Assembly: GCF_001278945.1 (NCBI RefSeq)
Contig: NZ_LGRV01000003.1
Location: forward strand, 62,001-126,000
DNA length: 64,000 nucleotides
Direction: 5' to 3'
From: Lysinibacillus contaminans
GTDB lineage: Bacteria; Bacillota; Bacilli; Bacillales_A; Planococcaceae
The notes under the pieces were generated by a model that was not told the DNA's origin, ran no database searches, and worked only from the letters and a program-made list of their open reading frames with translations. The translations under genes were made by a program, and so were the position numbers. The stretch's first letter is position 1. Each line of letters begins with the position of its first letter. Positions 1 through 64,000 of this stretch are shown here, piece after piece.

Positions 1-247
1 ACAATTGATTAAAAAACCTATTGATTTTAGCATGCTTGTTGATTGGAGTGGGGGCTAGACGACCTCAGGAAAGCACCTAACAGGAGTGGAAATAAAACCT
101 AAGTCATGGTGATTATCTTTTAAAAGGAAGTATTGTTGATTGTTAGCGTATAGATACTCACGCTGTGTTTGAGATTTTGCAAAAAGCTTGTCATAGAGGG
201 GATGGAGTATTTAGAGCAGTAAATATAATTAATGAAAGGAGTCTCGA
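1..247. other. Upstream region of the first gene
   Basis: No coding region is recognised here. Bases 38-100 (gattggagtgggggctagac onward) loosely resemble the edge of the GC-rich dispersed repeat seen at 14242-14350, but the match is too weak to call. A good ribosome binding site (GAAAGGAG, about 233-241) precedes the ATG at 248. Confidence 0.3.
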
Positions 248-1768
248 ATGAAAAGACTGCGATTTAAATTATTATTATCGCTAGTTACATTCGCACTGAT
301 ACTTGTTGTTGTCATGTCATATGTAAATAGACAGATACTGGTGGTAGATATTCGGGAACAAGAAGCCGCCAATAGAACATTAATTGAAGATCATATACTT
401 AATGATATGCAAACTGTAGATAACGCGCATCTTTATTTTGATAAAAATATTTCTGATAAGATTGAGACAGAGTTACGAGCATTAGTTTCATATTATGCGA
501 AAAACCCAAGTATTTCTACGTGGGATTTACAACAAATGAAAAAAGAGCATGAAATGGATATATACATATTAGATCAGACAAATACAATTATTTATACAAC
601 ATTTATGCAAGATAAAGGGTTCAGTTTTTCGGAGTGTTGTAAAAACTTTTCTTCACTATTAGATGAACGAAGAGAAAGTGGCAAATTTTACACAGATGGT
701 ATTGATGTATCTACGACTACAGGAGCAATTCGGAAGTTTGGCTATTTAGGAACACCAGATCAAAAATATTTATTTGAGCTTGGTGTTGATTTAAATGATG
801 TGCCTGTTTTTCATGCGTTTAACTTTGTAACAACCGCAAATTCTTTAGTGGAAAAATATAGCGATTTAATAGAAGTGAAAACGATTAATGCAGGAGGAAT
901 CTTTTTAGATGATTCACAGGATACACGAATTGTTGTAGGTGATCAATCCGAATTGTTCCAAGAGTATTATAAGAAGGCGAAGCAAACAATGCAGCCGACT
1001 GAGTACAAAAAACAGCTAGAAAATGGCTATGTAGAGACTGTTCGCTTTTTACCCTACGAAGCAGAAACAGCTCGAGGAGACTCGACGAATCGAATTGTGT
1101 ATGTAAAGTATGGGAATCTTAGTGAACTAACAGCACTGGCTAAAAATACAAAGCAATTTTGGTTTTTACTAGTTATTGCAGTGGTGACATCATTGATCAT
1201 GCTATTTGTTATAATACGGTTGCTGACAAAAACGATAAATTTAGCAACTTATGATTCATTAACAGGAGTCTACAATCGGGCAACCTATATTAGTAAAATG
1301 GACAATTTGTTGAAAAAGCGCAAAGAAAATACCCCTGGCTTATTATTAATTGATTTGGATAACTTTAAACAAGTGAATGATCAGTTTGGACATGCAGAAG
1401 GAGACAAAGTTCTTGTTGAAACGGCGAGTGTTTTAAATCAGGCTATGAAAAATGAAGGCTTTGTCGTTCGACTAGGTGGCGATGAATTTGCAATCGTGCT
1501 GTATGATACCGATAATCACGGTATAAAGAAAATTGCAGATGCAATTTTGCATAAAATTCGTAGTTTAAAATATATGGATACAAAAAGTTGGGCCACATTA
1601 TCTGTGAGTATAGGTGGAGCAATTTATGAAAGTGTAGCTGAATCTGAAATTAGTTTGTTTGAGCGAGCAGACCAAGCGCTATACCGATCTAAAAATGAAG
1701 GGAAAAACTGTTATTCTAGTTACGATGAAGTAGCAACAGATAAAGAAATAATAAGCAAAGAAGAATGA
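248..1768 (+). CDS. Membrane-anchored diguanylate cyclase (GGDEF)
   Basis: This 506-residue protein probably makes the second messenger c-di-GMP from two GTP molecules. It has a transmembrane segment at about residues 7-25, an extracellular sensor region of roughly 270 residues (dCache/CHASE-like by architecture only), a second membrane segment near 299-325, and a cytoplasmic GGDEF domain from about 335. The active-site motif GGDEF is intact at residues 410-414, and DLDNFKxVND precedes it. The inhibitory I-site (RxxD upstream of the motif) reads KNEG, so product inhibition by that route is unlikely. The start is set by an AAAGGAG site eight bases upstream. It stands alone, followed by its own terminator. 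The sensed signal cannot be told from sequence. Confidence 0.88.
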   Translation: MKRLRFKLLLSLVTFALILVVVMSYVNRQILVVDIREQEAANRTLIEDHILNDMQTVDNAHLYFDKNISDKIETELRALVSYYAKNPSISTWDLQQMKKEHEMDIYILDQTNTIIYTTFMQDKGFSFSECCKNFSSLLDERRESGKFYTDGIDVSTTTGAIRKFGYLGTPDQKYLFELGVDLNDVPVFHAFNFVTTANSLVEKYSDLIEVKTINAGGIFLDDSQDTRIVVGDQSELFQEYYKKAKQTMQPTEYKKQLENGYVETVRFLPYEAETARGDSTNRIVYVKYGNLSELTALAKNTKQFWFLLVIAVVTSLIMLFVIIRLLTKTINLATYDSLTGVYNRATYISKMDNLLKKRKENTPGLLLIDLDNFKQVNDQFGHAEGDKVLVETASVLNQAMKNEGFVVRLGGDEFAIVLYDTDNHGIKKIADAILHKIRSLKYMDTKSWATLSVSIGGAIYESVAESEISLFERADQALYRSKNEGKNCYSSYDEVATDKEIISKEE

Positions 1769-1792
1769 CCCTGTCGAAAGGTCATTCTTTTT
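1761..1792. terminator. Intrinsic terminator after the GGDEF gene
   Basis: A 10-bp perfect stem (AAGAATGACC with GGTCATTCTT), a 9-base loop and a T-run. It overlaps the stop codon region. An A-run on the left arm means it may also end transcription of the convergent MFS gene. Confidence 0.85.
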
Positions 1793-1821
1793 CTGTATGT
1801 AAATGCATAAGTAATGTGCAC

Positions 1822-2994
1822 CTACTGACGATAGTTTGCTCCAAGTTTATAAACCACAGAACTACATAAAACCAATAACGCAATAATTACAAACATATAA
1901 TCTATATAATGAGTTAGGAGCCATCCGCCGATAATTGGGCCTATAAAGCCGCCAAGATTCTTAAATTGCGATGCACCTAAATAAGTAGCTTTTTGTGTAT
2001 CCGGTGCGATTTCATCTATCATGACATTCATTGTAGGAAAGGCAAAAATCTCACCAATTGTAAACATTGTCATGGCAACGATGAATAGTGGGTAATTATC
2101 GGATACACCGAATAAAATGAGACCAACTGCAAAAAATATAATACCGACGAGAAGCGTTATCGTGGATGATAAACGCTCTGAAAAAATGCTAATGGGTAAT
2201 TGTAATAACAATACAACAGCGGCGTTTAGTGATATTAGAAGTGAATACAATTTGGCACCATCTTCAATTTTGAGATTAATCAATTGAGGGAGTGTTGAAT
2301 CGAATTGCGAATAACCAATGTTGATTAAAATCCCTCCAACAATAAAGCACAGCAGGACACGATTTGAAAAGAGAATTGTAAAGGTATGCAGAATTTTTTT
2401 TGGAGCTTTTGCTTGTATTTGTTGCATTTCATAGTGATTCAAGACGAACAATAAAAATACAGCATATAGAATATACATGATGCCTGTCAGTATGAACGGT
2501 ATGCTTGGACTAGATAAACTCGCAATGTAAACGCCGATAATCGGGCCAATAACAGCAGCAATATTAATCGCTGTATAACGTAATGAAAAAAGTCTTTTTC
2601 GTTTGGTAGCAGGTGTAAAGTCGATCATCAGTGCTTGTGTGGAAGGTTCAAAGAATGAGCGGCATAACCCATTCAAAGCATTTAAAATGATAAAGACCCA
2701 AATAACATGGGCGATAGCAAAGCCGAAGAAAACAAAGCTCCATACAAGAATTGTTAACAAAATGACACTTTTTCTACCGAAACGATCTGTTCAATAACCC
2801 CCAAAAAAACCACCAAACGTTGAAATAAGCGGTGCAATACCAATCGTAAGTCCGATTTGTAAAGGAGAAGCACCAATTTCGTTATGTAGATAAATTGCTA
2901 AAAAAGGCATTGCCATAAAGCTTGCAATACGTGTGAAAATAGTCCCTCCTAAAATAATCCAAACAAGTGGATGAAACAATTGTGTAACCTTCAT
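1822..2994 (-). pseudogene. MFS efflux-type transporter interrupted by an in-frame TGA
   Basis: Reading from the ATG at 2994 (ribosome binding site GAGAGGACG), this would be a major facilitator of about 390 residues with twelve hydrophobic segments. The frame is broken once, at the TGA at 2791-2793 (plus-strand tca). The codons before it end in GGFFGGY and those after it begin TDRFGRKS, which is the conserved MFS motif A loop between helices 2 and 3. The two halves are in the same frame, so this is one substitution (for example TTA or TGG to TGA), not a frameshift. The rest looks intact, so the loss is recent, or the base is an error. The substrate is unknown; drug-efflux relatives are the closest by feel. 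Confidence 0.8.
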
Positions 2995-3066
2995 ATAGAA
3001 CGTCCTCTCATCGAAAAGTAGAATGTATCGAGTGTAAGGGATTGAATAAGTGCTGTAAATAGGAAA

Positions 3067-3101
3067 AAAAAGCATGACCCCGACGAAAGGTCATGCTTTT
3101 T
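3067..3101. terminator. Bidirectional terminator downstream of the ytzE-like gene
   Basis: A 13-bp perfect stem (AAAAAGCATGACC with GGTCATGCTTTTT) with a 9-base loop and A/T runs on both sides. It ends the ytzE-like transcript before the MFS gene. The loop (CCGACGAAA) is close to that of the terminator at 1761. Confidence 0.85.
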
Positions 3102-3136
3102 CTAATACAAAATCCTTTACGCACACTGCGCAAAAA

Positions 3137-3358
3137 CTAAGATGTCATTTTTACTTTTTTACTCGTCGTTGTCCATCTGCCTCGACTTGGACTCATGACC
3201 AAATCGTTAAAGGCTAACACGTTCAAATCCCTTTGAACGGTGCGAGGAGTGATACTAAACTCTTCGACTAAATCCTGTGTAGACACTGTTCCTTTGTCTA
3301 AAATAAACATGTACACATCTTTAATTCGATTAAGCATTCGATCAGTAGTTGGTTTCAT
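3137..3358 (-). CDS. ytzE: Small DeoR-type helix-turn-helix regulator
   Basis: This 73-residue protein is essentially only a DNA-binding domain. Residues 10-60 form a DeoR/HTH_11-type winged helix, with the recognition helix around ITPRTVQRDLNVL and a wing at SPSRGRW. No effector domain follows, so it is much shorter than ordinary DeoR repressors (about 250 residues). The match is to B. subtilis YtzE, which sits in the same neighbourhood near ytjP (pepV). The start at 3358 has GAAGGAGTGG upstream. The target operon is unknown; the divergent pepV gene is an obvious candidate, but this is inference. Confidence 0.75.
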   Translation of the reverse strand: MKPTTDRMLNRIKDVYMFILDKGTVSTQDLVEEFSITPRTVQRDLNVLAFNDLVMSPSRGRWTTTSKKVKMTS

Positions 3359-3723
3359 AAATGAACCACTCCTTCATCTTAATTCTCTTGGCAAAGACTA
3401 GCGGACGACAATTTGTGCGGAGTGCACTTAGGCTCTTAAGTTACTGCCTTAGACATCCCCTTTACTAATGTTATGATCAGAACGATTATTCTGATAACTT
3501 CATTATATAAAAAAACGTACTACTTTTCTAGTGTGTTTAATTGAAATTTACAATATAGACATAATAACCATAACCGTATTTAGTGGGATTCAAGGAAAAA
3601 AACACTATATATGGTGAGAACAGGTCCTAATTATTGAATTCGCGTGTAATGGAAAGGGATGTTTATTGAATTTTTTCATGTAAAGCGTAAAATAACATTA
3701 ATATACAGAAGGAGGTAAATGTC
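3359..3723. other. Divergent intergenic region ytzE-pepV
   Basis: 365 bases with no gene. It must hold the divergent promoters of the ytzE-like gene and pepV. No confident -35/-10 pair was found. The strand opposite ytzE (3395-3460) is relatively GC-rich, but I could not fold it into a known riboswitch. The very strong pepV ribosome binding site (AGAAGGAGGT) lies at about 3709-3718. Confidence 0.35.
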
Positions 3724-5130
3724 ATGGATTGGTTACAAGCTGCAAAGGAAAGACAGGATGAATTAGTACGGGAGTTGCAGGAACTTGTGCAAATCAATAG
3801 TGTGTTGGATGAAGAAACTGCGACTGCTGAAATGCCTTTTGGTAAAGGTCCGCTAGAAGCACTCGAATGGTTACTTGCAAAAGGGCAAATGGAAGGGCTA
3901 CAGACAAAAAACATTCATAACTACGCAGGGCATATTGAAATGGGCGAGGGTGAAGAATTACTCGGCATTTTATGTCACGTAGATGTTGTACCAGTCGGTA
4001 ATGAAAAGAATTGGACATATCCGCCTTTTAGCGGTACTGTAGCGGATGGCAAATTATTTGCGCGTGGTGCTATTGACGATAAAGGCCCGACGATTGCAGC
4101 TTGGATGGGAATGAAGCTTGTTAAGGATGCCGGCATCAAGCTAAATAAACGTGTGCGTATGATTATCGGTACAGACGAAGAAACAGGCTTCCGCTGTGTC
4201 GATCATTATTTCGAATATGAAGAGATGCCTACTATAGGCTTTGCACCAGATGCAGATTTCCCACTTATTAATGCCGAAAAGGGTATTGCAGAGCTTGTTT
4301 TCTCCCAAAACAAAAAGGGTGATAAAGAGAAAGAACAGCTCCTTTCATTTTATGCAGGAAAACGTTCAAATATGGTACCAGATCAAGCAGAAGCAACAAT
4401 TCAGCACCTAACTCCTCAGTTTGAACAGAATTTTCAAACATTTTTAAGTAAAAATCAGCTAGAAGGGTCTTTATTAAATGAGGACTCTCGCTATATAATA
4501 ACTATCAAAGGGAAAGCAGCCCATGCAATGGAACCTGAAAAGGGAATCAATGCGGCTGTTTATCTTGCAGCATTTTTACAACAGGAGTTGACGACTGAGG
4601 CTAGTAAGCGATTTGTCGACTTTATTGCAGATGTTTTCCATAACGATCACTATGGTAACGCGCTAGCGCTTGATTTTGAGGATGAAATGTCCGGGAAAAC
4701 AACATTGAATCCTGGAATTGTGGCTTATGACGCGTCACAAGGTGGCAGTTTGGTTATTAGTATGCGCTATTCTGTATCGTATCCATTTGAAGAAAAAATT
4801 ACAAAAGCGCAAGGCTTAGCTGTGAAAAAAGGATTTTCACTTGATATTCAAGATGATTCTAAACCACATTATGTGAACGAGGATGATGAATTAATTCAAA
4901 CGCTTGCGAATGTTTATCGTCGTAATACGGGTGATTATGAAACACCTTTACTTTCTACAGGTGGCGGGACATATGCGCGCGTTCTGAAAAAGGGCGTCGC
5001 ATTCGGTATGTTATTCCCGGGTGAACCTGATGTTGCGCATCGTGCTGACGAGTTTGTCATCGTAGAAAACTTAGTGAAGGCCGCGGCTATTTATGCAGAA
5101 GCAATTGTTGAACTTGCTAGTAACAAATAA
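3724..5130 (+). CDS. pepV: Dipeptidase PepV (M20 family)
   Basis: A 468-residue cytoplasmic zinc dipeptidase that splits dipeptides such as Xaa-His after uptake. The M20 metal-site motifs are present in order: LCHVDVVPVG with His85 and Asp87, GAIDDKGP with the bridging Asp118/119, and GTDEETGF with catalytic Glu152-Glu153. A lid/dimer-like domain lies in the middle and GGGTYAR plus a late AHRADEF His follow. The length matches the PepV family (about 465-470). The gene is called ytjP in B. subtilis, with ytzE nearby there too. dat follows after 25 bases, so the two are probably cotranscribed; both belong to amino-acid metabolism. Confidence 0.93.
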   Translation: MDWLQAAKERQDELVRELQELVQINSVLDEETATAEMPFGKGPLEALEWLLAKGQMEGLQTKNIHNYAGHIEMGEGEELLGILCHVDVVPVGNEKNWTYPPFSGTVADGKLFARGAIDDKGPTIAAWMGMKLVKDAGIKLNKRVRMIIGTDEETGFRCVDHYFEYEEMPTIGFAPDADFPLINAEKGIAELVFSQNKKGDKEKEQLLSFYAGKRSNMVPDQAEATIQHLTPQFEQNFQTFLSKNQLEGSLLNEDSRYIITIKGKAAHAMEPEKGINAAVYLAAFLQQELTTEASKRFVDFIADVFHNDHYGNALALDFEDEMSGKTTLNPGIVAYDASQGGSLVISMRYSVSYPFEEKITKAQGLAVKKGFSLDIQDDSKPHYVNEDDELIQTLANVYRRNTGDYETPLLSTGGGTYARVLKKGVAFGMLFPGEPDVAHRADEFVIVENLVKAAAIYAEAIVELASNK

Positions 5131-5155
5131 AACAAACAGAAGAGGATGAGTGACA

Positions 5156-6007
5156 ATGGCATATTCATTATGGAATGATCAAATTGTTGAAGAAGGATCT
5201 ATTACAGTATCGCCAGAAGACCGTGGTTACCAATTTGGTGACGGTATTTACGAAGTAGTAAAAGTATATAACGGACAAATGTTTACAGCACAGGAGCATA
5301 TTGATCGTTTCTACGCAAGTGCCGAAAAAATTCGTCTTGTCATCCCTTATACAAAAGACGTATTACACAAGTTATTACATGACCTAATCGAAGCGAATAA
5401 ATTAGATAATGGTCACGTTTATTTCCAAATTACACGTGGTACCGTATCGCGTAACCACGTTTTCCCAGATGCAAGTGTACCTGCTGTGTTAACAGGCAAT
5501 GTTAAAGTAGGCGAGCGTTCAATCGAAAACTTCCAAAACGGCGTAAAAGCTACATTTGTAGAAGATATTCGTTGGTTACGTTGCGACATTAAATCATTAA
5601 ATCTATTGGGTGCAGTTCTTGCAAAACAAGAAGCATCTGAAAAAGGTTGCTATGAAGCGATTTTACATCGTGGTGATACAGTTACAGAATGTTCATCAGC
5701 GAATGTTTATGGCATTAAAGGTGGTAAGCTTTACACACACCCGGCTAATAACTTCATTTTAAATGGTATTACACGTCAAATTATTTTGAAGTGTGCTACT
5801 GAAATCGGACTACCAGTGATTGAAGAAGCAATGACAAAAGGTGATTTACTAAAAATGGACGAAGTAATCGTATCATCAGTATCTTCTGAAGTAACACCTG
5901 TAATCGATGTAGATGGACATGCTATTGGGACAGGTGCTGTAGGTGAATGGACAAGAAAGCTACAAGAAGCTTTCGAAGCGAAACTACCAATTTCAATAAA
6001 ATCTTAA
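5156..6007 (+). CDS. dat: D-amino acid aminotransferase
   Basis: A 283-residue PLP enzyme of fold class IV (BCAT/D-AAT type) that swaps amino groups between D-amino acids, chiefly giving D-Glu and D-Ala for the cell wall. The PLP lysine is Lys146 in RCDIKSLNLL, and the cofactor glutamate lies in the TECSSANVYG motif. From memory the sequence is nearly that of the well-studied B. sphaericus D-AAT. The start is ATG 5156 (MAYSLWND) rather than GTG 5150, because AGAGGATG sits seven bases before the ATG and the family begins there. It lies 25 bases after pepV and is followed by a double-hairpin terminator. Confidence 0.95.
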   Translation: MAYSLWNDQIVEEGSITVSPEDRGYQFGDGIYEVVKVYNGQMFTAQEHIDRFYASAEKIRLVIPYTKDVLHKLLHDLIEANKLDNGHVYFQITRGTVSRNHVFPDASVPAVLTGNVKVGERSIENFQNGVKATFVEDIRWLRCDIKSLNLLGAVLAKQEASEKGCYEAILHRGDTVTECSSANVYGIKGGKLYTHPANNFILNGITRQIILKCATEIGLPVIEEAMTKGDLLKMDEVIVSSVSSEVTPVIDVDGHAIGTGAVGEWTRKLQEAFEAKLPISIKS

Positions 6008-6022
6008 GCCGATAAACCTGAA

Positions 6023-6077
6023 AAAAGGACTACCCAAAACTTGGTTACCTACTAAGTTTAAAAGGTAGTTCTTTTTT
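6023..6077 (+). terminator. Terminator after dat
   Basis: An outer stem AAAAGGACTACC / GGTAGTTCTTTT encloses a second hairpin (AAACTTGGT / ACTAAGTTT), followed by a run of seven T. Confidence 0.8.
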
Positions 6078-6180
6078 TATAGGGATAAAAATGGATGTTT
6101 TCTTATGAAGCGTCATGTAAAATATATAAAATAGCCATGTACAACGATATGCATGCTTTTATGATTGGAGTGACAACGAG

Positions 6181-7185
6181 TTGGCGCAATTAGTGAAAAT
6201 ACAGGATTATGTATCACGTTATCAAATTGATTTGGCGAGATATCCAACACAATTTGTTCGTTTAAAGAAAAGCCAGTGGGACCGTGTGAAAAGGCAATGG
6301 ATATCAGGTGAAGACATTACTGAGTGGCACCATGACGACAATGAGACTGCTAATGAGCTGTTTGAAGATAAAGGACGATTTGCTTTCTTCAAAAAAATAT
6401 TTTCTGGACGTCAAAAGAGAGAGTTAGAGGATATCGAACAAGTAGATGTTTCCAATGATTTAATGGATGACGAAGATAAAATTCCGGAAGAAGAAACGAC
6501 TTTAACGTTTGAGCCGAAAATTATGTATGCACCACAATCCGTTCATGAATTAAAACGCATGTTTAAGGATCAATTTTTCCATTTTCAAATGAAATGGGCG
6601 AGTTCAACACTACGTGAGAAGTCATATGTGGATCCAAGGTTTATGCGTGATTCGTTACTGCGTACGTTACTACTCAATTTGCCGGACAATTATTTAGTAT
6701 TTTATTATCCGATTTTACAAGTGAAAAAAGCGCCGATTGAGCTAGATGTTGTGTTAATGTCACCGACTGAATGTATTTGTATCAAGGTACTTGAAGCGGA
6801 AAATCAAGCCGTGTACGTTGGGAATAGCGAGCGTTTTTGGGTGAAAAAGGTAGGGACAAAAGATTCGAAAATACTAAATCCAACAATCAATTTAAGCCGT
6901 ATGGAATCGGTGTTAACACAATTATTTAAGCAAGATGGGGTGGATATGCCTATCCGTAAAGTAGTGTTAACGCGCAATGGCTATTTCGATTATCCAGGTG
7001 CACCATATAATATTCAATTAGTGGATCACAGAAATTACGGCGAATGGTTCGATCAGTTAACAAAATCTTCTTCTCCAATGAAACATATGCAAATTCGTGC
7101 GGCACAAACCATTTTAAACAATGTTCAAACGACTTCTTTTAATCGAGATATTTGGCAGCAAGCAGCGCCAATAGCTAAGGATTAG
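6181..7185 (+). CDS. NERD-like uncharacterised protein (YtlQ-like)
   Basis: A 334-residue soluble protein with a TTG start, chosen because TTGGAG lies ten bases upstream. Residues 1-130 are polar and acidic. Residues 165-215 (around PIELDVVLMSPTECICIKV) look like the core of a nuclease-related (NERD/PD-(D/E)XK-like) fold: a D/E residue in one strand and a lysine in the next, but the match is weak and I cannot confirm catalytic residues. It is three bases ahead of the lipid kinase gene, so the two are translationally coupled. B. subtilis has ytlQ next to ytlR in the same neighbourhood, and this gene is its likely counterpart. Its role is unknown. Confidence 0.55.
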   Translation: MAQLVKIQDYVSRYQIDLARYPTQFVRLKKSQWDRVKRQWISGEDITEWHHDDNETANELFEDKGRFAFFKKIFSGRQKRELEDIEQVDVSNDLMDDEDKIPEEETTLTFEPKIMYAPQSVHELKRMFKDQFFHFQMKWASSTLREKSYVDPRFMRDSLLRTLLLNLPDNYLVFYYPILQVKKAPIELDVVLMSPTECICIKVLEAENQAVYVGNSERFWVKKVGTKDSKILNPTINLSRMESVLTQLFKQDGVDMPIRKVVLTRNGYFDYPGAPYNIQLVDHRNYGEWFDQLTKSSSPMKHMQIRAAQTILNNVQTTSFNRDIWQQAAPIAKD

Positions 7186-7188
7186 CCT

Positions 7189-8121
7189 ATGCAGGTTCTG
7201 TTTATTGTCAATGAATATGCTGGAAATGGTAAAGGGAAGAAAGCTTGGAGCCGTATTCAACAAAATTTAACAATAGACTATAGGGTTGCGTTTACACAGT
7301 ACAAAGGGCATGGTGAAGAGATTGCCAGACAATATACACAATCTAATAATGAGCGATGGTTAGTTGTTGTGATTGGCGGTGATGGGACGGTTCATGAGGT
7401 TGTAAGTGGTGCTGTATATAATGAGCGCGTTATCATAGGAGTGGTATCTGCTGGCTCTGGTAATGATTTTGCGAGAAATTTTCGAGTATTTCAACAAGCA
7501 AAGCAAATTGAGGAATTTCTGCTTATTGAAAACAGTGGGACCCTCATGGATGTCGGTAGGATTCAATTGGGGATAGCACCAACAGAGCTTTTCGTTAACA
7601 ATGCAGGAATTGGTTTTGATGCGTATGTCACGAAGTTGACGAATACGTCTCGCTTTAAAGTTTATATGAATAGAATTGGGCTTGGTAAGCTTTCCTATGC
7701 AGCTTTCGTCGTAAAGGGGATATTTAGCTTCCAACGCTTTGATGTAACAGTTCGTTCAAACGAAGAAGAACTGTATTTTAAACAAGCTTGGTTCGTGGCT
7801 GTGAGCAATCAACCATATTTCGGCGGAGGGATGAAAATTTCACCAGCTTCTAACCCGAATGATGGGAAAATCGAAGTAACGATTGTCTACAATATTTCAC
7901 GTATTAAGTTACTCCTTGTATTTGCCACTGTGTTTTTTGAGAAGCATACGAAGTTTAAGGAAATTACGTTTTTGCAAAATGAGCAATTTGATATTACGGT
8001 ACATACCGATAAAATGGTTTGTCATACTGACGGTGACTATATCGGGGAGATAGGGCAAGATATGAATATTCGCTGTACAGTTGAAACAGCTGTATGGAAA
8101 CGTGTAAATATGGATAAATGA
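7189..8121 (+). CDS. ytlR: Diacylglycerol/lipid kinase family protein (YtlR-like)
   Basis: A 310-residue protein of the DAGK catalytic family. The nucleotide-binding signature GGDGTVHEVV is at residues 63-72, and GSGNDFAR near 89-96 is the second conserved motif; a C-terminal beta-sandwich follows. Such enzymes phosphorylate diacylglycerol or related lipids and sphingoid compounds at the membrane; the true substrate of YtlR is not known to me. DgkB is the established essential diacylglycerol kinase in B. subtilis, so this is probably a paralogue. The gene starts three bases after the NERD-like gene and ends just before a strong terminator. Confidence 0.82.
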   Translation: MQVLFIVNEYAGNGKGKKAWSRIQQNLTIDYRVAFTQYKGHGEEIARQYTQSNNERWLVVVIGGDGTVHEVVSGAVYNERVIIGVVSAGSGNDFARNFRVFQQAKQIEEFLLIENSGTLMDVGRIQLGIAPTELFVNNAGIGFDAYVTKLTNTSRFKVYMNRIGLGKLSYAAFVVKGIFSFQRFDVTVRSNEEELYFKQAWFVAVSNQPYFGGGMKISPASNPNDGKIEVTIVYNISRIKLLLVFATVFFEKHTKFKEITFLQNEQFDITVHTDKMVCHTDGDYIGEIGQDMNIRCTVETAVWKRVNMDK

Positions 8122-8166
8122 AAAAACGTCATTTCGCAATAATTTCATGCGAATTTGACGTTTTTA
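8122..8166 (+). terminator. Terminator after ytlR
   Basis: A long stem (AAAAACGTCA plus TTTCGC against GCGAA plus TTTGACGTTTTT) with a one-base bulge and a terminal T-run. Confidence 0.85.
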
Positions 8167-8217
8167 CGCTATACTATAAAAAAATCAATAATTAGTAGAA
8201 AGAAATGAGGAAGTAAA

Positions 8218-8874
8218 GTGAGATTACGAAATAAGCCTTGGGCAGATGAATTATTGACAAGTCATCCAGAGGTTGTGGTTCCGAATCCTGAAGATTTTAA
8301 AGGGAATTGGCAAGCTGTTTTTGGCAATGACAATCCACTGCATATCGAGGTTGGTACTGGGAAAGGCCAATTTGTGACAGGAATGGCATTACAAAATCCA
8401 GATATAAATTACATCGGTATTGAGCTATATGATAGCGTAATTGTGTGTGCATTAGAAAAGATTTTAGAGGCTAAATCTCCAGCGAATTTACGTTTATTAA
8501 AAGTAAATGGCGCAGATTTATATAAATATTTCGAGAAAAATGATGTAGAACGCGTGTACTTGAATTTCTCAGATCCTTGGCCGAAAATTCGCCATGCAAA
8601 GCGACGTTTAACGCACGAAGGATTTTTGAAATTATATGAGTCTATTTTAGTAGATAATGGGGAAGTCCATTTTAAAACGGATAACCGTGGCCTTTTCGAG
8701 TATTCTCTCATCAGTATGTCTGAATACGGTATGTTGTTAAAGTATGTATCACTCGACCTACATGCAAATATGCCAGAAGATAATATTATGACAGAGTACG
8801 AGCAGAAGTTTTCTGCAAAGGGACAACCAATTTATCGACTAGAGTCGCAATTTCTTACTGGCAGGGTTAAATAA
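8218..8874 (+). CDS. trmB: tRNA (guanine-N7-)-methyltransferase
   Basis: A 218-residue SAM-dependent enzyme that methylates N7 of G46 in the variable loop of tRNAs. The SAM-binding motif is [10 protein letters not shown] (residues about 42-51), the acidic second motif GIELY follows, and SDPWPKxRHxKRR near 118-130 is the TrmB family hallmark. The length equals that of B. subtilis TrmB (YtmQ). The GTG start at 8218 is supported by GAGG about ten bases upstream. ytnP comes next, as in B. subtilis. Confidence 0.95.
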
Positions 8875-8928
8875 CCTTACTGCTTGAAAGTTCGCTTTAT
8901 CACAAAATGTTTTCTAGGGGGAGAAAGT

Positions 8929-9792
8929 ATGGATCAACTACAATTTCACAAGATGTCTCTGACATGGCTAAACGGGGGTGTCACTTGCCTAGATGGGGGT
9001 GCAATGTTTGGAGTCGTGCCAAAGCCACTTTGGTCACGCAAATATCCGGTGAACGAGAACAATCAAATCGAATTACCGACAGAACCGATTTTAATTCAAT
9101 TTGAAGGCAAAAACTATGTGGTTGATACAGGCGTTGGCTTCAATAAATTAAATGAAAAGCAACTGCGAAATTACGGCGTAACAGAGGAATCAACTCTTGC
9201 GGCAAGCCTTGAAGAACTTGGCTTAACAACAGCCGATATTGATTATGTTCTAATGACGCATTTACACTTTGACCATGCAGGTGGTTTAACTCAGTGGGAA
9301 GGTGAAGTACTTGTACCAACTTTCCCAAATGCAAAAATTTATGTATCAAAAATCGAGTGGGATGAAATGCGCAAGCCGAATATTCGCTCGAAAAATACGT
9401 ATTGGAAAGAAAACTGGGAGCCAGTGCAGCATCTAGTTGAAACATTTGAAGGTACATTAGAAGTAGTTCCTGGCATCGAAATGATTCATACAGGAGGCCA
9501 TAGTGACGGACATGCCATCATTAAGCTAACACAAAATGGTGAAGTATTGCTTCATATGGCAGATATTATGCCAACACATGCGCATCAAAATCCGTTATGG
9601 GTCATGGCATATGATGACTACCCGATGGCAAGTATATATGCGAAAGAACGTATTATGAAAGAGGCACTAGCAAATGGCTACGGCTTTATTTTCTACCATG
9701 ATGCGTATTACCGTATGATTAAATGGGATGCGACAGGTAAAGAAATTGTTGGTAAGTTAGAACGTAGCCGACAAGCGAGTATCAAATTTTAA
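8929..9792 (+). CDS. ytnP: Metallo-beta-lactamase-fold lactonase YtnP
   Basis: A 287-residue metallo-hydrolase. The zinc motif HxHxDH occurs as [10 protein letters not shown], with later ligands in TGGHSDGH and a MADI aspartate, the same arrangement as AHL-lactonases. B. subtilis YtnP is described as a quorum-quenching lactonase; substrate here is inferred only from family. The start is ATG 8929, since GGGGGAGA precedes it at 8917-8924; the open frame extends upstream but lacks a ribosome binding site. It follows trmB by 54 bases. Confidence 0.88.
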
Positions 9793-9797
9793 GAGGA

Positions 9798-9832
9798 AAG
9801 CGTGTGAGCAAATAGAGCTCATGCGTTTTTTT
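9798..9832 (+). terminator. Terminator after ytnP
   Basis: Stem AGCGTGTGAGC with GCTCATGCGT (several G-T pairs) and seven T's. Confidence 0.65.
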
Positions 9833-9991
9833 ATGGGTTTTGAAAGAGATAACCCATATTATTTTCGCGTTTTTAAAAAAACACAGTATATTTTTTTACA
9901 AGATTCAACTAAATGAAAACGTCTACTTTCTGACTATTGAAACTATCTGCTAGATTACTAAAAACATCATTAATTATCTGAATATTTAGTA

Positions 9992-10020
9992 TTGACTGAT
10001 TAAAGTGACATTACTATACT
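9992..10020 (+). promoter_or_regulatory. SigA promoter of the EIIC-like gene
   Basis: TTGACT (9992-9997), a 17-base spacer and TATACT (10015-10020): close to consensus. The leader to the ATG at 10069 is about 40 bases. Confidence 0.75.
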
Positions 10021-10068
10021 AAGGTACATCAACTTAGAGTATTATTGGCAGAAGGGAAATGAATATTA

Positions 10069-11097
10069 ATGAAAAATTTTATCAATAATGTACTGACCGG
10101 TATGAGTATGGGGATTGTCGTTTGTTTAATACCAAATGCATTAGTGGGCGAGATACTAAAACTTATTATTCCCTATGTACCTCAACTTGAAATCATTTTA
10201 AATACTTCAATATTGGCTATGAGTCTATTACCTGTAATCATAGGAGTCATGACAGGCATTTGCTTTAAACTAACGCCTGTACAAACATGTAGTGTCGGGC
10301 TAGCGGCATTTGTGGGTAGTGGCGTATATACGATTGATCCAGAAGCGGGCATTACGATTGCTGGCATTGGTGTAGTTATTAATATAGGGATTACTACGGG
10401 TTTAGCTGTTCTATTTGTACAATTTTTAGGCAATAAACTAAAAGACTTTACGCTTCTTTTAATGCCTGCTCTTTCTATGTTTGTTCCAGGGTTAATGGGC
10501 AATGCAATTTTACCTTACGTACAAAAAGGCTCAGGTTATGTGGGTATTATTATTGAACAGTTAACAACATTACAGCCAATAGTAATGGGCTCATTAATTG
10601 CCATGATATTCTCTATCTTAATCATTTCACCGATTTCTACAATTGGCGTAGCAACAATAATTATGTTGTCAGGTATTGGAGCAGGTGCTGCGAACCTAGG
10701 TGTTTGTGCATCGGGCGTTGGGATGTGTATTGCGAGTTACAAAGCGAATAATATTGGAACAGCGATTGCGCACGTAGCATCTGCAAAAATTCAAATGCGG
10801 AATTTCTTTATGAAACCGAAAATTGCTTTTCCGATGATAATTACGGCAGGTGTTTTAGGCGCATTAGCTGGTGTTTTTGAAATTGTTGGTACACCTTATA
10901 GTGCAGGTTTCGGGTTAGGGGGCTTTGTAGGGCCTCTAAAATATTTAAGCTTAGTGGGCTGGACACCGTATCATATTACAGTTGCTGTATCATTATTCAT
11001 TGCGCTACCTATTATCATGAACGTGATTCTGTTACGTATCTTCTCGACAAAATTCAAATGGATTACTTCAGAGGATTATAAAGTGAATTATGAATGA
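10069..11097 (+). CDS. PTS EIIC-like polytopic membrane protein
   Basis: A 342-residue protein with about nine or ten hydrophobic helices and almost no soluble part. Its composition and the glycine-rich loops (VGLAAFVGSGVYTID, GLGGFVGPLKYL) resemble the PTS_EIIC_2 family (PF13303), a group related to sugar phosphotransferase EIIC domains but usually found without IIA/IIB partners. No IIA or IIB gene is nearby, so it may not be a true PTS permease. It has its own near-consensus promoter and a terminator, so it is a single-gene unit upstream of the ATP-grasp ligase. The substrate is unknown. Confidence 0.7.
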   Translation: MKNFINNVLTGMSMGIVVCLIPNALVGEILKLIIPYVPQLEIILNTSILAMSLLPVIIGVMTGICFKLTPVQTCSVGLAAFVGSGVYTIDPEAGITIAGIGVVINIGITTGLAVLFVQFLGNKLKDFTLLLMPALSMFVPGLMGNAILPYVQKGSGYVGIIIEQLTTLQPIVMGSLIAMIFSILIISPISTIGVATIIMLSGIGAGAANLGVCASGVGMCIASYKANNIGTAIAHVASAKIQMRNFFMKPKIAFPMIITAGVLGALAGVFEIVGTPYSAGFGLGGFVGPLKYLSLVGWTPYHITVAVSLFIALPIIMNVILLRIFSTKFKWITSEDYKVNYE

Positions 11098-11100
11098 TGG

Positions 11101-11128
11101 AAAAGTCTCCTTAGGGGGCTTTTTTTTC
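11101..11128 (+). terminator. Terminator after the EIIC-like gene
   Basis: Stem AAAAGTCTCC with GGGGGCTTTT, a 3-base loop and eight T's. Confidence 0.75.
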
Positions 11129-11195
11129 GTGAACATGTTAAAAAATATGATACACTAAACACTATACTAAAACACAAAAGAGAGTTGAATACCCA

Positions 11196-12422
11196 ATGGC
11201 AATGGAAAAAACATTTTTACCAATACTATTAGGATCAGATATGAATGCATATGGTATGGCACGTGCCTTTTATGAGGCATATGGCATTAAACCGCTTGTA
11301 CTTGGCCGTTCACATTTAACTGCCACACAAGATAGTCATATACTTAATTTCCAAGAAATTGATCGCTTAAATGAGCAAGACGTGTTTGCACCTGCACTGG
11401 CAGAGGTAGCAAAAAAATACGCAGGCCAAAATTTACTGCTACTCGCTTGCGGGGATGACTATGCAAAGTTAATCATTAAAAACAAACCAGCTTTACAAGA
11501 ACATTTCACAGTACCATACATCGACGAATCGTTAATGGACCAAATTTTATTGAAGGAAAACTTTTATAAAATGTGTGAGAAGTATAACTTCAAATACCCA
11601 GGTACGACGACGGTAACTGCAGAAAACTATGAAAACTTTACACCACCTTTTGCGTATCCAATCATTATAAAAGCATCGAATTCTGTTGAATACTGGGCTT
11701 GTTCATTCCCAGGGAAGAAAAAGGTGTTCGTGGCACATGATGAAGCAGAAAAAACGGCTATTCTAAAAGCAATCTATAGCTCAACATACCAAGATACGAT
11801 GATTATTCAAGAATTTATCCCAGGTGATGATTCGTATATGCGTGTGTTAAATGCGTATGTTGGCAAAGACGGAAAAGTAAAGCTAATGTGCTTAGGGAAC
11901 CCGATTTTAGAAGAACATTCTCCAGAGGGCATCGGCAGTTATGCAGCAATCATTACGACATATGACAAAGAGTTAATGGACCAAGTGCGTCATTTCCTTG
12001 AAGATATCGGCTACACTGGTTTTGCCAACTTTGACATGAAATATGATGTGCGTGATAAAAAATACAAACTGTTCGAAATCAACTTACGTAATGGCCGTTC
12101 AAGTTACTATGTAACAGCAAGTGGTCATAACTTAATGAAGTATGTTGCTGACGACCATATGCTAAATATTGAGCAAGATTTGACATATGTGCAGGACAAG
12201 CACTTATGGATGATCATTCCAAAAGGTGTGTTATTTAAATATGCATCGAATGAAAAGTTAAAACTCGAAGCGAAAAAACTGATTAGCGAAGGTAAGTATA
12301 CGAACTCTTTATACTTTAATGAAGATATGAATGCTAAACGCTGGGTGAAACTCACGTTAAACAATTTAAACTACTACCGTAAATACAAAAAGTACTTTAA
12401 TAATAAAGGGCTAGAAGAATAA
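11196..12422 (+). CDS. ATP-grasp ligase, candidate D-aspartate ligase
   Basis: A 408-residue ATP-grasp carboxylate-amine ligase. The N-terminal ILLGSDMNAYGMAR motif, LLLACGDDYAKLI near residue 80 and PYIDESL near 108 recall, from memory, Enterococcus faecium D-aspartate ligase (Asl), which adds D-Asp to the peptidoglycan stem lysine. The central domain has ATP-binding lysines (IIIKAS, then the IIQEFIPGDD lid) and the Mg-binding acid/asparagine set FEINLRNGR near 290-300. Lysinibacillus peptidoglycan is the L-Lys-D-Asp type, so such an enzyme is expected. An alternative is another amino-acid ligase of the same fold. Start: MAMEK, with GAGAG upstream (weak). It is monocistronic, ended by a strong bidirectional terminator. 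Confidence 0.72.
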   Translation: MAMEKTFLPILLGSDMNAYGMARAFYEAYGIKPLVLGRSHLTATQDSHILNFQEIDRLNEQDVFAPALAEVAKKYAGQNLLLLACGDDYAKLIIKNKPALQEHFTVPYIDESLMDQILLKENFYKMCEKYNFKYPGTTTVTAENYENFTPPFAYPIIIKASNSVEYWACSFPGKKKVFVAHDEAEKTAILKAIYSSTYQDTMIIQEFIPGDDSYMRVLNAYVGKDGKVKLMCLGNPILEEHSPEGIGSYAAIITTYDKELMDQVRHFLEDIGYTGFANFDMKYDVRDKKYKLFEINLRNGRSSYYVTASGHNLMKYVADDHMLNIEQDLTYVQDKHLWMIIPKGVLFKYASNEKLKLEAKKLISEGKYTNSLYFNEDMNAKRWVKLTLNNLNYYRKYKKYFNNKGLEE

Positions 12423-12427
12423 GTCGA

Positions 12428-12466
12428 AGAAAAAGCATGTAGACTCGATGTCCACATGCTTTTTCT
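12428..12466. terminator. Bidirectional terminator
   Basis: A 13-bp perfect stem (AGAAAAAGCATGT with ACATGCTTTTTCT) between two convergent genes, serving both. Confidence 0.88.
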
Positions 12467-12478
12467 TTATGCCTGACA

Positions 12479-12793
12479 TTAGACTTCCGTTAGTTCAACA
12501 ACGACACCAGAACGAGCGTCGGCTGCAAATTCAAATGTTTGCATTTCTCCTTCGTTCATTCGTGAAATACCACCACGGTAAACCGGAATCGTCATAAAGC
12601 CATTTGTAAAATTATCTGTTTTCATATAAATCCAAGAGCCATCAATAGGGGCATCTTTTTTAAATTCTTTTTTTATTTTTTCTAATACTTGACCTGCAGG
12701 TACATATGGAGAAACTTTTTCACTTGCTTCTTTAATAATGACAGCGGCTGCTAGGCCAGTGGCAACACCAATTAAAAAATCACGTAATTTCAT
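12479..12793 (-). CDS. Small membrane-anchored protein, YtzB-like
   Basis: A 104-residue protein with one N-terminal hydrophobic segment (FLIGVATGLAAAVII, residues 6-20), which resembles the start of YtxH-type proteins, followed by a small soluble domain ending FEFAADARSGVVVELTEV. That tail has the size and strand pattern of a PepSY-like domain. B. subtilis carries the small gene ytzB next to ytoP, and I take this as its counterpart, but I cannot prove it from sequence alone. GGAGGA lies upstream of the ATG at 12793. It is divergent from ytoP. Confidence 0.6.
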   Translation of the reverse strand: MKLRDFLIGVATGLAAAVIIKEASEKVSPYVPAGQVLEKIKKEFKKDAPIDGSWIYMKTDNFTNGFMTIPVYRGGISRMNEGEMQTFEFAADARSGVVVELTEV

Positions 12794-12968
12794 GGTTATT
12801 TCCTCCTTTTTCTATGGTTTCATTTTAGCATAGCTATTAGAGTGAGTGCACGTTCATAATTAAGCTCTTTTTATTAAATAGTTAGTATAGTACCAATATT
12901 TCGACTTAAAAAACGAATATGATACAATAAGAAAGGAAGAAAATATTACTTCGTTGGGAGAGAACATC

Positions 12969-14045
12969 ATGAACGAGGAAACATTACAATTATTTAAAAC
13001 CTTAACGGAATTGCCTGGTGCACCTGGGAATGAGCATGCTGTACGTGCGTTCATGCGTTCTGAACTAGAGAAGTATTCAGATGAAATTGTCCAAGATAAT
13101 TTAGGAGGCATTTTCGGCGTCAAACATAGTGAAGTGGCAGATGCACCGAAAATTTTAGTAGCGGGTCATATGGATGAAGTTGCATTTATGGTGACGTCAA
13201 TTACAGATAATGGAATGATTCGTTTCCAGACACTTGGCGGCTGGTGGAACCAAGTGATGCTCGCGCAACGAGTGGAAGTATACACGAAAAATGGCGCGAT
13301 TCCTGGTGTTATTTCATCCATCCCACCACATCTTTTAACGGATGCAGAGCGTGCAAAACCGATGGATATGAAAAATATGCTGATTGATGTTGGTGCAGAT
13401 AACAAGGAAGATGCGTTGGCACTAGGCGTTCGTCCTGGTCAATCAATCCTGCCAGTTTGTCCATTTACACCAATGGCAAATCCGAAGAAAATTATGGCCA
13501 AAGCTTGGGATAACCGATATGGCTGTGGACTTGCAATCGAGCTAATGAAAGAAGTAAAGGACGAAAAATTAGCTTCTCATTTATATTCAGGCGCAAATGT
13601 AATGGAAGAAGTAGGACTTCGCGGGGCACAAGTGTCTGCAAATATGATAAAACCAGACCTATTCTTTGCATTAGATGCGTCACCAGCAAATGATGCAGCT
13701 GGTGACAAAAATCAATTTGGTCAACTTGGTAAAGGGACATTATTACGTATTTTTGACCGCACAATGGTAACACATCGTGGGATGCGTGAATTTATATTAG
13801 ATACAGCGGAATCAAATAATATTCCCTATCAATATTTTGTCTCACAAGGTGGCACAGATGCAGGTCGGGTGCATACGTCAAATGACGGTATTCCTAGTGC
13901 AGTAATTGGTGTGTGCTCTCGTTATATTCATACATCAGCATCTATTATTCATATTGATGACTATGCAGCAGCCAAAGCGATGATTGTAGAATTAGTGAAA
14001 AAAACAGATCGTTCAACTTTATCGTCTATTTATAGTAATGTATAA
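12969..14045 (+). CDS. ytoP: M42 family aminopeptidase (YtoP)
   Basis: A 358-residue cytoplasmic dinuclear-metal aminopeptidase of the glutamyl aminopeptidase/PepA (M42) group. Metal and catalytic residues are visible in order: [25 protein letters not shown] (catalytic Glu-Glu), ALDAS and the late RYIHT histidine. The family makes tetrahedral or dodecameric particles that trim peptides. ATG 12969 is chosen over the upstream TTG because GGGAGAG sits eight bases before it. In B. subtilis the order ytzB-ytoP-ytpP-ytpQ is conserved; here ytpP is missing and a mobile element and two other genes lie in between. Confidence 0.92.
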
Positions 14046-14070
14046 TAGCTTTCATTGAATGCTTTGAGAA

Positions 14071-14111
14071 AAAAAGGGTGTCTCAAAAGTAATTTGAGAC
14101 ACCCTTTTTCT
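14071..14111 (+). terminator. Strong terminator after ytoP
   Basis: A 17-bp perfect stem (AAAAAGGGTGTCTCAAA with its complement), loop AGTAA and a T-run. Confidence 0.9.
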
Positions 14112-14169
14112 GCGAGAAAAGTGAAGCTAACAGGAAAGAATGTATAATTCAAGTTTATCATTTCTGGAG

Positions 14170-14420
14170 GAGGGCACTGAAAAACTCTAAAGTTGAAATT
14201 TTTTATAGTAATTATTTGCGGAAACATTACATTTTCGTTAAGGAGTGAGCGCGGCGGTGTGAGACTCCTACGGGAAAGTGAGACAGACGAGACCCCGTAC
14301 GAAGCAAAGCACAGGAGGAGGCTCGTCGCTCGCCCGCAGAAAACGAACGCCAGAGCGCTAAATCCTAATGACTGATTTTTATAAGAGTTTTATTGAGAGA
14401 ACCACTTTTTCAGTGCCCTC
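14170..14420. mobile_element. MITE-like element with IS1182-type ends
   Basis: A 251-bp element bounded by perfect 15-bp inverted repeats, GAGGGCACTGAAAAA and TTTTTCAGTGCCCTC. The outer 17 bases at each end are identical to the ends of the intact IS at 49719-51405, so its transposase could move this element in trans. It encodes no transposase. Bases 14242-14350 are a GC-rich module (starting ggagtgagcgcggcggtgtg) of a repeat type found in many Bacillaceae genomes; the rest is AT-rich. No clear target duplication was found at the edges. A short open frame inside (14193-14375) has no support as a gene. Confidence 0.82.
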
Positions 14421-14460
14421 TTTTTGGATCAATCTCTATACTTAGAAAGTAGGAATTTAC

Positions 14461-14982
14461 ATGAACATAGCAATTGGTACAACAAATAAGGCGAAAATTG
14501 GCGCTGTGGAAGTTATATCTAACAGAGTTTTCGAAAATACTGAATTTACATATTATAAGGCGGCATCAGATGTTTCTGAGCAGCCGATGACTACAGAAGA
14601 AACAAGACAAGGTGCAATAAATCGTGCGAGAAATACAATGGCATCGACTGGATCTGCTCTATCTTTTGGCCTAGAAGGCGGTGTCACGGAAATTGAAGGT
14701 GTTATGTATGTTTGTAACTGGGGAGCACTTGTATTAGCAGATGGTACGGTATTTACAGCAGCTGGTGCACAAATTGTATTACCAATAGAAATTGCCCAGG
14801 AAATAAGAGCTGGCAAAGAACTAGGGCCAGTAATGGAGGCGTACACACAACGACGTGACATTAGACAACATATAGGAGCCGTGGGTATTTTCACACAAGG
14901 TTTAGTGGATCGTCAGGCAATGTTTGAGCATATTGTAGCGCTACTTGTAGGTCAATATCTGTTTGTATTATCACATAATTAG
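14461..14982 (+). CDS. Inosine/xanthosine triphosphatase-like NTPase (DUF84, YjjX-like)
   Basis: A 173-residue protein of the YjjX/DUF84 family, which hydrolyses non-canonical nucleotides such as ITP and XTP and so cleans the nucleotide pool. Features: N-terminal IAIGTTNKAKIGAV (phosphate/nucleotide contact), an EQPMTTEETRQGAINRA helix and the FGLEGGV motif with its catalytic glutamate, the usual family pattern. Length is normal. The start has AAAGTAGG about ten bases upstream (weak). It directly follows the MITE-like element by 40 bases, so its promoter may lie in or at the edge of the element. B. subtilis has no such gene at this place. Confidence 0.82.
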   Translation: MNIAIGTTNKAKIGAVEVISNRVFENTEFTYYKAASDVSEQPMTTEETRQGAINRARNTMASTGSALSFGLEGGVTEIEGVMYVCNWGALVLADGTVFTAAGAQIVLPIEIAQEIRAGKELGPVMEAYTQRRDIRQHIGAVGIFTQGLVDRQAMFEHIVALLVGQYLFVLSHN

Positions 14983-15180
14983 ACTGTTCATTATAGTTAA
15001 AAACACATACTGCGATTGATTATTGTTTGAATTTTCATTAAAATATAAACAGATATATATTGAATTGAAGATTTGAACAAGTAAGTAACGCTACGGACAT
15101 TCCTGCCTAGCGTATATGTATAGGTAGTAGTATGTAGAATTATTAAGTGCAACTCATATAGTAATGAAAGGAAGAGAAAA

Positions 15181-15699
15181 ATGTCTCGTAAATGGCTACA
15201 AGTATCAGGACTTATATTTTTACTTTTGGGACTAACTGGCTGCAATCAATCTATGGATGAACAAATTACAAAAGGATTTCAACTAACCGAAAATGTGTTT
15301 GCTGAAAAACCAGAAAAACATACTGATACAATTGGTAATATTCAATTATATTTACCTTCAAAATATAATGTCGATGATAGCTCAGATAAATATAATATTT
15401 TAGTTTCTAAAGGCAAACAATCATATATTCTTTTTATTAATGATCGCGAAAAATCGGATAGTAAATTATATTACAATTTATTAAAGGAAGATAATACAAA
15501 GGAAATCATTGATGAAAAAACTTATGAAAAAGACAATGTTTTTGGATTCGCAGCTGTTTCTAAAACAGAAAATGAGGAAGAATTTGAACTTGTTGTTAGT
15601 AGTGGTGGCGTGAAAATGACTACCATTTCACCGGTGGAAGATATAGAGGATAATCTACATGAGATGACGAAAATCGTTCATTCGGTTAAGATAAAGTAA
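15181..15699 (+). CDS. Putative lipoprotein of unknown function
   Basis: A 172-residue secreted lipoprotein. The signal peptide ends in the lipobox LTGC with the modified Cys at residue 21, after a hydrophobic core LIFLLLG. The mature part is rich in Lys, Asp and Glu and predicted to be mostly beta strands; no known domain was recognised. GAAAGGAAGAG gives a good ribosome binding site before the ATG at 15181. It lies ahead of ytpQ, separated by a hairpin, and might be partly read through into ytpQ. Confidence 0.75.
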   Translation: MSRKWLQVSGLIFLLLGLTGCNQSMDEQITKGFQLTENVFAEKPEKHTDTIGNIQLYLPSKYNVDDSSDKYNILVSKGKQSYILFINDREKSDSKLYYNLLKEDNTKEIIDEKTYEKDNVFGFAAVSKTENEEEFELVVSSGGVKMTTISPVEDIEDNLHEMTKIVHSVKIK

Positions 15700-15717
15700 T
15701 TGCATAGTTTTGAACAA

Positions 15718-15749
15718 GACGGTTCACAAATTGTGAGCCGTCTCATTTT
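15718..15749 (+). terminator. Hairpin between the lipoprotein gene and ytpQ
   Basis: Stem GACGGTTCAC with GTGAGCCGTC, 5-base loop, then TCATTTTG. The T-run is interrupted, so it may be a partial terminator that lets some transcription into ytpQ-ytpR. Confidence 0.65.
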
Positions 15750-15769
15750 GTGAAAGGATGTGAAGATAA

Positions 15770-16594
15770 GTGAAGCAAATGGATTCAAATCAATTGGTAA
15801 CTTTATTAAAAACGCGATTAGGTGATGCTCGTTTTACTTATGAATACGATAAAAAACAAGATAAATTACGCTTGAATCATACAAAGTTAGGACATGGGAT
15901 GGAATTATCATTACCAGGGATTTTAACGAAATATAATGAAAAGCAAGATGCAGCGCTTGATGAAGTTATCTATACAATCGAGCAGACGTTTTCGGCGATG
16001 GAGCAAGAAAAAGAGCAGGGGTTTAGTGCGACTACACAAATTTATCCTGTTATTCGTGCTACATCTTTTCCGCAGTCCTCAAAAGAAGGACATGCCTTTA
16101 TTACGACGGAACATACAGCAGAAACACGTATTTTTTATGGGCTTGATGTTGGGAGAACGTACCGCTTTATTGACGAGTCGATGCTAGATGAGCTCCAATT
16201 AACAGTTGAGCAAATCCGTGAAATGGCGCGTTTTTCAGTGAAGCAATTACCGGTAACCTATAAAAAAGATGAAGTAGCAGGAAATCAGTTTTATTTTGTG
16301 AATGCCAATGATGGTTACGATGCGAGCCGTATTTTAAATGAAGGCTTTTTGAAAGACATGCACGCACAAATTGAAGGGGATATGACGGTATCTGTACCGC
16401 ATCAGGATGTGTTAATTATAGGTGATATTCGTAACGAAACAGGTTATGATGTATTAGCGCAGATGACGATGCATTTTTTCACAGTAGGTACTGTACCAAT
16501 CACGTCATTGTCATTTATCTATGAAGACGGGGAACTAGAACCAATCTTTATACTGGCAAAAAACAGAGTGAAAAAGGAGAAAAAGGAATCATGA
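15770..16594 (+). CDS. ytpQ: DUF1444 protein YtpQ
   Basis: A 274-residue soluble protein of the DUF1444 (YtpQ) family, whose biochemical role is not established. The GTG at 15770 is preceded by AAAGGATG at a suitable distance; an internal ATG nine bases on is the alternative. The last four bases, ATGA, overlap the ATG of ytpR, so the two are translationally coupled, as in B. subtilis ytpPQR. The family is widespread in Firmicutes. Confidence 0.85.
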   Translation: MKQMDSNQLVTLLKTRLGDARFTYEYDKKQDKLRLNHTKLGHGMELSLPGILTKYNEKQDAALDEVIYTIEQTFSAMEQEKEQGFSATTQIYPVIRATSFPQSSKEGHAFITTEHTAETRIFYGLDVGRTYRFIDESMLDELQLTVEQIREMARFSVKQLPVTYKKDEVAGNQFYFVNANDGYDASRILNEGFLKDMHAQIEGDMTVSVPHQDVLIIGDIRNETGYDVLAQMTMHFFTVGTVPITSLSFIYEDGELEPIFILAKNRVKKEKKES

Positions 16595-17205
16595 ACGTAT
16601 TTTATAACAAGCAATATGTCGGAGATGTATTACTAGTACAATTAGCAACAGAAGCAATCGTAAAAACAGTTGTGGAACGTGCTGGCGACATTGCGATTTT
16701 AAAAGAAGCACAAACAGGCGAAATCAAAGCCTTTAATTTATTCAATGCAAGTAGCTATGTAAAAACAGAAGCACAAGGTAATGTTGAAGTAACACCGGAG
16801 CTTGTGGAACAGATTGAGGCTGCAATTGAAAAAAATGGTGCATCTATTAGTTTGGATGTAGACTTCTCACCAAAATTCGTAGTAGGTTTTGTGGAGACAA
16901 AAGAAAAACATCCAAATGCAGATAAATTAAGCATTTGTACAGTTAACGTAGGTGAACAATCTTTACAAATCGTATGTGGAGCACCAAATGTCGAAGCAGG
17001 CCAAAAAGTAGTTGTTGCTAAAATAGGTGCTGTTATGCCTTCAGGTATGCTTATTAAAGAAGGAAACCTTCGTGGTGTAGATTCTTTCGGCATGCTTTGC
17101 TCAGCGCGTGAATTAGCGATTCCGAACGCACCCTCTGAAAAAGGGATTTTGGTGCTACCAGCAGATGCAGTAGTCGGAAGTGCATTTGAAGCCCCAACTC
17201 GCTAA
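16591..17205 (+). CDS. ytpR: YtpR, tRNA-binding-domain protein
   Basis: A 204-residue protein with an N-terminal DUF4479-like domain (residues 1-90) and a C-terminal OB-fold tRNA-binding domain (about 95-200) of the type found at the N terminus of the phenylalanyl-tRNA synthetase beta chain, in EMAPII and in CsaA. Visible marks are VGFVETKEKHPNADKLSICTV, CGAPNVEAGQKVVVA and SFGMLCSARELAI, all conserved in that fold. YtpR is a stand-alone homologue; its RNA target is not known to me. It overlaps ytpQ by four bases and is followed by a terminator before sftA. Confidence 0.88.
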   Translation: MNVFYNKQYVGDVLLVQLATEAIVKTVVERAGDIAILKEAQTGEIKAFNLFNASSYVKTEAQGNVEVTPELVEQIEAAIEKNGASISLDVDFSPKFVVGFVETKEKHPNADKLSICTVNVGEQSLQIVCGAPNVEAGQKVVVAKIGAVMPSGMLIKEGNLRGVDSFGMLCSARELAIPNAPSEKGILVLPADAVVGSAFEAPTR

Positions 17206-17223
17206 AATATCATAGGTTTTTAG

Positions 17224-17268
17224 AAAAATCGTTGAGTTGCTAATAGATAGCTGACTTAACGATTTTTT
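17224..17268 (+). terminator. Terminator after ytpR
   Basis: Stem AAAATCGTT with AACGATTTT plus inner pairs (AGT/ACT, GCT/AGC), with a T-run. Confidence 0.8.
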
Positions 17269-17419
17269 GTTGTTTTTGGGCTGATAAATACGAGTTTCTA
17301 TGTGACTTTTATGGTATGCTTTTTTTATACAGAAGATGCGTTCTGTTTTTCAAAAAGTCAATCTTTTAAAAACGTCAGCAACACTATAAATGAAGTGTAT
17401 CAGAAATGAGTGAATTAAC

Positions 17420-20400
17420 ATGAATTGGTTTAAAAAACAAGTTAATAAATACTTAGATAAAAATGAAGATAATGAGAGATATGATGATCAGTATGAAGAC
17501 GAACAAGATTTCTCGCAGCAAGAACAATCTGATTATATGGCACCACAAAAACAAAGAACTTTTCGTTTTCCAATAATAGAAGACAAAGAAGTTGCAGCTT
17601 CAACTCAGTCGAAACAAAAAGAAGCTTTCAATCAAATGGATGATACTTATTACGGACAACAAGAAGACTTATCATTACCAAAGCACTTAAATAACCATAT
17701 AGTCGATTCAAGTGTCTATGATGTGGAAATTTCGGGGATTCGCGAGCTATTAGAAAACCGTTCTAAGCGTACAGGTAGAACCACAATTACACGTAGTCAG
17801 TCTATAAAAGAACCTCGCACGAGGGAACAGAAGGTTTTTCGTGATACACAAAGCTTCCCTAAAAAACAAGAAGCTACTAAAAAGCAAGAATTTCCTAAAA
17901 AACAAGATTCTATTACAAAACAAGAACGACCTGTCGAAAATAGTTCACCACCGAATCGCAAACGCTTTGTACCAACGGATGTCCCGTCACCGGTTTATGG
18001 TTTTGCAAAACCAAGCCCAATTGAAACATTGTTAGAGAAACGTAAGGAAGGACAAGAAGAAGTCACTTCGATATTAATACATGGAAAAGAAACGACATCA
18101 AATGAAGGTATTGAAAATATAATAGAAGAAAAAGGTCAAATTACTATGCAAGAGCAACTTGTAAATAGTATGCAAGAAAACGAAAAAATACCTGTTATAA
18201 CTGAGGAAGTAAACAAATCGGTACTGACATTCGATCAATTAGAATTCGAAGATATGCTTGAACCAGATGGCCCGCCTGATGAGCAAATAACGGTGCCAAA
18301 AACGACTTCATTTGCGGTTGATTTTGAAAATCAAGTGAAGGCGGCTATACAGCAGGAACTTACTGTGGAGCAATTATCAGCCGATCAAGCTGACATTCGA
18401 GTGAACGAAGTAATTGTTGAGCAAGTACAAATTGAAAATTCAACTTTCCATATTGGCGGAGTTACAGTTATGCAGCCAATAACTTCAGAAACAGGACTGC
18501 AAGGGGATGTTGAAGAGCAATCAATAGAATATACACCGAAGCGGGAGAGAAGTCGTATTCCGTTTAATGTATTAATGCTAAAATCAGATAAAGAAAAATG
18601 GAAAAATCGACAACAATCAAAGTTAGAGGAACCTTCTGTAAATGAAGAAGTGAAACAAATAATTACTTCTCCACTAATTCCAGTTGAAACAGCGGAACGG
18701 AAAGAAATAATAATAGAGGATCCTGAACCAGTAAATGTTAGTATGCCATCTATAGAAGTTCAACTTACACAGCCTAAAGCAACTACAAATTATGAAAAGG
18801 AAGCTGTATCCGTCATTACGATGGCACCAGTAGCGACATTAGAAAGACCAACTATTGAGATGGTAGTAGAAGATGAAATTGCGGCTACAACAATGATTGT
18901 TGAAGAAAAGCTAAATACAACTGCACAAGAGCTTAATGTTATTGCTAATGAACCAACTCTAGATATAGAGGAGCCACCTAAAGAAATAAATGAAAAATTA
19001 GTACAGCAAGAAGTAGTTTTGACCGACGAAATCCCTGTTATAGAAGCAAAAGTAATAGAAGAGCCAGTTAAGCCTTTGAGAGTATATCATAAGCCCGCTG
19101 ATGAATTTTTAGAGCCACCTGAAGAAGAAACGCAAGATACAGAGTGGATGGAAGCGCAAGGTCAAACATTAGTCGAGTCACTTTCGCATTTCCAAGTGTC
19201 TGCTCAAATTGAATCAATTATGCAAGGGCCAGCTGTTACGCAGTTTGAAATTACAGTAAGTCATGGCACGAAAGTAAGTAAAATTCGTAATTTGGCAGAT
19301 GATTTAAAGCTAGCTTTAGCTGCGAAGGATATTCGAATTCAAGCGCCGATTCCAGGGAAAAGTTCAATTGGGATTGAAATTCCGAACCGAGTATCACGTG
19401 CTGTGCGCCTATCTGAAGTAACGAATAGTAACTCCTTTATTGAATCTGATTCCCCTCTAGAAGCTGCACTTGGGTTAGATTTAACAGGTAAGCCGGTAAC
19501 GATTGATTTGCGAAAAATGCCACATGGGTTAATTGCTGGGGCAACGGGTTCGGGGAAATCGGTTTGTATAAATTCGATTTTGGTTAGTTTATTATATAAA
19601 GCTGCGCCACATGAATTAAAGTTAATGTTAATAGACCCGAAAATGGTTGAGCTTGCACCATTCAATCATATCCCGCATTTAGTGAGTCCAGTCATTACTG
19701 ACGTGAAGGCAGCAACTGCAGCGCTTAAATGGGCCGTAGAAGAAATGGAACGCCGTTATCAACTATTTGCGCACGCGGGTGCACGTGACATTACACGTTA
19801 CAATGCGATTGCTGATAAAAATAATGAGCATAGCTTAAAGTTACCGTATATTTTAATTGTAATTGATGAGCTTGCAGATTTAATGATGATGTCACCTGCC
19901 GACGTTGAAGAGGCGATTTGTCGTATCGCACAAAAAGCGCGTGCTTGTGGTATTCATTTAATTGTTGCGACGCAAAGACCATCTGTAGATGTTATTACAG
20001 GTCTTATTAAATCGAATATTCCTACACGTATTGCCTTTGCGGTATCGTCACAAATCGATTCACGTACGATATTAGATGGGCAAGGAGCTGAAAGGTTGCT
20101 TGGGCGTGGAGATATGCTATATTTAGGGAACGGGATGTCTGCGCCAGTGCGTTTACAAGGCACATTTGTGACGGACGATGAAATTGAGGCAATTATCGAT
20201 CATGTACGAGGGCAAGGAGAGCCTGATTATATTTTTGATCAAGAGGAGCTTCTGAAAAAAACAGAGGTGTCAGCTGAGCAGGATGATTTGTTTGAGGATG
20301 TATGTCGCTTTATTTTTGAACAAGGCGGTGCTTCAACATCACTCATTCAACGTAAATACCATATTGGTTTTAACCGTGCAGCGCGACTAATAGAGATGCT

Positions 20401-20491
20401 TGAGTCCAATGGATTTGTATCGGAGGCAAGAGGTAGCAAGCCACGTGAAAGTTATATTACTGAACAGGATTTAATTGCTATGTTTGAGTAA
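17420..20491 (+). CDS. sftA: DNA translocase SftA (YtpS)
   Basis: A 1023-residue FtsK/SpoIIIE-family motor that moves chromosome ends away from the closing septum. Unlike SpoIIIE it has no membrane helices. Residues 1-560 are a long Glu/Gln/Lys-rich, low-complexity linker, larger than in B. subtilis SftA (952 residues overall). The motor follows: Walker A GATGSGKS at 707-714, Walker B ILIVIDELADLMM near 820, and a C-terminal gamma winged helix (last ~65 residues, SLIQRKYHIGFNRAARLIE) for reading polar DNA motifs. The start ATG 17420 has only a weak TGAGTGA site. murC follows 232 bases on, as in B. subtilis. Confidence 0.93.
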   Translation: MNWFKKQVNKYLDKNEDNERYDDQYEDEQDFSQQEQSDYMAPQKQRTFRFPIIEDKEVAASTQSKQKEAFNQMDDTYYGQQEDLSLPKHLNNHIVDSSVYDVEISGIRELLENRSKRTGRTTITRSQSIKEPRTREQKVFRDTQSFPKKQEATKKQEFPKKQDSITKQERPVENSSPPNRKRFVPTDVPSPVYGFAKPSPIETLLEKRKEGQEEVTSILIHGKETTSNEGIENIIEEKGQITMQEQLVNSMQENEKIPVITEEVNKSVLTFDQLEFEDMLEPDGPPDEQITVPKTTSFAVDFENQVKAAIQQELTVEQLSADQADIRVNEVIVEQVQIENSTFHIGGVTVMQPITSETGLQGDVEEQSIEYTPKRERSRIPFNVLMLKSDKEKWKNRQQSKLEEPSVNEEVKQIITSPLIPVETAERKEIIIEDPEPVNVSMPSIEVQLTQPKATTNYEKEAVSVITMAPVATLERPTIEMVVEDEIAATTMIVEEKLNTTAQELNVIANEPTLDIEEPPKEINEKLVQQEVVLTDEIPVIEAKVIEEPVKPLRVYHKPADEFLEPPEEETQDTEWMEAQGQTLVESLSHFQVSAQIESIMQGPAVTQFEITVSHGTKVSKIRNLADDLKLALAAKDIRIQAPIPGKSSIGIEIPNRVSRAVRLSEVTNSNSFIESDSPLEAALGLDLTGKPVTIDLRKMPHGLIAGATGSGKSVCINSILVSLLYKAAPHELKLMLIDPKMVELAPFNHIPHLVSPVITDVKAATAALKWAVEEMERRYQLFAHAGARDITRYNAIADKNNEHSLKLPYILIVIDELADLMMMSPADVEEAICRIAQKARACGIHLIVATQRPSVDVITGLIKSNIPTRIAFAVSSQIDSRTILDGQGAERLLGRGDMLYLGNGMSAPVRLQGTFVTDDEIEAIIDHVRGQGEPDYIFDQEELLKKTEVSAEQDDLFEDVCRFIFEQGGASTSLIQRKYHIGFNRAARLIEMLESNGFVSEARGSKPRESYITEQDLIAMFE

Positions 20492-20560
20492 AAAATAATG
20501 TTATTTAGTATGGATTATCTTACTTTCGACAAAAAATGTTTTTTTGGAAAAGTTACACAT

Positions 20561-20589
20561 TTATCCTTATGCATAAATAGTGCTATAAT
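20561..20589 (+). promoter_or_regulatory. Possible SigA promoter of murC
   Basis: TTATCC, 17 bases, TATAAT (20584-20589). The -10 is perfect and the -35 poor. The leader to murC is about 130 bases. Confidence 0.45.
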
Positions 20590-20723
20590 AGACAAGATGT
20601 TTTGACTAGTACGCATTTTTTTGTACTTGTAAAGGTATTATTACCTATATTTGTATGATTAATAAATGCGATACACATAATAGATGATAGATGGGATTTA
20701 GTATTTCCCGGGGGGTTTAATTA

Positions 20724-22037
20724 ATGACAGTTTTTCATTTCATAGGCATTAAAGGTTCTGGGATGAGTTCACTTGCACAAATCTTATTTGATGCTGGTGA
20801 ACAAGTACAGGGCTCAGATATTGATAAGTATTTCTTTACAGAACAGCCGTTACGTGAACGGAATATTCCAATCTTTACGTTTGATGCTGATAATGTTAAA
20901 GAAGGTATGACGATCATTGCAGGGAATGCATTTCCTGACGAGCATCCTGAAATCGTACGCGCAAGGGAAATCGGTTTAGAAGTAATTCGCTACCATAAGT
21001 TTTTAGGTGAATATATTGGCAACTACACATCGATTGCCATTACAGGTGCGCATGGTAAAACTTCAACAACAGGCTTAATGGCACATGTTGTTGGTGGTTA
21101 TAAGCCAACTTCGTATTTAATTGGTGATGGTACGGGTGCTGGGCACGAAGATGCTAACTATTTTGTCATGGAAGCATGTGAGTATCGTCGTCATTTCTTA
21201 GCGTATAATCCAGACTATGCAGTCATGACGAATATCGATTTTGACCATCCAGATTATTTTGCTAATATAGAAGACGTATATTCTGCTTTCCAATCGCTTG
21301 CACTACAAGTGAAAAAGGCTATTATTGCGTGTGGTGATGATGAGCATTTACAGCGTATTCAAGCGAATGTTCCAGTTGTTTATTATGGTTTTGGAGCAGA
21401 AAATGATTTTGAAGCACGGAATGTAGAGAAAACAACTGAAGGTACAACATTTGATGTATTTGTACGTAATGAATTTTATAGCACATTCTTTATCCCACTA
21501 TTTGGTGATCATGCTATTTTAAATACATTAGCAGTGATTTCACTTTGTCAATATGAAGGTATTCCGGCAGAAATAATTCAAGAACGTTTACACACATATA
21601 AAGGTGTGAAAAGACGTTTCACGGAGACTGAAATTGGGAATAATGTATTAATCGACGATTACGCACATCATCCAACGGAAATTCGTGCAACAATTCAATC
21701 GGCTAGACAAAAGTATCCTGAACGTGAACTAGTGGCGATTTTCCAACCGCATACATTTACACGTACACAAGCATTTTTACAAGACTTTGCTGAAAGCTTA
21801 AGTCTTGCTGATACAGCTTATTTATGTGATATTTTTGGTTCAGCAAGGGAACAACAAGGAGCCTTATCGATTGATGATTTAGCTTCACTTATTGAAGGAA
21901 GTGCTGTGGTTACAACAGAATGCATTGCAGAGCTTAAGAAGCATGAAGGTGCAGTATTTTTATTCATGGGTGCAGGCGATGTTCACAAATTTCAAGAAGC
22001 TTTTGAGAATGTATTACAAGAAAACGAAACAGCTTAA
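20724..22037 (+). CDS. murC: UDP-N-acetylmuramate-L-alanine ligase
   Basis: A 437-residue Mur ligase that adds the first L-Ala to UDP-MurNAc in the cytoplasm using ATP. The N-terminal UDP-binding motif [13 protein letters not shown], the ATP loop GAHGKTST at residues 108-115, and the central ligase motifs ([17 protein letters not shown]) are present. The length is normal. The start is set by GGGGGG followed by TTTAATTA. The order sftA-murC-ytxG-ytxH is as in B. subtilis, but ytxJ, which follows ytxH there, is not found. Confidence 0.96.
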
Positions 22038-22061
22038 TCCGAAAGGAATAAGCTGTTTTTT
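22028..22061 (+). terminator. Terminator overlapping the murC stop
   Basis: Stem AACAGCTTA with TAAGCTGTT, loop about 12 bases and six T's; the left arm includes the TAA stop. Confidence 0.8.
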
Positions 22062-22146
22062 CTCAAAAATGGGAAGGGATTCAGTGTCTTTTGTCGAAAG
22101 TATTAAATAATAGTAATGTAAATTCTTACTAGTGGGAGGATTATTT

Positions 22147-22653
22147 ATGGAAATAGTTTTGTACATTGCTGCGATTATTGCGGCAATTGGATTTTTAGTA
22201 CTTTGTGTTAGTGTCGGTATGACGTTATTCTCTCTCAAAACGACTCTAAATAGCTTAGCGGGCACATTAGCTGGTATTGAAGGGCAAATGGAAGGTATTA
22301 CACGTGAAACGACGTCCTTATTGACAAAAACAAATAGTTTAGCTGAGGATATTCAAGGTAAATCAGAGCAGCTAAATACCGTTGTACAAGCTGTCAAAGG
22401 AATTGGTGATTCTGTCAATGGACTGAATACGTCGGTCCAACGCATTACGACATCGATATCATCGAGTGTTGAGCAAAATGAGGAAAAGATAGCACAAGTC
22501 GTACAATGGAGTAATGTTGCGATGGGAATTGCTGATAAGTGGAAACAACGCAAAGTGATCGAGCAGGCACTTGAAGCTGTGCAAGATGACGCAAATGCTT
22601 GCGATACAGCACCACTAGTAAAGAGAAAAAGAAGTTGGAGTCGTAAAAAATAA
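22147..22653 (+). CDS. ytxG: YtxG, DUF948 membrane protein
   Basis: A 168-residue protein with an N-terminal transmembrane helix (residues 4-25) and a long helical, coiled-coil-like region rich in Ser/Thr/Gln (DUF948), ending in a basic tail. In B. subtilis ytxGH are general stress genes under SigB. The start is ATG 22147, because GGGAGG lies nine bases upstream; the frame runs a few codons further but without support. It precedes ytxH, separated by a repeat-rich stretch. Confidence 0.85.
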   Translation: MEIVLYIAAIIAAIGFLVLCVSVGMTLFSLKTTLNSLAGTLAGIEGQMEGITRETTSLLTKTNSLAEDIQGKSEQLNTVVQAVKGIGDSVNGLNTSVQRITTSISSSVEQNEEKIAQVVQWSNVAMGIADKWKQRKVIEQALEAVQDDANACDTAPLVKRKRSWSRKK

Positions 22654-22689
22654 TTTCTAACCCGATGCAGTGATTGTCCAAATGCCAAC

Positions 22690-22918
22690 TGTATCAGGTT
22701 AAAGCCTCCGGCTGATGTCACAGATTTTGAGTTGTGCATTCCGCAATTCAAAATCTAGTCGCAATTACACCGAGGCGTAATTGATTTTTAATCAGCGAGC
22801 GGTAAAATGCTAACTGACTAAAATATATGCCTTTGGCGGATATTTCAGATTTTGAAAGGGGTTATTGTACTTGCATGATTCAAAATCTAGACGTAAAAAC
22901 GCCAAGGCGAATTTTAGA
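22690..22918. repeat. Two degenerate copies of a dispersed palindromic repeat
   Basis: Two related units lie in tandem (about 22704-22785 and 22829-22918). Each runs GCC-ccGGC-GAT-CAGATTTTGA, then about 18-20 bases, then TTCAAAATCTAG and a short palindrome with a CCGAGGCG or CCAAGGCG core. In unit 1 the palindrome reads AATTACACCGAGGCGTAATT. Similar cores occur at 33058-33080 and 34536-34556. The second unit reaches the ytxH ribosome binding site, so the open frame upstream of ytxH is repeat, not gene. Confidence 0.75.
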
Positions 22919-22937
22919 ATGGGGGAGGAATTGTAGC

Positions 22938-23441
22938 GTGACATCACAGAAACCAAATTTTAATGAAGTGAAAGAACAACAATTTGAAAATTCATTACCA
23001 CAGCTTTACAGTCCACAAGAATCGATTTATGAAGAGGAGCATGTGAACATGAAGGATTTCGTTATTGGCGCATTAGTTGGAGGGATTGTAGGGGCTGCTG
23101 CAGGCTTATTATTAGCACCGAAACCAGGAAAAGAATTGCGAAGCGATGTGGCTGTACAAGCTGTTAATTTAAAAGATAAAAGTGCTGATATTTCGTCAAC
23201 AGCAAAAGATAAAACGTTACAACTATCAAAACAAATTCAAGAACAATCTACACAATTAGTAGAGAAAGTAAAAACATTAAAATCACAGAAAGCGCCAGCT
23301 GTTTTTGATGATGGTACTGTTTCTTTAGAAGGCGAAGAACCTCTCGAGGATACGATCGAGGCAGTAGTAGACAGCGTAGAAGCTGTAACAGAAACTGTTG
23401 AAGATGCAGTAGAAAAAAAAGTTGAGGAAGTTCGTGTTTGA
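22938..23441 (+). CDS. ytxH: YtxH general stress protein
   Basis: A 167-residue protein with one transmembrane segment (about residues 39-60, VIGALVGGIVGAAAGLLLAP) followed by a helical region resembling LEA-type stress proteins, rich in Lys, Gln, Thr, Val and Glu. The GTG at 22938 is preferred because GGGGGAGGAA precedes it at 22921-22930. An internal ATG at 23049 with GAGGAG upstream would give the more usual YtxH start (MKDFVIGAL), so the longer N terminus may be family-specific or spurious. ytxG lies upstream. Confidence 0.8.
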   Translation: MTSQKPNFNEVKEQQFENSLPQLYSPQESIYEEEHVNMKDFVIGALVGGIVGAAAGLLLAPKPGKELRSDVAVQAVNLKDKSADISSTAKDKTLQLSKQIQEQSTQLVEKVKTLKSQKAPAVFDDGTVSLEGEEPLEDTIEAVVDSVEAVTETVEDAVEKKVEEVRV

Positions 23442-23453
23442 TGATCTGAATGC

Positions 23454-23500
23454 AAAAAGGGATGCTGTACGTCACATATGACGTACAGCATCCCTTTTTT
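23454..23500. terminator. Very strong terminator after ytxH
   Basis: A 21-bp perfect stem (left arm AAAAAGGGATGCTGTACG plus TCA) around a 4-base loop. The symmetry suggests use in both directions, but the next gene is 200 bases away. Confidence 0.92.
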
Positions 23501-23525
23501 AGGTTACTCACTATAAATTGGGGCT

Positions 23526-23610
23526 GATTTCCGTTCCAGTTAGGCGCTTTTTGGGGTCTCATCTAGAACGATAATTCTCTAGGAGTCGCCCAGCTGGAAC
23601 GAAGAGAAAT
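23526..23610. repeat. Degenerate GC-rich dispersed repeat
   Basis: Ends GATTTCCGTTCCAG and CTGGAACGAAGAGAAAT are inverted copies, and the middle contains TTGGGGTCTCATCTAG and CTAGGAGTCGCC. This is the same repeat style as the module at 14242-14350 (which carries GAGACTCCTACGGG and GAGACCCC), in the opposite orientation and shortened. Confidence 0.55.
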
Positions 23611-23701
23611 AAATAACAGTCTTTCATAAAATATTATCCACTACTGTTAATGATAAATAATTTATTATGATAAAAGGAATTAGGATTGAGCACTTTGAAC
23701 A

Positions 23702-25858
23702 CTATATTGAAATAGGTGTCTCTGCTAATAAAATCTCTAATTTATCTCCTCCGAATATTTCCATATCGAAGCTAGCGGGTTGGTTATTACGCAAAATAGT
23801 AAAATTGCCTTTAAACGTAGTAGGTAGTTGCCAATTGGAGAAGCGGAAAACATCTTGATAAATCCAAGGGCTGTGATCTTTTTCTTTAAAGGAAACGGTA
23901 GCCCCATTTGGCACCGAAGATAAAGGTGACATTACAACATGATTGACTAGGACCTCATTCGCCATTTTTGTCAGTTCCAAAATTTCGTTTTGGAAGTGCA
24001 CGACAATTTTATCCTCTAAGAGAATATTCATTTGGTTGGCAATCATTTGAACAGAGGGTTGCGCGGCTTGTTGGAATGATAATATGTCACCTTCTTGTAC
24101 CGCGTATTGAGGCTTACAAGGCTTGCCATTATTAGAGAGCGACGCTGAAAATTCCGGCAAATATAATGGTTTACCATCGACATGAATAAAGTATGATTCG
24201 ATTTTCTTCAGTAAATCCATATTATTTGTTAATTTAAAAATATCCCCAATTGTTTCTGCAGGTTCAAATAAAACAGTGTCGCGGTCCTTTAGTAGTGTAT
24301 CAAGTGAAGACGGCTTACCATTCACGATGATTTTCGGTTCAACAACATACATTGTATCTTGAAGTGTCACTTTTTTAACTGCAGCTCCATCAATTAAATC
24401 TCGTACGGTTGCGGTTGCAGTTTGCCCATCCTGACCTGCAATTAATTGAATAGCATCACCTGATTGAATTACCGATTTCGTTGAAGCTGGTTGCCCATTC
24501 ACTAGAATCTGCGCGGGTTGTCCGTGTTCGCCAGGAATGAAAATATCTTGTCCATTCACACTGACAGATAGGCCATGTCCAGGCTTGCCATACAGATGTT
24601 TGGCACGAATATTTGCAGCTAAGAAAGCATCACCGACTGTCATTTCTTTTAATTCAAATAGACGTACAACTTGGTCATTAACGGTTAAACTCATATATTG
24701 AATTGGCATTTTTTTTGCAGCAATGGCGATGCCGATTGGTGTGACAAGTTCTGGTGAAGGTTTTATATGTTCTTCTCTTGTTAAGTTCTGAATCGCATCA
24801 ACTCCACGTACTGCAATACGATTTGCTGGTAACCCTAATACCTCTCCAAGTTTTTCACTCAAACCAGGTGTTAAACTACCACCACCAACCAGCATGACAG
24901 CCTTTGGTGCAGTTTGATTATTTAGACGTAAAATTTCATCGCCTATTGCTTTGGAAAGTTGTTTCACAGCATGTTCGATTGCTATTAGTACTTCAGCTTT
25001 CGGGAAGAATTGGTCAAAGCCTAATATATCTTGAATTAAAATTTCTTCATCCGTTTGAAGTTGACGTTTCGCTGTTTCTGCTACAGGGAAGTCTAGTAAA
25101 TAGTGATCACTAAGTGCCTCTGTAATTTCATCACCAGCCGTTGGTACCATGCCATAGGCCACAACAGTGCTTTTATCGGTAATCGCAATATCAGATGTAC
25201 CTGCACCAATATCCACCAATGCAACATTGAGGCGACGCATTGTCGGAGGGATGAGCACGTTAATGGCCGCAATAGGCTCCAGCGTTAATGCCTCCATCTC
25301 TAAGTCAGCACGCTTTAACGCAGCAATCAGCGATTCCACTACGACACGTGGTAGAAACGTTGCGATAACTTCGATTTCTGCTTCATCCCCTTGTTGATCG
25401 AGTAAGTTACCAATCTCCTCACCATCTAAGCGATAAAACAAAACAGAATAACCTACACAGTAATAATGGCTCGTTTTTGCATCTTCTTTTTGTTGTAATA
25501 GCTGCTGCTGTGCTTGTTGAACAGCTTGTAATTCTAGACGGCTAATATCTTCTTCCGTAAAAATAGGTCGATTACGAATATTAATTTTCACGCTAGCTTG
25601 TTCCGTTTTTAATGAACGACCTGCTGCTGCAACACTTACTTTTACTAGTGGTCCATGTTTCTCTTCAAGCTCATGCTTAATTTCTTTAATTAGCTCTGCT
25701 ACATATAAAACATTATGTATTTGACCATCGACCATTGCACGCTCTTTATGCTCTTTTACAATAATATCTTGCACGTGGAAATGGTCATGATCCTCCTCTA
25801 AAATAATGCCGACAACAGAACGCGTACCGATATCAAGTGCAAATAATTTTGAACCCAA
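23702..25858 (-). CDS. FtsA/PilM-like ATPase with C-terminal repeat domains
   Basis: A 718-residue protein of the actin-like FtsA/PilM superfamily. Phosphate and adenosine motifs are in place: LDIGTRSVVGI at residues 6-16, LVDIGAGTSDIAI near 218 and MLVGGGSLTPGL near 320. The N-terminal 370 residues are the ATPase with an SHS2-like insertion. The last 330 residues are unusual: several copies of a VNG-x-P / GD-x-I beta-rich unit (ILVNGQPAS, IIVNGKPSS, VDGKPLYL, LRNNQPAS) that look like small beta-grasp domains. It is not the classical FtsA, which is normally with ftsZ. It is convergent with ytxH and divergent from aroA. Its role is unknown; polymer-forming scaffold is an inference. Confidence 0.72.
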   Translation of the reverse strand: MGSKLFALDIGTRSVVGIILEEDHDHFHVQDIIVKEHKERAMVDGQIHNVLYVAELIKEIKHELEEKHGPLVKVSVAAAGRSLKTEQASVKINIRNRPIFTEEDISRLELQAVQQAQQQLLQQKEDAKTSHYYCVGYSVLFYRLDGEEIGNLLDQQGDEAEIEVIATFLPRVVVESLIAALKRADLEMEALTLEPIAAINVLIPPTMRRLNVALVDIGAGTSDIAITDKSTVVAYGMVPTAGDEITEALSDHYLLDFPVAETAKRQLQTDEEILIQDILGFDQFFPKAEVLIAIEHAVKQLSKAIGDEILRLNNQTAPKAVMLVGGGSLTPGLSEKLGEVLGLPANRIAVRGVDAIQNLTREEHIKPSPELVTPIGIAIAAKKMPIQYMSLTVNDQVVRLFELKEMTVGDAFLAANIRAKHLYGKPGHGLSVSVNGQDIFIPGEHGQPAQILVNGQPASTKSVIQSGDAIQLIAGQDGQTATATVRDLIDGAAVKKVTLQDTMYVVEPKIIVNGKPSSLDTLLKDRDTVLFEPAETIGDIFKLTNNMDLLKKIESYFIHVDGKPLYLPEFSASLSNNGKPCKPQYAVQEGDILSFQQAAQPSVQMIANQMNILLEDKIVVHFQNEILELTKMANEVLVNHVVMSPLSSVPNGATVSFKEKDHSPWIYQDVFRFSNWQLPTTFKGNFTILRNNQPASFDMEIFGGDKLEILLAETPISI

Positions 25859-25926
25859 TGTAATCGCTTCCTTTCTCGAAATAGCTTAAAATAATTTAGC
25901 GAGTTGAAGCGCTAAATTAAAAATGC

Positions 25927-25955
25927 GTGACATTCTGAACAACATTGATTATAAT
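25927..25955 (+). promoter_or_regulatory. SigA promoter of aroA
   Basis: GTGACA (25927-25932), 17 bases, TATAAT (25950-25955). The leader to the ATG is about 70 bases. Confidence 0.65.
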
Positions 25956-26031
25956 AATGCTAATATCTAAAAATGTAACATACATTTCAGAGTTCTGAAA
26001 GTGTCTGTCATAGGGGAGAGGAGCAAGAAGT

Positions 26032-27117
26032 ATGAGCCAAAAAGATTTAGAAAGCTTACGTAGTCAAATTGACGGATTAAACTTAGAAATTTTACGTCTA
26101 ATTAATGAACGTGCAACTGTAGTTAATGAAATAGGTAAAATCAAAGAAAAACAAGGTGTAAATCGTTATGATCCAATGCGTGAGCGTCACATGCTTGACC
26201 TTATTAAAGAACATAACAACGGTCCGTTAAACCAAATGACGGTTGATTATATTTTTAAACAAATCTTCAAAACAGCACTTAAACAATTAGAGGCTGATAA
26301 AAAGAAAGAATTACTTGTATCACGCAAGAAAAAGTCAGAAGATACTGTTATTAATATCAATGGTGAGCTAATTGGCCAAGGAAAACCATCTTTCGTATTT
26401 GGTCCATGTGCAGTTGAATCTTATGAACAAGTTGCGGCCGTAGCAGCATCAATTAAAGCTAAAGGCGAAAAACTTATCCGTGGTGGTGCGTACAAACCGC
26501 GTACTTCTCCATATGACTTCCAAGGTCTTGGTTTAGAGGGACTGAAAATTTTAAAACGTGTATCTGATGAATTCGGTTTAGGTGTTATTACTGAAATTGT
26601 GACACCAGGTCACCTAGATGAAGCACTTGATTATATCGATGTTATCCAAATTGGTGCACGTAATATGCAAAACTTCGAGTTATTAAAAGCTGCCGGTGCA
26701 ACAAATAAACCAGTTCTTTTAAAACGTGGATTAGCTGCAACTATTGATGAGTTCATTCACGCAGCAGAATACATCATGTCTAAAGGAAATGAAAATATTA
26801 TCCTTTGCGAACGTGGAATTCGTACGTACGAAAAAGCGACACGTAATACACTAGACATTTCAGCTGTACCAATTCTAAAACAAGAAACACATTTACCAGT
26901 ATTCGTAGATGTTACGCATTCTACTGGTCGCCGTGATTTACTACTTCCATGTGCGAAAGCAGCGATTGCTATTGGCGCTGATGGCGTAATGGCTGAAGTG
27001 CATCCAGATCCATCGGTAGCACTTTCTGATCAGCAACAACAAATGGATATTCCTACATTTGATGCATTCTACGATACGTTACAAAAATTCATGAAAAACT
27101 ATGAAATTCACGCATAA
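26032..27117 (+). CDS. aroA: Bifunctional DAHP synthase/chorismate mutase
   Basis: A 361-residue fusion that starts and branches aromatic amino-acid synthesis. Residues 1-85 are an AroQ-type chorismate mutase helix bundle (with a [20 protein letters not shown] helix); residues 100-355 are the type I-beta DAHP synthase barrel ([38 protein letters not shown]). The mutase domain acts as the allosteric sensor for chorismate and prephenate in this family. Strong GGGGAGAGGAG site upstream. The B. subtilis aroA-ccpA order is kept. Confidence 0.95.
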
Positions 27118-27124
27118 TCATGTT

Positions 27125-27155
27125 AAACCGCTTGCCATTTTGGTAGGCGGTTTTC
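27125..27155 (+). terminator. Terminator after aroA
   Basis: Stem AAACCGC.TGCC with GGTAGGCGGTTT and a short T-run. Confidence 0.75.
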
Positions 27156-27310
27156 TCGTTAATGTAATGATAAGTAAGATTTTTCAATATTTAGGATCGA
27201 GCACGATCCTTACGAGAGTGAAAGAGTCTGCATTTCTTGTTTAGTGACAAAAAAATGTCTAGAATAGGTCTATTTTCGCTCGGAAATTCAAGTCCTATAT
27301 GTACTTATTA

Positions 27311-27340
27311 TTGAAAGTAATATTAAAATTATCGTATGAT
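27311..27340 (+). promoter_or_regulatory. SigA promoter of ccpA
   Basis: TTGAAA (27311-27316), 18 bases, TATGAT (27335-27340), about 34 bases before the ccpA ATG. Confidence 0.65.
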
Positions 27341-27373
27341 AAGGCTATATAAAGGAAAAGGGAGGCGCGTACG

Positions 27374-28378
27374 ATGACTGTTACAATTTATGATGTTGCA
27401 CGTGAAGCGAATGTTTCAATGGCAACAGTCTCTCGTGTAGTCAATGGCAATCAAAATGTAAAGCCAGCAACGAGAAAAAAAGTATTAGAAGTAATTGAGC
27501 GATTAGAATACCGTCCAAACGCAGTAGCGCGAGGACTTGCAAGTAAGAAAACAACAACAGTTGGCGTGATCATTCCCGATATTGCAAACAATGTTTATGC
27601 GGAGCTAGCACGTGGTGTGGAGGATATTGCGACGATGTATCGCTACAATATCATTTTAGCCAATTCAGACCAAAATGAAGATAAAGAGTTACAACTTCTC
27701 GATACAATGCTGGGTAAACAAGTAGATGGCATTGTCATGATGAGCGATGAAGTAACAGAAAAGATGCAACAATCGATGGACCATTCACCTGTACCGATTG
27801 TATTAGCGGGTTCAGTTGATGAAACCCAAACAATGGCTACAGTTAATATTGATTATTTTGAGGCAGCTTATGAGGCGGTTAAGTTACTCATAGATAATGG
27901 ACATACTCGTATTGGCTTCGTTACAGGGCCGCTTACGTACACAATTAATGGTAAATTTAAATTAGAGGCTTATAAAAAAGCATTACAAGATGCTGGATTG
28001 ACTCTTGACGAATCATTGATTGTGGCTGAAGAATCTAGCTACGACTCAGGATTAGAAGCATGGGAAACTTTAGCGTTATTAGAAAACCCACCAACAGCAT
28101 TTTTTGCTGGTAGTGATGAGCTAGCTATTGGTCTAGTTCACGGTGCGCAGGATGTTGGTAAAAACGTCCCCGAAGATATAGAAGTGATTAGTTTCGAAAA
28201 CTCGAAATTAGCACGCATGGTACGCCCACAACTAACAAGTGTTGTATTGCCGCTTTATGATATTGGAGCTGTAGCAATGCGTTTACTAACAAAATTAATG
28301 AATAAAGAAAAGGTCGAGGAAGAAGCGGTAATTTTACCTTATCGTATTGAACATCGACAATCTGTGAAATGTAAATAA
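27374..28378 (+). CDS. ccpA: Catabolite control protein A
   Basis: A 334-residue LacI/GalR-family regulator, the master of carbon catabolite control, which binds cre sites together with HPr-Ser46-P. The DNA-binding helix-turn-helix is at residues 3-25 ([20 protein letters not shown]), with a hinge helix at AVARGLASK near 50-58. The rest is the periplasmic-binding-like core. Length matches B. subtilis CcpA (334). It lies between aroA and the acu genes, whose acsA is a CcpA target in B. subtilis. No clear cre site was found in this window near acsA. Confidence 0.95.
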
Positions 28379-28380
28379 AC

Positions 28381-28420
28381 AAAAAACACGTAACTCCTAA
28401 TAGTGATTTACGTGTTTTTT
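28381..28420 (+). terminator. Terminator after ccpA
   Basis: Stem AAAAAACACGTAA with TTTACGTGTTTTTT. Confidence 0.88.
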
Positions 28421-28451
28421 GTTGCGATGTAAATGTTAGACGCTCTGCAAC

Positions 28452-28481
28452 AAAAAACGCCTCACGATAATTGTGAGGCGT
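28452..28481 (-). terminator. Terminator after acuC
   Basis: Stem ACGCCTCAC with GTGAGGCGT, 7-base loop, six T's on the minus strand. Confidence 0.82.
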
Positions 28482-28485
28482 AGCG

Positions 28486-29649
28486 TTACACTCGTTTTTC
28501 ATTGCGAATAATATGTAGTGCTTTGCTGAGCATTTGTGCATTTTTTTCCTCTATTTCAGCTTTACGTGGAATTGGCTCATAGAGTAGGCTAGGATCTTCC
28601 CAAGTCGGGATAAACGGTACAGGTGATTCTGGTTGCCAGCGGTCTAACCATGCTTGGGGTAGTGGTCCTGAGGGCATTGCTTGGTCTGTCATTTCGAGCC
28701 ACAACAAGGACCAGGCACGGGGAACAACGCGCCAAATATCGTAGCCACCGCCACCAACAGCAATCCATTTACCTCCACAATATTCATGGGCAAGTTTATG
28801 CGCAAGTTTTGGGATTTCTTTATAAAGGTTCATCGTTCCATATAAGTGTGTCAGTGGATCAAAGTAGTGTGCGTCAGCACCATTTTGAGTTAATACAACA
28901 TCTGGTTTGAAAAACTCGAAAATTTCGCGCATTGATTTTTCATATATTTCTAGGAAACTCTCATCCTCTGTAAAAGCATCAATTGGAAAATTAAACGATG
29001 TACCGTAACCTTGACCATTTCCACGCTCGGTAATATTACCTGTCCCAGGGAATAAATAACGTCCAGTTTCATGAATTGATAAAGTACATACATCTGGGTC
29101 ATCGTAAAAACTCCACTGTACTCCATCCCCGTGATGTGCATCGGTATCAACATATAGGACACGGGCATTATACTTTTCCTGTAAATAGCGAATCGCTACG
29201 TTGCTATCGTTGTAAATACAGAAGCCTGAAGCACGCCCACGAAAACCGTGATGAAGACCGCCACCAAGATTAAGTGCATGCTCAGCTTTTCCTTCCATAA
29301 CATAGTCGACAGCTGTTAATGTACCACCAACTAGTTGTGCACTCGCCTCATGCATGTTCTCGAAAATAGGCGTATCTTCCGTTCCGATGCCGTAGCTCTC
29401 GCCTTGTGCTTCTGTTAACTCACCGTGTCCAGCCTTTTTGACAATTTCAATATATTTAGAATCATGAGCAAGCAGTAGTTCCTCATCAGTTGCAATACGA
29501 GCAGGCACAATATCAACGTCATCTAAAGCGCCGATGTTTTTAAGTAGATCCATTGTTAGCGTCAAACGTTTATGATTAAAAGGATGTGAATCTGAAAATT
29601 TGTATCCGAGTTGCTCAGGTGAATAGACGAAAACAGATTTTTTCGTCAT
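28486..29649 (-). CDS. acuC: Protein deacetylase AcuC (histone deacetylase family)
   Basis: A 387-residue zinc-dependent lysine deacetylase. In B. subtilis AcuC removes the acetyl group that AcuA puts on acetyl-CoA synthetase, restoring activity. The active site shows the pocket histidines and aspartates in GGGLHHG, VDTDAHHGDG and the late GGGGYD. Length equals that of B. subtilis AcuC. Its ATG (29649) overlaps the acuB stop in ATGA, so it is coupled to acuB. The frame extends upstream, but the coupled start is preferred. Confidence 0.94.
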   Translation of the reverse strand: MTKKSVFVYSPEQLGYKFSDSHPFNHKRLTLTMDLLKNIGALDDVDIVPARIATDEELLLAHDSKYIEIVKKAGHGELTEAQGESYGIGTEDTPIFENMHEASAQLVGGTLTAVDYVMEGKAEHALNLGGGLHHGFRGRASGFCIYNDSNVAIRYLQEKYNARVLYVDTDAHHGDGVQWSFYDDPDVCTLSIHETGRYLFPGTGNITERGNGQGYGTSFNFPIDAFTEDESFLEIYEKSMREIFEFFKPDVVLTQNGADAHYFDPLTHLYGTMNLYKEIPKLAHKLAHEYCGGKWIAVGGGGYDIWRVVPRAWSLLWLEMTDQAMPSGPLPQAWLDRWQPESPVPFIPTWEDPSLLYEPIPRKAEIEEKNAQMLSKALHIIRNEKRV

Positions 29650-30293
29650 AGTGGAACGCCTGGTAAATTGGGCCATAATACGTCGAAACCTGCTTTACGC
29701 AGATCTTCAATCATGGCTAGTGGGTTTAACGTTTGAACGCGGACACTTAAAATTCTATTTTGAGTCTTTTCAGAATCTGGATAAACTAAGACGCTTTGGA
29801 CATTTGCATGGTGATCAGAGAAAATTTTTGTGATTTCAAATAAGACTCCTGGCGTATCATTCACACGAATCTCGATTTTAGACCCAGGTTCAGTTGCACC
29901 AGTTAGCTCGATGTATGTATACAGCAAGTCTGTTGTTGTTACGATGCCAACTAATTTTCCGCCAGATACAATCGGTAAACACCCTACTTTGGATTCATAA
30001 AAAGTGAGTGCTACTTCCTCAACAAAATCGAGTGGATGCCCAATGAGTGGGTTTTTCACCATAATTTCTTCAACAGTTGCTTCAAATACAGGTGAATTTG
30101 GTTCGTCCTGCAGTGAGGATGGTAATGCTTCTTTAATATCTCGTTCAGTAATAACACCAAGAACATGATTTTCCTCATCTACGATTGGTAAATGACGCAC
30201 TTTTTTCTCACGCATCTTTTTAAGTGCCTCACGCACTGTGTTTGTCGGAGCCAATGTGTATGGCTCATGATTCATAATTTCTTCAACGATCAT
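29646..30293 (-). CDS. acuB: AcuB, CBS-ACT protein
   Basis: A 215-residue protein with two CBS domains (about residues 6-60 and 74-130) and a C-terminal ACT-like domain (about 140-210; GVLFEITKIFSDHHANVQS). CBS pairs bind adenine nucleotides; ACT domains bind small metabolites. Its function in the acu operon is unresolved in B. subtilis. It lies 24 bases after acuA and overlaps acuC by four. Confidence 0.92.
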   Translation of the reverse strand: MIVEEIMNHEPYTLAPTNTVREALKKMREKKVRHLPIVDEENHVLGVITERDIKEALPSSLQDEPNSPVFEATVEEIMVKNPLIGHPLDFVEEVALTFYESKVGCLPIVSGGKLVGIVTTTDLLYTYIELTGATEPGSKIEIRVNDTPGVLFEITKIFSDHHANVQSVLVYPDSEKTQNRILSVRVQTLNPLAMIEDLRKAGFDVLWPNLPGVPL

Positions 30294-30317
30294 ATACTCT
30301 TCCCCTTTGTGTTGGTT

Positions 30318-30950
30318 TTAATACATGAACCGGCTTCTAAAGCGTAGCCTGTCGAATCTTTCCATTGTTTCTGGTAGTACACGTTTCCCCTCGCGCGCCA
30401 TAAGACAATTTGCTGGATGAGATGTGATTTCTGGGTCATCAGTCGCAAAATATACAAAGCCAGCCGAGCTCATCATTCGTTCCATCATTTTACGATAATC
30501 CCATACATTCAAGCCTGTACCCTTTAAATCCCAATGCCAATAGTATTCAGTAGTAAGTACTAGATAATCTTCCATTTCGTCGCCCATAAAGGAAACGGCT
30601 AATAGTGCTTTTCCAACACCTGTGCCACGATATGCTGGGATTACCTCAATGGCACCTAGCTCAATCATATTTTCGATTGGATCTTCCGCCCATCTTTCGA
30701 GTGGATCTGGATATAGATAGGTGACATAGCCTACGACGGTATTCTCGTTTCGAATAATAATAATTCGTCCTTCTGGAAGTCTAGCAATCTCGATGATGGC
30801 TTGATGTTGTTGTTTTGGAGGTCTAAATGCAACTAAGTCCTCATGGAATGAATACTCAGCTAATTTTTCTGGAGGAACAGGTCCTTCCACATACACAGTA
30901 CCATGCTTCGTTTCCTTTGTAACAGAAAAAAAAGTTTTTTTGTGTTCCAT
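30318..30950 (-). CDS. acuA: Acetyltransferase AcuA (GNAT)
   Basis: A 210-residue GNAT acetyltransferase that in B. subtilis acetylates the active-site lysine of AcsA, turning it off. The acetyl-CoA loop is IPAYRGTGVGKAL near residues 113-125. AGGTGG upstream of the ATG gives a fair ribosome binding site. acuA heads the acuABC operon, divergent from acsA, exactly as in B. subtilis. Confidence 0.94.
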   Translation of the reverse strand: MEHKKTFFSVTKETKHGTVYVEGPVPPEKLAEYSFHEDLVAFRPPKQQHQAIIEIARLPEGRIIIIRNENTVVGYVTYLYPDPLERWAEDPIENMIELGAIEVIPAYRGTGVGKALLAVSFMGDEMEDYLVLTTEYYWHWDLKGTGLNVWDYRKMMERMMSSAGFVYFATDDPEITSHPANCLMAREGKRVLPETMERFDRLRFRSRFMY

Positions 30951-31116
30951 ATATACACCACCTGACTTTTATATTCCCATTATAACGGATATTATGCGAA
31001 AATACGCTTAATTTTACGAAATATAACTTAATTATTAGAAAAATAAAAACATTGAGACATTTTGGGAAAATTCGTGTAAAATAGATTTATATTGCAACTG
31101 TTATTTAACAGATTTT

Positions 31117-31253
31117 TATAGAACTACTCAGTATTCACATGCTTTGTAGTGATTACTCTGTTCTATAACAAAGGTGAAATAACGTAGATGCTTTTAACAG
31201 GTGAAGCAGATTTTATTGGGGAATATGTCCTGGTGAGGACGGTTGAAAATCTG
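31117..31253 (+). promoter_or_regulatory. Two strong hairpins in the acsA leader
   Basis: Hairpin 1: TATAGAAC (31117-31124) with GTTCTATA (31160-31167), inner AGTATTCAC/GTGATTACT with one mismatch. Hairpin 2: CAGATTTT (31207-31214) with AAAATCTG (31246-31253) enclosing GTCCT/AGGAC. No T-run follows, so these are not simple terminators. No known riboswitch was recognised. The segment 30951-31296 otherwise holds the divergent acuA/acsA promoters, which I could not place with confidence. Confidence 0.5.
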
Positions 31254-31296
31254 TAGATTCATATGTTGAGGCGAATGTAAAGAAAGGGGTAGTTTC

Positions 31297-33024
31297 ATGG
31301 GGATGAAAACGATGGAGAAATTAAGAGCTTTACCAATGCAGTACAATTTACCAAATTATGAGGTTGCAGCTGCAACTCATGATTGGGTGGAAACAGAAAA
31401 AGGATTTAGTTGGTATGAGACAGGTAATGTCAATATGGCGTACGAGGCAATCGATCGTCATGCTGAGACATACCGAAAAAACAAAGTTGCGCTTTACTAT
31501 AATGATGGGAAACGTAAAGAGGCCTATACATTCAATGAAATGAAAAAAATGACAAATAAAGCCGCGAACGTTTTAAAATCATCAACAGATTTAGCAAAAG
31601 GTGACCGGATGTTTATTTTCATGCCACGTTCACCAGAGCTTTACTTCTCTCTTTTAGGTGCATTAAAAATGGGTGTTATTGTAGGACCATTATTTGAAGC
31701 ATTTATGGAAGGTGCAGTATATGACCGTTTATCGGATAGTGATGCTAAAGTATTGGTGACAACACCAGAACTTATCGGTCGTGTGCCACTAGACAAACTA
31801 CCGAACTTGCAAAGAGTTTTCCTTGTAGGGGATGACATTGAAGAGTCAGAGCAAATTCTAGACTTTAATAAACATTTACAAGCAGCATCAATAGAGTTCG
31901 ACATTGAATGGGTAGATCGTGAAGATGGTATGATTCTTCACTATACTTCAGGGTCAACAGGTACACCAAAGGGCGTTCTGCATGTGCATAATGCGATGTT
32001 ACAACAGTATCAGTCAACACAATGGGTACTTGATTTACGTGATGATGATATTTACTGGTGTACAGCAGATCCAGGTTGGGTTACAGGAACATCTTATGGT
32101 ATTTTTGGACCATGGTTAAACGGTGTGACAATGTTAATAGTCGGTGGACGATTCTCTCCACAAGCTTGGTATCAAGCAATTGAAGATTATAGTGTAACGG
32201 TTTGGTATAGTGCACCAACTGCGTTCCGTATGTTAATGGGAGCAGGTAGCGGTATTTTAGAAAACTATGATCTTTCTTCGCTGCGACATGTATTATCTGT
32301 TGGAGAGCCGTTAAACCCTGAAGTAATTCGTTGGGGATTTGAAGAGCTTGGACATCGTATCCATGATACGTGGTGGATGACAGAAACAGGTGCGCATATG
32401 ATTTGTAATTATCCAAGTATGGATATTAAACCAGGGTCAATGGGTAAACCATTACCAGGTGTGCATGCGACAATTGTTGATGATTCGGGTAATGAAGTAC
32501 CACCATTTACAATGGGGAATTTAGCAATACGTCGTGGTTGGCCTGCAATGATGCGTCAAATATGGGGGAATCCAGAGCGTTATGAATCGTATTTCTTAAA
32601 AGGTGAATGGTACGTATCTGGCGACTCAGCTTATATGGATGATGAAGGTTACTTCTGGTTCCAAGGTCGTGTAGATGATGTAATTATGACGGCTGGCGAA
32701 CGTGTGGGACCATTCGAAGTTGAAAGCAAATTACTAGAGCATCCAGATGTACTTGAAGCGGGTGTAATTGGTAAGCCGGATCCAGTGCGCGGTGAGATTA
32801 TAAAAGCATTTGTATCATTACGTGAGGGCGTTGAGCCATCTGATGAACTAATCGAAGACATTCGAAACTTCGTGAAAAAAGGTTTATCTGCACATGCTGC
32901 ACCTCGTGAAATCGAATTTAAAGATAAGTTACCGAAAACTAGAAGTGGTAAAATTATGCGACGTGTGTTAAAAGCATGGGAGCTAAATTTACCAGCAGGT
33001 GATCTGTCTACAATGGAAGATTAA
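31297..33024 (+). CDS. acsA: Acetyl-CoA synthetase
   Basis: A 575-residue AMP-forming ligase that makes acetyl-CoA from acetate, used for growth on acetate. The ATP motif YTSGSTGTPKGV (about 224-235), the WWMTETG motif and the catalytic Lys552 in PKTRSGKIMRR are present; Lys552 is the residue AcuA acetylates in the B. subtilis enzyme. The ATG at 31297 has AAAGGGG seven bases upstream. It is divergent from the acuABC operon that controls it. The downstream neighbour is the arg operon, not tyrS as in B. subtilis. Confidence 0.96.
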   Translation: MGMKTMEKLRALPMQYNLPNYEVAAATHDWVETEKGFSWYETGNVNMAYEAIDRHAETYRKNKVALYYNDGKRKEAYTFNEMKKMTNKAANVLKSSTDLAKGDRMFIFMPRSPELYFSLLGALKMGVIVGPLFEAFMEGAVYDRLSDSDAKVLVTTPELIGRVPLDKLPNLQRVFLVGDDIEESEQILDFNKHLQAASIEFDIEWVDREDGMILHYTSGSTGTPKGVLHVHNAMLQQYQSTQWVLDLRDDDIYWCTADPGWVTGTSYGIFGPWLNGVTMLIVGGRFSPQAWYQAIEDYSVTVWYSAPTAFRMLMGAGSGILENYDLSSLRHVLSVGEPLNPEVIRWGFEELGHRIHDTWWMTETGAHMICNYPSMDIKPGSMGKPLPGVHATIVDDSGNEVPPFTMGNLAIRRGWPAMMRQIWGNPERYESYFLKGEWYVSGDSAYMDDEGYFWFQGRVDDVIMTAGERVGPFEVESKLLEHPDVLEAGVIGKPDPVRGEIIKAFVSLREGVEPSDELIEDIRNFVKKGLSAHAAPREIEFKDKLPKTRSGKIMRRVLKAWELNLPAGDLSTMED

Positions 33025-33047
33025 TTTTATTCAGTAGGCGTTCAAAT

Positions 33048-33083
33048 ACCAACTAAATAAAATTACACCGAGGTATAATGATT
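33048..33083. repeat. Degenerate palindromic repeat
   Basis: AAATTACACCGAGGTATAATG at 33058 onward shares the ATTACACCGAGG core with the repeat at 22756-22785. Confidence 0.45.
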
Positions 33084-33102
33084 ATCTATACAAAAAGAGC
33101 AT

Positions 33103-33157
33103 AAAAATAAGGTGGAGATTCATTCGGTTACCGAAAGAATTCCCACCTTATTTTTTT
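33103..33157 (+). terminator. Terminator after acsA
   Basis: Outer stem AAAAATAAGGTGG with CCACCTTATTTTT, inner GATTC/GAATT and TTCGG/CCGAA hairpin, seven T's. Confidence 0.88.
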
Positions 33158-33237
33158 ATTGTACGATGAATAAAGCACTTACTTTTATAGGAGAAAAATA
33201 TTTTGATAGATTATTGAGAAAATAAATAAAAATACAG

Positions 33238-33266
33238 TTGACTTAATAATTATGCAGACGTATACT
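33238..33266 (+). promoter_or_regulatory. SigA promoter of the arg operon
   Basis: TTGACT (33238-33243), 17 bases, TATACT (33261-33266). Transcription would start near 33273, giving a leader of about 170 bases before argC with two hairpins (TTCTCAC/GTGAGAA; TTCAGC/GCTGAA around 33340-33395). No certain ArgR box was found. Confidence 0.72.
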
Positions 33267-33440
33267 ATTTTTAACTTAATTCAACAGGACTTTCTCACTT
33301 TCATCGTTGGTGAGAAGCAATTAGATTTTAATTTTTTATTCAGCGGATGCCAAAACGTTTTCTATGGAGAAAATGAAGTGTCGGCTGAACAGGATTATAG
33401 CCTTGGTGAATTTGATCTTATTACTTTTGAGGTGAATGCA

Positions 33441-34475
33441 ATGAAAGTAGGAATTATTGGCGCAACAGGATACGGTGGATTAGAGCTAATCCGTTTTTTA
33501 CATAATCATCAAGAAGTTGAGCAGATTGATTTATTTACATCTTCAGAAGAGGGCGTTGTATTCTCTTCGAAGTTTGGACATTTAATCAATATTGCGGATA
33601 CACCATTACAAAAAATTGATTATGATGCTTTAGAGCAATTTGATGTAGTTTTTACAAGTACCCCATCAGGTGTGACAAGTGAGCTACTACCGCCACTTAT
33701 AGGAAAAGGTCCGAAGCTAATTGACCTGTCAGGGGATTTCCGCTTAAAGGACTTAGCAAGCTATGAACAATGGTACGGAAAAAAAGCAGCACCTGCTGAG
33801 GCTATTGCTAAAAGCGTCTACGGCTTAACAGAATGGAACGCAGAGAATGTAAGGCATGCACCCTTGATTGCGAATCCTGGTTGCTATCCAACAGCTGTTC
33901 TACTCTCTTTGTTACCATTATTAAAAAATAGATTAATTGATCCGAGTTTTTTAGTGGTTGATGCCAAAAGTGGTATTTCTGGCGCGGGTAATAAGCCATC
34001 ACAAGCAACTCATTACAGTGAGGCAAACGATAACTTCTCGATTTATAAGACAAATACGCATCAGCATATACCGGAAATTGAGCAAGCAATTTCTATGTTT
34101 GCTGGTATCGATGCAACGATTTCTTTTAATACGCATTTAGTGCCGATGACGCGTGGGATTTTATCGACAGCTTATGCACCGGTTATGCCGGGGGTTACAG
34201 AGGCACAATTAGTCGCTTGTTTACAAGAAAAATACGAAAAGCAACCATTCGTTCGAATCATTTCAGATGCAAATGGATTAGCTACAAATCGTGTTAAGGG
34301 TTCGAACTATTGCGATATTTTCGTTAAAGTAGATAGCCGTACGAACCGGGCTACGATCGTCAGCGTCATTGACAATTTAGTCAAAGGAGCAGCAGGGCAG
34401 GCCATTCAAAATATGAACGTTCAATTTGATTTGCCACAAACGACAGGGTTAGATGTCGTACCATTATTTATTTAA
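33441..34475 (+). CDS. argC: N-acetyl-gamma-glutamyl-phosphate reductase
   Basis: A 344-residue NADPH enzyme for the third step of arginine synthesis. The nucleotide motif IIGATGYGGLEL is at the N terminus and the catalytic Cys148 lies in IANPGCYPTA. The open frame runs 63 codons further upstream, but GAGGTGAA six bases before ATG 33441 and normal length set the start; the upstream part is leader. It heads argC-J-B-D. Confidence 0.95.
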   Translation: MKVGIIGATGYGGLELIRFLHNHQEVEQIDLFTSSEEGVVFSSKFGHLINIADTPLQKIDYDALEQFDVVFTSTPSGVTSELLPPLIGKGPKLIDLSGDFRLKDLASYEQWYGKKAAPAEAIAKSVYGLTEWNAENVRHAPLIANPGCYPTAVLLSLLPLLKNRLIDPSFLVVDAKSGISGAGNKPSQATHYSEANDNFSIYKTNTHQHIPEIEQAISMFAGIDATISFNTHLVPMTRGILSTAYAPVMPGVTEAQLVACLQEKYEKQPFVRIISDANGLATNRVKGSNYCDIFVKVDSRTNRATIVSVIDNLVKGAAGQAIQNMNVQFDLPQTTGLDVVPLFI

Positions 34476-34483
34476 AAAATTAT

Positions 34484-34556
34484 TAAGCACGCCGCAGATT
34501 GCTGTGTGCTTCTCTTATTCTATCTTCATTCTGCAGTAAACGCCGAGGCGTAATTG
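34484..34556. repeat. Hairpin and palindromic repeat between argC and argJ
   Basis: First a hairpin AAGCAC..GCAG / CTG..GTGCTT (34484-34513) without a long T-run, then ACGCCGAGGCGTAATT (34538 onward), another member of the repeat seen at 22756 and 33058. It may lower or stabilise the operon's downstream mRNA. Confidence 0.5.
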
Positions 34557-34581
34557 ATAAAACCCAAGGAGGAGTTTGATT

Positions 34582-35814
34582 ATGACATTAACAGCATCAA
34601 CAAATATCATGAAAAAATTATCAAGTAAAAATATTGTTTCACCAAAAGGCTTTAAAGCAGCAGGTATGCACTGTGGTTTAAAGCATAAGAAAAAGGATTT
34701 AGCTGTATTAGTGAGTGATGTCCCAGCAAGTGTTGCCGGCGTTTTTACAACAAATGCTGTACAGGCGGCACCACTAAAAGTGACAAAAGAAGTTGTCTAT
34801 TCAACGCAAAAAATGCAAGCGATGATTGTGAACTCAGGTAATGCCAATGCATGTACTGGGAAGCAAGGTGTAAAGGACGCATTAGAAATGCAAGCTCTAA
34901 CAGCTGAGAAATTAGGTATTGATGCAAGTTTAGTAGGTGTTTGTTCTACTGGTGTCATCGGTGAAATTATAAATATGACACCAATATCAACTGGGATTGC
35001 ACAATTAGAGCCGTTAAATAGCTTAGAAAGTGCGATTGATTTTGCACAGGCGATTATGACAACCGATACAGTGATGAAAAACACGAGCTATAGCACATTA
35101 ATTGATGGCAAGGAAGTTGTGATGGCAGGTGTGGCGAAGGGTTCAGGGATGATTGAGCCGAATATGGCGACTATGCTTGGTTTCATTACAACAGATGCAA
35201 ATATTGAATCGGATGTATTACAAGCTGCCTTGTCAGAAGTTACGAACTTAACTTTTAATGCTATTACAGTTGATGGCGATACTTCTACAAATGATACTGT
35301 AGTTGTGATGGCAAATGGTTTAGCTGGCAACGATACATTAACGCCAGCACATCCAGATTGGCAAAACTTCTACTACACATTAAAAACAGTGGCACAGGAT
35401 TTAGCAAAAATGATTGCAAAAGACGGAGAAGGTGCAACAAAATTAATCGAGGTAGAAGTAGAAGGAGCTATTTCAGATGAAGAGGCTCGTAAAATAGCAA
35501 AAACGGTAGTAGGTTCACCACTTGTAAAAACAGCAGTATTTGGTTGTGATGCAAACTGGGGCCGTATTATTGCTGCAGTTGGTTATAGTGGTGCGACAGT
35601 TGATCCAGATAAAATTACGATTCAAATTGGTGGCGCGACAATGGTTGAAAATGGCGAGCCAATTCCGTTTTCAGAAGATGAATTAATTCAGATTTTAAAA
35701 ATGCACGAAGTAAAAATCTACGTGTCACTTGGTATTGGGGAAGGCCACGGACACGCTTGGGGATGTGATTTAACTTATGACTACGTTCAAATTAACGCAT
35801 CATACCGCTCGTAA
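34582..35814 (+). CDS. argJ: Glutamate N-acetyltransferase/amino-acid acetyltransferase ArgJ
   Basis: A 410-residue enzyme that recycles the acetyl group from N-acetylornithine to glutamate, and in bifunctional forms also uses acetyl-CoA. The precursor cuts itself between Ala196 and Thr197 in PNMATMLGF, making the alpha and beta chains; Thr197 is the nucleophile. AAGGAGGAG precedes ATG 34582, preferred to the TTG six bases upstream. The end overlaps argB. Confidence 0.95.
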   Translation: MTLTASTNIMKKLSSKNIVSPKGFKAAGMHCGLKHKKKDLAVLVSDVPASVAGVFTTNAVQAAPLKVTKEVVYSTQKMQAMIVNSGNANACTGKQGVKDALEMQALTAEKLGIDASLVGVCSTGVIGEIINMTPISTGIAQLEPLNSLESAIDFAQAIMTTDTVMKNTSYSTLIDGKEVVMAGVAKGSGMIEPNMATMLGFITTDANIESDVLQAALSEVTNLTFNAITVDGDTSTNDTVVVMANGLAGNDTLTPAHPDWQNFYYTLKTVAQDLAKMIAKDGEGATKLIEVEVEGAISDEEARKIAKTVVGSPLVKTAVFGCDANWGRIIAAVGYSGATVDPDKITIQIGGATMVENGEPIPFSEDELIQILKMHEVKIYVSLGIGEGHGHAWGCDLTYDYVQINASYRS

Positions 35815-36556
35815 GCGTATGGTCATAAAGCTTGGTGGCAGTACGCTTGAGGGCTTGAATGAAGAGTTTTTTGAGAATTTTAAAAAGCTACAAAATGAAG
35901 GTGTGGAGCTCATCATTACACATGGAGGTGGGCCTGCTATTAATCGTGAGCTTGCTGCAAGTCAAGTAGAGTCGCATGCATTAAACGGTATTCGTGTAAC
36001 GAGTGAGTTGGCTATTGATATTGTACAGTCAACGTTAATCGGCAAAGTGAATCCAGCACTTGTGCATGAGTTAACGGCAGCTGGCATTATGGCGGTTGGC
36101 TTAAATGGTTTTGATGGACAGCTGATCGCGGCAGACTTTTTAGACAAGGACATATACGGGTATGTTGGTGAAATAAAAGCAGTGAATACGTCATTATTAG
36201 AAGCATTGATAAGTTCTGGACTTGTACCTGTTATCGCTTGTGTTGGTGCGAATGCGAAAGGTCAGGCTTTAAATATTAATGGCGACACAGTGGCAAGTGA
36301 AATTGCACTGGCTATTGGCGCAGATAGCTTATTACTTGTAACAGATGTTAAAGGTATTCGTATTAATGATGAATTTCAAACAAAGGTAACGCCTTCCTTA
36401 ATCGGAAAATGGATTGAGGAAGGGCATATCTACGGTGGGATGATTCCGAAGGTGCAAGGGGCGATTGATTGCTTAAATGCGGGTATCCCATCAGTACAAA
36501 TTGTTGGCGACACATTAGTCGGCACAACAATTTTAAGTGAGGAGCTAGTAAGATGA
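35777..36556 (+). CDS. argB: Acetylglutamate kinase
   Basis: A 259-residue amino-acid kinase phosphorylating N-acetylglutamate. Motifs: VIKLGGS at the N terminus, THGGGPAIN for the substrate and LLVTDVKGI for ATP. The start is uncertain. ATG 35777 lies inside argJ with GGGGATGTG ten bases upstream; ATG 35819, just after argJ, gives the protein starting MVIKLGGS but has no ribosome binding site. The first would add 14 residues that family members mostly lack. I keep 35777, which has the better initiation context. Confidence 0.9.
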   Translation: MTTFKLTHHTARKRMVIKLGGSTLEGLNEEFFENFKKLQNEGVELIITHGGGPAINRELAASQVESHALNGIRVTSELAIDIVQSTLIGKVNPALVHELTAAGIMAVGLNGFDGQLIAADFLDKDIYGYVGEIKAVNTSLLEALISSGLVPVIACVGANAKGQALNINGDTVASEIALAIGADSLLLVTDVKGIRINDEFQTKVTPSLIGKWIEEGHIYGGMIPKVQGAIDCLNAGIPSVQIVGDTLVGTTILSEELVR

Positions 36557-37683
36557 GTGCATTGTTTGGAAATTACGGGAAACGTCGTGCGGAAATTGTA
36601 AAAGGTCAAGGGACGATTGTAGAAGATTCCTCGGGTAAAAAATATTTAGATTTTACAAGCGGGATTGCAGTTGTAAGTCTTGGACACGCGCACCCTGCGA
36701 TTGTGAAGGCTGTGCAAGAACAAAGTGAAAAGCTTTGGCATATTTCAAATTTATTTGGTATACCAGGGCAAGAGAAGGTTGCAGAGAAGCTAGTTGCAGA
36801 TACACATTTATCCTATGCGTTTTTCTGTAATAGTGGTGCTGAGGCAAATGAAGCGGCGATCAAATTGGTACGAAAGCATACAGGGAAAAAACATATCATT
36901 ACATTTGAAAAGTCTTTTCATGGGCGTACGTTTGGGGCTATGTCTGCAACAGGGCAGGGCAAGATTCATAATGGCTTTGGTCCGTTAGTTGATAAATTCA
37001 CGACATTACCGTTTAATGATGTAGCGGCGCTTGAAGCGGCTATTGATGATTCAGTTGCAGCGATTATGCTTGAAATGATTCAAGGTGAAGGTGGCGTCAA
37101 TTCAGTAACACCTGAATTTGCACAAGCAATTTCGACGATTTGTGAAGACAAGGGCGTATTACTCATTATTGACGAAGTACAAACAGGTATTGGTCGTACG
37201 GGTACTCGTTATGCATATGAACAAACCGTATTAAAGCCAAACATCGTGACATTAGCAAAGGGGCTGGGAGGCGGATTCCCGGTAGGCGCTATGCTTGGTA
37301 CAGCTGAGTTTTACGATACGTTTGGACCAGGTACACACGGTACAACTTTCGGTGGCAATCCACTTGCTATGAGTGTAGCTGAAGCAGTACTTAATCAAGT
37401 TTTTGATCCATCATTTTTACAACACGTTCAAGAGCTGTCAGCCTATTTTGTTGAGCAATTAAAGGAGCATTTGCCAGCTACTTATACAATACAAGGGCAA
37501 GGATTATTACTTGGCGTAGGCTGTGGAGACACTGAAGTTGCATCGTATATTACAGCAGCAGAGGAGAAAGGCTTGCTATTAGTCGGTGCAGGGCCAAACG
37601 TTATTCGTTTACTGCCGCCGTTAACTGTTACTAAAGCAGAAATTGACGAAGTTGTTGCTGTTTTGAAGAAAATTTTACTGTAA
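36553..37683 (+). CDS. argD: Acetylornithine aminotransferase
   Basis: A 376-residue PLP enzyme (fold class I, class III aminotransferases) making N-acetylornithine. The PLP motif is LAKGLGGGFPVGAM with its Lys, preceded by IIDEVQTGIGRTG; NSGAEANEAA binds the phosphate. ATGA overlaps argB. No argF, argG, argH or carA/B follows; they must be elsewhere. Confidence 0.95.
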   Translation: MSALFGNYGKRRAEIVKGQGTIVEDSSGKKYLDFTSGIAVVSLGHAHPAIVKAVQEQSEKLWHISNLFGIPGQEKVAEKLVADTHLSYAFFCNSGAEANEAAIKLVRKHTGKKHIITFEKSFHGRTFGAMSATGQGKIHNGFGPLVDKFTTLPFNDVAALEAAIDDSVAAIMLEMIQGEGGVNSVTPEFAQAISTICEDKGVLLIIDEVQTGIGRTGTRYAYEQTVLKPNIVTLAKGLGGGFPVGAMLGTAEFYDTFGPGTHGTTFGGNPLAMSVAEAVLNQVFDPSFLQHVQELSAYFVEQLKEHLPATYTIQGQGLLLGVGCGDTEVASYITAAEEKGLLLVGAGPNVIRLLPPLTVTKAEIDEVVAVLKKILL

Positions 37684-37697
37684 AAGGCTGATATTCT

Positions 37698-37750
37698 AAT
37701 AAAAGAGTTCATCTTATCTTTCTATAAAAGATAAGATGAACTCTTTTATT
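37698..37750. terminator. Exceptionally long terminator after argD
   Basis: A 24-bp perfect stem (left arm AATAAAAGAGTTCATCTTAT plus CTTT) around the loop CTATA, A/T at both sides. Confidence 0.9.
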
Positions 37751-38282
37751 ATGCATTGTTATGAATATATCACAATGAATCATTTGAAAAGGCTGGTGAA
37801 CATCTAATATCACGGATATTCATTTGCTCTTTGATCATTACACTCATTTGGATAGGACAGTTAAGTTTAACAACAGCTATTTATTTACTATTAAGCATAA
37901 GATACTTTGCTTTTTAATGGGAATTTGTAGTCAAACGTCTACTACATTGGGGTAAGAGGCGTATCGGTGGCAACGGCTCCTACTGGATACTTTCATGTTG
38001 GAAGTTCAATGATGGGTACATTATTAGCTGATTTAGGTAATGGTGTATCTATTGATCTAGCCAATAGAAAGTTTTCTGAAATAATGAGTAATTACACATA
38101 TCTACAAATAGAACTATATTGTTTTTCAGGAAAGTTATGTTAAAATATTGATTATGGTTTTTGAATCTAGTCGCTACAATATGTCGCTGTCGTACTTTCT
38201 ATGAATGCGCGGTTTATGATTGTCTATCCTTTTGGAGAAAAGGTATCCTTTTTAAAAGATAAAAAAGTTTAAATATTTTATC
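37751..38282 (+). pseudogene. Decayed coding-like stretch, unidentified
   Basis: No intact gene. At least three short open pieces read like protein. One, about 37775-37918, ends in a hydrophobic segment (WIGQLSLTTAIYLLLSIRYF). A second, 37931-38143, is open for 70 codons (with TAPTGYFHVGSSMMGTLLAD). A third ends near 38271 (QYVAVVLSMNARFMIVYPFG). They have no starts or ribosome binding sites, so they look like remains of one or more membrane-protein genes. I could not name a family. Confidence 0.35.
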
Positions 38283-38394
38283 AGTGTCTAGACATTCGCT
38301 CCGGCTACTTGAGGTCGTTTCGAAGTCTCTATTCCTAGGAGACTTTGAAACGTTTGTCGCAGCTAAAAGGGCGCGAATGCGCTTTTCTTTTTTT
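38283..38394. repeat. Dispersed repeat, copy A
   Basis: Begins TGTCTAGACATTCGCTCCGG, contains TGAGGTCG and an internal hairpin (GTTTCGAAGTCTC / GAGACTTTGAAAC), and ends GGGCGCGAATGCGCTTTTC. It is a type of repeat common in Bacillaceae intergenic regions. A related copy is at 57408-57520. Confidence 0.6.
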
Positions 38395-38508
38395 AAAAAA
38401 CTAAAGATTCTTTTATAAAAAGATGCCTTACTGCTTAGAGTAGAGGGTTCAATAATTTATTAATAATGGGGTCGGAATATCTGATTACCTAAAAAGGAGA
38501 TTTTTTTA

Positions 38509-38853
38509 ATGAGTGGAAAATATAAAATGCAGCTAAACCAAGCAGCAAGTGAGATGTTTGTACAAATTGAAGGAAGCTTTACTGAGCAACAAGCGAAAGA
38601 ATTCATCGCAGATTACAACCGAAATACTTCTAGAATCCAACCTTCTAATTTCACATTACGCTTAGACCTAAAAGATTTGAATTTAGTAACGCAGGAATTG
38701 GTTCCTTCGTTAGAAAGCTGCTTCTTGCTATACAAGCAATCTAATTTTAATAACATCGTCCTTGAGTTAAATTCTAATCCAATTCTTAAAATGCAAATGA
38801 ATCGAATGGCTAGAACTGCTGGATTAACAAATCTATCAATTACACAAGGCTAA
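38509..38853 (+). CDS. Small STAS-like protein of unknown function
   Basis: A 114-residue soluble protein with alternating strands and helices: a beta pair at 5-20, a helix (EQQAKEFIADY), the strand FTLRLDLKDL, helices near 60-78, the strand NIVLELN and a C-terminal helix. The order resembles STAS/SpoIIAA-like domains, but there is no sequence signature I would trust. AAGGAG is seven bases upstream, a good start. The next gene, 158 bases on, is the FabH-like gene; the shared strand and lack of a clear terminator suggest that they work together. Lysine- and asparagine-rich composition is normal for the region. Confidence 0.6.
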   Translation: MSGKYKMQLNQAASEMFVQIEGSFTEQQAKEFIADYNRNTSRIQPSNFTLRLDLKDLNLVTQELVPSLESCFLLYKQSNFNNIVLELNSNPILKMQMNRMARTAGLTNLSITQG

Positions 38854-39010
38854 ATTTAAAAAGGTGGAGGCATTTCCTTCATTACTTTTTTCTTTAATAA
38901 GAATAAGAAAATCTAATGAGATTCAATTATCCTTATTAGTTAAGATACATATTTGTTAAAAAAGTATAAAGTTTTACAAAAAACTAAATAAAAGAAGGAT
39001 TTTTAATAAA

Positions 39011-39997
39011 ATGAGAAATGTAATAATTAAAGAAATGGCGATTTATCATCCAGAAGAAAAGGTTTCAAACGATTTCTATATAGAGCATTTCAAACAAAAA
39101 GATAATGAAGATTACACGAAATTTTTAACAGAAGTTTTAGGTAGAAACAATCGTTATATCGCAGGGAAAGAAGAAAATTCTCTAACGATGGCAATAGAGG
39201 CTTCAAAACGGGTACTGGCTAAAGCAGGAGTTTCTGCGGAAGATTTAGACATGATTATGTTTTCTTCTCAAGTGCCAGAATACACACTTCCAACGAATTC
39301 AATAATGATTCATCAAGCGCTTGGAGCAGGTGGCAAAACAGCGGTGTATGATACTAATGCGAATTGTTCGGGCATGACGATGGCGTTAGACAACGCATCT
39401 CGCTATTTGGAATCGCATCCGCGAATGAACCGTATTCTTTTAGTTGGTTCTGATAACTTTTTGAGAATTTCTAATCCGAAAGATGTAATCACGTATGCGA
39501 ACTTTGGTGATGTTGCTGTGGCTGTTCTATTAGAAAAAACAGAGGGAGAAGGCGGATTAATAGATTCTGACTATTTCACAGATTCATCAATTTTTGATAA
39601 AGTAGTCTTCCCTCGCAATGGACTATCCAAAGGCATGGAAGACAATTCTATTGACTACACGACGTGGCTGCCGTTTAATGGAGACATCTCTATCGAACGT
39701 ACAAAAGAATTGATTGACCCAATGTTAAGCCGTAATAATCTAACACCTGAGGATGTTAAAGCATATTGTTTCTCACAATTTGCAAAGAGCAATCTCGATA
39801 AACTGCAGGCTCATTTTGGTGTAGAGGAAGAAAGAGTTGTCTTTGTAAGTGATGAGTTTGGTTATACGGGCACAACAAGTCCTTTATTAGCGTTCTATAA
39901 AGCAGTGGAAGATGGACGTATCCAACGTGGCGACAAAGTGTTATTATGGACAGTCGGAATCGGCTATCATATTGTTGCGGTATTATATCAATATTAA
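39011..39997 (+). CDS. KAS III (FabH)-like thiolase-fold protein with altered active site
   Basis: A 328-residue member of the beta-ketoacyl-ACP synthase III superfamily. The nucleophile is kept: Cys119 in TNANCSGMTM. The other two residues of the FabH triad are changed: where FabH has His-Gln-Ala-Asn this protein has Ser255-Gln-Phe-Ala, and the Asn of GNTSAAS is replaced (FGYTGTTS, Tyr285). A normal condensing reaction by this triad is therefore unlikely; it could be an acyl transferase, an acyl-CoA hydrolase or a non-catalytic partner. It is not in a fab cluster. AAGAAGGA precedes the ATG at 39011. A good terminator follows. Confidence 0.78.
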   Translation: MRNVIIKEMAIYHPEEKVSNDFYIEHFKQKDNEDYTKFLTEVLGRNNRYIAGKEENSLTMAIEASKRVLAKAGVSAEDLDMIMFSSQVPEYTLPTNSIMIHQALGAGGKTAVYDTNANCSGMTMALDNASRYLESHPRMNRILLVGSDNFLRISNPKDVITYANFGDVAVAVLLEKTEGEGGLIDSDYFTDSSIFDKVVFPRNGLSKGMEDNSIDYTTWLPFNGDISIERTKELIDPMLSRNNLTPEDVKAYCFSQFAKSNLDKLQAHFGVEEERVVFVSDEFGYTGTTSPLLAFYKAVEDGRIQRGDKVLLWTVGIGYHIVAVLYQY

Positions 39998-40002
39998 TAA
40001 AG

Positions 40003-40036
40003 AGACCTCCTATTTTATATAATAGGAGGTCTTTTA
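40003..40036 (+). terminator. Terminator after the FabH-like gene
   Basis: Stem AGACCTCCTATT with AATAGGAGGTCT, loop TTATAT and T-run. Confidence 0.88.
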
Positions 40037-40037
40037 T

Positions 40038-40546
40038 TTAAAATCTATTGATGAAGGAGTTGCTAAAAATCCATACAAAGTCGATAGAGACTTGGCTACA
40101 ATATAACTTATCTTTTGTTTACTATACTAAACGGTTCATGATTTTTTCATACAGACGATGCTTATTTTTCGTCTTATTAAAGACAATGACTCCCATTCGC
40201 TTAATGGTTCAAGAAATCTAATTCTTTTGTCGTTTATTTTAAACCAGAAACAATTCTATTAAGCGCTCACTTACTTAATTCTTCTAACATATACATTTTT
40301 TTATCGACAGATGGCTCCGTCGATCGAAAAGGGATTTCGTATTTTGCGTTATGGTGAGGAATGGCGAGATGAGACGGGGGATAAAGCAATTCTGGCTGTA
40401 ATTCAACGAGTTAAAGAACTAGAAGAACAAATGAAAGCAGCAGGGATATTTGGATAGCGAGCAAGCGTATCTTCTCCCCGCGTTATCTATCCACGTAGCG
40501 ATAAATACTTTCAGAACGGCCAAACAGGCTGCATGTGACAAATATA
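40038..40546. other. Gene-free stretch with short coding-like remnants
   Basis: No intact gene. On the minus strand 40122-40206 reads as a short C-terminal-like piece (KTKNKHRLYEKIMNRLV, then stop). On the plus strand 40311-40457 is a 48-codon frame from ATG (KGFRILRYGEEWRDETGD and a Lys/Glu-rich helix) without a ribosome binding site. Both look like decayed ends of lost genes. Confidence 0.35.
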
Positions 40547-41426
40547 TTAGTTGCCGCCTTCATGTTTTACTAGTGTTTGTACTAAGCCAGGTAACCAATC
40601 TTTTAATTGACTAAACGTAAAGCCTGCTACCTCTGCTTTAGCAGTTGCCATATACCAATCTGCGGGAATACCATATGGTGAATGAGATTTGTCATCACCA
40701 GCTATAAGTGTCACCTTCGCCAATTGCATCTTCAATTAATCCAAGTAAATCTTTCAAAGAAATAGGACCTGTTGCTGTCGCATTAAAAGGACCTTCAATA
40801 GCAGAAATACCAGCAAAATATAAAAATGTAGCTGCTTCATCATCTGTTATAAAGCTCATTTTCGCATCAATATTCGGTAATGAAATAGGCTCTTCATTTA
40901 GTATCTTTTCAACGTGAAAATGTAAACGGCGTGTGTAATCATGCTCACCAACTACTATAGGGAAACGTACAGCAACTACAGGGAATGTCGCTTGTTTAAA
41001 CAAAACGGCTTCAGCTTGTCTTTTTCCTTCACCATATGTGAAATCATCTATACCACCCATACGAATTCCAAACGTATATGGATCGAAATCGGCTTCATTT
41101 TTTATAACGCCATCTGCCTCATATGTAGCTAGGGTTGATGTGAAGACTAGTTTTTTTGTTTTACTTTGTAGAATTTTTGCAAGATCACGTGCTTCGTTTG
41201 GAGAATAGCAAATATTATCATAGACAATATCCCAAGTCATACCGTCTAGTATTTGTGTTAGAGCATTCGCATCATTGCGGTCAACAATCAAATGAAGTAC
41301 CTGATTGCCAAAAGGGTTACTGCTTTGCCCACGAGTTAAAATCGTCACCTCATGCCCATTTTGAATACAAAGTTCTACTAGCTTTTTTCCAAAAAAACGT
41401 GTCCCACCTAAAACTAAAATTTTCAT
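40547..41426 (-). pseudogene. NAD-dependent epimerase/dehydratase, frameshifted
   Basis: A sugar-nucleotide-type SDR with the Rossmann motif LVLGGTRFFGKKL at its N terminus and the active-site YGEGKRQAE (Tyr-x3-Lys). It starts at ATG 41426 with GGGGAGAAAT upstream. The frame is lost near 40714-40717: after DAIGEG the reading ends in DTYSW-stop, while the correct continuation (KVTLIAGDDKSHSPYGIPAD) is in the next frame and runs to the stop at 40547. One extra base within GAAGGTG explains it. The C-terminal ~55 residues are otherwise conserved, so the mutation is recent or a sequencing error. Expected intact length is about 292. Confidence 0.82.
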
Positions 41427-41468
41427 ATTTCTCCCCACCCCTAACTTTTTAGTCTTCTCTATCATGAC

Positions 41469-41515
41469 AAAAAAACAAGCTCACTACAATCGTAAAATGA
41501 TCGTAGTAAGCTTGT
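41469..41515 (-). terminator. Terminator after the class A PBP gene
   Basis: On the minus strand, ACAAGCTTACTACGATC pairs with GATTGTAGTGAGCTTGT and seven T's follow. Confidence 0.88.
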
Positions 41516-41543
41516 CTGCTACTAGCTAAAAAAGACTTAGAAA

Positions 41544-44543
41544 TTACTCAGTTGGAATATCGATAGGTGGAACTACCCCACCATTATTATTTTCTCCGTT
41601 CGAGCCACTGCCCCCTGAATTTCCATCGCCATTTGAGTTTCCATTGTTGGACCCATTTGAATTCCCATTATTGGATCCATTTGAGTTTCCATTATTAGAC
41701 CCATTTGAATTCCCGTTATTAGTTCCATTAGAACCACCACCGTTGTTACTACCATCTGTAGGTGGTAGAGGAGTTTCTTCAGTTTCGTTATCTGGCTCTG
41801 ATTCTCCACCGTTAGATACAACATTAGATTGTGCGGATGATAAACCAGTAATATCTACAGCAACTACAACGTAAGATCCACCACTTGAGACCGAAACACT
41901 TTGAGTAGATTCGAGAACCGAATTGACAAGTGTGCTACTGCCATTTGCGACGTTATAAATGCGATAGCCTACAACATCATTAGAAGAACGTGTCCAAGAT
42001 AATGTATTTCCACTAAGAGATGCGGTTACTGTTGCTGGTGCACTGCCATCTGCAGGGAAGTCCACTGCTGCCACTGCTGAATTGGATAGTGACGAATTTT
42101 TAGGTAGTAGGCTTGATGGATTTCCGCCAAGCTTACCAAGCATACGATTGATAAAGGCAGGGTTAAGACCTAAACCACCCTTTTTGACGAACTCTGCTGG
42201 TGTATTTGGATGTGCATTGTACGTTTTACCTTGGATTGTAACCACATTCGCTCCAGCTGAGCCAAAGCTATCATCCGGCTGTGAAGGTAAAAATACGCTG
42301 GCATTAAATAAATCTGAACGTACAAGTCCTGCACTCTGGCATGCTGCAGAAGGTGCTAAGCCAGAAATACCACAGAATGATGCAGTGACAACATTTTTAG
42401 GTGCTTTAAAGCTTGTTTTAGCATCAATTAGTTCAGTATCTACATCGTACATGGCATTCATTAATGTACCCCATAGTTTATTAATACGTGTACTTGGTTG
42501 TAAATACGTATTATTGAATGCATAAAGTGAGCGCTGTTTGTCATAGCCCATCCATACGCCTAGTGAAACATTTGGGTTATAGCCGACTAGCCAAACGTCA
42601 TTATAGTTTTGTGAAGTCCCTGTTTTTGCAGCGAAATCCGATGAGAATTTTAACGTTCTATTCGCTTCTGTACCTGTACCAGATTTTAATACATCACGCA
42701 TCATATCTGTAATGATATATGATGTTTCAGGACTAAATACTTGAACAGGCTCTACTTCATGTTGATAGATAATATTGCCATCAAGATCCTCGATTTTTTC
42801 AATCATATAGGCATCTATAAACTGCCCGCCATTTGCAAATGTTGCGAAGGCATTTGTGTTTTCCTCTACAGTTGTGCCGACTTCTAAAGCTCCGATTCCA
42901 GTTGCTAGATTTTCATAGTCTGCTGGCTGTAGTTTTGAAAAGTCCATCTGTGCTAAAAACTGTGCCGGACGTTTGTTTAAAATGTTGTAATATAAACGTA
43001 GCGCCGATAAGTTCTGTGAGCTTGCTAATGCTTCACGTGCAGGGATAATGCCTCGTTCATCACTTTCTGTATAGTTGCTTGGACTCCAGCCACCAAGAGA
43101 GAATTTAACGTCAACTACTGGACTACCTGCACCAATCACACCGTATTCAATTGCCGGTGCATAAACGAGTAAAGGCTTCATCGTTGAACCGTTTGAACGA
43201 TAAGCTTGTGTCGCATGGTTTAATTCTTCTGTTTGGAAGTCACGACCGCCAAGGAAGCTTAAAATTCTACCTGTGCTGTTTTCGATTAAAATACTTCCAA
43301 CTTGAACAGGCATTTCAATATCAATTTCTTCCCCAGTGACAGGATCTTTCCCTTTACTTGTATACGTTTGACCATAGTATTTAAAGTTGTCCGCTGTTTT
43401 ACGCATTGCATCGTACATATCTTTATTAATAGTGGAATAAATACGATAGCCTTTTGAGCGCACATCACGGTCTGCTAAAATCATATATTTTTCTTTGAGT
43501 TTTTCTTCTGTCTTTAAGCGCTCAGGGTCGATTCCATCTTCTTTTGCTAAAATTTCTGCAATGATTTCTTTCGCCCGGCCTTCTAGTTCATATGTTAACC
43601 ATGGGTATTGATCTTCTGGACGCAATTCAGGTTCGCGGAAATCAGCTGTAATATCATATTCTAATGCCGTTTTATATTCCGTATCATCTATATAACCTGC
43701 TTCCTTCATACGATATAGAACCGTCTTCATACGGTCAATCCCAGGTTGTAGTGCCTCCGCGCTCTTTAAAACACCTTTATTTGTAAATGGTGTATAGGCG
43801 TAAGGTGCTTGTGGAATACCAGCTATATAAGCTGCTTGTGGAAGTGTTAAATCCTTCGCTTTAACTCCGAAAATCCCATCTGCAGCAGTTTCAATCCCTG
43901 CAATATTACGACCTGATGCATTACGGCCATAAGGGATAATGTTTAAATATGCTTCTAGAATTTCTTCTTTTGTCATGAAGTGCTCTAATCGCATCGCGAG
44001 TAAAAGTTCTTTCGCTTTTCGTTCATAGGATACTTCATTTGTTAATACTTGGTTTTTAATAAGTTGTTGTGTCAGTGTAGAACCACCTGTTTGTGTTGAT
44101 GAGTTTGTGACATCTTGTAGTAGCCCACGAAATACAGCTTTTGGCACAATCCCATTGTGCTCACGGAAATACTCATCCTCAGTTGCCAGTACTGCATTAA
44201 TTACATTTGGTGAAACTGAGCTTAATGAGGTTTCACGACGGTCTAAATCTGTTCGTAATTTGCCAATGTAAACATCATTGGCAAAATAAATTTCACTCGT
44301 TTCATCGTAATTGAAGATGAGTTCACGTAACTCTTCTTTTGAGCGAAGTGGCTCATCCTTTACAAGTGAGGCAAAATAACCTGCACCAACCGAGCCAACA
44401 AAAACCAAACCAACAAGTACAAAGATTAAAAATAGTAAAAATAAGTTCCAGGTCACACTGCCTGAAATACGTAATGTCTTCATCCATTTTTGTTCGAGTA
44501 ACTCATCGATCTTTGCGTTGATTTTTTCAATCCAATCTTTCAC
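41544..44543 (-). CDS. Class A penicillin-binding protein (bifunctional)
   Basis: A 999-residue bifunctional peptidoglycan synthase. A cytoplasmic N terminus is followed by one membrane helix (about 33-58). The GT51 transglycosylase has catalytic Glu122 in ATEDEYF and the GGSTLTQQLIKN motif. The transpeptidase has Ser453-x-x-Lys456 (STMK), Ser509-Gln-Asn511 and Lys640-Thr-Gly. Beyond it lie a fibronectin III-like domain (about 845-920) and a low-complexity Gly/Asn/Ser tail made of an 8-residue repeat, ending in PPIDIPTE. It resembles PonA/PBP1 in plan. The start is ATG 44543 with AGGAGG upstream. It is divergent from tyrS. Confidence 0.93.
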   Translation of the reverse strand: MKDWIEKINAKIDELLEQKWMKTLRISGSVTWNLFLLFLIFVLVGLVFVGSVGAGYFASLVKDEPLRSKEELRELIFNYDETSEIYFANDVYIGKLRTDLDRRETSLSSVSPNVINAVLATEDEYFREHNGIVPKAVFRGLLQDVTNSSTQTGGSTLTQQLIKNQVLTNEVSYERKAKELLLAMRLEHFMTKEEILEAYLNIIPYGRNASGRNIAGIETAADGIFGVKAKDLTLPQAAYIAGIPQAPYAYTPFTNKGVLKSAEALQPGIDRMKTVLYRMKEAGYIDDTEYKTALEYDITADFREPELRPEDQYPWLTYELEGRAKEIIAEILAKEDGIDPERLKTEEKLKEKYMILADRDVRSKGYRIYSTINKDMYDAMRKTADNFKYYGQTYTSKGKDPVTGEEIDIEMPVQVGSILIENSTGRILSFLGGRDFQTEELNHATQAYRSNGSTMKPLLVYAPAIEYGVIGAGSPVVDVKFSLGGWSPSNYTESDERGIIPAREALASSQNLSALRLYYNILNKRPAQFLAQMDFSKLQPADYENLATGIGALEVGTTVEENTNAFATFANGGQFIDAYMIEKIEDLDGNIIYQHEVEPVQVFSPETSYIITDMMRDVLKSGTGTEANRTLKFSSDFAAKTGTSQNYNDVWLVGYNPNVSLGVWMGYDKQRSLYAFNNTYLQPSTRINKLWGTLMNAMYDVDTELIDAKTSFKAPKNVVTASFCGISGLAPSAACQSAGLVRSDLFNASVFLPSQPDDSFGSAGANVVTIQGKTYNAHPNTPAEFVKKGGLGLNPAFINRMLGKLGGNPSSLLPKNSSLSNSAVAAVDFPADGSAPATVTASLSGNTLSWTRSSNDVVGYRIYNVANGSSTLVNSVLESTQSVSVSSGGSYVVVAVDITGLSSAQSNVVSNGGESEPDNETEETPLPPTDGSNNGGGSNGTNNGNSNGSNNGNSNGSNNGNSNGSNNGNSNGDGNSGGSGSNGENNNGGVVPPIDIPTE
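41629..41725. repeat. 24-bp tandem repeat coding the PBP tail
   Basis: About four copies of a 24-bp unit (ccatttga[g/a]tt[t/c]ccattatt with one variable base block) encoding the octapeptide GSNNGNSN. Such repeats change copy number by slippage. Confidence 0.8.
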
Positions 44544-44606
44544 TTAATCGACCTCCTAAAATCAAGATTTATTATAGCATATTTTGATTTAACTAGAACA
44601 TAGTTA

Positions 44607-44634
44607 TTGACTTTGAAAGAGATTCGTTTAGAAT
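44607..44634 (+). promoter_or_regulatory. SigA promoter of tyrS
   Basis: TTGACT (44607-44612), 16 bases, TAGAAT (44629-44634), just upstream of the T-box leader. Confidence 0.65.
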
Positions 44635-44644
44635 AATGCTTATA

Positions 44645-44884
44645 GTTTTCTAGTGATGAAAAGTTTGCAGTAGTTTCTATATTCCCTGTTTAGAGAGCTA
44701 GCGGTTGGTGAAAGCTAGTCATAATGTAGAAATGAATTACGTACTTGGAGCTTAGACGTGCGCGCCTGCGATAAAGGCGGTCAATGAAGAGGAAGATGGA
44801 TGACATCTTCAAGCCGGGTGGTACCGCGTTAAGTGAAATTTAACGTCCCTGCATGCAACTTGTTGCGTGTGGGGACTTTTTTAT
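44645..44884 (+). ncRNA. T-box leader of tyrS
   Basis: The conserved T-box sequence GGGTGGTACCGCG is at 44816-44828, preceded by the stem I/II/III region. UAC codons at 44738-44740 and 44742-44744 fit a tyrosine specifier. The terminator GTCCC...GGGAC (44845-44876) plus T-run completes the switch: uncharged tRNA-Tyr stabilises the antiterminator and lets tyrS be transcribed. Limits of stem I are approximate. Confidence 0.9.
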
Positions 44885-44905
44885 GTCATTGCACGTAGCA
44901 GATAA

Positions 44906-46198
<1,293 letters not shown>

Positions 46199-46213
46199 AT
46201 CTAATGCAGTGAA

Positions 46214-46249
46214 AAACCCCCTTGAATTTTTGTTTCAAGGGGGTTTCTT
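46214..46249. terminator. Bidirectional terminator after tyrS
   Basis: Stem AAACCCCCTTGAA with TTCAAGGGGGTTT, 7-base loop; convergent genes share it. Confidence 0.88.
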
Positions 46250-46251
46250 AT

Positions 46252-47058
46252 TTATTTTAGAAAGCTGGGAAGCTCAACATGGCGATAACTCTCAGGATGT
46301 AGTAACTGTGCGAGCTTTAATGCCCCCTCTAATAGACGTGGAGATGGGCGACAGTAAAGCCATTCTTCCATAACGTGGAGCTGTTCCTGCTCGACGGCGC
46401 GTAACTCATTTGCTTGTGGACGTTTAAGTAAGTGCGCAGGCTTAATGCGTTCATAAGCAACACCCACCCATGCCATGAAAATATAATCTGGGTTGCGCTG
46501 GATAATATCTGTCCAATCCGTTTGGACGCTTGCTAATTCCACATCTTGAAATACATTACGTCCACCTGCAATTTGACTGATTTCTGTGAGCCAATTTATC
46601 ATCCCGGGTGTGAAAATTGGATTTGGCCACCATTCCCAATAAAGCGTGGGCTTGTAAGAGATGGTTTGGGCAATACTTCGAAGGTGTTCAACAAAGAGCA
46701 AATAGTCCTGAGAAATTTCTTTAGCTCGTTTTTCGACACCACAAGCAGTACCGAGTGTATGTAAATCTTCTGCAATCTCCTTTAGAGAGTTGGCGTTAAA
46801 GACAAGATGAGGGATTTTTCGTTCCTGTAAAGCTTCAATATTTTTTTCCATACCTGGCACGCTAAGTGATGCGAGCACAAGATCAGGCTTTAGTGATTCT
46901 AGTGCATCTATGTCGATGGATAAGTCTGGTCCGAGTTTCGGAAGATTTTGCACGGATGTAGGCCAATCCGAGAAATCGTCCACACCGACTAGTTGATCAG
47001 TTAAGCCTAGATATGCAACTAGTTCTGTATTACTTGGACAAATTGAGATTAAGCGCAT
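46252..47058 (-). CDS. BtuF-like substrate-binding-fold protein without signal peptide
   Basis: A 268-residue protein of the periplasmic-binding (PF01497, BtuF/FepB) family. It begins ISICPSNTELVAYLGL, the usual first strand of the fold, with no signal peptide or lipobox before it, so it appears cytoplasmic. DALESLKPDLVLAS and the long linking helix are typical. No permease or ATPase genes are near. ATG 47058 (MRLISI) is chosen because GAGG lies eight bases upstream; two earlier codons are too close. Possible roles are binding cobalamin/haem-like ligands or a corrinoid-related sensor; not proved. A terminator follows. Confidence 0.7.
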   Translation of the reverse strand: MRLISICPSNTELVAYLGLTDQLVGVDDFSDWPTSVQNLPKLGPDLSIDIDALESLKPDLVLASLSVPGMEKNIEALQERKIPHLVFNANSLKEIAEDLHTLGTACGVEKRAKEISQDYLLFVEHLRSIAQTISYKPTLYWEWWPNPIFTPGMINWLTEISQIAGGRNVFQDVELASVQTDWTDIIQRNPDYIFMAWVGVAYERIKPAHLLKRPQANELRAVEQEQLHVMEEWLYCRPSPRLLEGALKLAQLLHPESYRHVELPSFLK

Positions 47059-47119
47059 AATCATTACCTCTATTCTTTTTAAGTAAAGTATAGCTAGTGC
47101 CTGGCACGTACACAATTAA

Positions 47120-47152
47120 AAAAACCTTTGGATATTAAATCCAAAGGTTTTT
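47120..47152 (-). terminator. Terminator after the Fe-ADH gene
   Basis: Stem AAAAACCTTTGGAT with ATCCAAAGGTTTTT; T-run on the minus strand, ending the alcohol dehydrogenase transcript before the BtuF-like gene. Confidence 0.85.
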
Positions 47153-47163
47153 ATTTTTTAATA

Positions 47164-48369
47164 CTAAGAAACGGTTACTGTTTCACGTTGTTTAGCTTCT
47201 GCAACGACAGGTCCCATTGCATTAGTAATAATTTGTTTAATGTCTTCTAGCGTAGCTTTACGTGGATTTGTCGCTGCGCAAACATCTAACATCGCATTTT
47301 TAGCTAAAATTTCGATGTCTTCGTCTTTCGCACCTAATTCACGGAAGCCACTTGGGATGTTTAGGTCTTTTGATAGACCTTCGATTACTGCAATTGCTTT
47401 TTCAGCAGCATCGCGTTTGCTTAGACCCTCTACGTTTGCACCTAATAATTCAGCGATTTTCGCAAAGCGTTCTGTGCGTGCTGTTAAATTGAAGCGGCAA
47501 ACGTGTGGCAGTAAAATCGCGTTACATACACCGTGTGGCAAGTTATAGAAGCCACCTAATTGATGGGCGATCGCATGCACGTAGCCTAAAGATGCATTAT
47601 TAAATGCCATCCCTGCTAAGAATTGAGCGTAAACCATTTGCTCACGAGCTTCTAAATCTGCTCCGTTTGCATAGGCACGTGGTAAAAACTCAGGGATTAG
47701 TTGAAGTACTTTTTCACCACAAGCATCAGTAATTGGAGTTGCATTTGTTGATACGAATGCTTCGATTGCATGTGTTAATGCATCTAAGCCAGTTGCTGCT
47801 GTTAGTGCTGGCGGTAATCCAATCATTAACTCAGGATCATTAATAGAAACAAGAGGGGTAACATGTTTATCCACAATCGCCATTTTCACTCTACGCGCTG
47901 TATCTGTAATAATAGTAAAACGCGTCATTTCACTAGCTGTACCAGCTGTTGTGTTAATTGCGATTAATGGAACTAGCGGATTTTGTGTTTGATCAACGCC
48001 TTCATAATCATGAATGCGTCCACCATTCGAAGCAATAATTCCAATACCTTTTGCAGCATCGTGTGCACTTCCGCCTCCAACCGATACGATTGAATCACAG
48101 TTCTCGGCATGATAAACCGCGATACCGTCTTCAATATTCTTGTCCGTTGGATTTGGTTCTGCTTTCGGGAAAATTGCAACTTCAATTCCAGCAGCTGTAA
48201 TGATGTTAGCAATTTGTTCTGAGAGGCCTAATTTGTGTAAGCCCTCATCTGTTACGATCAATGTCTTTTTCACTTCTAAGTCATTTAAGCGGTTACCAAC
48301 TTCTTGAATTGCACCAGGTCCAAATAAGTTTGATGTCGGCATTACAAATTGCTTTAGAACGTCTGACAT
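47164..48369 (-). CDS. Iron-containing alcohol dehydrogenase
   Basis: A 401-residue NAD-dependent type III alcohol dehydrogenase. The dinucleotide motif VSVGGGSAHDAAKG, and metal residues in TGLDALTHAIEAF and HAIAHQLGGFYNLPHG (Asp and three His) are complete. It is closest in plan to broad-range ethanol/methanol dehydrogenases of Bacillus; the substrate is not certain. AAAAGGGG is seven or so bases upstream of the ATG. It has its own promoter and terminator. Confidence 0.9.
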   Translation of the reverse strand: MSDVLKQFVMPTSNLFGPGAIQEVGNRLNDLEVKKTLIVTDEGLHKLGLSEQIANIITAAGIEVAIFPKAEPNPTDKNIEDGIAVYHAENCDSIVSVGGGSAHDAAKGIGIIASNGGRIHDYEGVDQTQNPLVPLIAINTTAGTASEMTRFTIITDTARRVKMAIVDKHVTPLVSINDPELMIGLPPALTAATGLDALTHAIEAFVSTNATPITDACGEKVLQLIPEFLPRAYANGADLEAREQMVYAQFLAGMAFNNASLGYVHAIAHQLGGFYNLPHGVCNAILLPHVCRFNLTARTERFAKIAELLGANVEGLSKRDAAEKAIAVIEGLSKDLNIPSGFRELGAKDEDIEILAKNAMLDVCAATNPRKATLEDIKQIITNAMGPVVAEAKQRETVTVS

Positions 48370-48433
48370 GTTTCCAACCCCTTTTTCAATGTTAGTTATT
48401 GCTTGAATGGCAATGAAACACCTTTCAAAATTT

Positions 48434-48462
48434 ATATTATTCTATTTATTGTAAAAACGCAA
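48434..48462 (-). promoter_or_regulatory. SigA promoter of the Fe-ADH gene
   Basis: On the minus strand TTGCGT (48462-48457), 17 bases, TAATAT (48439-48434), 65 bases before the start. Confidence 0.6.
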
Positions 48463-49061
48463 CCATTATCTACTAAAAAAATGTAAATTTTTAGTAGATG
48501 TTATTGTACAAAAAGGTTACTAATCTTATTTTATGCAAAAATTCTAATAGAAATGCCAATATAGATTTATTTATAGTTAGTAAATTATTTTTTTATGAAA
48601 ATAAAAATAATAAAGGTTATTTTCGACTATTAATATAGTGGAAAACTTGTATATCTTGTAAATATATGAGGTTTTCATAGATTTGAAAAATAATGCTTTC
48701 AATTAATTAGATTTAGTATTGCCGGTTAAACCCCTTGGATTAATTAAGAGATAGGGGAATTATGTATATTTCGTAGACTGAAGAAAAGAAAGCGAGACAT
48801 TTGGAGAATGTAAAGGTTAATTAACTGAAATAGCTGTAAGGCAGCAAATAAATTCAGTAATTTCAATATTAATAACTAGTGATGAAGAGCTTTTACAAAA
48901 AATGAGTTGGACTTTTAAGAACAAATGAAATAACAAGAGTGGATGTACGTTATAAATAAACCAGGGGAAGACAGCTAAATGCCGTATGGATATTTTTGTG
49001 ATTTACAGTGGGAGTTATAAAAATTACATATGATATAATCGATTTGAAAGAGGTGATTCTC
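48463..49061. other. AT-rich intergenic stretch with one decayed fragment
   Basis: About 600 bases. Most is AT-rich and without genes. At 48822-48927 a short plus-strand reading (AVRQQINSVISILITSDEEL, then stop) looks like the C-terminal end of a lost gene. A -10 (TATAAT, near 49035) precedes the next gene. Confidence 0.4.
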
Positions 49062-49682
49062 ATGAAAATCTTAGTTTTAGGTGCAACAGGACGAGTGGGG
49101 AGCCAAATAATTCCACGTGCACTAGAGGACGGACACGATGTTACAATATTAGTTCGCACACCAGATAAAATAAAAGTGATTGATGAAAATATACATATTA
49201 TTCAAGGGAATGCCCTAAACAAAAATGATGTTGAATCTGTGATGGCAGGAGTTGATATAGTCATTAGTGCATTAAATACGGATGGAACTAATACTTTATC
49301 TGAAAGCATGCAACTAATTTTAGAAGCGATGAAAAAAGAAGATGTCAAACGAATAATAACGATTGGTACTGCCGGTATTTTACAAAGTCGGGTGACTCCT
49401 GGTTTACTTCGTTATCAGTCAAGTGAATCAAAACGGAAGTCAACACAAGCAGCACAAGAACATCATAGGGTTTTTGATATGCTTACTGACTCTGAAGTTG
49501 AGTGGACAATTGTTTGTCCTACATATTTACCTGATGGAGATTGTACTAGTAAATATCGAGTTGAAAGTAGCTTTTTGCCTGAGGGTGGAACTGTAATAAC
49601 TGTAGGAGATACTGCGGAGTTTACCTATCAGCAAGTTAAGAGTACAAAATTTTTGAAATCTCGTGTTGGAATAGCTTATTAA
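49062..49682 (+). CDS. NAD(P)H-binding protein (NmrA/SDR-like)
   Basis: A 206-residue atypical short-chain dehydrogenase/NmrA-like protein. The Rossmann motif LVLGATGRVGSQI is at residues 4-16; the NADP-binding arginine (VRTPDK) follows. No YxxxK catalytic pair is clear, so it may be a redox sensor or a flavin/quinone reductase. AAAGAGGTGA precedes ATG 49062; the frame upstream lacks support. Its terminator has been invaded by the insertion sequence 36 bases on. Confidence 0.75.
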   Translation: MKILVLGATGRVGSQIIPRALEDGHDVTILVRTPDKIKVIDENIHIIQGNALNKNDVESVMAGVDIVISALNTDGTNTLSESMQLILEAMKKEDVKRIITIGTAGILQSRVTPGLLRYQSSESKRKSTQAAQEHHRVFDMLTDSEVEWTIVCPTYLPDGDCTSKYRVESSFLPEGGTVITVGDTAEFTYQQVKSTKFLKSRVGIAY

Positions 49683-49697
49683 TATCACGATCATGAT

Positions 49698-49718
49698 AAA
49701 AATCCACTTGGTGTTTTG
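49698..49718 (+). terminator. Left part of a terminator split by the insertion sequence
   Basis: AAAAATCCACTT plus the loop GGTGTTTTG lie to the left of the insertion, and a second copy of the loop plus AGGTGGATTTTT to the right (51406-51426). Joined, they form a stem of 12 bp with one G-T pair and a T-run. Confidence 0.8.
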
Positions 49719-49767
49719 GAGGGCACTGAAAAACTTACGTTTTTAAATTTGTAGGTTCATTTAAGAT

Positions 49768-49817
49768 AAAAATAGGCGACTTCTTGTTCATCTTGGAACA
49801 GGAAGTCGCCTATTTCT
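49768..49817 (-). terminator. Transposase terminator inside the IS
   Basis: Stem AAATAGGCGACTTC with GAAGTCGCCTATTT, inner TTGTTC/GAACA. Confidence 0.85.
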
Positions 49818-49827
49818 TTCGGTTATT

Positions 49828-51288
49828 TTACTCTTTTTCTTTCAATAACGTGAGTATCCGTTTCAAATTGACGGCGAATATAGTTGTGGCTCCTTGCATT
49901 TCCATCCCAAATAGACCCGCAGATGATGCTACATCATACCCGTGTCCGTTCTTTAACTCACTGTTTTTGGCTTCAATTTTATAACGTGAACGCGCCAGTT
50001 CTTTAAAATCATCTGTGTTCTGAAAGACTTCCTGTTCTGCGTGTTCCATCGATTTTATGGTCACCGAATAGGTCTTATTTTTAGCACCTTCTTTATAACA
50101 ACCTTCGCGCAAAGGACATACTTTACATTTTTCTATGTCAAAATAATAGGTTTGACGTTGGTTCTTTCCGACGTTCTTTTTATTCGTACGTGCTGTGCGA
50201 ATTGCCATATGTCCTGCTTTACACACATACATACCAGCATCTTTATTAAACTCAAATTCTTCTTCTTTCGTACGTCCACCTTGTGTAATCTGCGGATTTA
50301 GTTTTGATACAAGTTGAAATTCCTCTGTTTTAGCTAATTGGAGATTGTCTTTCTCTGAATAAGCTGCATCACCGATCACTGTGTCAATTTCTATGCCTGT
50401 TGTTTTACTTTTTTCTATTAATTCTTTTAAGTATTTCCCATCACTTTTCTCACCCGTTGTCACGACAGCGGCAGTAATGATGCGTTCATCGCTCATAGCA
50501 ATATGCGTTTTAAATCCAAAGAAAGAAGAGTCCATTGATTTATGACCAATACGTGCGTCTGGGTCTGCGGAATAGCTAAGTTGTACTTCAAAATCTTCGA
50601 CCACTTCTTTTAAAACATTTAATTTTTCTTTGACAGCAGGGACACACGCTATTTTTGGTTGTGCTTCCACGATTTCTACGACTTGACGGCAATAATCGAG
50701 TTCATCATTTACTTCGTTAGAAGTGGTTTTGGGCGGGAATTTTTCTTTCATTGTTTCATCAAATTGATAGACAGCTTTACGGACGTTTTTTGATTTCTCC
50801 TGTAAAAATTCCTTTGGTGATTTTTGATTGTAACGTGCTTTTGTATGTGTGGCATCAACAATAATCGTTTTACTCGAAATGATGTTTTTCTCTAACGCAA
50901 TCTCAACCGTTTTTCCAATCAACAAATCTAATAAACCCACATCTTGAAGACGGAGTCGGCGAAATTTCGTTAATGAACTTGAATGAATGACATCTTCTTC
51001 AGGCGCCATATCTAAAAAGTATTTGAAGGACATATCGTATTTCGAGCGTTCAACCAGATCTTCATCGGATACATCATAAATCGCTTTTAATAATAAATAT
51101 TTGAACATACGAATAGGAGGCACAGCATTACGACCATTATCGAGACAATATTTAGTTTTCAACTCATCTAAAATAAATGAGAAATCGACAAGTTCATTGA
51201 TTTGGCGAAGCATATTATTTTTGGGTACGACGATATCATAGATCGCCATAAAAGGGCTAAGTTTCAGCGTTTCTTGGTTTGAAATCAT
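49828..51288 (-). CDS. IS1182 family transposase
   Basis: A 486-residue DDE transposase. The N-terminal domain (NQETLKLSPFMAIYDIVVPKNN, split by residues) and a middle region with TIIVDATHTKARY carry the first catalytic Asp; DAAYSEKDN the second; a Cys-rich insertion (CPLREGC) and a late RYKIEAKNSELKNGHGYD supply the last. ATG 51288 has GGTGG upstream; a GTG four codons earlier is the alternative. It looks intact and so the IS may be active and could mobilise the MITE-like element at 14170. Confidence 0.93.
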   Translation of the reverse strand: MISNQETLKLSPFMAIYDIVVPKNNMLRQINELVDFSFILDELKTKYCLDNGRNAVPPIRMFKYLLLKAIYDVSDEDLVERSKYDMSFKYFLDMAPEEDVIHSSSLTKFRRLRLQDVGLLDLLIGKTVEIALEKNIISSKTIIVDATHTKARYNQKSPKEFLQEKSKNVRKAVYQFDETMKEKFPPKTTSNEVNDELDYCRQVVEIVEAQPKIACVPAVKEKLNVLKEVVEDFEVQLSYSADPDARIGHKSMDSSFFGFKTHIAMSDERIITAAVVTTGEKSDGKYLKELIEKSKTTGIEIDTVIGDAAYSEKDNLQLAKTEEFQLVSKLNPQITQGGRTKEEEFEFNKDAGMYVCKAGHMAIRTARTNKKNVGKNQRQTYYFDIEKCKVCPLREGCYKEGAKNKTYSVTIKSMEHAEQEVFQNTDDFKELARSRYKIEAKNSELKNGHGYDVASSAGLFGMEMQGATTIFAVNLKRILTLLKEKE

Positions 51289-51567
51289 TTTAAATACCAC
51301 CTACATACATTGATAACCTTAGTATAAAACAAAAAGCAGTGGAAAGTTCGATGCAAACGAGCTTTCCACTGCTTAAATTAAATTTTGGACTTTTTCAGTG
51401 CCCTCGGTGTTTTGAGGTGGATTTTTATATATTGATCATTCGGATTATTTAAAATATTCGTTTAACATATTCATCTATATAGATTGAATTAAAGATTCAA
51501 GCGAGTTTGCAGCATTGTGGACATTTTCGTCTAGTAAATTTTTTTTGCACTGTAAAACCTAATCTGT

Positions 51568-52220
51568 ATGACTTATACATTCAAACAAAACTTGTTAGCA
51601 GCAAGTAATTACTGAATTAAAGTGCCGTACGCCATGACACCACAATTTATCACAGTTCACAATACTACTTACGATGTATCCACACCTAACGAGATTAAAT
51701 ACATGAATAGTAATAGAAACGAAGTATCTTATTACGTCGCTATAGATGATAAAGGATTAATGCTTGGGATTGTGGGGATGGACGAGGTGATGGTAATCGC
51801 AAATCTATTGGCGTGGAGGTTTGTTACTCTAAGTCAGGTGGATTACGATCCACTTAGAAAGAAGAAAATGAGGTGCAATACATCGCAAAATTACTGAAAG
51901 AGTTTAAATGGGGCATTGAACGGGTAAAACAACAATATGATTGGTCAAAGAAAAATTGTCCACATCGTATTAGAATTGAGGGGCGTTGGAACAGCTTTTT
52001 GAAAAGGATAGAAGCAGCGATGAACCCAGAAACGAAAAAGGAACAAAAGGAGAACTTAAATATGACTCTTACAAGCACAGCAAAACAGGATTTAAAGGAC
52101 CTATTAAAAGAGACGCATAAACGCGGTATTATGAAGGTAGATCACAGTGATCGGGTAAGCAGTATGACAGATAGTGAAGCGTTAGGATTATTGATTTCTG
52201 TTGTAAAACGTACTCTTTAA
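51568..52220 (+). pseudogene. N-acetylmuramoyl-L-alanine amidase, multiply broken
   Basis: A relic of a phage-type cell-wall amidase (Amidase_2). From ATG 51568 the frame reads MTYTFKQNLLAASNY, then an in-frame TGA (51613-51615), then KVPYAMTPQFITVHNT, the typical amidase N terminus with its zinc His. Near 51775-51790 about ten residues, including the expected NAWHAG stretch, are gone and the frame shifts (GDGNRKSIGVEVCYSKSGG lies in another frame). A third shift lies near 51850-51862. The C-terminal part (ENEVQYIAKLLKEF through CPHRI and the linker to SVVKRTL) is intact. The gene cannot work. It suggests a lost prophage. Confidence 0.85.
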
Positions 52221-52227
52221 ACGACAA

Positions 52228-52272
52228 ATACCAGGTACTCACTATTAATTAGTGAGCCGGGTATTTTTTCAT
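52228..52272 (+). terminator. Terminator after the amidase relic
   Basis: Stem AATACCAGGTACTCACT with AGTGAGCCGGGTATT (imperfect) and T-run. Confidence 0.75.
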
Positions 52273-52290
52273 GTAAATAAAAAGACACTC

Positions 52291-52353
52291 GGTTGTAGTG
52301 AACACCAAAAGTTAGACTTTTACCAGAATGGATTTCTCCATTCTGGTTTTTCT
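52291..52353. mobile_element. Possible IS3-type end and terminator-like hairpin
   Basis: TGTAGTGAACACCAAAAGTT resembles the end of IS3 (IS150-group) elements. It is followed by a hairpin CCAGAATGGA / TCCATTCTGG with a T-run (52323-52353). No transposase of that group is present, so this would be an isolated end. Confidence 0.4.
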
Positions 52354-52440
52354 TTTATGCTTTGGACAATAAAAAAACTTCAATCATACAATTAAGTCAG
52401 GTCTGGTCAACCGACTTCGTGCAAAAGGAGCCTCCCAAAA

Positions 52441-52742
52441 TGGATAATAAAATTTTTGCACATACAACATGGAATTGTAAGTATCACATTCTCTTTGCGC
52501 CGAAATACAGAAGACAAGCTATTTATGGACTAATCAAGGAGGGTCTAGGAAGAATTCTACGTCAGTTGTGTGAAAGAAAAGGTGTAGAAATTATTGAAGC
52601 AACAGCGTGTACAAATGCTAATGTAAATAGGCGGATTCATATTAACTTGTTTTTTATTTTCCTTCCATATCAATTAAGGAAGGCTTTTATTATGTCCTTA
52701 GAAATCCACTGTGCCCAGCAGTGCTATTTTTTATGTAAGTAA
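52441..52742 (+). pseudogene. IS200/IS605-type Y1 transposase TnpA, truncated
   Basis: The first 50 residues (HTTWNCKYHILFAPKYRR, then GLGRILRQLCERKGVEIIEA) are the N terminus of a Y1 single-strand transposase. The HUH motif that should follow (DHIHM) is missing: the frame continues as ANVNRRIHINLFF and stops at 52742. AAAGGAG precedes the ATG. Only about a third of the usual 130-150 residues is recognisable. A hairpin CCTTCC / GGAAGG is at about 52663-52687. Confidence 0.75.
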
Positions 52743-52893
52743 GCTATTCTTATAATTGACCAAATAAAAAAGATTGAAGCAATTAGCCGCAATCGAGGTA
52801 TTTCGTCATATATATAAACATGCTCACCAAAAGAGGTAATAATTAGCCCCAAACTAGCCCCAAAATAAAGATATTTAATGTACTATTGCGCAT
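52724..52893 (-). pseudogene. Small membrane protein with a one-base deletion
   Basis: On the minus strand ATG 52893 opens MRNSTLNIFILGLVWG and meets a stop; in the next frame it runs on as LIITSFGEHVYIYDEI and RLIASIFFIWSIIRIAYLHKK to the stop at 52724. One base missing from a GGGG run joins the two into a coherent 56-residue protein with two membrane segments. No ribosome binding site was found, so it may be a fragment of something larger. Confidence 0.4.
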
Positions 52894-52907
52894 TGTCGAT
52901 GAAAAAG

Positions 52908-52954
52908 CAAAAACCCTAGAGAACCTTAATACAAAAGGCTTTCTAGGGCTTTTT
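52908..52954 (-). terminator. Terminator after rpsD
   Basis: On the minus strand AAAGCCCTAGAA plus GCCTT pairs with AAGGTTCTCTAGGGTTTTT. Confidence 0.82.
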
Positions 52955-52980
52955 AAACTACTCTTTGCAGAGCAATTTAA

Positions 52981-53583
52981 TTAACGAGAGTAGAACTCTA
53001 CGATGAATGCTTCGTTGATTTCAGCAGATAGTTCAGAACGTTCTGGAAGACGAGTGAATGTTCCTTCTTTTTTGTCTGCATCAAATGTTAAGTAGTCAGG
53101 TACGAAGTTGTTTACTTCGATAGCTTCGCCAACTACAGATAGGTTTTGAGATTTTTCACGAAGAGAAATCGTTTGACCTGGTTTAACGCTGAATGATGGA
53201 ATATCAACGCGTTTGCCGTCTACTAAAACGTGACCGTGGTTAACTAATTGGCGAGCTCCACGACGAGTGCGAGCTAAACCTAAACGGTAAACTAAGTTGT
53301 CAAGGCGAGTTTCAAGAAGAATCATGAAGTTTTCACCGTGAACACCTTTCATTTTACCAGCACGATCAAATACAGAACGGAATTGGCGTTCAGTCATACC
53401 ATACATATGACGAAGTTTTTGTTTCTCTTGTAATTGTAAACCGTATTCTGATAATTTTTTACGTTGGTTCGGGCCGTGTTGACCTGGCGCGTAAGGGCGT
53501 TTTTCGATTTCTTTACCAGTACCGCTTAATGAGATACCAAGACGACGTGATAATTTCCAAGATGGACCTGTATAACGAGACAT
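52981..53583 (-). CDS. rpsD: Small ribosomal subunit protein S4
   Basis: A 200-residue primary 16S rRNA-binding protein that starts 30S assembly and acts as a translational regulator of its own gene in Bacillus. The N-terminal domain ([20 protein letters not shown]) lacks the zinc Cys cluster of some paralogues; the S4 RNA-binding domain ([20 protein letters not shown]) follows. GAAGGAGGAG is a strong ribosome binding site. It is a single gene between its promoter and terminator, divergent from ytrP. Confidence 0.97.
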
Positions 53584-53806
53584 ATTGTTGTCTCCTCCTT
53601 CAAATTTGGTTTTTTTGTAAAATAAAAACCAGTAGTACCCGTTCTTATACGCATTTTATTTTCATGTATTTTCGCCTATGCAGCCATTAGGTTACACAAT
53701 ACACCATCTATATTTGAAAGCTGTTCAGAAACAACAATAATAATATAGAGGAATAAAATACAATTATAAGCTCATACCACTGCTGCGTTCATTTTACATA
53801 AATCTC
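53584..53806 (-). promoter_or_regulatory. Long rpsD leader, probable S4 autoregulatory site
   Basis: The promoter at 53807-53835 leaves a leader of about 215 bases before rpsD. B. subtilis rpsD has a long leader bound by S4, so this is the expected place. I did not fold it into the known pseudoknot. Confidence 0.45.
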
Positions 53807-53835
53807 ATTGTAGCTTTTTATTTTGTATACGTCAA
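53807..53835 (-). promoter_or_regulatory. SigA promoter of rpsD
   Basis: On the minus strand TTGACG (53835-53830), 17 bases, TACAAT (53812-53807). Confidence 0.78.
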
Positions 53836-54099
53836 TTATAACAGCTGATATTTTTCACTTGAAAGGAATTTCCTATACTAAAACTTGAAGTGGGAAAATA
53901 ATGAAGACTTTGTTATGAAAAATAGTTGAAAAGGTCCTTTAAATATAGTTTTTTTGTTTAGCTATAGTTAAAGTTGATGTAATGAATGTGAAATGTAAAA
54001 ATAAAGAAGATTTACATAGTCAAAATGACTCAAAATATGTATAATAAAGTATAAGTTAATAGTAATTGATATGTGACGTTATAAAGAAAAGGTGATTTC

Positions 54100-55983
54100 A
54101 TGACAGACCATTTACAAACGCTAAAATATATAAAATCTGATGTATTGAGCCTTTGGGTGAGTTCGAATGAGGAACTGGCTAGTTTTAGTGAATACTTTCT
54201 TTTACTTAAGCAGTGTCTAAAGAAGCACTTAAATATTTCAAATGCTATCTTTCTTAGTTATGAGGAGAATCATTTAGCTCCTGTAGAGGAAGCAACGGCT
54301 ATTACAATAGAAACAAGACAAAAATCAGTCCCATGGCCTATGATAGAACCTAGCTTCTATCAGCAAAAGGTAGTGGGAATTCCAAGTATACTAAATGAAA
54401 ATGAGTCATATAAGGACATGACTGATATGGTGCTTTTTCAAATAGAGAATAAAGACCCATTTGGAATTTTATTAGTCGAAGCGACAGATTTGTGGACGGA
54501 TTTTATACATTCTGATGCTGGTGAAAGTTTTGTAGAAATAATTACAAAAACTATTAAAATGATTAATGAAAACTTGGAAGTAAAATTGAATGAAGACCAA
54601 TACAGAAAACTATACAATATGACTGATTTATTCCATTCGACAATGGATATAGATTTAATTTTAGAAAACGTCTTGAAAAATATAAAAGATAATTTCCCAG
54701 AGTTTAATGTGGAGCTTATTTTATCGAATGATCAAGACCGACATACGACAATTGATATTAAGCTTTTTGATTATTTATCTGAAAGACCTGCCACAATTGA
54801 AGCCTTTGTATCTGGGGAGCTTACAATTGAATTGGCTAATGATTTGAATTGCAGATTATTAAATGTCCCTATAAAAGGGAGACAGGCGATTTATGGAATT
54901 TTACAAGTAAATGCACCGATGACATATATTTTTTCATCAAGTGAAAAAGATTTTGTGTGTATGCTAGCGCAAGCATCTGGAAATGCACTTGAGAATGCGA
55001 AGCTTTATCATCAATCACACCGTCTAGTAAGGGACTTACAGCTTATTAACGAAACATCACATCGTCTTAACATGAGGATAGATATTAGTGAAATGTTGTT
55101 ATTTTTACAAAAACAATTAATGAAATCTTTCCAACCGATGGAAGTTTGCTTTGCTTTTAAAAATAAAAATAAGTTTGAAATAACAGGAGCAAGTACTTCA
55201 TTTTTTAAAACAGATGAAGGATCCGTTTATGTTAAACATGTAGAGCAGCATTTTGAAAATACTATTGATCCATTATTTATCGCAGATTTTAGTCGATTAG
55301 CTTCTAATGATATAGAGTATCGTTCGGTTATGGCAATTCCGATATTGATGGAAGAGACTATTAATGGTTTTAGTATTGTTTTACACAAGGAACCGTATTT
55401 CTTCTCATTTGATAGTTTTAAATTAATGCAGTCATTAATTCATCATTCTTCTTTGGCGATTGCCAACTCGATTTTACGCGACCAATTGCAAGAAATGGTA
55501 GACCGCGACCATTTAACAAAACTATTCGCGCGTAACTATTTAGACCGCTATGTTGAAAAATCACTTGATAAAGATGACTCTGGTATGTTTCTACTCATTG
55601 ATATTGATAACTTCAAACGTGTGAATGATACATATGGTCACCAAATAGGAGATCGAGTTCTTGTTCAAATAGCTAAACAATTGAGAAAAACAGTAGGCTC
55701 AAAGGGTATATGTGCACGCTGGGGCGGAGAAGAAATGTCCATTTATGTGCCGAATATTGATGAAAACGAAGCTATACAATTGGCTACCGATATTGTAGAG
55801 GTTATACCGATGGAGACAGACCCTCAGGTAACAATTTCAGCAGGATTAATCACGTGGAACCAAAAGTATAGACCTGCATTTCAATCTGTGTTTCTACATG
55901 CAGATAATGCGTTGTATGAAGCGAAAAATAGTGGAAAAAATCAATTTTGTATGCATGACCATACATTACAAACAAATTCATAA
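54100..55983 (+). CDS. ytrP: YtrP, GAF-GAF-GGDEF protein
   Basis: A 627-residue cytoplasmic protein with GAF-like sensor domains (about 180-305 and 315-460) and a C-terminal GGDEF domain (about 465-625). The active site reads GGEEM at 542-546 instead of GG(D/E)EF, so the last residue is changed; the Mg-binding IDIDNFKRVND is kept. The I-site position reads GSKG, so it is absent. It may be a weak or inactive cyclase. In B. subtilis ytrP lies between rpsD and ytsP as here. GAAAAGGTGA precedes the ATG; an extended -10 (TGTATAAT) lies about 60 bases upstream. Confidence 0.88.
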   Translation: MTDHLQTLKYIKSDVLSLWVSSNEELASFSEYFLLLKQCLKKHLNISNAIFLSYEENHLAPVEEATAITIETRQKSVPWPMIEPSFYQQKVVGIPSILNENESYKDMTDMVLFQIENKDPFGILLVEATDLWTDFIHSDAGESFVEIITKTIKMINENLEVKLNEDQYRKLYNMTDLFHSTMDIDLILENVLKNIKDNFPEFNVELILSNDQDRHTTIDIKLFDYLSERPATIEAFVSGELTIELANDLNCRLLNVPIKGRQAIYGILQVNAPMTYIFSSSEKDFVCMLAQASGNALENAKLYHQSHRLVRDLQLINETSHRLNMRIDISEMLLFLQKQLMKSFQPMEVCFAFKNKNKFEITGASTSFFKTDEGSVYVKHVEQHFENTIDPLFIADFSRLASNDIEYRSVMAIPILMEETINGFSIVLHKEPYFFSFDSFKLMQSLIHHSSLAIANSILRDQLQEMVDRDHLTKLFARNYLDRYVEKSLDKDDSGMFLLIDIDNFKRVNDTYGHQIGDRVLVQIAKQLRKTVGSKGICARWGGEEMSIYVPNIDENEAIQLATDIVEVIPMETDPQVTISAGLITWNQKYRPAFQSVFLHADNALYEAKNSGKNQFCMHDHTLQTNS

Positions 55984-56001
55984 AGTAGTGGAAAATTTAT
56001 C

Positions 56002-56051
56002 ACTGCCCCATAATTGTTAGGAGCGCCTAACAATCATAGGGCAGTTTTTTT
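56002..56051. terminator. Bidirectional terminator between ytrP and ytsP
   Basis: Stem ACTGCCC..ATTGTTAGG with CCTAACAAT..GGGCAGT and seven T's. Confidence 0.88.
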
Positions 56052-56532
56052 ATACAATATGAGTTAAGAGTGTCTCTACAAATTGTTCTAAACCAAATTT
56101 GTCTTCTGGAGTAAAACGGTTCTTAATTGGGCTATCAATATCAAGAACACCTATGACAGTGTCGTTTAAGATAAGAGGAATGACGATTTCAGATTGTGAG
56201 GCAGCATCACAGGCTATATGCCCAGGAAAGGCATAGACATCCTCAATCATAAGCGTTTCTTTTTTAGCGACAGCAGTTCCGCAAACACCGCGTCCTACAG
56301 GAATTCTAACGCAGGCAGGTAAACCTTGGAATGGACCTAATACAAGCTCACCTTCGTGCATGATATAAAAACCAACCCAATTAATATTCGATAAAAATTG
56401 ATTGAGCAGGGCAGATGCATTGCTTAAGTTGGCAATGCGATTTTTTTCGCCTGTTAACAAGGCGTCTAATTGTTTCGCTAAAGTTTCATATTGAGCAGAA
56501 ACGGAACCTTCATAATTTATTTGTGAAAACAT
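56050..56532 (-). CDS. ytsP: Free methionine-(R)-sulfoxide reductase (GAF domain)
   Basis: A 160-residue GAF-domain enzyme (fRMsr) that reduces free methionine-R-sulfoxide, using thioredoxin. The three catalytic/resolving cysteines expected in the family are present: Cys74 (LPACVRI), Cys84 (GVCGT) and Cys108 (IACDA). Length is standard. hisJ lies just upstream, with 23 bases between, so the two form an operon read hisJ-ytsP. Confidence 0.93.
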   Translation of the reverse strand: MFSQINYEGSVSAQYETLAKQLDALLTGEKNRIANLSNASALLNQFLSNINWVGFYIMHEGELVLGPFQGLPACVRIPVGRGVCGTAVAKKETLMIEDVYAFPGHIACDAASQSEIVIPLILNDTVIGVLDIDSPIKNRFTPEDKFGLEQFVETLLTHIV

Positions 56533-56555
56533 ATAAGCACCTCAGATTAAACTAT

Positions 56556-57350
56556 TTATTTTGTGAATATAACGTTATAATGTTGATGTAAATCTACAAC
56601 TGAATGAGCATCAGAGCCAAATACATAGGGAAGGTGAATGGACTTGGCATAGTCAATTAGCGAAAATGGTGGGTAGGGTTCTTTGCAAAAAGTTTTACTT
56701 AAACCTGCACTATTCAAATCCAGTTCATAACCATATTCCTTCATTTCAGCTAACACTTGTTGGATGCGCACGGTATCGTCAATTGTTTCATTATGCGCTA
56801 GTTGAAACTTATGAACAAGTGAAGGATGACCAATGCGCTTTGGTTTGTATTGTCCTAGGTTTGCATGAATAGATTGTAGTACAGTGTTATAATACAAATT
56901 ATACACATCTTCTACAGAACCAATTTTTTCTGCGAATGCTAAAAAGGTTTCTGGTGAATAATCAATACATACATAGGTGTCCTGCCATTTTAAAAAATGG
57001 ACTGAAAGAATAGCATCATCTAAAAATTGGCCGTATTGATTTAAAAAAATGGTTGTTTCCTTTTCAAAGCCTGCTATGTAATCGACCTCAAGTCCGATGC
57101 GAATATGAATATCTTGCTCGTATTTTTTTTGTAGTTGCTTTAATTCATTGAAATAAGGCATTAAATAGTCAGGATTCATACCGCTATCCTTTTTGGGTGT
57201 TGGATCGATGAAACTTTTAGGTAACGGAGCATGCTCAGTAAAAGTAATATCAGTAAAATTTTCAGCTATGGCTTTTTCAATATATTGTGTCAATAAATCA
57301 GTTGTGCCATGCGGACAGTAAGGGGTATGTATATGCCCATCTCGTTTCAT
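56556..57350 (-). CDS. hisJ: Histidinol-phosphatase HisJ (PHP family)
   Basis: A 264-residue PHP-domain phosphatase for the penultimate step of histidine synthesis. The metal motif HIHTPYCPHG at residues 6-15, the E in EHAP, the central HFLKW and the late SDAH motif are present. Length matches B. subtilis HisJ (268). GGAGTG precedes the ATG at 57350. It is upstream of ytsP, with the rest of the his genes elsewhere. Confidence 0.93.
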   Translation of the reverse strand: MKRDGHIHTPYCPHGTTDLLTQYIEKAIAENFTDITFTEHAPLPKSFIDPTPKKDSGMNPDYLMPYFNELKQLQKKYEQDIHIRIGLEVDYIAGFEKETTIFLNQYGQFLDDAILSVHFLKWQDTYVCIDYSPETFLAFAEKIGSVEDVYNLYYNTVLQSIHANLGQYKPKRIGHPSLVHKFQLAHNETIDDTVRIQQVLAEMKEYGYELDLNSAGLSKTFCKEPYPPFSLIDYAKSIHLPYVFGSDAHSVVDLHQHYNVIFTK

Positions 57351-57407
57351 AAAGTGTACACTCCTTTATTTTGTTCCGATTTATAAGCAAAAATAAATTT
57401 TCTTACT

Positions 57408-57520
57408 TAGTGTCTAAGCATTAGTGCCATCCCTTAGAGGTCGCGTTCGAGTTCCTCGGGTGAAGACTTAAAAGAGTGGGGTACTCCAGAATTTTTTGGA
57501 ATAAACGGACGCGAATGAAG
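57408..57520. repeat. Dispersed repeat, copy B
   Basis: Begins GTGTCTAAGCATTAGTGCC, contains AGAGGTCGCG and ends GACGCGAATGAAGG. Shares the start, GAGGTCG and GCGAATG marks with the repeat at 38283-38394, but is more decayed. Confidence 0.45.
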
Positions 57521-57633
57521 GTTTCTACTATAACTCTTTCGTTAAAACACTTAAAATCTAGTACAAATGAGAAAACATAGTATATAATAAGTAAAAATAG
57601 CCAATTCGTTTATTGTGGAATAGGAGGCTTACG

Positions 57634-59334
57634 ATGGAGTATATCATCATTCCGATTATCCTACTATTAATTTTAGTGGTAACGGGATTTATTATGAGAA
57701 GAAAACATACTGCAATAATTGAGCAACTTGAAAATGAAAAATTACAAATACAAAATAATCCAATCAATGAAGAAATTTCGAAAGTGAAATCTTTGAATAT
57801 GAATGGTGAAACTGAGGAAATGTTTGAGCGTTGGCGTAACAGTTGGGATGAAGTCATTGATGTACATATGACAAAAATCGATTCCTTACTATTTGATGCA
57901 GAGGATCAAATTAATCATCTTCGCTTTAAAAAAGCAACGTTAATCGAGCGTGAAATTGAAGATTATATTGTAAAATGTGAGCAAGACAAAAATAATATTT
58001 TAGAAGAATTAAATGAATTAATTGGTAGCGAAGAGAAAAATCGTATAGAAATCGAACAATTAAAGGAATATTATCGCTCTGCACGTAAAACATTGCTCGC
58101 ACACCAACATTCATTTGGCGTAGCATTGCCATCACTTGAGCAAAGGTTAGAAGTATTTGTTCAGAAGTTTGAAGAATTCGATACGCTAACAAAAGACGGA
58201 AATTACTTACAAGCACGTGAAATCGTCATTAGCTTAAATAATGAATCACAAGAAACATTCAATTATATCAACGATGTACCGACAATTTTGACCGAGCTAC
58301 AAGTGAAATTACCTGGTGCTATACAAGAATTACGTAGTGGTCAACGTGAAATGGAAGAACAGTCTTATTATTTACGTCATCTTGAGTTGACAGAGGCACT
58401 CGACAAATTAGAAGAGGAATTTATAACATTAAAAGATGAATTAGCACGACTAAATTTAGCAGTTGTTAAGCCACGTGTCAGTGAAATAAACGAAGAAATC
58501 GATCATTTCTATGACTTATTAGAAAAAGAAGTAATTGCAAAAAATTATGTCGATCAAAATTGTGAACGACTACATAGTTCGATTACTAACGTCATTAGCT
58601 CAACAAGAGTTGTAAGTGATGAAGCGGCATTCGTTCAACAAAGCTATCATTTAAATGAAAAAGACGTAGAAATTCCTAAAGCAGCTTTAAAACAATTGGA
58701 GGCATTGGAACGACGATATGAGTTACTTTCAATGCGTGTAGCAGATGAAAAATCAGCTTATTCTAGTTTGCAAGAAGAGTTAGTGACAATTAGTAATGAG
58801 CTCGAGCGTATTCATGAGGAACAAGAGCGTTTATCAAATACGATGAAAAACTTACGTATTGATGAAAATATGGCCCGAAATAAAGTAGAAGAGTTAAAAA
58901 AAATGTTGCAGGAAACAGATCGCATACTGAACAAGGCAAATATGCCTGGTATTCCAAAAGAAATGGATGCACGTTTAGATGAGGCGGCTGAACATATTTA
59001 TGTGGTGATACAGAGCTTGCAGGAAGTACCGCTTAATATGGGCGTTGTGCATAGTAATTTAGCTGCTACTGAATTATGTATTGAAGACGTACATGCAAAA
59101 GCGCGCGAAATGATTGAGAATGTTATGTTAATTGAACGAATTATTCAATACGGAAATCGACACCGAGCAACAAATCCGAGACTAAATGCGCGACTGAAGG
59201 AAGCGGAAGAAGCTTTCCATCAATTCCGATATAAAAAAGCGCTAGAAGACGCAGGAACGGCTGTTGAAGAAATGGAGCCGGGTGCATTAAAACGTATTCA
59301 AGCAATGGTTTCAGAAGAACTATTTTCTCGTTAA
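57634..59334 (+). CDS. ezrA: Septation ring formation regulator EzrA
   Basis: A 566-residue membrane protein that limits FtsZ ring formation to mid-cell and helps recruit division proteins. One membrane helix (residues 2-20, IIIPIILLLILVVTGFI) is followed by a long set of spectrin-like coiled-coil repeats. ATG 57634 is used since TAGGAGG lies six bases upstream; the frame starts earlier without support. Length equals B. subtilis EzrA (562). The order ezrA-nifZ-thiI is conserved, though B. subtilis braB between them is missing here. Confidence 0.94.
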   Translation: MEYIIIPIILLLILVVTGFIMRRKHTAIIEQLENEKLQIQNNPINEEISKVKSLNMNGETEEMFERWRNSWDEVIDVHMTKIDSLLFDAEDQINHLRFKKATLIEREIEDYIVKCEQDKNNILEELNELIGSEEKNRIEIEQLKEYYRSARKTLLAHQHSFGVALPSLEQRLEVFVQKFEEFDTLTKDGNYLQAREIVISLNNESQETFNYINDVPTILTELQVKLPGAIQELRSGQREMEEQSYYLRHLELTEALDKLEEEFITLKDELARLNLAVVKPRVSEINEEIDHFYDLLEKEVIAKNYVDQNCERLHSSITNVISSTRVVSDEAAFVQQSYHLNEKDVEIPKAALKQLEALERRYELLSMRVADEKSAYSSLQEELVTISNELERIHEEQERLSNTMKNLRIDENMARNKVEELKKMLQETDRILNKANMPGIPKEMDARLDEAAEHIYVVIQSLQEVPLNMGVVHSNLAATELCIEDVHAKAREMIENVMLIERIIQYGNRHRATNPRLNARLKEAEEAFHQFRYKKALEDAGTAVEEMEPGALKRIQAMVSEELFSR

Positions 59335-59398
59335 GGTCATTAAGTCAAGACAGTATACGTAGATGTATAAAAGCGTTATAATGGTATCGAAAAAGAGC

Positions 59399-59431
59399 AA
59401 CCACCACACTGTTTTCGTGTTGGTGGTTTTC
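59399..59431 (+). terminator. Terminator after ezrA
   Basis: Stem AACCACCACAC with GTGTTGGTGGTT and a T-run. A -10-like TATAAT at about 59378 precedes it, so an nifZ promoter may lie just ahead of the hairpin. Confidence 0.75.
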
Positions 59432-59486
59432 TTATGAGAAACGAGAAGATCGAAAAATTTACGATAAAAAGTGAGTAGGTTGAACA

Positions 59487-60635
59487 ATGATTTATCTTGA
59501 TAATAGTGCAACGACGAAGCCTCATAAAGAAGTGATGCAAACATTTTTGACGGTTAATGAGCAGTATTACGCAAATCCTGCTTCGATTCATGCAATGGGT
59601 GTAGAATCGAATGAATTATTAATGCGTGCACGCGAGCAATTAGCGGATATTTTGCATACTGATGCAAAAAGTGTGTTATTTACGTCGGGTGGCACAGAAT
59701 CAAATAATACTGCTATTTTTGGTTTAGCACGTGGCAATACACATAAAGGAAAACATATTTTAACAACGGAAATTGAACATCCATCTGTGTTAGAATCAGT
59801 GAAGCAGCTTGAAAAAGAAGGCTTCGAGGTTGAGTATTTACATGTTGGGAATAACGGGGTTATTTCATTAGAAGAATTGCGCGTAAAAGTACGTAAAGAT
59901 ACTGTGCTAGTCAGTATCATGCATGTTAATAACGAAATAGGTGCGATTCAACCTATTTTTGACGCAGCAAAAATTGTGCATGAGAAGAGTCGTGCAGCAT
60001 TCCATGTAGACGCTGTGCAAAGTTTTGGGAAATTACCGATTACCTTTAATGGTGAAGAAGGTCCAGACTGCATTACGATTTCAGGGCATAAAATTCACGG
60101 CTTCAAAGGTTCTGGTGTACTAGCATTCCGCAAACAGATGCAATGGGAGCCATATGCATTTGGTGGTGGTCAAGAATTCGGTTTACGAAGTGGAACAGTC
60201 GCTGTACCACAAGCAGTTGCCTTAGCAAAAGCAGCACGTATGGCAATTGAAACAATGGATGTAAATGCGGCAAAGTTTCGTAAGTGGCATGACGAAATTT
60301 GTGCTGAGTTAAGAAGCTATGGTGACGAAGTGCATATTTTATCGACAGCTGAAGGTGCAGCACATATTTTATCGTTTAGCGTACGTGATTTAAAAGGTGA
60401 AGTGATTATTAATGCCTTACAAAAACGTGGTGTTATTGTATCGACATCCAGTGCTTGTTCATCGAAACAAACGAAAACAAGCCATGTGGTGGAAGCATTA
60501 CGTATTGAGGAACATTTTAAAAATGGTGTTATTCGTATAAGCTTCGGTGCACATGTTATAGATGAAGAAATTGCACAGTTTAAACTTGTATTAAAAGAAG
60601 TACTAATGGAACTAAAAGGAGAGCTTTTACGATGA
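59487..60635 (+). CDS. nifZ: Cysteine desulfurase NifZ (IscS-like)
   Basis: A 382-residue PLP enzyme that takes sulfur from cysteine and passes it to ThiI. The PLP lysine is Lys202 in SGHKIHGFKGSG, and the persulfide Cys324 is in SSACSSK. The sequence is short of a full IscS, in line with the Bacillus dedicated NifZ. Its end overlaps thiI in ATGA, so the pair is coupled. In B. subtilis NifZ-ThiI make 4-thiouridine in tRNA. Confidence 0.94.
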   Translation: MIYLDNSATTKPHKEVMQTFLTVNEQYYANPASIHAMGVESNELLMRAREQLADILHTDAKSVLFTSGGTESNNTAIFGLARGNTHKGKHILTTEIEHPSVLESVKQLEKEGFEVEYLHVGNNGVISLEELRVKVRKDTVLVSIMHVNNEIGAIQPIFDAAKIVHEKSRAAFHVDAVQSFGKLPITFNGEEGPDCITISGHKIHGFKGSGVLAFRKQMQWEPYAFGGGQEFGLRSGTVAVPQAVALAKAARMAIETMDVNAAKFRKWHDEICAELRSYGDEVHILSTAEGAAHILSFSVRDLKGEVIINALQKRGVIVSTSSACSSKQTKTSHVVEALRIEEHFKNGVIRISFGAHVIDEEIAQFKLVLKEVLMELKGELLR

Positions 60636-61840
60636 TTTGGAAAGAAATTTTAATTCGATACGGTGAGTTATCGACAAAAGGGCGCAACAAAATGGACTTT
60701 ATCCGTCGCCTACGTGAAAATATCCGCCATGCTTTTGTTGATTTAGGTCAGTTACACATCCGCACAGAGCGCGATCGTATGTTTATTGCTATTCAAGATG
60801 AAGCGCAAATGGATGCATTACTTGCAGGTTTGCCGAAAATTTTTGGGATTCAATCATTCAGTCCAGTAGCAGCTTGTGAAAAAGATATGGATATAATGAA
60901 GGATCTTGCGATTACGATAATGGATACATTTAAAGACGAACAATTAACATTTAAAGTCGAAGTAAAACGAACAGATAAAACATTCCCATTAGATTCTCAT
61001 GCAATTCAGCGTGAAATTGGTGGTCACGTTCTACCGCAATATCAAAACTTATCGGTAAAAGTAAAAAAACCGGATGTAGAACTTCGTGTAGAAGTACGTC
61101 ATGATGCAACGTATATGATGGCACAAGTAATTCCAGGCGCTGGCGGCATGCCAGTCGGTTCGAATGGTAAATCATTATTGATGTTATCTGGTGGTATTGA
61201 TAGCCCGGTTGCTGGTTATTTAATGATGAAACGTGGCGTGCGTTTAGAAGCAATTCACTTCTTTAGTCCTCCATATACAAGTCAAAATTCACTTGAAAAA
61301 GTAAAAGTGTTAGCAAATGAATTAACAAAATTCGGTGCGAATATTCGTCTGCACGTTATTCCTTTTACAGAAATTCAAGTACTTATTAAAGATAAAGTAC
61401 CGTCAAATGTTTCAATGACAACGACTCGTCGTATGATGTTAAAAATTGCAGATCAAGTACGCGAAGAAATCGATGCACTTGCAATTGTTACTGGTGAAAG
61501 TCTTGGACAAGTAGCAAGTCAAACACTTGAAAGCTTAACTGCCATAAATGCAGTAACGAATACACCAATTTTACGTCCGTTAATTTCAACTGATAAATTA
61601 GAAATTATCAATATTGCTGAAAAAATCGGCACATATGAAACATCGATTCAGCCTTTTGAAGACTGCTGTACAATTTTCACACCAGCTAGTCCAAAAACAA
61701 AACCAAAGCTTGAAAAAGTAGAGCACTACGAAAGTTTCTCTGACTTCGATGAATTAATCGAACGTGCTGTAAAAAATCGTGAAGTGTACATCTTCCCGAA
61801 AAAAGAAAAGCCAGTCGATAAATTCGCAGATCTTCTATAA
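60632..61840 (+). CDS. thiI: tRNA 4-thiouridine synthase ThiI
   Basis: A 402-residue enzyme that thiolates U8 of tRNA. It has an N-terminal ferredoxin-like plus THUMP domain (residues 1-165) and the PP-loop ATPase with SGGIDSP at 186-192. The C-terminal rhodanese domain of E. coli ThiI is absent, as in other Bacillaceae, so sulfur must come straight from NifZ, its overlapping neighbour. A catalytic Cys is present (FEDCCTIF). Confidence 0.96.
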   Translation: MIWKEILIRYGELSTKGRNKMDFIRRLRENIRHAFVDLGQLHIRTERDRMFIAIQDEAQMDALLAGLPKIFGIQSFSPVAACEKDMDIMKDLAITIMDTFKDEQLTFKVEVKRTDKTFPLDSHAIQREIGGHVLPQYQNLSVKVKKPDVELRVEVRHDATYMMAQVIPGAGGMPVGSNGKSLLMLSGGIDSPVAGYLMMKRGVRLEAIHFFSPPYTSQNSLEKVKVLANELTKFGANIRLHVIPFTEIQVLIKDKVPSNVSMTTTRRMMLKIADQVREEIDALAIVTGESLGQVASQTLESLTAINAVTNTPILRPLISTDKLEIINIAEKIGTYETSIQPFEDCCTIFTPASPKTKPKLEKVEHYESFSDFDELIERAVKNREVYIFPKKEKPVDKFADLL

Positions 61841-61845
61841 TAATA

Positions 61846-61884
61846 AAGGAACCGTCTCAAAAGTACTTTTGAGACGGTTCTTTT
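61846..61884. terminator. Terminator after thiI
   Basis: Stem AAGGAACCGTCTCAAAA / TTTTGAGACGGTTCTTTT, near-palindromic; T-run. Confidence 0.9.
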
Positions 61885-61935
61885 ATTATGAAAGGATGGT
61901 TTCCTATACAGTTACATTTTACCTGCATTTATTTT

Positions 61936-61965
61936 TGTATTAAAAATCTAATAACGCACATTCTA
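61936..61965 (+). promoter_or_regulatory. SigG-type promoter of the SASP gene
   Basis: TGTATT (61936-61941), 17 bases, CATTCTA (61959-61965), matching the forespore SigG pattern TGAATA-N17/18-CATACTA at most positions, 23 bases before the ATG. Confidence 0.6.
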
Positions 61966-61987
61966 TATTCACAAGGAGGTGAGAGAC

Positions 61988-62197
61988 ATGACTTCAAACA
62001 ACAACAGTTCAAACAAGCTTGCAGTACCTGGTGTACAACAAGCACTTGATCAAATGAAATACGAAATTGCACAAGAATTTGGTGTTCAATTAGGAGCTGA
62101 CGCGTCAGCCCGTGCTAACGGTTCCGTCGGCGGTGAAATCACTAAACGTCTTGTACAAATGGCAGAAGCCCAATTAAAAGGGATGCCAAAACAATAA
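61988..62197 (+). CDS. sspA: Alpha/beta-type small acid-soluble spore protein
   Basis: A 69-residue spore DNA-coating protein. The germination-protease cleavage site is near [10 protein letters not shown], and the second conserved block is [14 protein letters not shown]. Such proteins saturate forespore DNA, protect it from UV and heat, and are degraded to amino acids at germination. AAGGAGGTGA is a perfect ribosome binding site. Symbol assigned by place (B. subtilis sspA lies next to thiI). It shows that the organism makes spores. Confidence 0.94.
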
Positions 62198-62234
62198 CAA
62201 ATAAAAACTCACATAATGAGTAATTATTTGGCTG

Positions 62235-62266
62235 AAAACCAGTGACCTTCAAAGGCACTGGTTTTT
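62235..62266. terminator. Terminator after sspA
   Basis: Stem AAAACCAGTG with CACTGGTTTT plus CCTT/AAGG inside. Confidence 0.85.
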
Positions 62267-62273
62267 AGTTTGC

Positions 62274-62924
62274 TTAAATATGTTGGTTATTATGAATGGT
62301 AAGTTTTTTAAATTGAGCAACAGTATTATGAATATCATTACTTTCACAAATAGCGGAGATGACCGCTACTCCGTCAGAGCCAGCTTCAACTACTGTGCGT
62401 GCATTAGCGTTGTCAATGCCACCAATCGCTACAATCGGCAAATCGGGATGTTTTAAACGTACTTGCTGTAAAAAAGCAGTTCCACTTGGCACATTGGCAT
62501 CATTTTTTGAACGAGTTGCAAAAATCGGTCCTATGCCAACATAATCAGCTTTATATTGTAAAGCTATTTGTAGTTCTGCATCTGTATGTACAGAAATACC
62601 GATTAGCATATCGCCAATTTTTTCTCGCACGAGTGAAATGTGCAAATCATCTTGGCCGATATGAATGCCATCCGCTTTTAATTTTAAGGCAAGCTCAACG
62701 TCATCATTGACGATAAATGGTACATGATACTGCTGACAAAGTTTTAGACAATCGTGCGCGAAATGTTCATAGGCATGGCCAGTCAACGCATTTGGTCCTT
62801 TTTCACGGAACTGAAACATCGTAATACCTGCTTGTAAAGCCTCTTTCAGTATAACTAAAGGTTCGCGTTGCTTCGCATTTTCAGAGCCCATGATGAAATA
62901 GAGCTGTAAATTTTCACGCTTCAA
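62274..62924 (-). CDS. thiE: Thiamine-phosphate synthase
   Basis: A 216-residue TIM-barrel enzyme that joins HMP-PP and thiazole phosphate to thiamine phosphate. Motifs: FQFREKG, VNDDVELAL, GQDD, the GIGPIFATRSKND stretch and AIGGI near the C terminus. The TTG at 62924 is used as the start: GAGGTGA lies seven bases upstream within the end of thiD, with which it overlaps by 11 bases. It is last of a thiM-thiD-thiE operon on the minus strand. Confidence 0.94.
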   Translation of the reverse strand: MKRENLQLYFIMGSENAKQREPLVILKEALQAGITMFQFREKGPNALTGHAYEHFAHDCLKLCQQYHVPFIVNDDVELALKLKADGIHIGQDDLHISLVREKIGDMLIGISVHTDAELQIALQYKADYVGIGPIFATRSKNDANVPSGTAFLQQVRLKHPDLPIVAIGGIDNANARTVVEAGSDGVAVISAICESNDIHNTVAQFKKLTIHNNQHI

Positions 62925-63738
62925 GCACAGTCACCTCGGATATTTCCATATTTTTTCGATAGGCAAAATGGTTTGTTGGACCGTGGCCGTTGCCAATGTT
63001 TAAATCATGCGTAATCGCCATTTGAATAAATTTTTTTGCTTCGATAATTGCTTGTTCTAATGGCAGTCCTTGAGCAATAAAAGCGGTCAATGCTGCAGAA
63101 AATGTACAGCCTGTTCCATGCGTATTTTTAGTGTTTATGCGTTTTGCTTGCATTGAAAATGTCCGACCATTGTTAAAAAATACATAATCGGTAGCATATT
63201 TTTCATCAACTAAATGGCCACCTTTAATAACAACACATTGTACACCTAAACGTATCAGTGTTTCTGCGGCATGTTTAATATCAGCAATACTTTCGATTTT
63301 TTTTCCTGTTAGCACTTCTGCTTCAGGAATATTCGGTGTAAGGACAGTAGCTAACGGCAATAAATATATTCGTAATGCTTCGATGGCTTCTTGCTGCAAT
63401 AAGTTTTCGCCGCCTTTTGCGATCATTACTGGATCAACAATCAGAGGGATTTCTAAATCTTTAATCTGACTTGCGATTACCTGAATAATCTTAGATGAAA
63501 ATAACATACCGGTTTTAATTGCACTAAGTGGGAAATCTTCTAATAGCGCAAGAACTTGCTTTTCAATAAAACTTACTTCTATCGGTAAAACGCCAGATAC
63601 ACCCAATGTATTTTGAGCCGTTAAAGCTGTAATGACGGAAGTACCAAATACATCTAGTTCTTGGAACGTTTTTAAATCTGCTTGAATGCCAGCACCTCCA
63701 CCACTATCAGAGCCAGCAATTGTAGTAACAATTCGCAT
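62914..63738 (-). CDS. thiD: Hydroxymethylpyrimidine/phosphomethylpyrimidine kinase
   Basis: A 274-residue ribokinase-like kinase that phosphorylates HMP twice. The N-terminal IAGSDSGGGAGIQAD substrate motif and the late NTHGTGCTFSAAL (anion hole and catalytic Asp region) are conserved; here the last Asp of GTGD is not needed as Cys occupies the ThiD position. ATG 63738 overlaps the stop of thiM by one base. The gene is in the middle of the thiamine salvage operon. Confidence 0.94.
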   Translation of the reverse strand: MRIVTTIAGSDSGGGAGIQADLKTFQELDVFGTSVITALTAQNTLGVSGVLPIEVSFIEKQVLALLEDFPLSAIKTGMLFSSKIIQVIASQIKDLEIPLIVDPVMIAKGGENLLQQEAIEALRIYLLPLATVLTPNIPEAEVLTGKKIESIADIKHAAETLIRLGVQCVVIKGGHLVDEKYATDYVFFNNGRTFSMQAKRINTKNTHGTGCTFSAALTAFIAQGLPLEQAIIEAKKFIQMAITHDLNIGNGHGPTNHFAYRKNMEISEVTVLEA

Positions 63739-64000
63739 TATTTTTCACCTTCCTGTGAAAGACGATGTAATTCATTAAGTACAGTTATCTGAAAATCACC
63801 AATATATTTTGTGGACATCTTGGCATTTTCAGCGATTTTTTTGTAGGTCATCAACGTATCTGCTAACTGAGTGAAGGGGTCATTTCCGACAACCAAGGCA
63901 GCGCCACAAATTGCACTTAGTAGGCAACCGGTACCTGTAATTTCTGTCATTTGGTGATGACCTCCAGCAATCCACTGTGATTGTACACCATCAGTTATGA
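63738..64000 (-). CDS. thiM: Hydroxyethylthiazole kinase, C-terminal part
   Basis: The last 87 codons of ThiM, which phosphorylates the thiazole alcohol for thiamine salvage; the gene continues beyond the window end. The family motif GTGCLLSA (with its Cys) is at about 63910-63940, preceded by GGHHQMTEI. An internal ATG at 63950 is not the start. With thiD and thiE it forms the operon for making thiamine phosphate from salvaged precursors. Confidence 0.88.
   Translation of the reverse strand, partial: ITDGVQSQWIAGGHHQMTEITGTGCLLSAICGAALVVGNDPFTQLADTLMTYKKIAENAKMSTKYIGDFQITVLNELHRLSQEGEK

Follow-up and report, generated by a model that had tools for sequence, protein, structure and literature searches.

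A short IS1182-type element in Lysinibacillus contaminans carries a GC-rich structured repeat that is also a target for transposon insertion

REP elements and REPINs, with their RAYT transposases, are dispersed hairpin repeats present at high copy number. Insertion sequences (IS) that target REP elements have been reported from the IS3, IS110, IS4, IS256 and IS5 families, with ISPpu9, ISPpu10, ISPsy8 and ISRm22 as named examples (PMC1525189); the words IS1182 and Bacillus are absent from the main text of that paper. For the IS1182 family, IS1272/TnSha1 of Staphylococcus is described as inserting into hairpins and terminators, and IS1272 is reported to leave no target site duplication (TSD) and to delete in part, or replace, the hairpin (PMC4923244; PMC5678879). 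MITEs with an IS1182-family partner are described from Methanosarcina acetivorans, where multicopy elements of 160 and 169 bp are related to ISMac2 (PMC3852290). The element analysed here, MITE-A, is likewise short and multicopy with an IS1182-family partner. Unlike the ISMac2-related MITEs, it resides in a bacterial host, its interior is a structured repeat common to other MITE types, and its TSDs measure 8-9 bp, against apparently 4 and 0 as the columns in PMC3852290 read.

MITE-A lies in a stretch of 64,000 nucleotides of the L. contaminans genome (hereafter the window), whose relevant features are collected in Table 1. Exact matches to GAGGGCACTGAAAAA occur four times in the window, at both ends of MITE-A and both ends of the IS at 49719-51405; up to 3 mismatches were permitted, a level at which four matches do not stand out against shuffled sequence (mean 2.12), and all four had 0 mismatches. 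The left end of MITE-A, GAGGGCACTGAAAAACT, equals the 3' end of the IS and the right end, GAGGGCACTGAAAAAGT, its 5' end. As the two additional end-specific bases also agree (CT on the left, GT on the right), the match covers 17 bases per end, with the ends in the same polarity as in the IS, and the end identity claimed in an earlier note on this DNA proved exact on both sides. That note had also described an interior devoid of transposase and bearing a GC-rich dispersed repeat, and both points were borne out: there is no ORF of 80 aa or more within the element, and its interior holds one copy of the GC-rich module, giving the layout 3' end, module, 5' end.

Table 1 Features of MITE-A and of the resident IS1182 element in the window.
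Feature	Position	Strand	Details
Left copy, presumed target duplication TTTCTGGAG	14161-14169	.	7/9 match to 14421-14429
Left terminal inverted repeat (TIR), IS1182 3'-end type	14170-14184	+	15/15 with right TIR; bases 16-17 CT = 3' end of IS
MITE-A, 251-bp non-autonomous IS1182-type element	14170-14420	.	13 two-ended genome copies, edges at TIRs
GC-rich structured module (dispersed hairpin repeat)	14238-14375	+	covariance model R1, 119.8 bits (this copy is one of the 24 seeds of the model); base-pair covariation
Right TIR, IS1182 5'-end type	14406-14420	-	15/15 with left TIR; bases 16-17 GT = 5' end of IS
Right copy, presumed target duplication TTTTTGGAT	14421-14429	.	7/9 match to left copy
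Autonomous IS1182-family element, 1687 bp	49719-51405	-	four identical genome copies; TSD GGTGTTTTG at 49710-49718 and 51406-51414
IS1182 transposase gene, 490 aa	49828-51300	-	NF033551 366.5 bits (cut-off 270); Pfam DUF772 and DDE domains

A BLAST search of the 251-bp element against its own genome (E ≤ 1) returned 50 matches, part of them IS ends, two of which were full-length at 92% and 91% identity. By pattern matching and inspection we recognised 13 two-ended copies, picked by hand from the BLAST and pattern matches and leaving out one-ended partial copies such as C1:501252, C1:320111, C1:1966444, C2:291771 and C4:28213. The earlier note had pictured a multicopy element with constant edges and variable surroundings, and this is what the genome contains: several copies in different flanks, with edges that stop at the inverted repeats. 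Neither a lone copy nor edges lying elsewhere than at the inverted repeats was encountered. Perfect TSDs of 8-9 bp flank three of the 13 copies (CTATTTTG, TTATTTGAA and AGCGTTAG) and near-perfect ones a further five (four matching at 7/8, the window copy at 7/9), while five have no convincing duplication, with lengths of 7 to 10 tried and some copy edges set by hand.

The exact two-ended pattern of MITE-A was found in one of 32 genus genomes, the window's own, and full-length matches in two of 121 genomes when the six best candidates of each were scored; a third genome, G010, has a decayed relative. Full-length relatives of about 70% identity occur in genome G045, from another genus, where all three that were read have perfect TSDs and where seven IS1182 copies are also present. 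No match was found among 72,556 plasmid records (E ≤ 1e-5), and the 22-base end of MITE-A had no exact match in named genomes, a set to which the window's own record and near-identical ones possibly do not belong.

The insertion site itself was compared for the window copy of MITE-A. Between ytoP and the DUF84 gene the window has 415 bp, versus 58-79 bp in 29 of the 29 genus relatives read (out of 31 other genus genomes having the gene); the empty sites in relatives that the earlier note had proposed to look for therefore exist. Once MITE-A and one 9-bp duplication are subtracted, 155 bp remain, that is, 76-97 bp of spacer beyond MITE-A. This excess (window 14046-14160) is not accounted for by the element or its duplication. 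The gene names ytoP, ytpP and ytpQ are those used in the earlier note, and we take the gene matching PRK13668 to be its ytpQ. That gene is not the downstream neighbour, as had been claimed: the adjoining gene is DUF84 (14461-14982), followed by a small gene that appears lipoprotein-like by eye and only then by the PRK13668-match gene. Replacement of ytpP at this spot is similarly unsupported, since the gap is too short for ytpP in all 29 relatives and no gene fits there. The order of ytoP and DUF84 is unchanged in the same 29 genomes, which lends no support to the suggested rearrangement point. We conclude that 14170-14420 is a real non-autonomous IS1182-type MITE, new within a known class of elements and unusual in its interior.

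The core of the module folds as a long hairpin, with 96.0% of cells paired across 24 diverse copies. Two-sided changes were seen at 11 of its 22 base pairs, a number reached in none of 500 shuffles, the test being favourable to a structure that was itself predicted from this alignment. Pairing of the outer stem is better within module copies than between them (mean -23.2 versus -16.5), and the own arm was the best partner of all in only 4 of 12 representatives. With a covariance model seeded in part with MITE copies, we found at least 75 module matches in the window's genome (E ≤ 0.01; 150 of 332 candidates scored) and at least 135 in the related genome G007 (E ≤ 1e-4; 150 of 982 candidates scored). 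One or more copies are present in 92 of 151 related genomes and 25 of 63 genera in a survey that scored 21 candidates per genome under stricter filters. There was no Rfam match over the module at the gathering score in the window, nor at E ≤ 1 in five loci. Being dispersed, palindromic and present in many copies per genome, the module shares the traits of REP elements and REPINs, and we do not class it as a REP; unlike REP elements and REPINs with their RAYT transposases, its carriers here are MITEs with TIRs and TSDs. Keyword searches retrieved no published description of the repeat, most of the subscription literature being outside their scope and absence therefore unproven, and a literature search with sequence strings gave nothing on bacterial repeats among the matches listed. 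Elsewhere in the window, a weak match to the module at 23515-23613 (minus strand; 16.4 bits, E 0.009) is possibly a decayed copy, and a T-box leader lies at 44647-44853 (plus strand, 107.5 bits).

MITE-A is one of several carriers of this module. We classified the ends around the 56 strongest of the at least 75 modules in the window's genome, allowing up to 4 mismatches per end. Ten modules lay between IS1182-type ends, 15 between ISL3-type ends (GGTTCATCACCAAAA or GGCTCTACACCAAAA) and five between ends of a third type (CAGGTGTGTTGATTA); eight had one end and 18 none. In a control with the motifs reversed, 0 modules were called two-ended and 2 one-ended. When inverted ends with 8-9 bp duplications were sought without bias, 10 of the 56 modules scored above all 150 decoys, comprising four with IS1182-type, two with ISL3-type and four with third-type ends. 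The second type is assigned to ISL3 because ISL3-family loci from the genus share these ends (16 of 27, at ≤ 2 mismatches), mostly with 8-bp duplications (perfect at 12 of the 16, 8 bp being the sole length tried). None of the 20 ISL3 loci searched, of the 27, contained a module. The third-type motif is abundant in the genus relatives G007 and G025, with 132 and 135 matches respectively (≤ 1 mismatch), and sampled third-type elements in both genomes carry the GC module. No partner was found for the third type; locus L320, considered as an autonomous one, was rejected, as by eye it holds a CoA-transferase-like gene only and no transposase. The earlier note had proposed that the MITE spreads the repeat, and this stands in so far as MITE-A does carry the module. 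As the general mode of spread it fails, with the module in 92 of 151 genomes versus full-length MITE matches in 2 of 121 and with 10 of 56 modules in IS1182-type ends; the module is a widespread repeat in its own right, and MITE-A is thus one carrier and not the general vehicle.

The same module occurs in the leaders of IS1182 elements. It was found upstream of the transposase gene, in one orientation throughout, in 33 of 95 loci searched (of 110 IS1182 loci, several being the same copy in two collections). On a transposase tree of 68 rows, in which identical proteins appear once and L263, L270, L302, L311 and L248 (frame broken) were left out, the leader module is present in 22 rows and requires 9 changes, at least four of them forced by well supported branches. 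Rows with the module cluster together, as shuffled labels needed 18.9 changes on average and none of 500 shuffles was as low as 9. In most of the leaders of IS1182 relatives inspected by eye, a terminator-like hairpin follows the 5' end and precedes the transposase start, a pattern considered together with the 5' leader of the IS in the window (51301-51405, minus strand). The arrangement suggests that the leader hairpin may shield the transposase gene from outside transcription. Depending on the lineage the module lies outside or inside this hairpin, and L227 has no hairpin (by eye). L226 and L297, which have the same flanks and are probably one copy, carry some 270 bp of additional sequence, rich in hairpins, close to the IS1182 3' end.

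We then turn to where IS1182 elements insert. The resident IS of the window's genome is present in four copies identical over 1687 bp, with TSDs GGTGTTTTG, GATAAATTG, GAGCAGTTC and CTCAGTAA; this identity indicates that they were probably active recently. The analysis of insertion sites and the tree drew on L248, L251 and a set of 94 IS1182 loci (64 of 80 named and 30 unnamed). Filtering on ends and flanks kept 82 of these 94, which represent 75 distinct insertions. Perfect TSDs of 8 bp (36 insertions) or 9 bp (27) flank 63 of the 75, the remainder being one each of 6, 7 and 10 bp and nine without duplication. Their sites are rich in hairpins: a stem score of at least 10 was found at 42 of 75 versus 4.3% of 744 control stretches, and the 60-base sites of the 66 insertions with TSDs fold at a mean of -18.1 kcal/mol versus -8.4 in controls. 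The relatives studied here thus resemble IS1272/TnSha1 in their IS1182-family transposase and hairpin targets, and differ from IS1272 in keeping 8-9 bp TSDs. At MITE-A insertions a hairpin preference was not detected (11 sites, mean difference from control P = 0.26), a sample with which a modest preference would fit too. A stem score of at least 10 was reached at one of the 11 sites versus 4.8% of controls in the first scoring, and in a wider scoring at three versus 8.2% (at least 9: four versus 13.6%); two of the 11 have clear hairpins. Compared directly, IS1182 relatives and MITE-A insertions differ in hairpin scoring (P = 0.019).

A subgroup of IS1182 in genome G007 has the GC module as its target. 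Each of its 12 identical copies interrupts a module at one point (model positions 34-47), and their distal flanks are dissimilar (mean 31%, maximum 57% in ungapped comparison). Ten have TSDs of 10 bp (for example GATCAGCGTC), one of 9 bp and one an imperfect duplication. Insertion of every copy into a dispersed palindromic repeat is reminiscent of the REP-targeting IS elements (PMC1525189). MITE-A uses the same point: three of 14 MITE-A insertions, at C1:1668335 (the outer unit of a nested pair), C1:2203073 and C1:245185, are at module positions 36-46, for which a rough, after-the-fact chance estimate is 3e-9. One further MITE-A copy sits within the module carried by another MITE. The duplications of the three module-site copies are 8 bp long (7/8 matching) versus the 10 bp of ten of the 12 G007 copies. 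MITE-A shares 21 terminal bases with the G007 IS at the 5' end and 18 at the 3' end, compared with 17 at each end for the resident IS. No G007-type transposase was found in the window's genome, the assembly of which is 86% complete; its four IS1182 copies show 68% identity to that type. Among other IS1182 sites, five of 85 lie in the module near its apex, at positions 62-78 (L231, L235, L238, L242 and L243), four of these loci belonging to one well supported clade; four C. gottheilii loci are of the same kind, each no more than 9 bases away from a half module that adjoins masked bases.

Taken together, it is very probable that MITE-A is moved in trans by an IS1182-family transposase and is one carrier of the module, with a G007-like subgroup as the most likely mobiliser of some copies. 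Such a transposase would recognise the ends of about 17 bp in trans, and insertion would create the 8-9 bp duplication. The presence of single or decayed ends elsewhere in the genome might suggest that MITE-A is no transposable unit but the remains of an IS or an inverted repeat arisen by chance, an explanation rendered extremely improbable by the defined edges, TSDs, copy number and empty sites. A further question is which transposase acts. The earlier note favoured the resident IS1182 itself, and the 17 bp per end in common with MITE-A, together with the probable recent activity of its four copies, speak for this version. We nevertheless find it doubtful, because the arms of MITE-A diverge from the resident IS past base 17, because IS1182 relatives favour hairpins and MITE-A insertions do not detectably do so, and because three MITE-A copies occupy the G007 module site, in which none of the four resident copies (0/4 inside a module) is found. 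The lack of a detectable hairpin preference makes it less likely that the resident IS is the only mobiliser, and it also speaks against a simple IS1182 picture. A G007-like subgroup, site-specific for the GC module, may instead mobilise at least part of the copies, as the greater number of shared terminal bases and the common target site within the module suggest.

The role of the module itself can also be read in other ways. It could be the real mobile unit, having invaded an IS1182-ended element as it did others, the IS1182 ends then being incidental. The three kinds of ends around it in the window's genome, its presence in IS1182 leaders and the 18 modules lacking recognised ends are consistent with this, but the duplications seen sit at the outer ends of the MITEs and no enzyme is tied to the module, so we consider it unlikely. 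We judge it equally unlikely that the module is kept in IS1182 leaders and MITEs for a function, for example as an insulator against outside transcription into the transposase gene. Such a role would fit the single orientation of all 33 leader copies, the repeated changes on the tree with those forced by well supported branches, and the position on either side of the terminator-like hairpin by lineage (none in L227). Against it, the leader module is lacking from 46 of the 68 transposase rows, its presence is clustered on the tree, and a fixed orientation could come from a directional mechanism or from few ancestral gains.

As to its origin, MITE-A may descend from an IS1182 that bore the module and lost its transposase gene, a route suggested by its layout and by the orientation of its module, which are the same as in IS1182 leaders. 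No direct deletion parent was identified, because the similarity of the subterminal arms to any IS stops by about 40 bp. For the resident IS, an origin by direct internal deletion was rejected, as identity ends at base 17.

One structured repeat that is both the cargo of several MITE types and the specific target of an IS1182 subgroup represents a variant of repeat-targeting transposition. Tentatively, and with somewhat less than even confidence, we propose a wider reading in which a structured GC repeat, widespread in this Bacillales family and without an Rfam match, would serve unrelated transposons as target (at a single point, or at the apex) and as cargo (in MITEs and IS1182 leaders), a REP-like economy run on DDE transposons. 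Because a single sequence is target and cargo at once, transposons may acquire and spread the repeat by inserting into it. An IS1182 subgroup that enters a dispersed hairpin repeat at one specific site adds to the five other IS families for which REP targeting has been reported (PMC1525189), and here one structured repeat rides in mini-transposons with unrelated ends. The system makes it testable how dispersed repeats of Gram-positive bacteria originate and spread, and it provides a DDE transposase whose target is repeat-specific.
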